Below, piece by piece: positions 1 through 38,538 of a stretch of 38,538 bases of DNA (positions are counted from its first letter, which is position 1; each line of letters starts with the position of its first letter). Source of the stretch: Arcobacteraceae bacterium (GTDB lineage Bacteria > Campylobacterota > Campylobacteria > Campylobacterales > Arcobacteraceae). The notes below the pieces were generated by a model. That model saw only the letters and a list, made by a program, of their open reading frames with translations, ran no database searches and was not told the origin of the DNA. The DNA lies in NCBI GenBank assembly GCA_028375605.1, contig JAONGR010000014.1, forward strand, positions 1 through 38,538, read 5' to 3'. The position numbers and the translations under genes are program-made.

Positions 1-33
1 GAATATTATTATGTCTTTTTTATTTATTTTGCA

Positions 34-39
34 TATAAT
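34..39 (+). promoter_or_regulatory. -10 box for the carbonic anhydrase gene
   Basis: A perfect TATAAT preceded by TGCA and a T-rich stretch lies about 30 bases upstream of the start codon. No convincing -35 box is visible, as is usual for the main sigma factor of Campylobacterota. AAAAGG at about 56-61 can serve as the ribosome binding site. Confidence 0.6.
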
Positions 40-69
40 TTGAAGTTTAATTAATAAAAGGTAAAAATA

Positions 70-702
70 ATGATAAGTAAGCTTATAAAAGGTAATAAAA
101 AATTCAAAGATACACATTTCCATAAATTAGAGGGAAAGTTTGATCATCTTGTTGAATATGGACAAAGCCCTGATGTATTATTTATAGGTTGTAGTGATAG
201 TCGAGTTGTTCCTGATTTAATTATGGATAGTAAACCTGGTGATATGTTTATTTTACGAAATATTGGAAACTTTGTTCCTACATATAAAAATGACGATGAT
301 TTTCATGGTTCAAGTGCTGCTATAGAGTACGCTGTAAGTGTTTTAAATGTAAGAGACATAATAATATGTGGACACAGTCACTGTGGAGCATGTGAGTCTT
401 TATATAAAGATTTAAGCAATGAAGAAGACTTAGTTCATGTTCGTAAATGGTTGGAACTGGGTAGTAAGGCAAAAGAAACTACTTTATCAAAAATAAAAGA
501 TAAAAGTGATATGCAAGCAATTTATAGAATGACGGAAAAAGAGTCTATCAAAACACAGTTAGAAAATTTATTGACATATCCTGAGATTTTAAGAAAAGTA
601 AATGCAGGACAATTAGATATACATGGTTGGTATTATAAAATTGAAGATGGTAGTATAGAGTATTTTAATGGTGAAACAGATAGTTTTGAAGAGTTAAAAT
701 AA
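70..702 (+). CDS. beta-class carbonic anhydrase
   Basis: This enzyme interconverts CO2 and bicarbonate, probably in the cytoplasm because no signal peptide is seen. The beta-class zinc site is complete: CSDSR at residues 41-45 (zinc Cys41 and the Asp43/Arg45 pair) and HSHCGAC at 102-108 (zinc His102 and Cys105). The 210-residue length is normal for the family. The ATG follows an AAAAGG ribosome binding site at good spacing, with a TATAAT box further upstream. The gene stands alone and converges with infC, sharing a hairpin terminator with it. Family assignment is firm; a specific role in CO2 supply is inferred. Confidence 0.95.
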   Translation: MISKLIKGNKKFKDTHFHKLEGKFDHLVEYGQSPDVLFIGCSDSRVVPDLIMDSKPGDMFILRNIGNFVPTYKNDDDFHGSSAAIEYAVSVLNVRDIIICGHSHCGACESLYKDLSNEEDLVHVRKWLELGSKAKETTLSKIKDKSDMQAIYRMTEKESIKTQLENLLTYPEILRKVNAGQLDIHGWYYKIEDGSIEYFNGETDSFEELK

Positions 703-727
703 GAGATTAAATTCTCTTATTTTTTTG
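700..727. terminator. terminator between carbonic anhydrase gene and infC
   Basis: Arms TAAGAGA (700-706) and TCTCTTA (713-719) enclose a 6-base loop and are followed by a run of T residues. The stop codon of the upstream gene is part of the stem. The location between convergent genes suggests it may act in both directions, although the T run favours the plus strand. Confidence 0.75.
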
Positions 728-741
728 AATAGATTTTAATA

Positions 742-1284
742 TTAATGTTTTTCTTTTTTAAGAGGAACTACTAACATATTTACATATCTTCCCTCTAGTT
801 TAGGATCATTTTCTTTTGATGCTATATCTTCTACCATTGGCCAAACTCTTGTTAATACTTCAGCTCCAGCAGCTGGATTTGCCATCTCTCTACCTCTAAG
901 GAAAACTCTAAATTTTACGTGATTTCCTTTTTCAATAAACTCTCTAGCATGTTTAACTTTATAGTCAATATCATTTTGTGCAATTTTAACAGATAACTTT
1001 ATCTCTTTTGTTACAATTATTTTTTGATTTTTCTTAGCTTCTTTTATTTTTTTCTCTTGTTGATATTTAAATTTACCATAGTTCATTATTTTTACAACAG
1101 GTGGTTTTGCATTTGGTGCAATACATACTAAATCTAAACCTGCTTCATCTGCTAGTGCTAATGCTTCTCTAGAGCTCATAATTCCATGAGATGAACCATC
1201 ATCTGCATTACATCTAACTTCTTTAAATCTAATATCTTCGTTTAGTAATGTATCGTCTTGTTTTTTATTATTTTTGAAACTCAA
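742..1284 (-). CDS. infC: translation initiation factor IF-3
   Basis: IF-3 binds the 30S subunit, keeps it free of 50S and checks the start codon-initiator tRNA pairing. The 180 residues show the N-terminal domain, the lysine-rich linker (about 73-95) and the C-terminal domain with [10 protein letters not shown]. The only possible start is TTG at 1284-1282, since an in-frame TAA lies two codons upstream. AGGGGA inside the end of thrS is a strong ribosome binding site for it. The gene overlaps the thrS stop by four bases, so the two are translationally coupled. rpmI and rplT, which follow infC in many bacteria, are absent, as in Campylobacter. A non-ATG start is reminiscent of the AUU start through which E. 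coli IF-3 represses itself. Confidence 0.95.
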
Positions 1285-3098
1285 ATTTTATCCCCTGTTT
1301 GGTTTAGTTTTAGCATGTTTAAGAAATCTTCTTTAGACATTTCACTTCGCTCTCTTTTTCTTCTATTTCTAAGTGCAACTTTTGAGTTTGCAACTTCATC
1401 ATCACCTACTACAACAATCATTGGTACACGTTGTTTTTCAGCAATTCTAATTCTTTTGTTTAGACTTTCATTTTGATTGAAAACTTCACTATCAATTTCT
1501 AAAGCTTGTAATTCTTTTGATAATTCTTTTGCATAATCATTATGAGAATCTGCAATAGGAATAATAATCACACCTGTTGGTGCAATACTCATTGGAAATT
1601 CACCTGCAAAATGTTCTGTCATAATACCAATAAATCTTTCAAATGAACCTAAAATAGCTCTGTGAATCATAACTGGCCGTTCTCTTGTATCATCTGATGT
1701 GGTATAGTTAATATCAAATCGTTCTGGTAAATTCATATCAACTTGAATTGTACCACATTGCCATTTTCTTCCAATAGCATCGGTAATTTTAATGTCAATT
1801 TTAGGACCATAAAATGCTCCTCCACCTTCATCTATACCATACTTGTAACCATTTTCATCTAATGCATCTTTTATACCATTAGTTGTTGATTCCCAAAATG
1901 CATCATCTCCGATAGCTTTTTTAGGCTTAGTAGATACTTCCATTTCATATTCAAATCCAAAGAAAGACATCAGACTTTCTACAAATTCGATAACTTCAAT
2001 AATTACAGATTTTACTTGATCTTGCGTACAGAAAATATGAGCATCATCTTGTGTAAATTCTCTTACTCTAAATAATCCATGCATAGCTCCACTTAATTCA
2101 TGTCTATGTACTACACCATATTCAAAGAATTTTAAAGGTAAATCTTTATAAGAAACTAAATCATTTTTAAATATTTCTATATGACCTACACAGTTCATTG
2201 GTTTTAAACCATACTCCATATCATCAATTTTAGTAAAATACATATTTTCTTTATAGTTAGCATAATGCCCAGATTTAACCCAAGCTTCCGCTTTTAAAAT
2301 TTCAGGAGCACGAACTGGCTGATATCCTCTAATTCTATGTGCTTTATATAATAGTTGTTCTAATTTACCTCTAAGACGTGCACCAGCAGGTAACCATAAA
2401 GGTAATCCTGCCCCAACATCATCACTGAATGTAAATAGTTTTAAATCAGTACCTAATCTTCTATGGTCTCTTTTTGCAGCTTCTTCCATCATTGTGTTGT
2501 ATGCTTTTAGCTCTTCTTTATCAAAAAATGAAATACCATATATTCGAGTAATCATTTCATTTGATTCATCTCCACCTAGATATGCACCAGCAACTCTAAT
2601 TAGCTTAAAGTTTCTTACCATTTTTGTATTTGAAAGATGTGGACCTCTACATAAGTCTGTAAAGTTACCTTGAGTATATGTAGTAAGAGTTTCATCGGAA
2701 ATATTTTCTAATACCATTTGCTTTAAAGGGTCATGTTCAAATTGTTTTGAAAATTCATCTTTACTGATTACAGCTCTTGTAATAGGTAGTTTTTTACCTG
2801 CAAGTTCTTTCATCTTTTTTTCAATTGGTTTTAAATCTTCATCATTAAGTTGAGTGTTTAATTTAAAATCATAATAAAATCCCTCATCAACAACTGGTCC
2901 AACAAAAAATTGTGCCTCTGGATAAAGCTCTTTTATAGCTTGTGCCATTAAATGTGCAGTTGAGTGTCTTAATATCTCTAATGCTTCTGGTGAACTATCA
3001 GCTTTTATTTGTTCTGATTCGCTAGCTTCTATATTTAAAGCTTTAGCAGTTTGAAGGTCATATATTTGACCTTCTTTATTTATACCTATGTAATCCAA
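1281..3098 (-). CDS. thrS: threonyl-tRNA synthetase
   Basis: This class II synthetase charges tRNA-Thr. The editing domain begins with HSTAH (His45 and His49 form the HxxxH site); the catalytic core follows, with MNCVGH and the motif 3 region near [13 protein letters not shown], then the anticodon-binding domain. At 605 residues it is shorter than the E. coli enzyme because only about 44 residues precede the editing motif, so the N-terminal TGS domain is reduced or missing. The start is TTG at 3098-3096, with AAAAGGA just upstream and no better codon nearby. It is the first gene of the thrS-infC operon. Confidence 0.96.
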
Positions 3099-3136
3099 TG
3101 AAGTCCTTTTCTTCTTTTCATTTTTAATCTTGTTCT

Positions 3137-3142
3137 ATTTTA
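3137..3142 (-). promoter_or_regulatory. possible -10 box for thrS-infC
   Basis: On the minus strand the gap between aroC and thrS contains GATAAAAT, a one-mismatch -10 box (TAAAAT), about 40 bases before the TTG start. No -35 box is evident. Read-through from aroC is the alternative. Confidence 0.35.
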
Positions 3143-3181
3143 TCAAACTTGTACTTAAAATATTTGCTTAATATGTATTGA

Positions 3182-4255
3182 TTAATTATATATTTTTTTT
3201 AAGTGATCCATTTTTGCACCCATATTTAGTAATACCATGTCTACTAATACACATGCCATCATAGATTGGGCAACTATACTTCCCCTTGTTGCAACACAGG
3301 GGTCATGTCTTCCTTTTAAGTTGTAACTAAGATCTTCATTTGAAGTATTAACAGTATCTTGTTCGATAAAAATTGAAGGTGTTGGTTTAAAATATACTTT
3401 TAACTCAATATCATCTCCATTACTAATACCACCTAGTATTCCTCCACTATGATTTGTTTTGAAACCATTGGATCTTATTTGGTCATTATTTTGACTACCC
3501 TTTAATGTTACAGATTCAATTCCATCACCAATATCTATTGCTTTAACAGCATTGATACTCATCATAGCATTTGCTAAAACTGAATCAAGTTTATAATAAA
3601 TTGGTTCACCTAAACCAGCAGGTACATTAGTAGCTTTTAATGCTACAACCCCTCCTACACTATTATGACTTTTTTTAGCGTCCAAAATTGCTTGTTTTTG
3701 TTCTTCTTCTTTATTTTTATCTAAGGCATACATTTCACTTGTTTTTGCATATTCCCAGTCAAATTCTTCAGATTTGATACCTTCAATATTACAAATACCA
3801 CTATAAACATTTATACCTAAGTCTTTAAGAATCAATTGTGCAATAGCACCAGCAGCAACACGAGCACTAGTTTCTCTTGCACTACTTCTTCCTCCACCTC
3901 TATAGTCTCGAATACCATATTTATGGAAATATGTAAAGTCAGCATGACCAGGTCGGAATAAATCTTTTACATTATCATAGTCTCTACTTTTTTGATTTCC
4001 ATTATATAAAACCATAGCAATAGGAGTACCCGTACTTAAACCTTCAAATGTACCACTTAATATCTCAATTTTGTCATCTTCTTTTCGTGCAGTTTGAAGT
4101 TTATTTTGTCCTGGTTTTCTTCTATCCATTTCACTTTGTATAAAATCTAAATCGATTTTTAGTCCTGCAGGAACTCCATCAACTATACATCCCAGTGCAA
4201 CACCATGTGATTCACCAAAAGTAGTAAATTTAAATTTTTGCCCAAATGTATTCAT
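3182..4255 (-). CDS. aroC: chorismate synthase
   Basis: Converts 5-enolpyruvylshikimate 3-phosphate to chorismate, the last common step to aromatic amino acids and folate, using reduced FMN. Family signatures are present: FGESHG at residues 13-18, RRKPGQ near 46-51, and the glycine/arginine-rich YRGGGRSSARET segment near 118-129. The 357-residue length is typical. The ATG overlaps the last base of the rnc stop (TAATG), so aroC is translationally coupled to rnc. The other shikimate gene in the window, aroQ, lies in a separate unit at about 12.3 kb. Confidence 0.96.
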   Translation of the reverse strand: MNTFGQKFKFTTFGESHGVALGCIVDGVPAGLKIDLDFIQSEMDRRKPGQNKLQTARKEDDKIEILSGTFEGLSTGTPIAMVLYNGNQKSRDYDNVKDLFRPGHADFTYFHKYGIRDYRGGGRSSARETSARVAAGAIAQLILKDLGINVYSGICNIEGIKSEEFDWEYAKTSEMYALDKNKEEEQKQAILDAKKSHNSVGGVVALKATNVPAGLGEPIYYKLDSVLANAMMSINAVKAIDIGDGIESVTLKGSQNNDQIRSNGFKTNHSGGILGGISNGDDIELKVYFKPTPSIFIEQDTVNTSNEDLSYNLKGRHDPCVATRGSIVAQSMMACVLVDMVLLNMGAKMDHLKKIYN

Positions 4256-4932
4256 TAATTTGTACCTTGAAGTTGATTTAATACAATTTTTGCAGAGGCT
4301 TGTTGTGCTAATTTTTTACTTTTACCTTTTGCAGTTGCATAATGCTTGTCATTAATCCATAATGACAATTCAAACTCTTTTTCATGATCTGGACCAATTG
4401 CTGATTCTAATTTATATACAGGAATAGCTCCAAATTTAGCTTGAGTAACTTCTTGAAGTGCAGTTTTATAGTCACTAAATAGTTCATGTAAATTAATCTC
4501 TTCATAATTTTCATCTAATAATTTTAAAATCATTGGTTTTAGAACACTAAGTCCGGATTCAATGTAAATAGCACCCATAATTGCTTCAAATGCATCACTA
4601 AGAATAGAAGCTTTTTTTCGTCCTTGATTTCTATCTTCTGCTTCTGATAAATAGATATAATCACCCAAGTTTATAGCAAGTGCCAATTTTGTAAAACCTT
4701 TTTCATTAACAAGTGATGCTCTTATTTTTGAAAGTTCCCCTTCATTTGAAGCTGGAAACTTATTAAATAAAAATTCTCCAACAATGAGATTTAAAACTGC
4801 ATCTCCTAAGTATTCTAAACGTTCGTTATTAAATACTTTTTTATAACTTTTATGTGTTAGTGCTTCGATTATCAGGTCTTTATTTTTAAACTGATAATCC
4901 AAGCACTTTTCAAGTTCATGATATTTTTTCAT
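4255..4932 (-). CDS. rnc: ribonuclease III
   Basis: Cleaves double-stranded RNA in rRNA precursor processing and mRNA turnover. The nuclease signature [11 protein letters not shown] gives the acidic residues Glu37, Glu40 and Asp44, and [10 protein letters not shown] adds Asp113 and Glu116, so the magnesium site is complete. A double-stranded RNA binding domain occupies about residues 153-225. The 225-residue length is normal. ATG at 4932-4930 is preceded by AAGGG at good spacing, with a TATAAT box about 30 bases upstream. First gene of the rnc-aroC unit, an order also known in Campylobacter. Confidence 0.96.
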
Positions 4933-4961
4933 TTTTTACCCTTTATGTATAATATTAAATT

Positions 4962-4967
4962 ATTATA
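4962..4967 (-). promoter_or_regulatory. -10 box for rnc-aroC
   Basis: A perfect TATAAT on the minus strand (GATATAAT) sits about 30 bases upstream of the rnc ATG and its AAGGG ribosome binding site. Confidence 0.55.
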
Positions 4968-5026
4968 TCAAAAATATATAAAAAGCATATTTATATAAGT
5001 TAATAGTTGATTAATAGGAACTTTAA

Positions 5027-5032
5027 TACAAT
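5027..5032 (+). promoter_or_regulatory. -10-like box directly before the permease start
   Basis: TACAAT ends six bases before the ATG. No Shine-Dalgarno sequence lies within normal range (the nearest AGGAA is about 18 bases away), and an in-frame TAA at 5024-5026 rules out an earlier start. If the box is used, the transcript would begin at or next to the start codon (leaderless). Confidence 0.35.
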
Positions 5033-5038
5033 TTCATC

Positions 5039-6001
5039 ATGAAAATACTTTTAAAAAAATTACTTTACTTATTAATGATGCTATTTATAATTTCTATAAT
5101 CTCTTTTATTGCAATTAATTTTGCACCAAATAGCTTTTTTGCAAGTGGTGATTTAAATCCAAATATAACAGAAGAATCCATTGCCCATTTAAAAGAAGTA
5201 TATGGACTGAATAAACCTTTGTATGTACAATTTTATGCATGGATTATAAATGTGATTCATTTAGACTTTGGAATTTCTTTTTCAAGTGGTGCAATGGTTA
5301 AAGATGAAATATTAAGTCGAATGCCTATTACGTTAATGATGAATATAATTAGTATGGTGTGTATTTTTTTATTGTCATTATATTTAGGAATTAAAGCGGC
5401 GTTAAATAAAGGGAGTATTTTAGATAGATGTATAGGTCAATTATCATTATTAAGTTTTTCTTTACCCTCTTTTTATCTAGCACTTTTAGGAGTGTTGCTT
5501 TTTGCTGTAAATAGTAATCTGTTACCTATATCAGGATTACATAGTAGTGATATAGAAGAGAATAGTTTAGAATATTATGTTGATACAGCTTGGCATTTAA
5601 TATTACCAGTGAGTATTATTATATTTGGAGGTATTGGTAGTCTTACTTTATATATTCGGTCTTTAACGTTAGAAATCCTTAAAAGTGATTACATCTTTTT
5701 TGCAAAGGCTAGAGGTTTAAAAGACAGCGATATCTTTAGATATTATATGTTGCCAAATTTGTATCCTCCTGTAATTACTCTTTTAGGATTGAGTTTACCT
5801 GGAATTATTGGGGGGAGTGTGATTTTAGAGACGATTTTTTCTATTGATGGGATGGGATTATTATTTTTTCAATCTGCACTAAGTAGAGATTATCCTGTCA
5901 TTATGGGTATTTTAATTATAGGTGCTTTTTTAACATTACTGGGGAATATTATTGCGGATTTAATTTTACTTAAATTAAATCCGAATTTTAAATTGAGTTA
6001 A
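5039..6001 (+). CDS. DppB/OppB-type ABC transporter permease
   Basis: Inner-membrane permease subunit of a peptide/nickel-type ABC importer. It has an N-terminal membrane helix (about 8-27), a periplasmic section with the family pattern around YGLNKPLYVQF, then about five more membrane helices. The cytoplasmic EAA loop that contacts the ATPase is visible as FAKARGLKDSDIFRYYMLPN. The 320-residue length is typical. No second permease, ATPase or binding protein is adjacent, so its partners must be encoded elsewhere. The gene converges with msrA and the two stop codons overlap over 5998-6001, leaving no room for a terminator. Substrate cannot be told from sequence. Confidence 0.85.
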   Translation: MKILLKKLLYLLMMLFIISIISFIAINFAPNSFFASGDLNPNITEESIAHLKEVYGLNKPLYVQFYAWIINVIHLDFGISFSSGAMVKDEILSRMPITLMMNIISMVCIFLLSLYLGIKAALNKGSILDRCIGQLSLLSFSLPSFYLALLGVLLFAVNSNLLPISGLHSSDIEENSLEYYVDTAWHLILPVSIIIFGGIGSLTLYIRSLTLEILKSDYIFFAKARGLKDSDIFRYYMLPNLYPPVITLLGLSLPGIIGGSVILETIFSIDGMGLLFFQSALSRDYPVIMGILIIGAFLTLLGNIIADLILLKLNPNFKLS

Positions 6002-6489
6002 AATTTTTTTGTATAGCTATGACAATATGGAGTTTTATTATGCACAAAATAATAGTCTTGGTGATAGTCTTCTGCTTCATAAAAAATAATATTTACATTA
6101 TCGATAAGTTTAGTAGCTATAAAATAACCTTTGTCTTCCAATATCTTTATCAAAGATTCTGAACACTCTTTTTCTTTTTCATCATTATAAAAAATTGCAC
6201 TTAAGTATTGGCTTCCTATATCAGGACCTTGTCCATTACTTTGAGTTGGATCGTGTATTTCAAAAAATAGTTTTGTAAGTTCTTCGAATGATACTATATC
6301 TGCATCATAATTTATTTGAACTACTTCTAAATGTCCAGTTGTACCACTACAAATATCTCTATATGTAGGGTTTTGTAGATGACCACCCATATATCCACTA
6401 ATAGCACTTTGTACACCTTCTAGTTTTTCGAAGTAGTATTCAACTCCCCAAAAACATCCACCTGCAAAATATGCACTCTTAATTCCCAT
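5998..6489 (-). CDS. msrA: peptide methionine sulfoxide reductase MsrA, start rebuilt by an insertion
   Basis: Reduces the S-epimer of methionine sulfoxide in proteins. The catalytic motif GCFWG is at residues 11-15 with Cys12, and total length (163) is normal. The first four residues (MGIK) are encoded inside an integrated element; from SAYFAGGCFWG on, the sequence is ancestral and lies in the left 34-bp repeat. ATG at 6489-6487 has an AAAGG about nine bases upstream, so the gene should still be translated, but from a new leader. It used to overlap the end of msrB, which is now about 2.1 kb away, so co-transcription with msrB is probably lost. Confidence 0.95.
   Translation of the reverse strand: MGIKSAYFAGGCFWGVEYYFEKLEGVQSAISGYMGGHLQNPTYRDICSGTTGHLEVVQINYDADIVSFEELTKLFFEIHDPTQSNGQGPDIGSQYLSAIFYNDEKEKECSESLIKILEDKGYFIATKLIDNVNIIFYEAEDYHQDYYFVHNKTPYCHSYTKKF
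6444..6477. repeat. left 34-bp direct repeat (attachment site)
   Basis: This stretch is identical base for base to 8591-8624. It codes for the SAYFAGGCFWG region of msrA. Identity stops abruptly on both sides: host msrA continues to the left and element sequence lies to the right. This is what site-specific integration leaves behind. Confidence 0.85.
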
Positions 6490-6567
6490 TGTTAAAGCCT
6501 TTGTTGAGTAGAGGGTTGTTTTCCAAAGTGATATAAAATATCCCTAAAAATGGGGTTTTTATTCATC

Positions 6568-6588
6568 TTGTATCCCTTTTTGTATCCC
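6568..6588. repeat. paired TTGTATCCC repeats, 12-bp period
   Basis: TTGTATCCC occurs at 6568-6576 and 6580-6588, exactly 12 bases apart, inside the left end of the element between msrA and the cargo gene. The spacing suggests a protein binding site, for example an accessory recombination site or an operator. Confidence 0.5.
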
Positions 6589-6606
6589 AAAAATTTATAT
6601 CTATGC

Positions 6607-6659
6607 ATCATTATAGATTATATGTACTTAAGTCATATTGAGTTTATATAAGTAATGAT
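6607..6659. repeat. nested inverted repeats downstream of the cargo gene
   Basis: Outer arms ATCATTA (6607-6613) and TAATGAT (6653-6659) enclose an inner near-palindrome at 6620-6638, ATATG-T-ACTT facing AAGTCATAT with one bulged base. It lies just beyond the stop codon of the minus-strand cargo gene. It may be a transcript end structure or a recombination/regulator site; there is no clear T run for an intrinsic terminator. Confidence 0.4.
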
Positions 6660-6679
6660 TTTATTAAACTTAGGAATAT

Positions 6680-7963
6680 TTATGCATATAAATCATCTGG
6701 CAAAATATTAATATTACTTTTTTGATAATCTATACTAAACCCTTGATTTTGAACCAAGGATTTAGTCTTATTTCTAAGCTGATTGTCAAGGTCTTGTATT
6801 TGATTCTGAATATAAGGATTTTGAATCTCTTGAATACTACTTATTTCATTATGATCTTTAATATTATTTATGAATTCTTCCTTATCCTTCATATACTCAA
6901 ACCTACTTCTTTCATTTTCTAAGTATAGTTGTGATTGTTTAAGCTTTGTGATGGCATTGTCTCTTTCGTGTTGAAGAATCTCAAGTTTTATTTTTTCTTG
7001 TTCAACTTTAGATTCTTCTTGTTGAATATGGAGTTTATGAAGATCATTGGCTCTATTTTCACTAGCAATTGTGCTATATAATGAAAGTCCACCTTCAAAA
7101 AGTCCTGAAATAGGACTATTTTCAGTTATTGACCTTAACTTTAATGATACTGCATTTTTTGCTTTTTTATTAATATGTGCTCTACATAATATTGTGGCTA
7201 CATTATTTTTGTTAATTACTGCTACAACAGGTCTTTGAATTGTTTTCATTAGTTTTTGAAAGTTATTAAAATATTCTTTATATATAGGACTATCAAAATC
7301 AGTGACATCCATTTTACTATTAATGATATTTTGTTTTATTCTTTCTATTTCTTTGTCATTTTTTGAATATAAATTAAACTCATTTTCAAAATTAGTTAAA
7401 ATTTGATTATATTGAATATTTTCTTTTTCTGTAAGTTTTGCCTTTTTTATTGACTCAGAAATGTTAATTTTTAATTTATCAATTAATACATTAAAACCAT
7501 TATTGAGATAGGCATCATAATATATGTGTAAAGTTTTAGCTGGTATTACTTTTGCATTTTCAGTTTTATTTAAAAACTCATAAAGTAATCTAAAATATTT
7601 AAAGAGTATATTCATTACAAATACATTTTTATTTGGCAATAAAGAATAGGGTTTTCCAATATAGTATAAATATTGTAAGTCTTTATCTAATAATGATAAA
7701 TATGATAGTTTAGAATAAGTTCTATCAAACTTAAAAGATTCATCAAAAATTATTATATTTTCAGGATTTATACCATTACTTAACGCTATTGCAATAGTAT
7801 TTAGTAATTCATTTTGATAATAGTAAGTATTTAATCTACCAATGAAATTAGATACTTGCCAGGGAGATAAGTCCTTGCATTTTTTTTGTTTAATTGCTAT
7901 TTGAACACGGTGTTTAGTGTCTTTAAAGTCATAATCATCAAAATTCTCATTCTCATTTGGCAT
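6680..7963 (-). CDS. unrecognised 427-residue protein carried by the element, coiled-coil C-terminus
   Basis: I do not recognise this protein. The N-terminal two thirds look globular and mostly helical, with patches such as SPWQVSNFIGRLNTYYYQN near 53-71 and a hydrophobic beta-like stretch RPVVAVINKNNVATILC near residues 244-260. A short glycine-containing segment (ISGLFEGGLSLYS) is followed by a long charged, heptad-like coiled coil over about residues 300-395 rich in Glu, Lys and Gln. No signal peptide or definite membrane helix is seen. ATG at 7963-7961 follows AAGGA. A TATACT box (7995-8000) and two TGTCACAAAA repeats lie upstream, suggesting regulated expression. It is the only intact gene of the element, so it is the likely cargo; defence, toxin or maintenance roles are speculation. 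Confidence 0.75.
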   Translation of the reverse strand: MPNENENFDDYDFKDTKHRVQIAIKQKKCKDLSPWQVSNFIGRLNTYYYQNELLNTIAIALSNGINPENIIIFDESFKFDRTYSKLSYLSLLDKDLQYLYYIGKPYSLLPNKNVFVMNILFKYFRLLYEFLNKTENAKVIPAKTLHIYYDAYLNNGFNVLIDKLKINISESIKKAKLTEKENIQYNQILTNFENEFNLYSKNDKEIERIKQNIINSKMDVTDFDSPIYKEYFNNFQKLMKTIQRPVVAVINKNNVATILCRAHINKKAKNAVSLKLRSITENSPISGLFEGGLSLYSTIASENRANDLHKLHIQQEESKVEQEKIKLEILQHERDNAITKLKQSQLYLENERSRFEYMKDKEEFINNIKDHNEISSIQEIQNPYIQNQIQDLDNQLRNKTKSLVQNQGFSIDYQKSNINILPDDLYA

Positions 7964-7994
7964 TTTTATTTTCCTTACTTTTATATAATGCTAA

Positions 7995-8000
7995 AGTATA
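7995..8000 (-). promoter_or_regulatory. -10 box for the element's cargo gene
   Basis: On the minus strand TATACT precedes the cargo gene start by about 31 bases. The -35 region falls within the paired TTTTGTGACA repeats at 8010-8031, so binding there would be expected to affect this promoter. Confidence 0.45.
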
Positions 8001-8009
8001 ACTAAAATA

Positions 8010-8031
8010 TGTCACAAAACTTGTCACAAAA
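8010..8031. repeat. paired TGTCACAAAA repeats, 12-bp period
   Basis: TGTCACAAAA occurs at 8010-8019 and 8022-8031, twelve bases apart, between the divergent cargo and replication-like genes. Read on the minus strand they are TTTTGTGACA and cover the -35 region of the cargo promoter. They could be an operator or a pair of iterons of an ancestral replication origin. Confidence 0.5.
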
Positions 8032-8109
8032 ATAGAAATAAATTTTTATTGAATATTTCCATCTTAATTAATTGAAATAGCTCATAAAAAAAAGTATATC
8101 TAAAATATG

Positions 8110-8135
8110 GAAGTAAATAACTAATCTTTTACTTC
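8110..8135. repeat. hairpin upstream of the replication-like gene
   Basis: Perfect 8-base arms GAAGTAAA (8110-8117) and TTTACTTC (8128-8135) enclose a 10-base loop, about 25 bases before the start of the downstream gene. Operator, origin hairpin and transcript leader structure are all possible. Confidence 0.45.
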
Positions 8136-8159
8136 TAAATTTTATATTTGAGGTATATT

Positions 8160-8672
8160 TTGAAAGCAGGATTCACGAGACAATTACAAAAATCAGATAC
8201 ATATAAACAACTACAAGATATTAAAATTGAGTGTTGTAAATATAGTTTGAATAGAGAACAATCACATACTAATTATGCAAAACATTGTAAGGATACTAAA
8301 AAGCCTATTATTGCATCTTATAATTCTTCAAGATTTTCAGCTTCACAAGCTAACTTACAAAAATCATCTTGTATTACTGATATTGCTATTGAAAATGATT
8401 TAGTTCCGTTGTCTATGACTCTTACTTTAAACAAGGAATATCATTATTTAAAAGGAATATTTAATAAGAAAAGTGAATCATATTTATTTTATGGTGAAAA
8501 TGATAAATTTGAATTTGATTCTATTGATAATGCAATTCAATCAGGATATAAACTACTTAATAAATTTTATAGAGAGTTTTTAAAAGAATTCTCCCCAAAA
8601 ACATCCACCTGCAAAATATGCACTTTTTATATTATCATTCATATGAATTTTTCTCAAACTTTAGAGAGATAG
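8160..8672 (+). CDS. truncated replication-initiator-like protein, fused through the attachment site
   Basis: About 143 residues are native to the element. The layout SMTLTLNKEYH followed by AIQSGYKLLNKFYREFLK resembles the N-terminal part of phage/plasmid replication initiators of the gpA type (TLT...H block, then an aromatic/basic helix). The catalytic HUH and tyrosine motifs that should follow are absent. At 8591 the frame enters the 34-bp repeat and then runs antisense into the msrB end, so the last 27 or so residues are not native. The start is probably TTG at 8160 with GAGG six bases upstream; a TTG at 8148 in the same frame is the alternative. Family assignment is tentative and the product is probably non-functional. 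Confidence 0.5.
   Translation: MKAGFTRQLQKSDTYKQLQDIKIECCKYSLNREQSHTNYAKHCKDTKKPIIASYNSSRFSASQANLQKSSCITDIAIENDLVPLSMTLTLNKEYHYLKGIFNKKSESYLFYGENDKFEFDSIDNAIQSGYKLLNKFYREFLKEFSPKTSTCKICTFYIIIHMNFSQTLER
8580..8642 (-). pseudogene. msrA: relic of the ancestral msrA 5' end
   Basis: Reading from ATG at 8642-8640 gives MNDNIKSAYFAGGCFWG and then diverges at the inner edge of the repeat, ending in TAA at 8580 after 20 residues. The ATG overlaps the msrB stop codon by eight bases, showing that msrB and msrA were a coupled pair before the insertion. The fragment keeps the catalytic motif but lacks the fold. Confidence 0.8.
8591..8624. repeat. right 34-bp direct repeat (attachment site)
   Basis: Perfect copy of 6444-6477. 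To its right lies the original msrA start codon and then msrB; to its left lies the element's replication-like gene, whose frame runs through the repeat. Confidence 0.85.
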
Positions 8673-9009
8673 AATTTACACAATGTCTTGTATGTTTTTG
8701 CGTAAATCCTTCACCTTTAAATACGTGACCTAGATGTCCTCCACAATTAGAACAAACAATTTCTATTCTCATTCCATCTTCGTCTGGAATCTCTTTTACA
8801 TTTGAGTCAATCATATCATCAAAACTAGGCCAACCTGTACCACTATCAAATTTAGCATTTGATTGAAATAAAGGGGTGTCACACTGTTTACATGTATATA
8901 TTCCCTCTTCTTTATTTGCTACATATTTACCAGTAAATGCTCTTTGCGTTCCTTTATTTAGTATTACTTCTTTCTCTTCTTCATTTAAAACATTATAGTT
9001 TTTTGGCAT
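8635..9009 (-). CDS. msrB: peptide methionine sulfoxide reductase MsrB
   Basis: Reduces the R-epimer of methionine sulfoxide in proteins, complementing MsrA. The zinc-binding CxxC pairs are Cys40/Cys43 and Cys86/Cys89, and the catalytic residue is Cys110 in TRHCVNS. WPSF at 60-63 and GHLGHVF at 91-97 are family signatures. The 124-residue length is that of a stand-alone cytoplasmic MsrB. ATG at 9009 follows AAGGAA, and a TATAAT box lies about 30 bases upstream. Its stop overlaps the relic msrA start, evidence for an original msrB-msrA operon now split by an element. Confidence 0.95.
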   Translation of the reverse strand: MPKNYNVLNEEEKEVILNKGTQRAFTGKYVANKEEGIYTCKQCDTPLFQSNAKFDSGTGWPSFDDMIDSNVKEIPDEDGMRIEIVCSNCGGHLGHVFKGEGFTQKHTRHCVNSISLKFEKNSYE

Positions 9010-9036
9010 ATTGGTTCCTTACTTATATTGAAGCTA

Positions 9037-9042
9037 ATTATA
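9037..9042 (-). promoter_or_regulatory. -10 box for msrB
   Basis: Perfect TATAAT on the minus strand (TTTATAATTAGC), about 30 bases before the msrB ATG. Before the insertion it would also have driven msrA. Confidence 0.5.
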
Positions 9043-9085
9043 AAGGGATTAAATAAGAATTATGTAAATAATCTTATTTAATAAT

Positions 9086-10144
9086 TTAGCTTAATTCATT
9101 ATATAAACTGTCTCTTTGAACTGGATCAAATTCGCTACTAAGAATAAGTTCAATAAATTCTTTTTGTTGCATCCCTGTGGCACTTGCTGCTCCTGCTGCA
9201 CTATTGATAGACTCTTTTTCTATTGTTCCATCTAAATCATTTGCACCAAATTCTTGTGCAACTAAGGCTAGTTTTATTGTCGAAGTTACCCAGTATGCCT
9301 TTAAATTAGGAATATTATCTAGCATGATTCTACTAATTGCAAATGTCTTAAGTATCTCTTGTGCTGTTGGAAAATCTTTTACTTTTAAAAAGTTATTTTC
9401 TTTTTGATACACTAAAGGTATAAATGCATTAATACCACCTGTTTTATCTTGTAAATCTCTTAATCTAATCATATGATCGATTCTATTTTCTCTACTTTCT
9501 ACATGACCAAAAAGCATCGTTGCATTTGATTTATTACCTTTTTTATGCCATAGCTCGTGAATTTCAAGCCATTGATCTGATGTAACTTTTCCCCCACAGA
9601 TTTTTTTTCGTACTTTTTCATCAAAGATTTCGGCTCCGCCACCTGGCATACTATCTACACCATTCTCAATCATCATATCAATAATCTCTTCATATGATTT
9701 ATCATATTCTTCACTTAAAAAATGTATCTCTGCTGCTGTCAACGCTTTTACATGTATATCTGGAAATTTTGTTTTTATTTTTTTAAATACATCTAAATAC
9801 CACTGTAAACCAGTTTCTGGATTATGTGCTGAAACGATATGAACTTCTTTAATACCATTTTCTACACTTTTGGCTACAGTCTCCAAAATCTCATCATGAG
9901 AAAGAGTGTATGGTTTTGGATTTTTTCTACTTGCACTATATGCACAGAATTGACAAACATCTTTACAAATATTTGTTGGGTTGATGTGTCTATTTATATT
10001 ATAGTATGTTTTTCGTCCAAATTTTTCTTCTCTAATTTTTGAAGCATAAGCACCAAGTTCTAATAAGTCCATATCATATAAAGCTAAGCCTTCTTCTAAA
10101 GTTAGTCGTTCTCTGTTCTCTAATTTTTCTTTTAAATTTATCAT
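9086..10144 (-). CDS. mqnE: aminofutalosine synthase, radical SAM
   Basis: Makes aminofutalosine from the enolpyruvyl-benzoate product of MqnA in the futalosine route to menaquinone. The radical SAM cluster motif CKDVCQFC gives Cys60, Cys64 and Cys67. MqnE-type blocks follow: NRHINPTNIC, HIVSAHNPETG, MPGGGAEIF, SNATMLFGHVESRENRIDH, KAYWV and NDLDGTI. These fit MqnE better than the related cyclase MqnC. The length of 352 is typical. It is the third gene of a minus-strand operon, 17 bases after sppA and downstream of the gene for the next pathway enzyme, aminofutalosine deaminase. Confidence 0.92.
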   Translation of the reverse strand: MINLKEKLENRERLTLEEGLALYDMDLLELGAYASKIREEKFGRKTYYNINRHINPTNICKDVCQFCAYSASRKNPKPYTLSHDEILETVAKSVENGIKEVHIVSAHNPETGLQWYLDVFKKIKTKFPDIHVKALTAAEIHFLSEEYDKSYEEIIDMMIENGVDSMPGGGAEIFDEKVRKKICGGKVTSDQWLEIHELWHKKGNKSNATMLFGHVESRENRIDHMIRLRDLQDKTGGINAFIPLVYQKENNFLKVKDFPTAQEILKTFAISRIMLDNIPNLKAYWVTSTIKLALVAQEFGANDLDGTIEKESINSAAGAASATGMQQKEFIELILSSEFDPVQRDSLYNELS

Positions 10145-10161
10145 TATTCTCTTCTTTATTT

Positions 10162-11031
10162 TTAGTTTGCCATTAAACCATTTAGGTTTGTAGTAATATT
10201 TGCAATTGAATTATTTAGCATTTTTGCCATAAATTTATCCATTTTATTTTCTCTAGACCAAATTGGACTTTTTACGTCAGTTAAAATAATCAATTCCCTT
10301 TTTGCTGTTTTAATTGTCCCGACCTTATCAATGAGACCGACTTTTTTAGCTTGAGATGATGTGAAGATATGTGCATCAGCATATTCTTCATGGTTTTCTT
10401 TTTTAAGTTTTCTAGCATTTGCAACATCAGTGATAAACATATCATAAGTATCTTGAGTTACTTTTTCTAATTCAGCTCTTTCATCTTTTGTCCATTGTCT
10501 TGTTGGTGTTCCTGATTCTTTGTATTTACCCATTTTAACAGTTTGAGTCTTGATACCTATTTTTGACATAAGCTCACTTGCATCAGCACTTTGCATAATA
10601 ACACCAATACTTCCTATCATGCTTCCTGGATTTGCGATAATTTTATTTGACCAAATTGAAGCGTAGTAACTACCACTTGCCATAATACCACTCGCATATG
10701 CTACCACTGGTTTTATCTCATTTAGTTCTTTGATTGCGTAAGCTAATTCAACTGAAGGGGCAACAGCACCACCTGGTGAATTCACTTTTAATAAAACACC
10801 TTTGATATCTGTATTTGCTTTTGCATTTTCTATTTTTTCTAATACTTCATCTACAACCATTATTGGACCATTTAGTTCAATAATTTGAAGATTTGCTGTT
10901 TCCAAATTTTGAGTATCATTATTTGTAAGGATAAAATAAAGAATAGTTAAAAAAAATACTGTTTTAAAATTTCTTTGTATAAAACCAATTGGCCCTGTAA
11001 TTGGATAAAATAATTTACTTATTAAGTTCAT
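10162..11031 (-). CDS. sppA: signal peptide peptidase SppA, S49 family
   Basis: Membrane-anchored serine protease that degrades cleaved signal peptides and possibly misfolded membrane proteins. One membrane helix (about 23-36) is followed by a periplasmic protease domain. The Ser/Lys dyad is visible as Ser119 in MASGSYY and Lys171 in GKYKESG, 52 residues apart as in the short Bacillus-type enzymes. The 289-residue length also fits the short form with one protease domain. Its start overlaps the end of the aminofutalosine deaminase gene by 17 bases. Its place between two menaquinone genes is conserved at least in part in Campylobacter; a functional link is not established. Confidence 0.93.
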   Translation of the reverse strand: MNLISKLFYPITGPIGFIQRNFKTVFFLTILYFILTNNDTQNLETANLQIIELNGPIMVVDEVLEKIENAKANTDIKGVLLKVNSPGGAVAPSVELAYAIKELNEIKPVVAYASGIMASGSYYASIWSNKIIANPGSMIGSIGVIMQSADASELMSKIGIKTQTVKMGKYKESGTPTRQWTKDERAELEKVTQDTYDMFITDVANARKLKKENHEEYADAHIFTSSQAKKVGLIDKVGTIKTAKRELIILTDVKSPIWSRENKMDKFMAKMLNNSIANITTNLNGLMAN

Positions 11032-12247
11032 CGTTTCCCTTTATGTATGTATGTGTTGTTTTTGAGGTATGTAGTATAATAGAAGAAGAAAGATTTTTAG
11101 GATTGTTACATCTATCTGGTAACTGAAATGCAATGATATCAGCATCAAAATCTTTTTTTAATATACCTTTATTTAATCCTAATGCTTTTGCACCACCATT
11201 TGTTGAAGCTTGTATTAGTTTATCTGCTAACGCAGCAGAATCTAAATTCGTGTGCATAAAAAATGCATTTCTAATCTCTTCAAACATATTTAATGTATTG
11301 TTTGAACTTAATCCATCTGTACCCATAGCTAATGGAATATCTTTTAAATAACTGATATTTAAAATAGAATTATTTAGTAACCTATTTGAGTTAGGACAAT
11401 GTGTAATTGTAGCCCCTAACTTTTTAATTTGTTCTAGTTCTTTTTCATTTGCCTCAACACAATGAGTAAAGCTTAAATGTTCAATATTTTTAAATTGTTC
11501 TAAAAAATCACTTGGTTTTGTTAATGATTTATGTTGATCTAGCATATCTTTGAAAAAGGATTCAAATTCTCCATTAGAATGATTGAGCCAATCATTCTCT
11601 GCTTTGCTTTCTTGAAAATGGGCTGACACTGCCATTTTATTTTCTTTTGCAATATTAAGAACTTCTCTTATTAAAAAAGGATGTGTTGAATAAGGAGAAT
11701 GAACCGCAATAGCTGGAATAAAATTTTCTGATTTATGTGTAATAGCGCTTTTTAATTTTGCTTGAAAATCCACAAATAAGGTATCTATCATATCTGCTTT
11801 ACTTCCAAGAATTTCAGTAAAATATACTACATTTAAAGGTGTTTGGATACATGAATCCATATCAAAACCATAAGAACTTATTGCACCTATTGTAGTCGTA
11901 CCATTTGAAATCATATTTGATAGTTCTTTATCTATGAGTTCTTTTGTAGCTTTTTCGATTAATTCTTCTCTATGTTCCATAACTGAAAAAAGCCATTTTA
12001 CGAAGTTACCATATTGTAAAGTTGTTTTATTTGCTGAAAATTCAAGATGAACATGTGTGTTTATAAGACCTGGCATAATTACAGAATTTTCACCAAGATA
12101 TTCTATATTATCTTTAGGATATTTGATTTGAAATTCATCAATTGTCCCAATATCTATAATTTTTTCATCAAATGCAATAGCACCATTTTCAATGATTTCG
12201 AAGTTATCATCGCAGGTTAATAGCCAATTAGCAGATATAAATTTCAT
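11015..12247 (-). CDS. mqnX: aminofutalosine deaminase, amidohydrolase family
   Basis: Probably converts aminofutalosine to futalosine in menaquinone synthesis. It is a metal-dependent amidohydrolase of the adenosine/SAH deaminase branch: HVH at His65/His67 in NTHVHLEF, a later His in SAHFQES, a His in FTHCVEA, and the metal Asp in GTDGLSSNN. Length 410. The family alone would also fit SAH or guanine deaminases, but the operon with mqnE and the similarity in position to the Campylobacter aminofutalosine deaminase gene favour this role. ATG at 12247 follows AGAGGA and a TATAAT box at 12278-12283. It is first in the operon with sppA and mqnE. Confidence 0.85.
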   Translation of the reverse strand: MKFISANWLLTCDDNFEIIENGAIAFDEKIIDIGTIDEFQIKYPKDNIEYLGENSVIMPGLINTHVHLEFSANKTTLQYGNFVKWLFSVMEHREELIEKATKELIDKELSNMISNGTTTIGAISSYGFDMDSCIQTPLNVVYFTEILGSKADMIDTLFVDFQAKLKSAITHKSENFIPAIAVHSPYSTHPFLIREVLNIAKENKMAVSAHFQESKAENDWLNHSNGEFESFFKDMLDQHKSLTKPSDFLEQFKNIEHLSFTHCVEANEKELEQIKKLGATITHCPNSNRLLNNSILNISYLKDIPLAMGTDGLSSNNTLNMFEEIRNAFFMHTNLDSAALADKLIQASTNGGAKALGLNKGILKKDFDADIIAFQLPDRCNNPKNLSSSIILHTSKTTHTYIKGNDELNK

Positions 12248-12277
12248 GAATTATTATCCTCTTATAAAATTTTTGTT

Positions 12278-12298
12278 ATTATACCAAAATATTATAAT
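12278..12298. promoter_or_regulatory. divergent -10 boxes for the mqn operon and aroQ
   Basis: On the minus strand TATAAT (12278-12283) precedes the aminofutalosine deaminase gene by about 31 bases. On the plus strand TATAAT (12293-12298) lies 13 bases before the aroQ ATG, which would leave a very short leader. Confidence 0.5.
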
Positions 12299-12311
12299 TT
12301 AAAGGAAACTA

Positions 12312-12782
12312 ATGAAAATAGCAGTAATACAAGGACCAAACTTAAATATGTTAGGTATTAGAGATCAAAATATTTATGGACCAATGACACTAGACCAAAT
12401 TCATGAACAAATGAAAGGTAGTGCAGAACAAAATGGAGTTGAATTAGAATTTTTTCAATCAAACCTTGAAGGTGAAATTATTGATAAACTTCAAGAATGT
12501 TTAGGTACTGTTGATGGAGTTATTATTAATCCTGCAGCATACAGCCATACAAGTATAGCTATTGCAGATGCAATTGCATCTATATCTTTACCTGTTGTTG
12601 AAGTACATATTTCAAATATCTACAAAAGAGAAGAATTTAGACAAAAATCTGTAACAGCAACTGCTAGTTTAGGTGTGATTACAGGATTTGGACCTTTTGG
12701 TTATCATATGGGTCTTATTGCATTAATGCAAATTTTAAATGAGCTAAAAGCATCACAACAAGCACAAGCAACTGAAGAATAA
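12312..12782 (+). CDS. aroQ: type II 3-dehydroquinate dehydratase
   Basis: Third step of the shikimate pathway, dehydroquinate to dehydroshikimate. The family start [10 protein letters not shown] is at residues 6-15, with catalytic Tyr22 in IYGP, the substrate-binding segment NPAAYSHTS (73-81) and catalytic His99 in VEVHISN. Length 156 is slightly above the usual 145-150 owing to a Gln/Ala-rich tail. ATG follows AAAGGA. It is followed after four bases by an M24 peptidase gene, a pairing also seen in Campylobacter relatives. Confidence 0.96.
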
Positions 12783-12786
12783 TGTC

Positions 12787-13809
12787 ATGAAAAACTATAT
12801 ACTTCAAGATGAAAATGCAGTTTATTTTGAGTGTGGATATAGTTGTGATAACGTAATCTATATAAGTATCAGTGGTGATAACTATTTTATCACTGATGCT
12901 AGATATGAAATAGAAGCTAAACTTATGGCTCGAAATTGCGAAGTCATTATTACTAACGATCTTATTGGACAATCAAAAAAGATATTACAAAAAAGTAAAA
13001 TTAAAAAGATATCATTTGATCCAAATGACTTCAGTTTATTTTCTTATGAAAAACTAAAAGATGACTTAAAAATACAATTCATACAAGCACCCAACTTTTC
13101 AAAAGAGAAAAGACTTATTAAAAGTGATAAAGAAGTTGAACTTATTCGTATGGCTATGAAACTAGGGCGAAAAGGTTTTAAACGATTTTCTGATTATCTC
13201 AAAAAAGATGGTCTTAATAAAAGTGAAAAATATTTATTTTTTAAAGCAAAAGAATTTATGAGTAATATGGGAGAACTTGATTTAAGTTTCGATCCTATTG
13301 TTGCAATAAATGAAAATAGTGCAAAACCACATGCCTTACCTACAAATAAATTATTTACTAATAATGACTTTTTATTGGTAGATGCTGGGGTAAAATATGA
13401 ACGATATTGTAGTGATAGAACATGTTGTACAAGTATGAATAAGAGCTTAAATTTTAAAAGAGAACAAAAGTTTTATAGTAAATTAGAACAAAAGATATAC
13501 GATACAGTTTTAAAATCACAGCAAAAAGCAATCGCTAAAGCAAGAGTTGGGATGAAAGCTAGTCAAATAGATAAGTTCGCTCGTGATGTAATTGAAAAAG
13601 CGGGATATGGTAAATATTTCATACATAGTACTGGTCATGGAGTAGGTCTTGATATTCACGAGTATCCAAATATAAACAGTAGAAATGATGTTATACTAGA
13701 AAATAATATGGTTTTTACAGTTGAACCTGGAATCTATTTAAATGGTAAATTTGGTGTTCGTATCGAAGATACTGTAGTAATGAAAAATGGACGTGCTGAA
13801 ATACTTTAA
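12787..13809 (+). CDS. pepQ: M24 family aminopeptidase (Xaa-Pro type)
   Basis: Probably removes residues from proline-containing peptides. A creatinase-like N-terminal domain (about 1-110) precedes the pita-bread catalytic domain. All five metal ligands are present: Asp199, Asp210, His284 in STGHGVG, Glu313 in TVEPG and Glu327 in RIEDT. At 340 residues it is a compact member of the family. Aminopeptidase P or prolidase specificity cannot be settled from sequence, so the symbol is provisional. It lies four bases after aroQ and ends at a strong hairpin shared with the convergent gene. Confidence 0.85.
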   Translation: MKNYILQDENAVYFECGYSCDNVIYISISGDNYFITDARYEIEAKLMARNCEVIITNDLIGQSKKILQKSKIKKISFDPNDFSLFSYEKLKDDLKIQFIQAPNFSKEKRLIKSDKEVELIRMAMKLGRKGFKRFSDYLKKDGLNKSEKYLFFKAKEFMSNMGELDLSFDPIVAINENSAKPHALPTNKLFTNNDFLLVDAGVKYERYCSDRTCCTSMNKSLNFKREQKFYSKLEQKIYDTVLKSQQKAIAKARVGMKASQIDKFARDVIEKAGYGKYFIHSTGHGVGLDIHEYPNINSRNDVILENNMVFTVEPGIYLNGKFGVRIEDTVVMKNGRAEIL

Positions 13810-13833
13810 GTATTTAATTCTTTTTATTTGATG

Positions 13834-13862
13834 GATAAAAGTAGATAAAATCTACTTTTATC
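13834..13862. terminator. bidirectional terminator
   Basis: Perfect 13-base arms GATAAAAGTAGAT (13834-13846) and ATCTACTTTTATC (13850-13862) enclose AAA, with T-rich sequence on the plus-strand exit and A/T-rich sequence on the other. It separates the convergent M24 peptidase and DUF1538 genes. Confidence 0.8.
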
Positions 13863-13866
13863 TCTT

Positions 13867-15840
13867 TTATTTTGAGTTGTGCTCTTTTACAAGTTCTTCA
13901 ACTTCATGTTCAAATATATCTTCTTGTCTCATACTAATACCTTTCATATGACTAATAGGTACAGTAAATGCAATCCCATCACCACTTGTAGTAATATGTA
14001 ACTTTCTAATAACCTCTCTCATAATATTATCAACAATCATACTAGGTACAATAAATAATAATAATACATCTGTTTCTTCATGCGAATGTCTGAAGATATT
14101 ATCTAATTCAGCTAGACCCATACCTGATGCATTTAGAACTGTTACACCACTAGCTCCTGCATCTTTAGCTGCATGTAAAGCATCATCTTTTTTCTCTTTT
14201 GGAACAATAATAATTACAGCAGAGAAGTCTAAATTTAATGAGTGTCTTAAATGAGTAGCATCAAGATTTACTGTAGATAAACTCATATCATCTACACCTT
14301 CTAATGAACCATGAATTTTAGTTACACCAGCTTTTTCATCTTCATCTGCAATTTCACTATCACTTTTAATATGAAGTTTTTCAGCAATAATACCATATAC
14401 CATAACTGTAATCATTGGGAACAATGAAGCAAAAGCAATTAATCCAAAACCATCAAGTAAAGGATCTCTACCTTCAATGTTTGTTGCAAGCCCGATACCA
14501 AGAGCAGCAACAAGAGGAACTGTAACAGTTGATGTTGTAACTCCTCCTGAATCATAAGCAATAGGAATAATATGTTTTGGGGCAATAAATGTTAATGCAA
14601 CAACAGTTGCATATCCTACTATAATATAGTAATGGATTTGACCACCATCAACAATTCTAAATGCACCTAAAGCAATACCAAAAGCAACACCAAAAGCCAC
14701 AAATAATCTTAGTGTCATATCATTAATTTTACCATCACTAATCTCTTTTGCTTTTTTAGCAATAGCCATCAGTGCAGGTTCTGCCATCGTTGTAGAAAAA
14801 CCAATAGTAAATGCAAATGCAAATATGATCCATACATTATTCATTTGTGTTAATTGGTATGCCATGGATTCACCTAATGCAAATAGTCCCATCTCTAAAC
14901 CTAAGATAAATGCATATAAACCTAAAATAACAAGAATAAATCCAATAATAACAGTTTTTAAGTTATCAATTTTCTTTTTAAGAATAACATATTGGAAAAA
15001 GAAGATTACTGCAAGAATAGGAACAACATCTTTTACTACTGCGATAATACCTAAAGTTACAGATTCAACTGTAATAACAGCAGATTCAGAAACAGTAGCT
15101 TCAACAACAATTTTTGCAACTTCTGTTGCATCAACAAATGTGTATACATAGATTCCATAAACTTGAACAAAAATCATTGGAGTAAGTGATGCAAATGCAA
15201 TCAGTCCAAATCCATCAATCATCGGATTTCTACCTTTAATTGTAGAAGCAAGTCCAATACCAAGAGCAGCAACAAGAGGAACTGTAACAGTTGAAGTAGT
15301 AACTCCTCCTAAATCATAAGCTAATCCAATAATTTCTGGTGGAGCAAAAAATGTTACAGATACAACGGCAATATAACCTGCAATAATATAGTAATGAATA
15401 GGGTGACCTTTGATGATTCTAAAGACACCTAATAAAATAGCAAAACCTACTGAACCAGCAACAACAAAACGAAGCATATCCGCATCAATTCTACCACTAC
15501 TAATACTAGCAGCTTTATCTGCAATAACAGCAAGGGCTGGTTCTGCAATAGTTGTTCCAAAACCAATCATAAATCCAAAAATAAGAATCCACATAGTAGA
15601 GCCACTTTTTGCAAAATCCCGGGCTAGTCCTTCACCAACGGGAAAGATACCTATCTCAAGACCCTGTAGAAAAATTGCTAGTCCAATACCAACGATTATT
15701 AAGCCCATAGTAGTTCTCATCCAGTCATCTGGAATACTTTGTATAATAGCTAGTTGGAAAAATAAAATTACTAATATAATTGGTATTAAATCTCTAAAAG
15801 ACTCTTTTAAAAGTCGTAAGAAAAAATAAAACTGCGTCAT
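13867..15840 (-). CDS. DUF1538 tandem membrane protein with PII-like C-terminal domain
   Basis: A large inner-membrane protein made of two similar DUF1538 halves. The block from IHYYII through [21 protein letters not shown] to [10 protein letters not shown] occurs at about residues 148-225 and again at 402-479. Two-gene DUF1538 proteins (UmpA/UmpB) have been reported as Na+/H+ antiporters; here both units are fused. After the last membrane helix, about residues 540-650 form a soluble PII-like domain ([38 protein letters not shown]), suggesting control by a small ligand. Cation transport is inferred from the family. A TATAAT box and AAGGG lie upstream; it is monocistronic. Confidence 0.8.
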
Positions 15841-15871
15841 TGTTTAACCCTTGTAAATATAAATTTATGTT

Positions 15872-15877
15872 ATTATA
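15872..15877 (-). promoter_or_regulatory. -10 box for the DUF1538 gene
   Basis: Perfect TATAAT (AGATATAAT) on the minus strand, about 30 bases before the ATG and its AAGGG ribosome binding site. Confidence 0.6.
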
Positions 15878-15910
15878 TCTAAAATTTAAAGAAAAGATAA
15901 GGTAAATGTA

Positions 15911-16612
15911 TTAATTATTATTATTTAGTAATAATGTGAAATTTTGAAGGTCTTTATGTTTCCCTAAGAGTACTATAGTATCCCCATAATCAATTTTATG
16001 GTTGATTCCACTTGAATAGAAAATAAATTTATCTTGAATCTCTTTATCTTGAATACCCAATAATATAAGATTATTTTCTTCAATCATATTTGTGCTTTTG
16101 AGATAAATACCATCTAAAATAGAGTTTTTTTGTATAGTTATTTCTGAAACTTCAATAGTTGATTCGCTAAATAATATATTGTCCAATATATCTAAAATAT
16201 ATGGCTTATTTAAAAGCCGAAAAATTCTTAACGCACCAATTTCATAAGGATTTATAATTTTATTTGCTCCTGCTAATAGCATAGTTTTATTATCTAGTGT
16301 TACAAAAGAAACAGATATTATTTTAAGATTTGGATTGAGGTTTCGCACACTTAATGTAACAAATAGATTATTATTTTTATTGTCACTAACGCAAAAAAAT
16401 GCTTTGATATTTGTATTCATTTCAAGTGACATAATGTTTTTATCATCCATAAGAGAGATTTTTTTTACTTCATATCCTAATCTTTTGGCTTCTTTAGCCA
16501 ATGCTAGGTCTTCTTCAATTATGATAATTTCATAACCTTTGTGATATAAAATACTTGCAATTTGAATTGCAAGTTTAGAAAAACTATAAATAATAATTTT
16601 ATTACTAGACAT
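15911..16612 (-). CDS. RCK/TrkA-like potassium regulatory protein with degenerate nucleotide site
   Basis: A 233-residue cytoplasmic protein with the two-domain layout of RCK regulators: a Rossmann-like TrkA-N half (about 1-130) and a TrkA-C-like half (about 150-230). Where TrkA-N domains have GxGxxG after the first strand, this one reads IIIYSFSKLAIQIA, with no glycines, so NAD/ATP binding there is doubtful. The gene overlaps the end of the upstream channel gene by eight bases, so the two products are made together and probably assemble. It resembles the channel's own RCK region in outline. Role as a non-binding regulatory subunit is inferred. Confidence 0.75.
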   Translation of the reverse strand: MSSNKIIIYSFSKLAIQIASILYHKGYEIIIIEEDLALAKEAKRLGYEVKKISLMDDKNIMSLEMNTNIKAFFCVSDNKNNNLFVTLSVRNLNPNLKIISVSFVTLDNKTMLLAGANKIINPYEIGALRIFRLLNKPYILDILDNILFSESTIEVSEITIQKNSILDGIYLKSTNMIEENNLILLGIQDKEIQDKFIFYSSGINHKIDYGDTIVLLGKHKDLQNFTLLLNNNN

Positions 16613-18176
16613 TTAGAACTCTTTTGGGTTTATTTGAAAGTAAATCAATTTTTAATTGTGTAATAGAATCTTTATATCCTATTACAATAAAAATATCATT
16701 TTCTTGAATGATATAGCTGTCTTTTTTTGGATTAAAAATAAATTCTTTTCTATTCTTAGATTGAATAACACCAATAAGTGTGAGATTAAATTTATCTAGG
16801 TTTATTGCTTGCAATTTATAACCAATGAAATTTGACTTTTCTAGAATTTCAATCTCATCCATTATCGCACCTTCTGAATTTAATAATATATCATCTATTG
16901 CTTCAAATGCAACGGGCTGTCCTATATATTCTGATGCTACAAGTGCTGTTATCTCATTAGCTAAAATAACTTCTGAAGCACCAGCTAAAATAAGCTTGTT
17001 TTTGACTTTTGTATCATTTGCTCTAGCTATTATACGAATATTTTCATTTAAAGATCGCGCAGTTAGAATTATAGATAAATTTACCGCATCATTGTTAGTT
17101 ATTGCAATAATAGTAGAGGCTCTTCCGCTATTAATTCCTATACTTTCTAGTAAAGAAGAGTTTGTTGCATCACCTTTTACAGTAAGTAACTTTTGTGCGT
17201 CGGCGTGTTTAAATGTCTCATCATCTTGGTCTATGATTATAAAATTTTGATTTGTTTTTTCAAATTCATTTGCTAAAACTTTTCCCATACGTCCAAATCC
17301 ACAAATAATAATAAAGTCTTTTAAACTATTTGCTTCACCTATAACTTTTTCTTCTTTTAATATGAGTAGTTTTTCACTTAGAGCTGTTGTTACTATTGAA
17401 GTTGAAAATGCAATTACTCCCATTCCGCCTACTACTAGAAATAGTGTCGCAACTCTTCCTTGAATAGTGACTGGACTTATATCTCCAAATCCTACAGTTG
17501 AAATAGTAATAACCGACCAATATATAGCATCAAAATAATTGTGAATGTTTGGATTAACTCCAGCACCTTCATATATAAATATAATGGTTGATCCAAAAGC
17601 AACTGCCATAAAAAACATAATACCAAGTGTGAGAAATTCAAATTTTTTTTCCAAAAATACATGTCTAAACTGTTTAATTGAATTTGTATATCTGAGAATC
17701 TTAAAAAGTCTAAAGAGCATTAAAATTCTTAAAATTCTTAGTGGACGATAATAAGGTAAAATAGCTAATAAATCAATAATAGACATAGGGGAAAAGATAA
17801 AAGAGAGTTTTTCTCTTGTTATTTTCTTTAGAGAACTACTTAAAATGTATTTTTGGTTAAGCAACTGACTCTTTTCATAATCTTGAATAAGGTGCTTATG
17901 TGAATGAGAACTTACCCATAATCGGCTTAGCCATTCTATGATAAATATAATGATTGCAAAAGTTTCATAAGTGTCTAACCAAGGTAAAAGTTCGTGATTT
18001 ACTTCGTATATGAGGATTGCTACTGTACTTAGTACTAAAAATATCATGAAGAAATCAAAATATTTTCTTTTTATAGAGTTATTGTCTTCTAATAGTTCAT
18101 AAAAAAAATGTTTGGTTTTATAGTAATTTTTCGAGGATTCTAAGAAATATGCAAAGTTAATAAAAAAGCTATTCAC
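16605..18176 (-). CDS. voltage-sensor-type potassium channel with RCK domain
   Basis: A six-helix K+ channel. S4-like charges Arg147, Arg150, Arg156, Lys159 and Arg162 are spaced by threes. The pore follows with selectivity filter TVGFGD at 227-232 (GFG in place of the commoner GYG). A cytoplasmic RCK follows: GFGRMG at 293-298 fits the nucleotide-binding GxGxxG, and a TrkA-C part ends the protein (about 440-515). Length 523. The start is GTG at 18176-18174, with AAAGGA upstream. The next gene encodes a second RCK-like protein, overlapping by eight bases. Potassium homeostasis or osmotic/pH response is the likely role. Confidence 0.88.
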   Translation of the reverse strand: MNSFFINFAYFLESSKNYYKTKHFFYELLEDNNSIKRKYFDFFMIFLVLSTVAILIYEVNHELLPWLDTYETFAIIIFIIEWLSRLWVSSHSHKHLIQDYEKSQLLNQKYILSSSLKKITREKLSFIFSPMSIIDLLAILPYYRPLRILRILMLFRLFKILRYTNSIKQFRHVFLEKKFEFLTLGIMFFMAVAFGSTIIFIYEGAGVNPNIHNYFDAIYWSVITISTVGFGDISPVTIQGRVATLFLVVGGMGVIAFSTSIVTTALSEKLLILKEEKVIGEANSLKDFIIICGFGRMGKVLANEFEKTNQNFIIIDQDDETFKHADAQKLLTVKGDATNSSLLESIGINSGRASTIIAITNNDAVNLSIILTARSLNENIRIIARANDTKVKNKLILAGASEVILANEITALVASEYIGQPVAFEAIDDILLNSEGAIMDEIEILEKSNFIGYKLQAINLDKFNLTLIGVIQSKNRKEFIFNPKKDSYIIQENDIFIVIGYKDSITQLKIDLLSNKPKRVLNV

Positions 18177-18214
18177 TAGAATCCTTTTGTTTTAAGATAT
18201 AGATAATCTATATT

Positions 18215-18355
18215 TTATTTTGTTGCATCATGTATTGCATCTTTTGTAGAGTCGTATGCATTTGATGAATCTTCCTTTATTCCATCCCACGTTGCACATC
18301 CACTATTTAACAAAGCAATTGTAATAATAGTTAATGATAATAAAATATTTTTCAT
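18215..18355 (-). CDS. entericidin-like small lipoprotein
   Basis: A 46-residue reading frame. A lysine-containing N-terminus and hydrophobic stretch (residues 4-16) lead to a lipobox-like LNSGC with Cys20 as the lipidation site. The rest (ATWDGIKEDSSNAYDSTKDA) has the short helical, Lys/Asp-rich pattern of entericidins and similar envelope lipoproteins. ATG at 18355-18353 has a very strong AAGGAGG ribosome binding site. It lies 19 bases downstream of leuA on the same strand. Its true role is unknown; entericidin A/B form a toxin/antidote pair, but only one member is present here. Confidence 0.8.
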   Translation of the reverse strand: MKNILLSLTIITIALLNSGCATWDGIKEDSSNAYDSTKDAIHDATK

Positions 18356-18374
18356 ATATTCCTCCTTTATATTG

Positions 18375-19937
18375 TTATTTTTGTTGTGTTTTTTCTAGCA
18401 TATTTTGAACACTTAAAAAACTATTTAAAGCACCAACGTAAGCTCGCGCACTTGCAATCATTGTATCAAGACTTAATCCATGACCTAACATAGTATGAGC
18501 GCCATCATCAAATGTTACTTTACAGTTTACTTTTGCTAATGCATCTTTCCCTTCACTAACAGAATTTACTTTATAGTCAATAAGTGTTCCATTGTATCCT
18601 GTGATTCTATCTATTGTTTTAAATATAGCATCCATAGCACCATCGCCTATACTTGCATCTGTAATTAGCTTATCTTCATGTTTTATAGTTACTACTGCAC
18701 TTGGAATACCATTTGAAAAATCAGATATTTGAATTGCTTCAACTTCAAAAGTTTTATTTTCATTTAATTGCTCGTCTGCAACAATCATTCTGATATCATC
18801 ATCCGTAATCTCTTTTTTCTTATCACAAATTGCTTTAAATCTATTAAAGGCAATAATCAATTTATCATCTTCTAAATCTGGAAAACCTAAATGCGCTATA
18901 GTATCTTTAAATGCAGCTCGACCTGAGTGTTTACCAAGAACTATAGAATTATTTTTTTCAATTCCTATATCTTCTGGTTTCATGATTTCATAAGTTTCTT
19001 GATGTTTTAAAACACCATCTTGATGAATACCACTTTCATGTGCAAAGGCATTTTTACCTACAATTGATTTATTTGGTTGAGGCTCAATACCTGTAATATT
19101 TGCAACCATTTTAGATGCTAAATAAATCTCTTTTGTATTAATGTTTGTAGTAATTCCTGGAAATAAATCTTGTCTTGTTTTCAGAGTCATTACAATCTCT
19201 TCCATAGCAGCATTTCCAGCTCTCTCACCTAAACCATTGATAGTACATTCTACTTGTCGTGCACCTGCCTCAATACCAGCTAAAGTATTAGCAACGGCTA
19301 AACCTAAATCGTTATGATTATGTAAAGAAATAATAGCATCAGATTTAATTGAATCAACAAACCCAACCATCTGTTCAACCATATATTTGATCTCTGATGG
19401 AAGTCTGTAACCTACAGTATCTGGAAGATTAATAGTTCTTGCACCTGCTTCAATTACAGCTTGTGTAATCTCTTTCATAAATGGTAGTTCACTTCTTCCT
19501 GCATCTTCTAATGAAAACTCAACATCATCAACGAATGTTTTTGCATATTCAACTGCATGAACAGCTCTTTTGATTACTTCAGCCGAATCCATTTTTAATT
19601 TATATTTCATATGGATAGGACTAGTTGCAATAAAAGTATGAACTCTATTTCCTTTTCCACCAGCATTTACAGCTTCCCCTGCCGCTTTAATATCTCCATC
19701 AATAGCACGAGCAAGAGAACAAATAGAACTATTTTTTATAGTTTTAGCAATTTGAGATATTGCATCGAAATCTCCAGGAGATGCAGCAGCAAAACCAGCT
19801 TCGATAATATCGACATTTAATTTTTCGAGTTGTTGAGCAATTTGAATCTTTTCTGAAGTATTCATTGAAGCACCTGGTGATTGCTCTCCATCTCTTAATG
19901 TTGTATCAAAAATTATAATATTTTTATTTTCTGTCAT
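18375..19937 (-). CDS. leuA: 2-isopropylmalate synthase
   Basis: First committed step of leucine synthesis, condensing acetyl-CoA with 2-oxoisovalerate. The catalytic barrel begins with [12 protein letters not shown] (Arg15, Asp16), and the metal site HNH is His206/His208. The C-terminal leucine-sensing domain (about 390-510) is present, so feedback inhibition is expected. Length 520 is typical of LeuA type 1. A citramalate or homocitrate synthase is less likely given this length and motifs. The ATG follows AAAGGTGG, with a TATAAT box upstream. Other leu genes are not in the window. Confidence 0.94.
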
Positions 19938-19960
19938 AGTTCCACCTTTTAAATTAACTT

Positions 19961-20024
19961 ATTATATAGAAATAATATTAAGATTTATATGAAATTATTC
20001 TCTAAAGTATAATTTAGATATAAT
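19961..20024. promoter_or_regulatory. divergent promoters of leuA and the helicase operon
   Basis: On the minus strand TATAAT (19961-19966) precedes leuA by about 24 bases. On the plus strand two TATAAT boxes occur (20008-20013 and 20019-20024), 11 bases apart, ahead of the helicase gene; either could be used. No attenuator leader peptide was seen before leuA. Confidence 0.45.
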
Positions 20025-20058
20025 TAATACTAAATAAATCCAATAAAAAGAGAAATCA

Positions 20059-21357
20059 ATGACATTCAGACAACTAGGATTATGTCCCGAGATTGCAAAA
20101 GCTTGTGAAGATAAAGGTTATAAAGCACCAACTAAAATACAAGAAGATTCAATAGTACATCTTTTAAGAAAAAGAGACCTTTTGGCAATTGCACAAACAG
20201 GTACAGGTAAAACAGCTGCATTTGTATTACCACTATTACAAGATATAGAAAATCAACGAAAAGAACAAGATAACGATAATGTAATTTTAACAAAACTTAT
20301 CATCGCACCTACTCGTGAACTTGTATTACAACTAGAAAAAAGTATTGAGTCATATGCAAAATATTTAGATATTAAAATATGTAGTGTATATGGTGGAGCA
20401 AATATAAAGCCACAAATTAAAAAGCTTGAATCAAGAGTTCATATTGTTATTGCTACTACTGGTAGACTTATGGATTTAATTAGAAAAGAAAAAATAAATG
20501 TAACAAAAGTAGATGCACTTGTTTTAGATGAAGCAGATAGTATGCTTGATATGGGATTTGTTGCTGATATTCAAGATATATTAAAATCATTAACAATATT
20601 ACAGCAAACAATACTTTGTTCTGCAACTCTTGGACCAAATATCAAGAAACTATCTGGTCAAATAATGATTAATCCTAAAGTTATTGAGATTAAATCAAAT
20701 GATAGAGTAAATGATAGAATAGAACAAGTTGCTTATCCTGTTACTCTAGTAAAAAAACTTGAAATGCTTTCTTTTTTAATTGGAACAAAAAATATGAAAC
20801 AAGTACTTGTGTTTTGTAAAACAAAAGCGAGTGCTGAAGAGATAGTAAAAAACTTAAAACTTGATGGATTAAAAGCAGCTTCTATTCATGGAGATAAGAC
20901 ACATGGGGCAAGAACAAAAGCAATCACACAATTTAAAGAAAATCAAATAAGAGTTTTAGTAGCAACTGATGTAGCTGCTAGGGGACTAGATATAACAGAT
21001 TTATTTTATGTTATTAATTTTGATTTACCTTTTATGCCTATTGATTATGTTCATAGAATTGGTAGAACTGCACGAGCTGGTAAAAATGGTATCGCTATAT
21101 CTTTACTTGATGAATATGATGTTGCAACAATTAGAGAAGTTGAAAAATATCTAAATCAAAAAATTCCAAAGTTAGATCTTGATGGTTTTGAAGTTGGAAC
21201 AAGAATGAAAATGATTGCTACAAAAACTATTGTTGAAACTAAAGATGATATCAAAAGAAAAAAAACTGGTGGGGCATTTGGAAATAAAAAGAAAAATAAA
21301 GATAAAAAAACTGTTGCGAAACAACGTGGTAAAAGAATTATTGGTCAAAATAGATAA
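20059..21357 (+). CDS. DEAD-box RNA helicase
   Basis: ATP-dependent RNA unwinding enzyme. Motifs in order: Q motif (FRQLGL...PTKIQ), Walker A AQTGTGKT at 45-52, PTRELVLQ, TTGRLMD, DEAD at 157-160, SAT, and the second RecA domain with VATDVAARGLDI and HRIGRTARAGK. The C-terminal tail after about 385 is strongly basic, typical for RNA binding in RhlE-like proteins. Length 432. Start ATG is close to an AGAG-type ribosome binding site. The following lipoprotein gene begins eight bases later, so the helicase heads a run that ends in a two-component system. Likely role is RNA turnover or ribosome assembly. Confidence 0.92.
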   Translation: MTFRQLGLCPEIAKACEDKGYKAPTKIQEDSIVHLLRKRDLLAIAQTGTGKTAAFVLPLLQDIENQRKEQDNDNVILTKLIIAPTRELVLQLEKSIESYAKYLDIKICSVYGGANIKPQIKKLESRVHIVIATTGRLMDLIRKEKINVTKVDALVLDEADSMLDMGFVADIQDILKSLTILQQTILCSATLGPNIKKLSGQIMINPKVIEIKSNDRVNDRIEQVAYPVTLVKKLEMLSFLIGTKNMKQVLVFCKTKASAEEIVKNLKLDGLKAASIHGDKTHGARTKAITQFKENQIRVLVATDVAARGLDITDLFYVINFDLPFMPIDYVHRIGRTARAGKNGIAISLLDEYDVATIREVEKYLNQKIPKLDLDGFEVGTRMKMIATKTIVETKDDIKRKKTGGAFGNKKKNKDKKTVAKQRGKRIIGQNR

Positions 21358-21365
21358 TTAAACTA

Positions 21366-21806
21366 ATGATACTTAAAAAATATTCTCTTTATATAGTAAC
21401 ACTATTGGTTTTTTCTGGATGTTTTCCCCTGACAGAAAAAATCATTGATAAAAAACAACTAAAAATTCATACAGCTAAAAAAATAGAAAAAAAACCAAAT
21501 TATTGTATTGAATATGAAAAAAATATGAAATATTCTTCATCTTATATATTTAAAGAATTTAAAGAAGGATATTTTAATTCGAATGATTTTACTGGAGCTA
21601 AAGCACAACTTTTTTTAATTAAAAATAAATCTGAAAGTATATTTGCTCAAAATATAAATTCTGCAGAACAGTTTTATCAATCAAACTACAAAGTTGCAAA
21701 AAAGAAAAAATGTAATGTAGAAAAATATAGAATCTTTCCGTTAAAACAGATAGAAACACAAATAGAAAAAATGGATAAAAGTAGTGTTAAAACTACTTTA
21801 CAATAA
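21366..21806 (+). CDS. putative lipoprotein of unknown function
   Basis: A 146-residue protein with a hydrophobic N-terminus ending in LLVFSGC (Cys19), a slightly unusual lipobox with Phe at -3. The mature part is Lys-rich, with a pair of cysteines (NYCIEYE and KKCNVEKY) that could form a disulfide. I recognise no domain. The gene starts eight bases after the helicase and ends two bases before the next small secreted protein gene, so it sits in the same transcript. No good ribosome binding site is visible, which suggests translational coupling to the helicase. Confidence 0.7.
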   Translation: MILKKYSLYIVTLLVFSGCFPLTEKIIDKKQLKIHTAKKIEKKPNYCIEYEKNMKYSSSYIFKEFKEGYFNSNDFTGAKAQLFLIKNKSESIFAQNINSAEQFYQSNYKVAKKKKCNVEKYRIFPLKQIETQIEKMDKSSVKTTLQ

Positions 21807-21808
21807 AG

Positions 21809-22054
21809 ATGAAACAGTTTTTTTTTACAGTTAGTTTTTTAATTTTTTTTACTATGAATTTACAAGCGCAAAATTCAAATGTCGACATATTATTAGAAAA
21901 AGTACAAGAGGCAAAAACAAAAAAACAAAGAGATTCTCTAATATCTCAACTAAAATTGCAGTTGGCAAAGACTAATCAAAAAGCAAGAGAGGAATCAGAT
22001 GCTATTGTTAAAGCAAAAAAGAAACTCCCTTCAAAACTATTTAAAGTAAAATAA
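21809..22054 (+). CDS. small secreted helical protein upstream of a two-component system
   Basis: 81 residues with a clear signal peptide (cleavage likely after LQA at about 20). The mature part is a charged helix (ILLEKVQEAKTKKQRDSLI and on) ending in a Lys-rich tail, about 60 residues. Its stop codon shares a base with the start of the response regulator gene (TAATG). A protein of similar size and pattern is encoded just past the histidine kinase on the opposite strand. A role as a periplasmic partner or target of the two-component system is inferred. Confidence 0.75.
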   Translation: MKQFFFTVSFLIFFTMNLQAQNSNVDILLEKVQEAKTKKQRDSLISQLKLQLAKTNQKAREESDAIVKAKKKLPSKLFKVK

Positions 22055-22686
22055 TGAAAATATTACTTCTTGAAGATGATACTATTCTCTCCCAAACGAT
22101 GATACAAATACTTGAAGAGGAAAACTATGAGGTGATTTTAGTAGAAAATGGCGAGGAGGTCATTGAAGCTACTTACGACAATAAATTTGATTTGTATTTA
22201 TTTGATATTAATGTTCCTTTATTAAATGGTATGGAAACTTTAAAACTTTTAAGAGATGCTAATGATAATACACCTACTTTTTTTATTACATCCTTACGCG
22301 ATACAAGCTCTATCTTAGAAGGTTTTGACTGTGGTTGTGATGATTATATAAAAAAACCTTTTGATTTAGATGAGTTTTTAGCGAGAATAAAGGCTGTTTT
22401 AAAGAGGAAAAATCCAACTATAAAATATGGCGATATTGTATTTGATTTATATAATGATAGTATTTTAAAAAAAGGAGATGAGGTTTCTCTTGGAATCGTA
22501 GAAAAAGAGGTATTTAGATTACTCCTTACAAACATAGATGTTACTATTAATAAATCTACATTTTTTGACTACATGAATAAACCTAGTGATACTGCTTTAC
22601 GAGTTTTAATTAGTAAATTAAAAAAGCTGTTAGAACTCAACATTTTAAATACAAAAGGTGTAGGATATAAGCTTGAAAAACTATGA
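22054..22686 (+). CDS. OmpR-like response regulator
   Basis: Receiver domain (about 1-115) with acidic pocket Asp8/Asp9, phosphorylation site Asp51 in LFDINVP, the conserved hydroxyl in ITS and Lys in KKPF. The C-terminal part (about 125-210) is a winged-helix DNA-binding domain of the OmpR type, ending in GVGYKLEKL. At 210 residues it is somewhat shorter than most OmpR regulators. It overlaps the secreted protein gene by one base and the kinase gene by 14 bases, so these are tightly coupled. Confidence 0.92.
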   Translation: MKILLLEDDTILSQTMIQILEEENYEVILVENGEEVIEATYDNKFDLYLFDINVPLLNGMETLKLLRDANDNTPTFFITSLRDTSSILEGFDCGCDDYIKKPFDLDEFLARIKAVLKRKNPTIKYGDIVFDLYNDSILKKGDEVSLGIVEKEVFRLLLTNIDVTINKSTFFDYMNKPSDTALRVLISKLKKLLELNILNTKGVGYKLEKL

Positions 22687-23707
22687 AAAACAATCATTCT
22701 TTATAACACTTGCTTTATTTTTTATTCCTCTTTTTTTACTCTCTAGTGTAGTTCTTTACATGTATCATAATGAACAGATAAAAGATATAGAAAAAAATAT
22801 ACTTTATCAAATGAAAGATTATTCATACGATTTTAAAGGAGATACTTTTTCTTTGGATATAGTTGACAATGACATAAAGAAAGAAATTTTTAAAATATAT
22901 CATATCGATGGTGGTTTAGGCGCATATTTTCAAATCCCATCAAAAGGACCATATTTATTAAAAATAATTTATGAGAAAGACAAATACCAAAAACTTTATA
23001 ATGAATTTTCAAAAAAGATATTTATATTAGCTATTGTTATGTTTTTTTTAATTCTTGTTATTTCAGTAGGATTTGCTTTTTATTCTTTAAGACCAATAAG
23101 ACAAGCATTGCATCTGCTAGAGGAGTTTTTAAAAGATTTAATTCATGATTTAAATACTCCTGCAACATCAATCTTATTAAATACTAGATTGTTAAAAAAA
23201 CGTGGTGAATTTCCTGAGCTTGAACGTATTGAGATATCGGCAAAAGGGATTGCTTCTTTATATGAAAATTTAGAGTTAATGACCCCCTCTCATATTTCAA
23301 TAGATGAAAAAATTAATCTAGACGATTTGTTAGTTCAAAAAATAGAGCTACTTAAAAAAATTTATCCCAATATTATTTTTAACGTAAATGAAACTAAAAT
23401 AGAGATTGTAAGTAATAGTAATGCAATAGAGCGTATACTTGATAATTTATTAACTAATGCTTGTAAATATAATAAAAAAAATGGAGAGATTTTTGTTGGA
23501 TTAGATGGATCAAATCTAATTATAAAAGATACTGGAATAGGGATTAAGAATACAAGTAAAGTATTTCAACGATATTACAAAGAAAATGAAAGTGGAATGG
23601 GTATTGGAATGGATATTGTAAAACAGTTATGTGATATTTTGAAAATCACAATTAGAATAGAGAGTAAAATAGGGGTAGGAACTAGTATTAAGTTAGACTT
23701 TTCTTGA
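22673..23707 (+). CDS. sensor histidine kinase
   Basis: Two membrane helices (about 9-30 and 115-138) flank a periplasmic sensor of about 85 residues. The H box DLIHDLNTPATS has the phospho-acceptor His158, followed by a conventional ATPase domain: N box NLLTNACKYNKKNG, G1 DTGIGI and G2 GMGIGMDIVK. Only about 20 residues separate the second helix from His158, so there is no full HAMP linker. Length 344. The start is TTG at 22673 with AGGA seven bases upstream; a nearby ATG at 22683 is out of frame. It partners the preceding response regulator. Confidence 0.92.
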   Translation: MKNYEKQSFFITLALFFIPLFLLSSVVLYMYHNEQIKDIEKNILYQMKDYSYDFKGDTFSLDIVDNDIKKEIFKIYHIDGGLGAYFQIPSKGPYLLKIIYEKDKYQKLYNEFSKKIFILAIVMFFLILVISVGFAFYSLRPIRQALHLLEEFLKDLIHDLNTPATSILLNTRLLKKRGEFPELERIEISAKGIASLYENLELMTPSHISIDEKINLDDLLVQKIELLKKIYPNIIFNVNETKIEIVSNSNAIERILDNLLTNACKYNKKNGEIFVGLDGSNLIIKDTGIGIKNTSKVFQRYYKENESGMGIGMDIVKQLCDILKITIRIESKIGVGTSIKLDFS

Positions 23708-23716
23708 TTTAAAATA

Positions 23717-23753
23717 GCTGTAAAATAATTTAAGAAATAAATTATCTTACAGC
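23717..23753. terminator. hairpin between convergent genes
   Basis: Arms GCTGTAAAATAATTT (23717-23731) and AAATTATCTTACAGC (23739-23753) pair at 14 of 15 positions around a 7-base loop. It lies between the histidine kinase and the opposing small-protein gene. There is no clean T run after it, but its position makes a transcript-end role likely. Confidence 0.5.
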
Positions 23754-23785
23754 ATATTATGTGTATGAAGTATTTGTTATTACGT

Positions 23786-24016
23786 TTATTTTGCTTGTAA
23801 TAATTTTTTATCAATCATCTCTTGTGCTTTTATAACATCAAGTCTATTTAGTTTTTCAACTTCCTGATTAAGTTTAACCATTAATTCCTCTTTTGCTTCA
23901 AGCGCCTTAGTTTTATTGATTTTGTCTATCATTGTATTGATAGTATTTAAATCAGCTGATAATAAGCTAGTAGCTCCAATAATCGCAATCACAAGTAGTT
24001 TTTTTCTAATATTCAT
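23786..24016 (-). CDS. small secreted helical protein downstream of the two-component system
   Basis: 76 residues: a signal peptide (MNIRKKLLVIAIIGATSLLSA, cleavage near residue 21) and a charged helix of about 55 residues. It resembles the small protein encoded at 21809-22054 in size, in the register of its Leu/Ile and Lys/Glu residues (LLEKVQEAKTKKQRDSLI against MIDKINKTKALEAKEELM) and in its Lys-rich end. ATG at 24016 follows AAAGGA, with TATACT at 24044-24049 as possible -10. Its location facing the kinase gene suggests that it belongs to the same system, perhaps as target or feedback partner. Confidence 0.75.
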   Translation of the reverse strand: MNIRKKLLVIAIIGATSLLSADLNTINTMIDKINKTKALEAKEELMVKLNQEVEKLNRLDVIKAQEMIDKKLLQAK

Positions 24017-24150
24017 TTTATATCCTTTTTTTTAATGTATGGAAGTATATCAATGAAGCGTAAGTTAAGTGTGAGTTTGAATTTTGAGAAAAGAAACCTA
24101 AATAAATCAATCTTTTATTTAACTTAACCATACAATAATAACAATTTAGA

Positions 24151-24156
24151 TATAAT
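24151..24156 (+). promoter_or_regulatory. -10 box for the pyrH operon
   Basis: Perfect TATAAT (AGATATAAT) 32 bases upstream of the pyrH GTG start, before the AAAAGGAG ribosome binding site. Confidence 0.6.
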
Positions 24157-24167
24157 CGCAAAAATAA

Positions 24168-24896
<729 letters not shown>

Positions 24897-24910
24897 AATA
24901 GGAGAATTAA

Positions 24911-25120
24911 ATGAGATTAGAAGAGATATTAGCACAGGCGTTAGAAAAAGTAAATAATGATAGATATATTTTAAGTGTAGCTGTTGGTCAAAGAGCAGAT
25001 GAATTAAGTAAAGGTGCAAAGCCATTAATAGACAGTGAACAAACTAAAAACATGAAATATACAGATATTGCGATTAAAGAGATAGCATCAGGTATATTAG
25101 TGATTGATGGTGTTGAATAA
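24911..25120 (+). CDS. rpoZ: RNA polymerase omega subunit
   Basis: Small subunit that helps assemble RNA polymerase. 69 residues with the omega pattern: N-terminal helix MRLEEILAQAL, NRY-like NDRYILSVAVGQRADEL and a second conserved segment KYTDIAIKEIASG. AGGAG lies upstream of the ATG. It overlaps the start of spoT. This neighbourhood with spoT is common; omega contributes to ppGpp binding by the polymerase in proteobacteria. Confidence 0.93.
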   Translation: MRLEEILAQALEKVNNDRYILSVAVGQRADELSKGAKPLIDSEQTKNMKYTDIAIKEIASGILVIDGVE

Positions 25121-27266
25121 ATTTTTAACAACAATTAAATCTATCAATACCATTGATGGTGCGATAGATTTTTTAAAATCAAATTTTGATTTTACACAAA
25201 GTGTTAAAAAAGCACTTACCTATTCAATCGAGTCCCACAAAACACAATTTCGTAAAAGTGGTGAACCATATGTAGTTCATCCTATACTTGTTGCTACAAT
25301 AACTGCACACTATAGTAATGATGAACATATGGTTATATCAGCACTTCTTCATGATGTCGTAGAAGATACGGATGTTACGATCTCAGAAATACAGAAAGAA
25401 TTTGGAACAGATGTTTCTTGTATTGTAGATGGTCTAACCAAAATTGTAGAGATCAGAGAACATGAATTAAGTGCATCAGGTGATGAAAAAAAACTTTTAT
25501 CTTCTGCTTTGACATTTAGGAAAATGCTAATCGCTTCAATCAAAGATGTTAGAATTATGGTTGTTAAATTATGTGATAGACTGCATAATATGTTAACTCT
25601 TAGCGCTTTAAGTCCAGCTAAACAGAGGAAAATTTCGGAAGAAACATTAGTTGTATATGCTCCAATTGCACATCGTTTAGGAATATCTACAATAAAAAAT
25701 GTACTTGAAGATTTATCTTTTTCTTTTCTTTTTCCTGAAGAGTATTTAAAAATTGATCAACATATCAAAGAATTTCAACAAAAAACACAATTAAATTTAA
25801 ATAATTTTTTATCAAGTACAAAGATGTTATTAGAAAAAAATGGGTATTTGAATAGTGATATTAAAATATATAGTAGGGTTAAACATTATTATTCTATATA
25901 TTTAAAAATGCAACGAAAAGGTGTCAGTATAGATGAGGTATTAGACCTTTATGCAATAAGAATTTTGGTAAAAGAACCTATTGATTGTTATAATGTTTTA
26001 GGGATTGTCCATATCAATTATAAGCCATTGGTTGCTAGATTTAAAGACTATATCTCTGTACCAAAAGAAAATGGTTACCAAACGGTACATTCAACAATTT
26101 TCTCAAATTCTAAAATATACGAAGTACAAATACGAACTTTTGATATGCATGACATAGCTGAGTATGGTGTTGCTGCACATTGGATATATAAAAATGGTGG
26201 AAATACATCAAAAGGACCAAATTTAGATTGGTTACATTCTTTAGCAACTAACGATGAAAATGTGGAAGAGTTTTATAATGATGCAAAGCAAGATTTATAC
26301 AGTGAAGACATTGTAGTTTATTCTCCAAAAGGCGAAATTTTTACGCTTCCTCGAGGTGCTACTGCTTATGATTTTGCTTATAGTATACATACTGATGTTG
26401 GAAATAAAGCAATTCAAGCTAATATAAATAAAATAAAAAAACCCTTATTAACACAGTTAAGAAGCGGTGATATTGTATCAATTATGACAGGGGAAGAAGT
26501 TATTCCTAGGTGTACATGGCAAGATATGGTAAAAACTACTAAAGCTATTAAATCGATTAAGACATTATGTCATAGTCGTTTAAATAATATAGATAAACTA
26601 ACAAGTAGAAATATAATGAATACTATCTTTTCTCGGTATAAAAATTCTATATTAGATGAAGTGGAAGAAAGTACTTTACATAACTTACAAAAAATAGTAT
26701 ATAATCTTGATCATCTTAAGAATATAAAAAAATTATTATTAGATCATGTAAGAAAAAAAGATGGACTAATAGCTCGATTTAAAATAAAGACTTTAAATCT
26801 TAAAAGAATTCAATTTGATAACGTTTTAGTATATTCAAATTTTAGTATAAATTCTGTATCATTTGACCATTGTTGTCATCCTAAAGTTGGTGATGATATT
26901 GTTGCACTTAAAGAATCAAAAGATGTTATAGTTCATCATAAAATGTGTGAAACTGCATATAGAAAAATTAAAGAAGACACTCAAATGCTTTATTGTGATT
27001 GGGTAAAAGATAAATTTTATAAATATAAAATGGTAGTGAGTATCCCTAGTGTTAGAGGAGAAATTGCTAAATTATTAAAACATTTATCAGTAGATCATGA
27101 AGCTACAATTTTATTTATAGAATATGGGAAAGATCAATATGCTACACATCAATACTGTAGTATAGATTTTGAAATTAAAAATGATAATAAACAAGAAGTT
27201 AGAGAATTAATAGAACAAAAGGCAAAGGTAATCGAATTTTATTTAAATATAGATGCCTACAAATAG
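25104..27266 (+). CDS. spoT: bifunctional (p)ppGpp synthetase/hydrolase
   Basis: Controls the stringent response. The hydrolase HD domain is intact (HPILVA, LLHDVVEDTDV near residues 75-95). The synthetase domain has RVKHYYSIYLKM, the DLYAIRILV strand and QIRTFDMHDIAEYGVAAHW. TGS (VYSPKGEIFTLPRGATAYDFAY) and a C-terminal ACT-like region follow. Length 720. The start overlaps rpoZ; TTG 25104, ATG 25107 and TTG 25113 are all in frame and the choice is open, since no good ribosome binding site decides it. Probably the only long RelA/SpoT enzyme in the cell, as in other Campylobacterota. Confidence 0.95.
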   Translation: MMVLNKFLTTIKSINTIDGAIDFLKSNFDFTQSVKKALTYSIESHKTQFRKSGEPYVVHPILVATITAHYSNDEHMVISALLHDVVEDTDVTISEIQKEFGTDVSCIVDGLTKIVEIREHELSASGDEKKLLSSALTFRKMLIASIKDVRIMVVKLCDRLHNMLTLSALSPAKQRKISEETLVVYAPIAHRLGISTIKNVLEDLSFSFLFPEEYLKIDQHIKEFQQKTQLNLNNFLSSTKMLLEKNGYLNSDIKIYSRVKHYYSIYLKMQRKGVSIDEVLDLYAIRILVKEPIDCYNVLGIVHINYKPLVARFKDYISVPKENGYQTVHSTIFSNSKIYEVQIRTFDMHDIAEYGVAAHWIYKNGGNTSKGPNLDWLHSLATNDENVEEFYNDAKQDLYSEDIVVYSPKGEIFTLPRGATAYDFAYSIHTDVGNKAIQANINKIKKPLLTQLRSGDIVSIMTGEEVIPRCTWQDMVKTTKAIKSIKTLCHSRLNNIDKLTSRNIMNTIFSRYKNSILDEVEESTLHNLQKIVYNLDHLKNIKKLLLDHVRKKDGLIARFKIKTLNLKRIQFDNVLVYSNFSINSVSFDHCCHPKVGDDIVALKESKDVIVHHKMCETAYRKIKEDTQMLYCDWVKDKFYKYKMVVSIPSVRGEIAKLLKHLSVDHEATILFIEYGKDQYATHQYCSIDFEIKNDNKQEVRELIEQKAKVIEFYLNIDAYK

Positions 27267-27273
27267 GAAAGTT

Positions 27274-28482
27274 ATGGAAATTAAGATAAAAGAAGCAATG
27301 GAAGAGATCACGAGAGGATCTTCTGAGATAATAGATGATACAAGACTTGAAAAATTATTAAGAAATTTTTATGAAAATGGTGAAAACTTTTATGTAAAAG
27401 CTGGTTTTGATCCTACAGCTCCTGATTTACATTTAGGTCATACTGTATTATTACAAAAACTATCAGTATTCCAAAAATATGGTGGAGTTGTGCAGTTTCT
27501 TATTGGTGACTTTACTGCTATGATTGGAGATCCTACTGGAAAAAGTGCTACAAGAAAAGTATTAACAAAAGAGGATGTTTTACGAAATATAGAAAGTTAT
27601 ACAACACAGGCTTTTAAAATCTTAGACGAAGATAAAACAAACGTAGTATTTAATAATGACTGGTTAAAAGAGCTGGGTACTTCTGGTATCCTTCAACTTG
27701 CATCAAATTTAACAGTTGCAAGAATGTTAGAACGAGATGATTTTTCAAAAAGATATTCATCAAATACTCCAATTGCAGTAAGTGAATTTATGTATCCTTT
27801 ACTTCAGGGTTATGATAGCGTTCATTTAAAATCTGATATTGAAATAGGTGGAACTGATCAAAAGTTTAATCTTTTAATGGGTAGACAACTACAAAAAGCA
27901 TATGATATTAAAAAGCAACAAGTTGTAATGATGATGCCAATATTAGAAGGTTTAGATGGTGTTCAAAAGATGTCAAAATCTTTAGGAAACTATATAGGTG
28001 TAACTGATGAACCAAATGATATGTTTGGAAAAGTTTTAAGTATCTCTGATATTTTAATGTGGAGATATTTTGAACTAATCTCTTCAAAAAGCTTAAAAGA
28101 GATTGAAGAGATTAAAAATGGTGTAGAAAATAAAACTTTACACCCTAAGAAAATAAAAGAATTATTAGCAATTGAAATTGTTAATAGATTTCATGGAATT
28201 GGAAAAGGCGAAATTGCTGCTGAAGAATTTAGTAAAATATTTGCTAAAAAAGATGTACCAACCCAAATGAAAGAGTTTACTCTTGAAAATGGAATAGGTA
28301 TTTTACAAGCAATGGTTGAGTGTTCTTTAGTGCCATCTGTATCTCAAGCACGTCGAGATATGAAAGGTGGAGCAGTAAAAATTGATCAAGTGAAAATAGA
28401 AGACGATAAATATTGCTTTGAATCAGGAGAGTTTGTTTTACAAAAAGGTAAAAAGAACTTCGTAAAAGTAATAGTAAAATAA
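27274..28482 (+). CDS. tyrS: tyrosyl-tRNA synthetase
   Basis: Class I synthetase charging tRNA-Tyr. HIGH motif appears as HLGH at 53-56, KMSKS at 232-236, and a C-terminal S4 RNA-binding domain (about 335-400). I place the start at ATG 27274, giving 402 residues, because AGGA lies five bases upstream and spoT ends just before; an in-frame ATG at 27253 within spoT lacks such a site. The order spoT-tyrS is conserved in Campylobacter. Confidence 0.95.
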   Translation: MEIKIKEAMEEITRGSSEIIDDTRLEKLLRNFYENGENFYVKAGFDPTAPDLHLGHTVLLQKLSVFQKYGGVVQFLIGDFTAMIGDPTGKSATRKVLTKEDVLRNIESYTTQAFKILDEDKTNVVFNNDWLKELGTSGILQLASNLTVARMLERDDFSKRYSSNTPIAVSEFMYPLLQGYDSVHLKSDIEIGGTDQKFNLLMGRQLQKAYDIKKQQVVMMMPILEGLDGVQKMSKSLGNYIGVTDEPNDMFGKVLSISDILMWRYFELISSKSLKEIEEIKNGVENKTLHPKKIKELLAIEIVNRFHGIGKGEIAAEEFSKIFAKKDVPTQMKEFTLENGIGILQAMVECSLVPSVSQARRDMKGGAVKIDQVKIEDDKYCFESGEFVLQKGKKNFVKVIVK

Positions 28483-28495
28483 GCAGAGGTATAAT

Positions 28496-29578
28496 ATGAA
28501 AATAGGTAAATACGAAATTGAAAAACCAATTATTCAAGGTGGAATGGGTGTTGGAATTAGTTGGGACCAACTAGCTGGAAATGTTAGTAAAGAAGGTGGT
28601 CTTGGTGTTATCTCTTCTGTCGGAACTGGTTACTATAAAAATAAAAGTGAAAATGTTCATATTGTATTAAGAAAAGACAAACCAAAAGATGTTATGAACT
28701 TCTACTCAAGAGAATCATTTTTTGAAATTGTAGAAAATGCAAGAAAAATATGTGGTGATGCACCAATTGCATGTAATATATTATATGCTTGTAATGATTA
28801 TGGAAGAATGGTAAAAGACGCGTGTGAGGCAGGAATTAATATCATAATTACTGGTGCAGGTCTTCCTACAAATATGCCAGAATTTACAAAAGACTTTCCT
28901 GATGTTGCATTAGTCCCTATTGTTAGTTCAGCACGTGCATTAAAGCTTATTTGTAAAAAATGGAAAAAATATGACAGAATTCCAGACGCAATTATTGTTG
29001 AAGGTCCATTAAGTGGTGGGCATCAAGGTTTTAAATATGAAGACTGTTTCAAAGATGAGTTTCAGTTAGAAAAAATTGTTCCTCCTGTTATTGAAGAAGC
29101 AAAAAACTGGGGAGAAGATATTCCTATTATTGCAGCTGGTGGAGTTTGGGATAAAAATGATATTGATAAATATATCGACATGGGTTGTACTGGTGTACAA
29201 ATGGCAACAAGATTTATTGGAACATTTGAATGTGACGCGCATACTACATTAAAAAATGTATTATTAGATGCAAAAGAAGAAGATATAAAATTAGGAAAAT
29301 CTCCTGTTGGATTACCTGCTAGAAGAGTTGTAACTAAGTTACAAGCTGACATAGAAAATAATACAGCTCCAAAAGTACAATGTATTTCAAACTGTGTAGC
29401 ACCTTGTAACAGAGGAGTAGAAGCAAAAGCTGTTGGATACTGTATTGCAGATAGATTAGGTGCCGCATACGAAGGTGATTTAGATACAGGACTTTTTTTC
29501 ACTGGTTCAAATGGATATAGACTTAATAAAATCATATCTGTTCATGAATTAATGGAAAAACTTACTAACGGCGAGTAG
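28496..29578 (+). CDS. nitronate monooxygenase-like FMN protein
   Basis: TIM-barrel flavoprotein of the 2-nitropropane dioxygenase/nitronate monooxygenase family. Features: PIIQGGMGVGIS at the N-terminus, VEGPLSGGHQG as part of the FMN/active-site region, IIAAGGVWD and TGVQMATRFIGT for phosphate binding. Near the C-terminus three cysteines are spaced four apart (CISNCVAPC), with another in GYCIADR, and the family ending GLFFTGSNGYR is present. Length 360. FabK-type enoyl-ACP reductases share the fold, but the C-terminal part fits the nitronate branch. It sits 13 bases after tyrS in the same run. Confidence 0.82.
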   Translation: MKIGKYEIEKPIIQGGMGVGISWDQLAGNVSKEGGLGVISSVGTGYYKNKSENVHIVLRKDKPKDVMNFYSRESFFEIVENARKICGDAPIACNILYACNDYGRMVKDACEAGINIIITGAGLPTNMPEFTKDFPDVALVPIVSSARALKLICKKWKKYDRIPDAIIVEGPLSGGHQGFKYEDCFKDEFQLEKIVPPVIEEAKNWGEDIPIIAAGGVWDKNDIDKYIDMGCTGVQMATRFIGTFECDAHTTLKNVLLDAKEEDIKLGKSPVGLPARRVVTKLQADIENNTAPKVQCISNCVAPCNRGVEAKAVGYCIADRLGAAYEGDLDTGLFFTGSNGYRLNKIISVHELMEKLTNGE

Positions 29579-29580
29579 TA

Positions 29581-30963
29581 TTGAAAATAGTAGTAAAAAC
29601 ATTTATAATTATATGTATATTATTTCAATCTGTTTTTGCTGTTGATAGTAAATACTACAAAGATAAATTCACGACAACTAAGAAATTGTATCTTGGTTCA
29701 ATTATGGCTAGTGATAAAGAAAAAGAGATTCTTTATTTAAAAAAACTAGTTATATATGGTGATAAATTAAATATAAGTACTTTAAAATATAAAAGAGAAC
29801 TCAATCGTTTAGATAATAAATCCGTAATAAAAAATACCACTAAATCTGTACTGCCAAAAAAATATACAATTAAATCTGTATATCAATCAAAAAATAGCAT
29901 TATAATAAATTTTAATAAAAAGATTAATAATTCATTTATTGATTTTAAAGAATTAAAAGAAAAAAATAAATATCACGATGAATTTTATATTAAAGGTAAT
30001 TTTAAAGATGCAAGTCCAACAAAACTTACTATTTCTGGTGTAGATAAAATAAGCATATTTCAAAAAAATAGTAATGTATTAGGTTTAGTTTTTAAACATA
30101 GAACTAATCTTAAAACCATCTATATTGTTAATAGAAAACAAATTATTATTAAAGTACTAAATCTTAAAAAGAGTAAAAAAAATGAAATAATAAAGAAAGT
30201 ACAAAAAACAAAATCTAAAGCAAAAACAAAAGTTATTAAGAAAAAAGTAAAAGTAATTAATACTAATGTTTTGTATCCTTCTAAAAAAACTGTTGTTATT
30301 GATGCAGGACATGGAGGAAGGGATGGTGGAGCTAGTTTTGGTAAAAAAAGATTAGAAAAAAATATCTCATTAAAAATAAGTAAATATGTAAAAGAAGAGT
30401 TACAACGTAAAGGATTTAAAGTTTTCTTAACTCGAACTAGTGATAAATACGTGAAGTTATCTAGTCGAACTAAATATGCAAATAGTAAGCATGCTGATAT
30501 GTTTATCTCAATTCATGCAAATGCCGCACCGAAAAAGAGTGCAAAAAAAGCTCACGGTATAGAATCTTATTTCTTATCTCCAGCAAGAAGTGCACGTGCA
30601 AAAAGAGTTGCTGCACTCGAAAATAAGGGTGATATGACAGGTATGGGTTGGAGTAGTAAAGATTCATTACTTACGATTCTAAATCGTGCTAAAATTACAG
30701 CAGCAAATAAAATGGCAATAGATATTCAGAGAAATATGCTCTATAATTTACGAAATCAATATGGTAAAAGTAATATCCGTGATGGTGGAGTTAGAGAAGG
30801 TCCATTTTGGGTTCTAGTAGGTGCTCAAATGCCATCAGTTCTTGTTGAAGTTGGTTATATAACCCATCCGACTGAAGGCTATAGAATATCTACAACTAGA
30901 TATCAAAAATTGATTGCAAATGGTATCGCAAATGGTGTTGAGAGTTACTTTAGAAAGAATTAA
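29581..30963 (+). CDS. N-acetylmuramoyl-L-alanine amidase
   Basis: Periplasmic zinc amidase that cuts peptide side chains from peptidoglycan during cell separation. A signal peptide (about 1-20) leads to an N-terminal region with an AMIN-like targeting domain (about 90-200), a Lys-rich linker and an Amidase_3 domain (about 236-458). Zinc and catalytic residues are His244 in DAGHGG, Glu259, His312 in SIHANA and Glu423 in LVEVGY. Start is TTG, directly after the preceding stop. An amidase also follows tyrS in Campylobacter, with one gene between. Confidence 0.92.
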   Translation: MKIVVKTFIIICILFQSVFAVDSKYYKDKFTTTKKLYLGSIMASDKEKEILYLKKLVIYGDKLNISTLKYKRELNRLDNKSVIKNTTKSVLPKKYTIKSVYQSKNSIIINFNKKINNSFIDFKELKEKNKYHDEFYIKGNFKDASPTKLTISGVDKISIFQKNSNVLGLVFKHRTNLKTIYIVNRKQIIIKVLNLKKSKKNEIIKKVQKTKSKAKTKVIKKKVKVINTNVLYPSKKTVVIDAGHGGRDGGASFGKKRLEKNISLKISKYVKEELQRKGFKVFLTRTSDKYVKLSSRTKYANSKHADMFISIHANAAPKKSAKKAHGIESYFLSPARSARAKRVAALENKGDMTGMGWSSKDSLLTILNRAKITAANKMAIDIQRNMLYNLRNQYGKSNIRDGGVREGPFWVLVGAQMPSVLVEVGYITHPTEGYRISTTRYQKLIANGIANGVESYFRKN

Positions 30964-30995
30964 ATTAATTTAACCATAATTTAATAAAAATTCAC

Positions 30996-31001
30996 TATAA
31001 T
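30996..31001 (+). promoter_or_regulatory. -10 box for rplY-pth
   Basis: Perfect TATAAT (CACTATAATACGC) 29 bases before the rplY ATG; the ribosome binding site AAGGAAA follows. Confidence 0.6.
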
Positions 31002-31030
31002 ACGCAATTAAATTAAAACAAGGAAACACA

Positions 31031-31567
31031 ATGTTACAAGGTATACTTAGAGATAGTATCGTAAAACAATCGACAAAACAACTAAGACGAGATGGTTATC
31101 TAATTGCTAACATTTATGGAAAAGGTTGCGAAAATATCAATGCAGCTTTCAAATTAAATGACTATATTAGATTTTTAAAAGCTAAAGAAACAATAGCTTT
31201 CGATGTAGAAGTAGCAGGAACAACTTATAAAGTTGTAGTTCAAGAATATCAAAAACACCCAGTTACATCAACATTAGTTCATGTTGACTTAATGATTGCA
31301 CAACCAGGTGTAAGAACTAATTATTATGTACCAGTTACAACAGAAGGTACACCTATTGGTCTTAAAAATAAAGGTTTATTATCTTTCCATAGAAATAGAG
31401 TTGCAGTTAAATGTGCAATTGAAAACTTACCTGAAAAATTCCATTTCAACGTAACAGACTTAGATGTTGGTGGTAACTACTTAGTAAGAGATATCGAATT
31501 ACCAACAGGTGTTGAGTGTTTCTTAGATCCAAGAGTACCAATCGTTGGTGTGATTAAAGCTAAATAG
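31031..31567 (+). CDS. rplY: 50S ribosomal protein L25 (CTC form)
   Basis: Binds 5S rRNA in the large subunit. 178 residues, the long form: an N-terminal L25 domain (about 1-90, with [15 protein letters not shown]) and a C-terminal TL5/CTC domain ([31 protein letters not shown]). Strong AAGGAAA before the ATG and a TATAAT promoter. pth and an LptF/LptG-type permease follow, the same order as in Campylobacter. Confidence 0.95.
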
Positions 31568-31583
31568 TACAAAGTTTAAACGA

Positions 31584-32144
31584 ATGTACTTAATCTCTGG
31601 ACTTGGTAACCCAGGTGATAAATATAAAAAAACCAGACATAATATTGGATTTTTAGTTATTGATGAAATAACTAGAAATCTATCATCTTCAAATATAAAC
31701 AATTCAAATTTTCAAGCATCAGTTCAAAAACATATGTCAGACCTATATGTTAAACCACAAACATTTATGAATGCTTCTGGCGAATCTGTTATTAGTATTG
31801 TAGATTATTATGATATTCCAAATGAAAATATTATAATAATACACGATGATTTAGATCTACCTTTTGGTACAGTTAAATTCAAAATTGGTGGTGGACACGG
31901 TGGACATAACGGTTTACGTTCTATTGATAGTCATATAGGTAAAGATTATATCCGTATACGAATTGGAATTGGTAAACCAGAAAATAAGGCTGATGTTGCA
32001 AATTATGTATTATCAGATTTTTCTAAAGAAGAATTTACTGAACTAGATATGATTATTAATCATGTTATTAAATCTATTGATGCACTAAAAAAATCAACAA
32101 TAGAAGAGGTGAAATCTACCTTCACAATAAAAGCTAAAAATTGA
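31584..32144 (+). CDS. pth: peptidyl-tRNA hydrolase
   Basis: Releases tRNA from peptidyl-tRNAs that drop off the ribosome. Catalytic His19 in KTRHNIGF with Asn10 in GLGNPGD, the VKPQTFMNASG segment and HDDLDLPFGTVKFKIGGGHGGHNGLRS with the conserved Asp. Length 186 is typical. The ATG has no clear ribosome binding site and follows rplY by 16 bases. The stop TGA overlaps the TTG start of the next gene. Confidence 0.96.
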   Translation: MYLISGLGNPGDKYKKTRHNIGFLVIDEITRNLSSSNINNSNFQASVQKHMSDLYVKPQTFMNASGESVISIVDYYDIPNENIIIIHDDLDLPFGTVKFKIGGGHGGHNGLRSIDSHIGKDYIRIRIGIGKPENKADVANYVLSDFSKEEFTELDMIINHVIKSIDALKKSTIEEVKSTFTIKAKN

Positions 32145-33205
32145 AAATAATTACTAAATACTTATTGAGTAAATATATAAAATATTTTTTTATTATTTTA
32201 ATCTCATTGGAACTATTTTTTGTAGGTATTGATTTGCTTCAGTATTTTACTCGATTACCAAACTCTGCAAACCTCCAACTTTTGTATGTAATATATAATG
32301 TATTTTTTACTCTTACTATTACGTTACCTTTATCATTAGTTTTTGGTTGGATTGTAACTCTTACCTTTTTAATTAAAGATAATGCTTTGGTAAGTTTTTA
32401 TGCTTTAGGTATATCAAAAAAAGAGATACTAGTACCTATATTATTAATTAGTACATTATTTACCTTTATATTAATTGCCTTGCAAAGTACACCTCTAGCA
32501 TATTCGTATGAGGAAAGAAATAAGATTCTTCAAAATAGATATTTTGTAAATGAACAAGATAATATTTTTTTAAAATACAATGAATATTTTGTGTACTTTA
32601 AAAAACTATATCCAATTGAAAAAAAAGCTGTTGGAATCCATATTTTTAAAACAAAAGATAATGATGTTGTTGAAACTATAGTTGGTGAAAAAGCATTTTA
32701 TCAAAATAATAAATGGTATGTAATTAATACAAAAATTACACAAAAACCAACAAATATTAATTGGAATAGTTCAAAATTGGATGTTTCTTATGAAAAATTT
32801 TTATATACTCTTGAAGGATTTGAACCGAAAATAATTAGCAATGTATATAAAGGTAAAGCGCAATATTCAGTCATAGATGCTGTACGAGCAATTTTATTAT
32901 TGGATATCCAAGAGTTTAATACAAATAAAATTAAAGCTATTTTATATTCTCAAGTAGTTATGCCATTTTTTGTATTGCCATTGATAGTATTGATTTTTAT
33001 ATATACGACACCTAGTAGTAGGTTTTTTAATAGTGCATTATTTATTTCAGGAATGATATTTTTAAGTTTATCTGTTTGGGGTATTTTATTTTTACTACAA
33101 AAACTTGCATTAGGAAGTATACTTTTAGCAGAAATAGCTATAATTGTTCCTGTAATTTTATTTTTTATTATTGCTTATATTCTTTATAATAAAAAAATCT
33201 CGTAA
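32141..33205 (+). CDS. LptF/LptG-family permease
   Basis: Inner-membrane protein of the YjgP/YjgQ family, which with LptB extracts lipopolysaccharide and passes it to LptC. The layout fits: three N-terminal membrane helices (about 12-33, 50-76 and 96-118), a periplasmic beta domain of about 120 residues, and three C-terminal helices (about 268-350). Length 354. Start TTG overlaps the pth stop by four bases. LptF and LptG cannot be distinguished with confidence here; no partner permease is in the window. Confidence 0.85.
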   Translation: MKIITKYLLSKYIKYFFIILISLELFFVGIDLLQYFTRLPNSANLQLLYVIYNVFFTLTITLPLSLVFGWIVTLTFLIKDNALVSFYALGISKKEILVPILLISTLFTFILIALQSTPLAYSYEERNKILQNRYFVNEQDNIFLKYNEYFVYFKKLYPIEKKAVGIHIFKTKDNDVVETIVGEKAFYQNNKWYVINTKITQKPTNINWNSSKLDVSYEKFLYTLEGFEPKIISNVYKGKAQYSVIDAVRAILLLDIQEFNTNKIKAILYSQVVMPFFVLPLIVLIFIYTTPSSRFFNSALFISGMIFLSLSVWGILFLLQKLALGSILLAEIAIIVPVILFFIIAYILYNKKIS

Positions 33206-33223
33206 TTTACAAAAGGATTTATT

Positions 33224-33649
33224 TTGAAAAAAATAAAAGCTTATGGCATTTGTTTATATAAGAACACTGGAAACTCGATAGAGGTGCTTCTTTGTAAATC
33301 AGCCAATAGTAATGAACGTTGGGGTTTTCTTAAGGGTGTCGCTCATATTGATGAAGAACCTATAGAAGCTGCTCTACGTGAATTTCAAGAAGAATGTAAT
33401 ATCAAAATAAAAAAAGAAGAACTGGGTGATTTTTTTATTCAGAAAAATGAATTGAAAGATATTGGTATTTATCTTGTTGCCTATAATGAATCTTTAAATA
33501 AATACTTTCACAATGGTATTTTATATGAAAATAATTTATCAGAAGAAAATACCAATGTAGAATTTTTTAAAATTGATAAATTACCTCTAATTAAAAAGAA
33601 ACAAAAGTACTTAACTCAAGAGATTGTTAAATACTTCACGAAAGATTGA
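33224..33649 (+). CDS. NUDIX hydrolase
   Basis: Hydrolyses a nucleoside-diphosphate-linked substrate. The Nudix box runs from Gly38 (GVAHIDE, then REFQEECNI at 52-60); metal-binding Glu residues 53, 56 and 57 are present, but the late glycine of the motif is Asn59. Length 141. The start is TTG with AAAAGGA six bases before it. Substrate unknown; diadenosine tetraphosphate or an oxidised nucleotide are options by family. It lies 18 bases after the LptF/LptG-type gene. Confidence 0.88.
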   Translation: MKKIKAYGICLYKNTGNSIEVLLCKSANSNERWGFLKGVAHIDEEPIEAALREFQEECNIKIKKEELGDFFIQKNELKDIGIYLVAYNESLNKYFHNGILYENNLSEENTNVEFFKIDKLPLIKKKQKYLTQEIVKYFTKD

Positions 33650-33659
33650 TATCCTATCT

Positions 33660-33677
33660 AAAGAATATTATTCTTTT
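33660..33677. terminator. short hairpin between convergent genes
   Basis: Arms AAAGAAT (33660-33666) and ATTCTTT (33670-33676) with a 3-base loop, overlapping the end of the opposing lipoprotein gene. The stem is A/T rich and the following T run is short, so the call is moderate. Confidence 0.4.
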
Positions 33678-34138
33678 GTAAAAGTTGTAGAGATTGTATT
33701 AAATGTAGGATGTGTATATTTAATAGTTAATGTTTTATTTTGAACATTACTAAATGAGATGATTTTATATTTTGCCCAATCATTACGAAATGCTATATTT
33801 TTATATAGAGGGTTGTCTTTCTTTATTATCTGCGATGATATTGCTTTTTTGTCATTCAAGTAAATTTTAAAATCGTCTTCATTGTTATCAAAAACATATG
33901 TTCCTACAAGAAAATTTTGATTGTTGTTATTCCATTGTTCTTTATCTGTTGAGTTTAAATATGTTATATTAAAAAGACCATTGATAGTTTCTTTTTCTAC
34001 AGATTTAATCACTTTTGAGTATTGAACATTTTGTGCATATATTGCGTCTTTTTCAAATACCGATGTAGCTGACTGAGAACATCCAATTAAGACACTAGTA
34101 AATCCAAAGATTAAAATATTTTTTTTTATATTATTCAT
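33668..34138 (-). CDS. putative lipoprotein of unknown function
   Basis: 156 residues with a lipobox SVLIGC (Cys20) at the end of a hydrophobic signal sequence. The mature part is rich in beta-forming and Asn/Thr residues; I recognise no domain. The gene stands alone between the convergent NUDIX gene and the divergent Bat operon. No Shine-Dalgarno sequence precedes ATG 34138-34136; instead TACAAT (34146-34151) lies seven bases upstream, so the transcript may start almost at the ATG. Confidence 0.75.
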   Translation of the reverse strand: MNNIKKNILIFGFTSVLIGCSQSATSVFEKDAIYAQNVQYSKVIKSVEKETINGLFNITYLNSTDKEQWNNNNQNFLVGTYVFDNNEDDFKIYLNDKKAISSQIIKKDNPLYKNIAFRNDWAKYKIISFSNVQNKTLTIKYTHPTFNTISTTFTKE

Positions 34139-34215
34139 AAGTGGAATTGTACACTAATTTTGATAATATATCACTAATAAGTTTAAGAATTTTGAAATAA
34201 TATATATGGTGAGTA

Positions 34216-34602
34216 ATGATAAAAATACATGATATAAAACCTATTCTAGAGATACCCGATGTTAGTATCTACTTTTACTATATTTTAATTGTTTTAGCAT
34301 TTGTATCACTAGGAGTTGGAGTTTATTTTATTTACCAATTTATTAAGCCAAAAAAACAAACAAAAGAGATGAAGTATTATAAAATACTCCAAAATCTAGA
34401 GTTTAAAAATACAAAAGAAACTGCATATACTATTTCTAAATATGCTAATTACTTAGCAAAAGATGATAGACAAATACGTTTGCTTGAAGAGTTAAATAAC
34501 GATTTGTCTAGTTATAAATACAAAAAAGATATCGATCTCCAATTTAGCTCAAATATAAAAACAAAATTTAGTGTATTTATGGAAACCTTAGATGTTAGAT
34601 GA
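34216..34602 (+). CDS. membrane protein opening the Bat operon (DUF4381-like)
   Basis: 128 residues with one strong membrane helix (about 21-44) and a cytoplasmic Lys-rich part. Size and place match the small DUF4381-type protein found before the von Willebrand factor A (VWA) proteins in aerotolerance operons, but sequence similarity is too weak to be sure. GGTGAG precedes the ATG. It overlaps the next gene by 11 bases. The MoxR ATPase and DUF58 genes that normally precede it are not present in the 2 kb upstream. Confidence 0.65.
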   Translation: MIKIHDIKPILEIPDVSIYFYYILIVLAFVSLGVGVYFIYQFIKPKKQTKEMKYYKILQNLEFKNTKETAYTISKYANYLAKDDRQIRLLEELNNDLSSYKYKKDIDLQFSSNIKTKFSVFMETLDVR

Positions 34603-35515
34603 ATTATTAACAATTAAATTTGAATATCCATATATCCTACTTATTATTGTAGTGTTTCTAATTTGTAATAAGTATTGTAAAGCAAAATATGAATCATTTT
34701 ATATTCCACATTTAGAAATATTTGAGAAGTCTAGTGGAATGAGAAGTAGTTTTATAACAATCCTCAAATGGATTACTATTCTTTTTAGTATTATTGCACT
34801 TGCCTCACCTGTAAAAGAACTGGATACTATAAAAAATAAAAAAGATGGTATCGATATGATTATTTCTCTAGATACTAGTGGTTCAATGAGAGAAAAAGGA
34901 TTTAATCCTTCTAATACTTCACAAAATAGATGGCAAGTAGTTCAAGAGATTGTAAATGATTTTGTTTCAAAAAGAATAAATGATAATATTGGAATTGTTG
35001 TATTTGGTAGCACAGTTATGACTGCATCTCCTCTTAGCTATGATAAAAAAGCACAAGAGCGTATAATCAAAAGTTTGAATATAGGAATAGTAGGGGACAA
35101 GACGGCATTAATAAATAGTATTGCTACATCAATAAATATTTTAAAACAAAAAGAAACAAAAACAAAAATTATTATTGCAATTACAGATGGAGAAGATACC
35201 GCTAGCAATATACCTTTATCCGTTGTACTGAAACTAGCAAAGAAATATAAAATCAAGATATATACTATTGCAATAGGTAGAGCAAATACCTATACCCTAA
35301 AAGAATTGTCAAATATCTCTGGTGGTAAAACCTTTGTTGCTTATACGAAAAATGATTTAAAAGATATATATATAGCTATAAATAAACTTGAGAAAAGTAA
35401 AATTGATCAAAATAAAATTGTTATAAAAGAATATTATTTCTTTTATCCTTTAATGCTTAGTTTTTTATCCTTATTATTTTTTGTATACTTTAAAAATAAA
35501 AGGGAGAAACTTTAA
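34592..35515 (+). CDS. batA: BatA-like VWA-domain membrane protein
   Basis: A VWA domain protein anchored by helices at about 12-28, 57-73 and 282-300. The metal-ion adhesion site (MIDAS) is intact: DTSGS at 94-98, a downstream Thr in GDKTALINS, and TDGED. Length 307 and the order VWA, VWA-TPR, BatD match Bat (Bacteroides aerotolerance) operons. These complexes are thought to act at the membrane together with a MoxR ATPase; their exact function is unsettled. It shares one base with the next gene (TAATG). Confidence 0.88.
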   Translation: MLDELLTIKFEYPYILLIIVVFLICNKYCKAKYESFYIPHLEIFEKSSGMRSSFITILKWITILFSIIALASPVKELDTIKNKKDGIDMIISLDTSGSMREKGFNPSNTSQNRWQVVQEIVNDFVSKRINDNIGIVVFGSTVMTASPLSYDKKAQERIIKSLNIGIVGDKTALINSIATSINILKQKETKTKIIIAITDGEDTASNIPLSVVLKLAKKYKIKIYTIAIGRANTYTLKELSNISGGKTFVAYTKNDLKDIYIAINKLEKSKIDQNKIVIKEYYFFYPLMLSFLSLLFFVYFKNKREKL

Positions 35516-37332
35516 TGGAATTTTTAAATCCAAATGTTTTGTATCTTATGTTGATGCCATTACTTTTACTTTTTATTTTAATCATCACTTCTAAAAGTTC
35601 GATACAGAAACATTTTTCAAAAGAGGTCTTGGAAAAATTAAGAGTAGGAACACCATATCTTAGTAAAAAAAGTAGAAATATAATGTTTTTCTTGATTTTA
35701 ATATTATTTATAATAGCACTTTCTAGACCTGTTATAAATAAGAAAGAGCAAAAAGTACAACAATCACTTATCCCTATAGTAATAGCACTCGATGTATCAA
35801 CTTCAATGTTATCAGAAGATATCTATCCTAATAGAATATCACTTGCTAAAAAAAAGTTGCAAAAGATAATTGAGATTTCACAAAACTCTACAATTGGAGT
35901 TGTTTTATTTGCAAAAGACTCTTTTATATTATCTCCAGTAACTGAAGATTTTATTTCATTAAAATTTATAGTGGATAACTTAAATACAGATTTAGATTTT
36001 GTTAATGGCTCAAACATCTTTTCTACACTTGAAGCAACAAAATATATGCTTGCTGATTATAAGGTGAAAAATCTAATTGTATTAAGTGATGGAGGTAATA
36101 ATAATGACTATGAAGATGAACTTGAATTTTTAAAGAAAAATGATATTGTATTATATTCTATAGGATTAGCTACAAAAGAGGGTGCGCCTATACCTAAAGA
36201 TGGTTCTTATCTAACAAATACAGATGGTAATATTGTTAGAGTTAAACTCAATGAATCAATTAAGAATCTTTCTTTAAAAAGTGGTGGCGGTTATATTGAT
36301 TTTACGCTTGATGATTCGGATGTTCGAGCGATAATCAATAGATTAAATATCCAATCCAAAAAAGAGGAATTGAATATTCAGAAAGTAAAAGTTTATACCG
36401 AATTATTTTATTATCCACTTGCATTGGGACTGTTTTTATTATTAATCTCTTTTAGCTCATTTCCAACTTTTAAAAGAAAAACATCTATTTCTAATATTTT
36501 TGTTATTGGTTTGATATTTTCTTTTGTGTTTCATCCAACTAATACCTTTGCATATACTTTTAATTTTGAAAATATAGAAAATGCAAAAAAAGCTTATAAT
36601 AATAAAGAATATGAAAAAGCAAGTAATACATACAGAACAGTGAGTACAAATAATGAATCGTTATACAATCTAGGTAATTCTTTATATAAGGAAGGTAAGT
36701 ATAAAGAAGCAATTGAAGTATATGATAAAGTTATTACTACAGATAAAGAGTTAGAAGCCAAAAAATTACATAATTTAGGTAATAGTTATGTAAATATTAA
36801 CGATTTAGAAAAAGCTCAAGAGTTTTATGAAAAATCTTTAGAGATTAAAAAAGATAAAGAAACAAAAGAAAATTTAGAGATGGTTAAAAAAGAATTAGAA
36901 AAAAAGAAAAAGCAAGATAAAAATAATAAAGACGATAAAAAAAATCAAGATAATAAAAATAAAAAAGAAGAGAAGAAAGAAGATTCAAAGGACTCTGAAA
37001 AAGACAATCAAAAAAGTCAGAACCAAAGTGATCAAGAGAACAATCAAAAACAGGAAGAGAAGAAAAAGCAAGAAGAAAATAAAAATAATACTGATGATTC
37101 AAAAAAACAAGATACCAAAAATAAAAAGTCTGAAGAAAAAGAATCAAAACAAAAAAATAAAGAAAAAAAAGATGAAAGTAAAATGCAAGGCTCAAAAGAG
37201 AACAAAGATGAGTTGTCAGATATGGAAGAAAAAAAATGGATGAACATGTTGCAAAAGAATGGAACACCAATCTATATGCAAAAAGTAAAAACAGATAAAG
37301 AGAGTAGTTATGATAAAAAACAACCTTGGTAA
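35515..37332 (+). CDS. batB: BatB-BatC fusion: VWA domain plus TPR repeats
   Basis: 605 residues. Membrane helices near 10-25 and 55-71 precede a VWA domain with MIDAS DVSTS at 93-97 and SDGGN. After two more helices (about 300-345) comes a TPR region (about 355-455; ESLYNLGNSLYKEGKYKEAI). Residues about 460-570 are a low-complexity run of Lys, Glu, Asp, Asn and Gln. A short conserved end (EEKKWMNMLQKNGTPIYMQ) resembles the C-terminus of BatC proteins. This joins BatB and BatC in one chain. It overlaps BatD by 23 bases. Confidence 0.87.
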   Translation: MEFLNPNVLYLMLMPLLLLFILIITSKSSIQKHFSKEVLEKLRVGTPYLSKKSRNIMFFLILILFIIALSRPVINKKEQKVQQSLIPIVIALDVSTSMLSEDIYPNRISLAKKKLQKIIEISQNSTIGVVLFAKDSFILSPVTEDFISLKFIVDNLNTDLDFVNGSNIFSTLEATKYMLADYKVKNLIVLSDGGNNNDYEDELEFLKKNDIVLYSIGLATKEGAPIPKDGSYLTNTDGNIVRVKLNESIKNLSLKSGGGYIDFTLDDSDVRAIINRLNIQSKKEELNIQKVKVYTELFYYPLALGLFLLLISFSSFPTFKRKTSISNIFVIGLIFSFVFHPTNTFAYTFNFENIENAKKAYNNKEYEKASNTYRTVSTNNESLYNLGNSLYKEGKYKEAIEVYDKVITTDKELEAKKLHNLGNSYVNINDLEKAQEFYEKSLEIKKDKETKENLEMVKKELEKKKKQDKNNKDDKKNQDNKNKKEEKKEDSKDSEKDNQKSQNQSDQENNQKQEEKKKQEENKNNTDDSKKQDTKNKKSEEKESKQKNKEKKDESKMQGSKENKDELSDMEEKKWMNMLQKNGTPIYMQKVKTDKESSYDKKQPW

Positions 37333-38509
37333 AATAATTTTAAGTATCTTATTTTTAGCAATACCCTCTATTGTAAATGCTAAAGTTTTATTACAAGCAC
37401 CCAATACCTTTTATAGTGGCGATATAGTAACTTTTAAGTTAATAGCTTCAGGAAGTGAAATAAAGATACCCGAAATCAATACAATAGATGGAAGTAGTGT
37501 ATCGAATGCAGGAACATCTCGAAATATAACTATAGTGAATTCAAAAAAGTCTTTTCAACTCGAGAAAGCGTATTCTTTGGTATCTAAAACTGATATCCAT
37601 ATCCCTTCATTTGAGATTTTAATTGATAATAAAATAGAAAAAACAGAAGCAAAAACTATCAAAATGTTAAAAGTTGAAAAGACCAAATCAGACTTATATG
37701 ATCTAGAAATCAAAGTAGATAAAAAAGATGCTTATGTTGGAGAAGCTATTGAATTTACTTTAAAATTTAAATATAAAAAAGATTTAGAAATTGTTGGGTT
37801 GAATTTCAATAAACCAAGTTTTGAAAACTTTTGGGTAAAAGAGCTACAACCTCAAAAGTCACAAAATAGTTATACTAAGTATGTAGAACAAGAGCTAAAA
37901 TATTTACTCTTTCCTCAAAAAGAGGGTAGAGTTGAACTTGAGCCATTAAAGATTGTTGTGTCAACTGTACAAAGTAATTATGGGCGAGGTTTCTTTCTCT
38001 CTGCTCCTACTCTTAATACCCCTGTTTATTCTAATAAATTAGTGTTAAATATTAAAAAACTTCCTGAAAATGTAAATTTAATTGGAGATTTTGCTATTCG
38101 ATCAACAATAGATAAAACTACAATTGATCAAGGTGATGCTGTATCTTTTAATTTATATATAACAGGAAGAGGAAATATCGATGATTTAGATGAGGTAAAA
38201 TTAGATATTCCAAATACAACTATTTATGATAACCCATCACAGAAAGAATATGATATTAAAGATAATATTTATGGTGGTAAGTATAGTAAAACGTATTCTA
38301 TTGTAGGAAAAGATGATTTTACCATTCCCAGTATAGAGGTAAAGTATTTTGATAAAAAAAGTGGCACAGTAAAAATAGTAAAAACAAAACAATATGATAT
38401 TACAGTTAATAAAAAAGTTCTAAAAGAGGTAAAGCTTGAAGTTGCTGATGTTCCAAGACCTCAAATAAAAAAGGAAGAACAAAAAAAGTATACAAATAGA
38501 GATAAGTGA
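37310..38509 (+). CDS. batD: BatD-like protein
   Basis: 399 residues with a signal peptide (about 1-24, ending VNA). The periplasmic part consists of repeated beta-sandwich-like segments: DKKDAYVGEAIEFTLKFKY near 139-157 and again DKTTIDQGDAVSFNLYITG near 267-285, the second closing with KTYSIVGKDDFTIPSIEV. This is the BatD pattern. The usual C-terminal membrane helix is not seen; the chain ends in a Lys-rich tail. Last gene of the Bat operon in the window. Confidence 0.85.
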   Translation: MIKNNLGKIILSILFLAIPSIVNAKVLLQAPNTFYSGDIVTFKLIASGSEIKIPEINTIDGSSVSNAGTSRNITIVNSKKSFQLEKAYSLVSKTDIHIPSFEILIDNKIEKTEAKTIKMLKVEKTKSDLYDLEIKVDKKDAYVGEAIEFTLKFKYKKDLEIVGLNFNKPSFENFWVKELQPQKSQNSYTKYVEQELKYLLFPQKEGRVELEPLKIVVSTVQSNYGRGFFLSAPTLNTPVYSNKLVLNIKKLPENVNLIGDFAIRSTIDKTTIDQGDAVSFNLYITGRGNIDDLDEVKLDIPNTTIYDNPSQKEYDIKDNIYGGKYSKTYSIVGKDDFTIPSIEVKYFDKKSGTVKIVKTKQYDITVNKKVLKEVKLEVADVPRPQIKKEEQKKYTNRDK

Positions 38510-38537
38510 TAGTGAAAAGATTTTTTATTTTTCACTA
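38510..38537 (+). terminator. hairpin at the end of the Bat operon
   Basis: Arms TAGTGAAAA (38510-38518) and TTTTCACTA (38529-38537) are fully complementary around a 10-base, T-rich loop, beginning one base after the batD stop. The window ends before a T run could be seen. Confidence 0.55.
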
Positions 38538-38538
38538 G

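Follow-up and report, generated by a model that had tools for sequence, protein, structure and literature searches.

We found that a gene cassette in the genome of an Arcobacteraceae bacterium probably encodes a two-component system that senses the envelope in the manner of CpxRA-CpxP/Spy, using protein families of its own; we put the probability of this reading at roughly 60%. As judged from the DNA, its firm parts are the genes themselves, their joint inheritance, the homology of the small proteins sA and sB, and a conserved operator. The cassette lies in a contig stretch of 38,538 nucleotides (hereafter the window), whose source genome is 62% complete, and comprises the following features.

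21366–21806, + strand: Lp, the first cassette gene, ORF for a 146-aa lipoprotein (lipobox FSGC)
21809–22054, + strand: sA, ORF for a small secreted helical protein of 81 aa (mature part ca. 61 aa, cleavage placed by eye)
22054–22686, + strand: OmpR-type response regulator (Pfam receiver and weak winged helix)
22673–23707, + strand: histidine kinase with TTG start and HDLNTP phospho-acceptor motif (Pfam, alignment, model)
23786–24016, − strand: sB, ORF for a small secreted helical protein of 76 aa (mature part ca. 55 aa), paralogue of sA by profile comparison
24023–24027, − strand: AAGGA ribosome-binding site of sB, read from the sequence
24044–24049, − strand: TATACT, −10 element of the sB promoter, conserved in sB promoters
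24056–24077, − strand: predicted operator, two 11-bp direct repeats AACTCACACTT AACTTACGCTT over the −35 region (matrix and pattern match)

Lp, sA, the regulator gene, and the kinase gene run head to tail on the + strand in that order, adjacent genes overlapping or separated by only a few bases. The first-pass annotation had described two small ORFs with mature helices of about 55–60 residues flanking the regulator and kinase, the first coupled to the regulator by TAATG and the second facing the kinase from its own promoter. All of this was confirmed: the two ORFs were found with mature parts of ca. 61 and 55 aa, the sA stop codon overlaps the regulator start within TAATG at 22052–22056, sB and the kinase gene are convergent with 78 bp between their stop codons, and sB is preceded by the conserved operator, TATACT, and AAGGA. 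The Lp gene starts 8 bases past the stop codon of a DEAD-box helicase gene (window 21357–21366) with no operator upstream, and the operon may therefore use the helicase promoter in this genome. A matrix scan of the window detected no operator in front of the Lp–sA–regulator–kinase operon, and autoregulation is therefore not evident here, which weighs against the main reading. Elsewhere in the window, a 46-aa lipoprotein-like ORF (18215–18355, − strand; lipobox NSGC), entericidin-like by eye and without a Pfam match, sits between genes that we named by eye as potassium-channel-like and 2-isopropylmalate synthase-like.

The regulator matched the Pfam receiver domain with 84.5 bits and a winged helix weakly (17.8 bits, under the Pfam cut-off), and its full-length matches to NCBIfam regulator models were all below cut-off. 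The kinase matched HATPase with 58.5 bits and HisKA with 24.4 bits, just below cut-off, and had no HAMP match in Pfam at E 10. It starts at TTG 22673, and in the alignment a start MKNYEKxS is common to close relatives. In the structural model, the sensor region is small and beta and lies between two membrane helices. The fold match of the whole kinase, whose sensor part was not folded separately, covered the catalytic part only (8g3a chain D, BceAB-S; Z 21.5, rmsd 3.5, 227 aligned).

Among 104 Arcobacteraceae genomes, the kinase (at least 50% identity), sA, and Lp occurred in an identical set of 22 and never apart, and sB was present in 21 of these 22, being absent in G005. No cassette part exceeded the score gap in the other 82 genomes. 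The gaps were set after viewing the lists: at least 359 against a next value of 258 for the kinase, 78 against 47 bits for sA, 73 against 44 for sB (best copy per genome), and at least 146 against 24.6 bits for Lp. sB converges on the kinase gene in 21/21 genomes, within 11–112 bp in 20 of them and at 876 bp in G090. At its edges, the cassette has two or three copies of sB in several genomes; G110 has one additional, unlinked sB-like copy, and a copy in G071 lies on C7 at a contig end. These results indicate, at the level of gene content, that Lp, sA, the regulator, the kinase, and sB are inherited as a unit. The co-occurrence of the small proteins with the regulator and kinase genes that the annotation had anticipated is thus strict, and its suggestion that the upstream lipoprotein belongs to the module agrees with the presence of Lp in 22/22 cassette genomes.

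The similarity of sA and sB was not visible in pairwise BLAST (E 0.075). In contrast, hhalign comparison of the full-length alignments gave 97.2% (E 3e-11), and that of the mature parts only (17 sA and 21 sB) gave 96.9% (E 1.4e-10) with a score of 54.4, compared with 13.0 for the best of 60 column shuffles and 9.4 for a reversed profile. The sA model retrieved sB proteins and vice versa, and comparison with the small proteins of other kinase-linked loci yielded 96.0 for sA and 95.1 for sB. For these alignments, identical proteins were removed, distant small proteins had to exceed 14 bits and 70 aa, some small-protein starts were shifted to an inner Met, and signal peptides and cleavage sites were assessed by eye. 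Mature sA and sB are therefore homologous by profile, far above chance, that is, paralogues, as had been proposed.

sA and sB had no match to PF07813 (LTXXQ) at E 10 and none to PF06518 (DUF1104) in Pfam, and neither these two nor Lp had a credible family in Pfam or NCBIfam. A Leptospira model (E 0.001; 18.6 bits where the cut-off is 400) and LolA3_fam (E 0.013) were considered as family names and judged chance matches, as were the matches to sequences of solved structures, which were coiled-coil-like only. The AlphaFold2 model of sA is a helical hairpin (helices 2–34 and 38–72; pLDDT 79.5, pTM 0.50). Fold searches with it gave nothing significant, the best Foldseek match being Skp at E 0.64, which weighs against the main reading. 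The best VIA match of sA had Z 6.8 (rmsd 2.1, 70 aligned), and the absence of Spy and CpxP from that list is uninformative. The Skp and VIA matches were both rejected as lying within the chance range of helical hairpins.

Upstream of sB, the same tandem repeat was first seen in the window and five relatives. This operator consists of AACTWACACTT twice, ahead of TATACT or TATAAT at fixed spacing, with the start codon ca. 40 nt on. We compared 33 upstream regions (31 of sB and 2 of sA): the operator was present in 30 of the 31 sB regions, and the sole exception was a second gene behind a small secreted gene that itself carries the operator. A matrix of 30 bits was built from 31 of the 33 regions, excluding the sB that is second in its operon (L045) and one of the two sA regions (L040). 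In the window, 24056–24077 was the only matrix match of at least 10, and it was the only site with at most one mismatch in its own genome. At the same stringency, 26 genomes gave 30 sites in 21 of them, namely in 21 of the 22 with the cassette and in none of the 4 without it; a reversed-pattern control gave no sites in all 26. Of these sites, 27 lay near the cassette and two (in G016 and G071) away from it; a further one, on contig 15 of G021, was left unassigned. G111 was the lone cassette genome without a site, and in G005, which has the cassette without sB, the operator precedes a different secreted protein of 67 aa. These results indicate, from comparison of promoters, a conserved operator in front of sB, and the description of sB as the regulated paralogue is backed to the extent that such regulation can be predicted from it. 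OmpR-type regulators commonly bind an 11-bp direct repeat over the −35 region, and the cassette regulator would bind this one.

At L198 (1501–1640) and L199 (G016:C1:488575 and G071:C6:40040), the operator and a −10 element have no ORF behind them. Downstream of the operator copy come a GCTAAAGCC...GGCTTTAGC hairpin and a run rich in T, which may mark a small RNA of the same regulator or just the terminator of a converging regulator gene.

Each genome encodes dozens of regulators (51 receiver matches in the genome of the window), any of which might own the operator while the adjoining kinase–regulator pair controls something else. In the 26 genomes except G111, however, the operator and the pair go together, either both there or both missing, and elsewhere the operator tracks the kinase family and not the loci of other regulators, where it was found in 0/8 cases in the own genome and 1/19 in relatives. 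We therefore regard assignment of the operator to another regulator as very improbable.

The wider sample for this comparison was the best 80 of 335 kinase relatives from a contig scan, of which 13 (L039–L051) belong to the cassette lineage or are near it and 67 are others. Two of the 13, L045 and L040, come from the marine relatives Poseidonibacter lekithochrous and Sulfurospirillum arcachonense, which are in culture and carry the cassette. The operator was present in 12 of the 13 and in 33 of the 67. With a matrix trained on the cassette lineage only, the 67 distant loci (505 kb) gave 48 matches of at least 14, compared with 4, 4, and 3 in Markov copies; kinase family and operator are thus paired beyond the cassette lineage as well. 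By eye, 38 of the 48 precede ORFs with a secreted-protein or lipoprotein start; two precede the regulator gene itself, one a membrane protein, and one a non-secreted protein, and six have no ORF. The remaining 34 of the 67 distant loci, again among the best 80 of 335, had no operator match, which weighs against the main reading; these absences are due partly to contig ends and partly to true losses, e.g., in the Sulfurovum branch. A short order-wide pattern, for which 30 loci were read on both strands, was unspecific (298 genomes gave 47 sites, and 30 when the pattern was reversed as a control), which also weighs against the main reading; it is too short to be specific, and we therefore relied on the matrix test near kinases. 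In a kinase tree of 79 rows, the sA/sB loci formed one group (support 100/99), and the label of related small protein needed 7 changes compared with 25 in shuffles, the label "none" including loci whose small protein scored below threshold.

The operator lies before the regulator gene itself in L053 (3328) and L062 (2086) and before another regulator gene in L234 and L235, which suggests autoregulation in some lineages. In L065 it precedes a 532-aa membrane protein (5108–6706), which we presume to resemble a lipid A phosphoethanolamine transferase.

Many of the operator-driven secreted proteins share with sA and sB the core I..qI..iQ.AP..ERV.LMN.FK..L..MN...R..AI..M. Others belong to different families. 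L236 has a regulator, a kinase, and the operator in a row, and next in line an LTXXQ protein that scores 46.1 bits (cut-off 24.3). A DUF1104 protein stands behind the operator in L217 (25.2 bits, cut-off 25), those of L059 and L081 are just below cut-off, and that of L054 (27.5 bits) adjoins a kinase relative with no operator match. Secreted DUF2202 proteins are found behind the operator in L099 (2128–3336) and L216 (808–1455). Sulfurimonas-type loci have a small gene, then a protein of ca. 280 aa with a thrombospondin-3-like motif, then the regulator and kinase. The latter protein belongs to a secreted family of 250–290 aa with one thrombospondin type 3-like motif and a remainder that is beta-rich by eye (L068 1788–2669, L099 5432–6253, L105 5480–6250, L117 5500–6318, and L110 1949–2713); PF02412 was below cut-off in the two members scanned. 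Its members separate the small helical protein from the regulator, or come directly after it, in Campylobacterota and one Aquificota contig.

That the operator precedes several unrelated secreted families would also be expected if sA and sB were structural or secreted effectors, such as outer-membrane vesicle cargo or surface peptides, that are regulated and have no sensing role. DUF1104 proteins are described as occurring in H. pylori vesicles (PMC11394524). However, all 22 cassettes have kept sA, its gene overlaps that of the regulator, and in the window no operator precedes it; these features fit a signalling partner better than a regulated effector, and we consider the effector explanation unlikely.

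The relatives sharing the sA/sB core add Met/His-rich or Gly-rich tails, and related small proteins of Sulfurimonas and others contain 8.9% Met and 4.8% His (37 proteins). Together with weak, sub-cut-off matches of some operator-driven proteins to PF13801 (Metal_resist), the Met/His-rich tails would suit metal sensing as in ZraSR-ZraP or CnrX, in which the small proteins would bind copper or zinc and report to the kinase. In the window, by contrast, mature sA contains no Met, His, or Cys, which makes metal sensing less likely here, and mature sB contains three Met, no His, and no Cys. Additionally, the cassette has no metal pump or oxidase gene, and its regulator belongs to the OmpR type, whereas that of ZraSR is NtrC-type. 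Metal sensing is thus a quite unlikely account of this cassette.

Under the preferred reading of a CpxP-like envelope sensor, Lp, sA, the regulator, and the kinase would be made from one operon, and sA would be a resident periplasmic partner that holds or loads the kinase. Periplasmic or outer-membrane stress would change the contact between sA and the kinase, and the kinase would phosphorylate the regulator. Binding of the regulator to both 11-bp repeats at the −35 region would then switch on sB, which would be made only while the regulator is active. We infer the binding and activation by the regulator, the periplasmic site of sA and sB, their contact with the kinase, and the stress signal from the arrangement of the cassette. 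As the output, sB may be a small helical periplasmic binder or chaperone that treats damage. Since it is the paralogue of sA, sB is probably also a feedback component, resetting the kinase by competing with sA or by mopping up the inducer; with two paralogues, a CpxP-like circuit is the simplest.

A broader proposal is tentative, and we give it somewhat less than even odds. Campylobacterota might share a phylum-wide envelope regulon consisting of one kinase–regulator lineage, a CTAACACTT-N2-CTAACACT operator, and interchangeable small periplasmic helical outputs (sA/sB type, DUF1104, and LTXXQ). In Arcobacteraceae, it would have been reduced to an almost closed loop with a single target: sB would be a copy of the co-translated partner of the kinase, and this output would at the same time serve as the ligand resetting the sensor.

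There seem to be few descriptions of how Campylobacterota control envelope stress. Among the papers listed on DUF1104, CpxP/Spy/LTXXQ, and Arcobacter envelope stress, mostly outside subscription journals, we found no account of this cassette and no such two-component system for Campylobacterota; the Arcobacter work includes ECF sigma factors. The same operator before other small secreted proteins in relatives suggests an unstudied route of envelope monitoring. A dedicated operator with a family of small outputs would give the envelope stress field a testable marker and tie unnamed families (sA/sB, DUF1104, and DUF2202) to one regulator lineage, and the cassette, with its two paralogues, would be a compact model in which to ask how kinases are tuned by accessory proteins.

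Several known systems resemble the cassette in part. In ZraSR-ZraP and CnrX, a small helical periplasmic accessory protein accompanies the system; sA differs in having no metal-binding residues, and the regulator class differs from the NtrC type of ZraSR. CrdRS-CrdA of Helicobacter pylori, from the same phylum, has a regulated periplasmic protein, and the Met/His-rich tails in relatives raised CrdA as a possible identity. CrdA is modelled on CopC/PcoC and carries the Met-rich copper motif MMXEMPGMXXMXEM (PMC9182242); sA and sB are helical and lack this motif, and because CrdA is described there as CopC-like, this identity was rejected. DUF1104 (PF06518) proteins share with sB the position of a small secreted protein behind the operator in relatives, but sA and sB do not match PF06518.

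The resemblance to CpxRA-CpxP/Spy of E. coli lies in an OmpR-type regulator and a membrane kinase encoded together and in a small periplasmic helical protein behind the promoter of the regulator, a relation predicted here. The first-pass annotation regarded the small proteins as unrelated in sequence to CpxP, and indeed sA and sB lack an LTXXQ match, which counts against the main reading, yet a true LTXXQ (PF07813) protein occupies that place in L236. CpxA has a HAMP linker, whereas the cassette kinase has no HAMP match, which weighs against the main reading. Unlike CpxRA-CpxP/Spy, the cassette has two paralogues, one of them co-translated with the regulator, and an extra lipoprotein. E. coli CpxP binds CpxA and is displaced by salt or misfolded pilin (PMC4160245).

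The nearest studied system, likened by description, may be DccRS of Campylobacter jejuni, encoded by Cj1223c–Cj1222c, which comes from the same phylum and has an OmpR-like regulator. Its operator is reportedly a direct repeat with an 11-bp period over the −35 region, WTTCAC-N6-TTCACW; this form is matched at sB, with a different consensus. The targets of DccRS are scattered, whereas the target here adjoins the kinase gene. The DccRS regulator raises putative periplasmic and membrane proteins (PMC9449129, PMC7118207).
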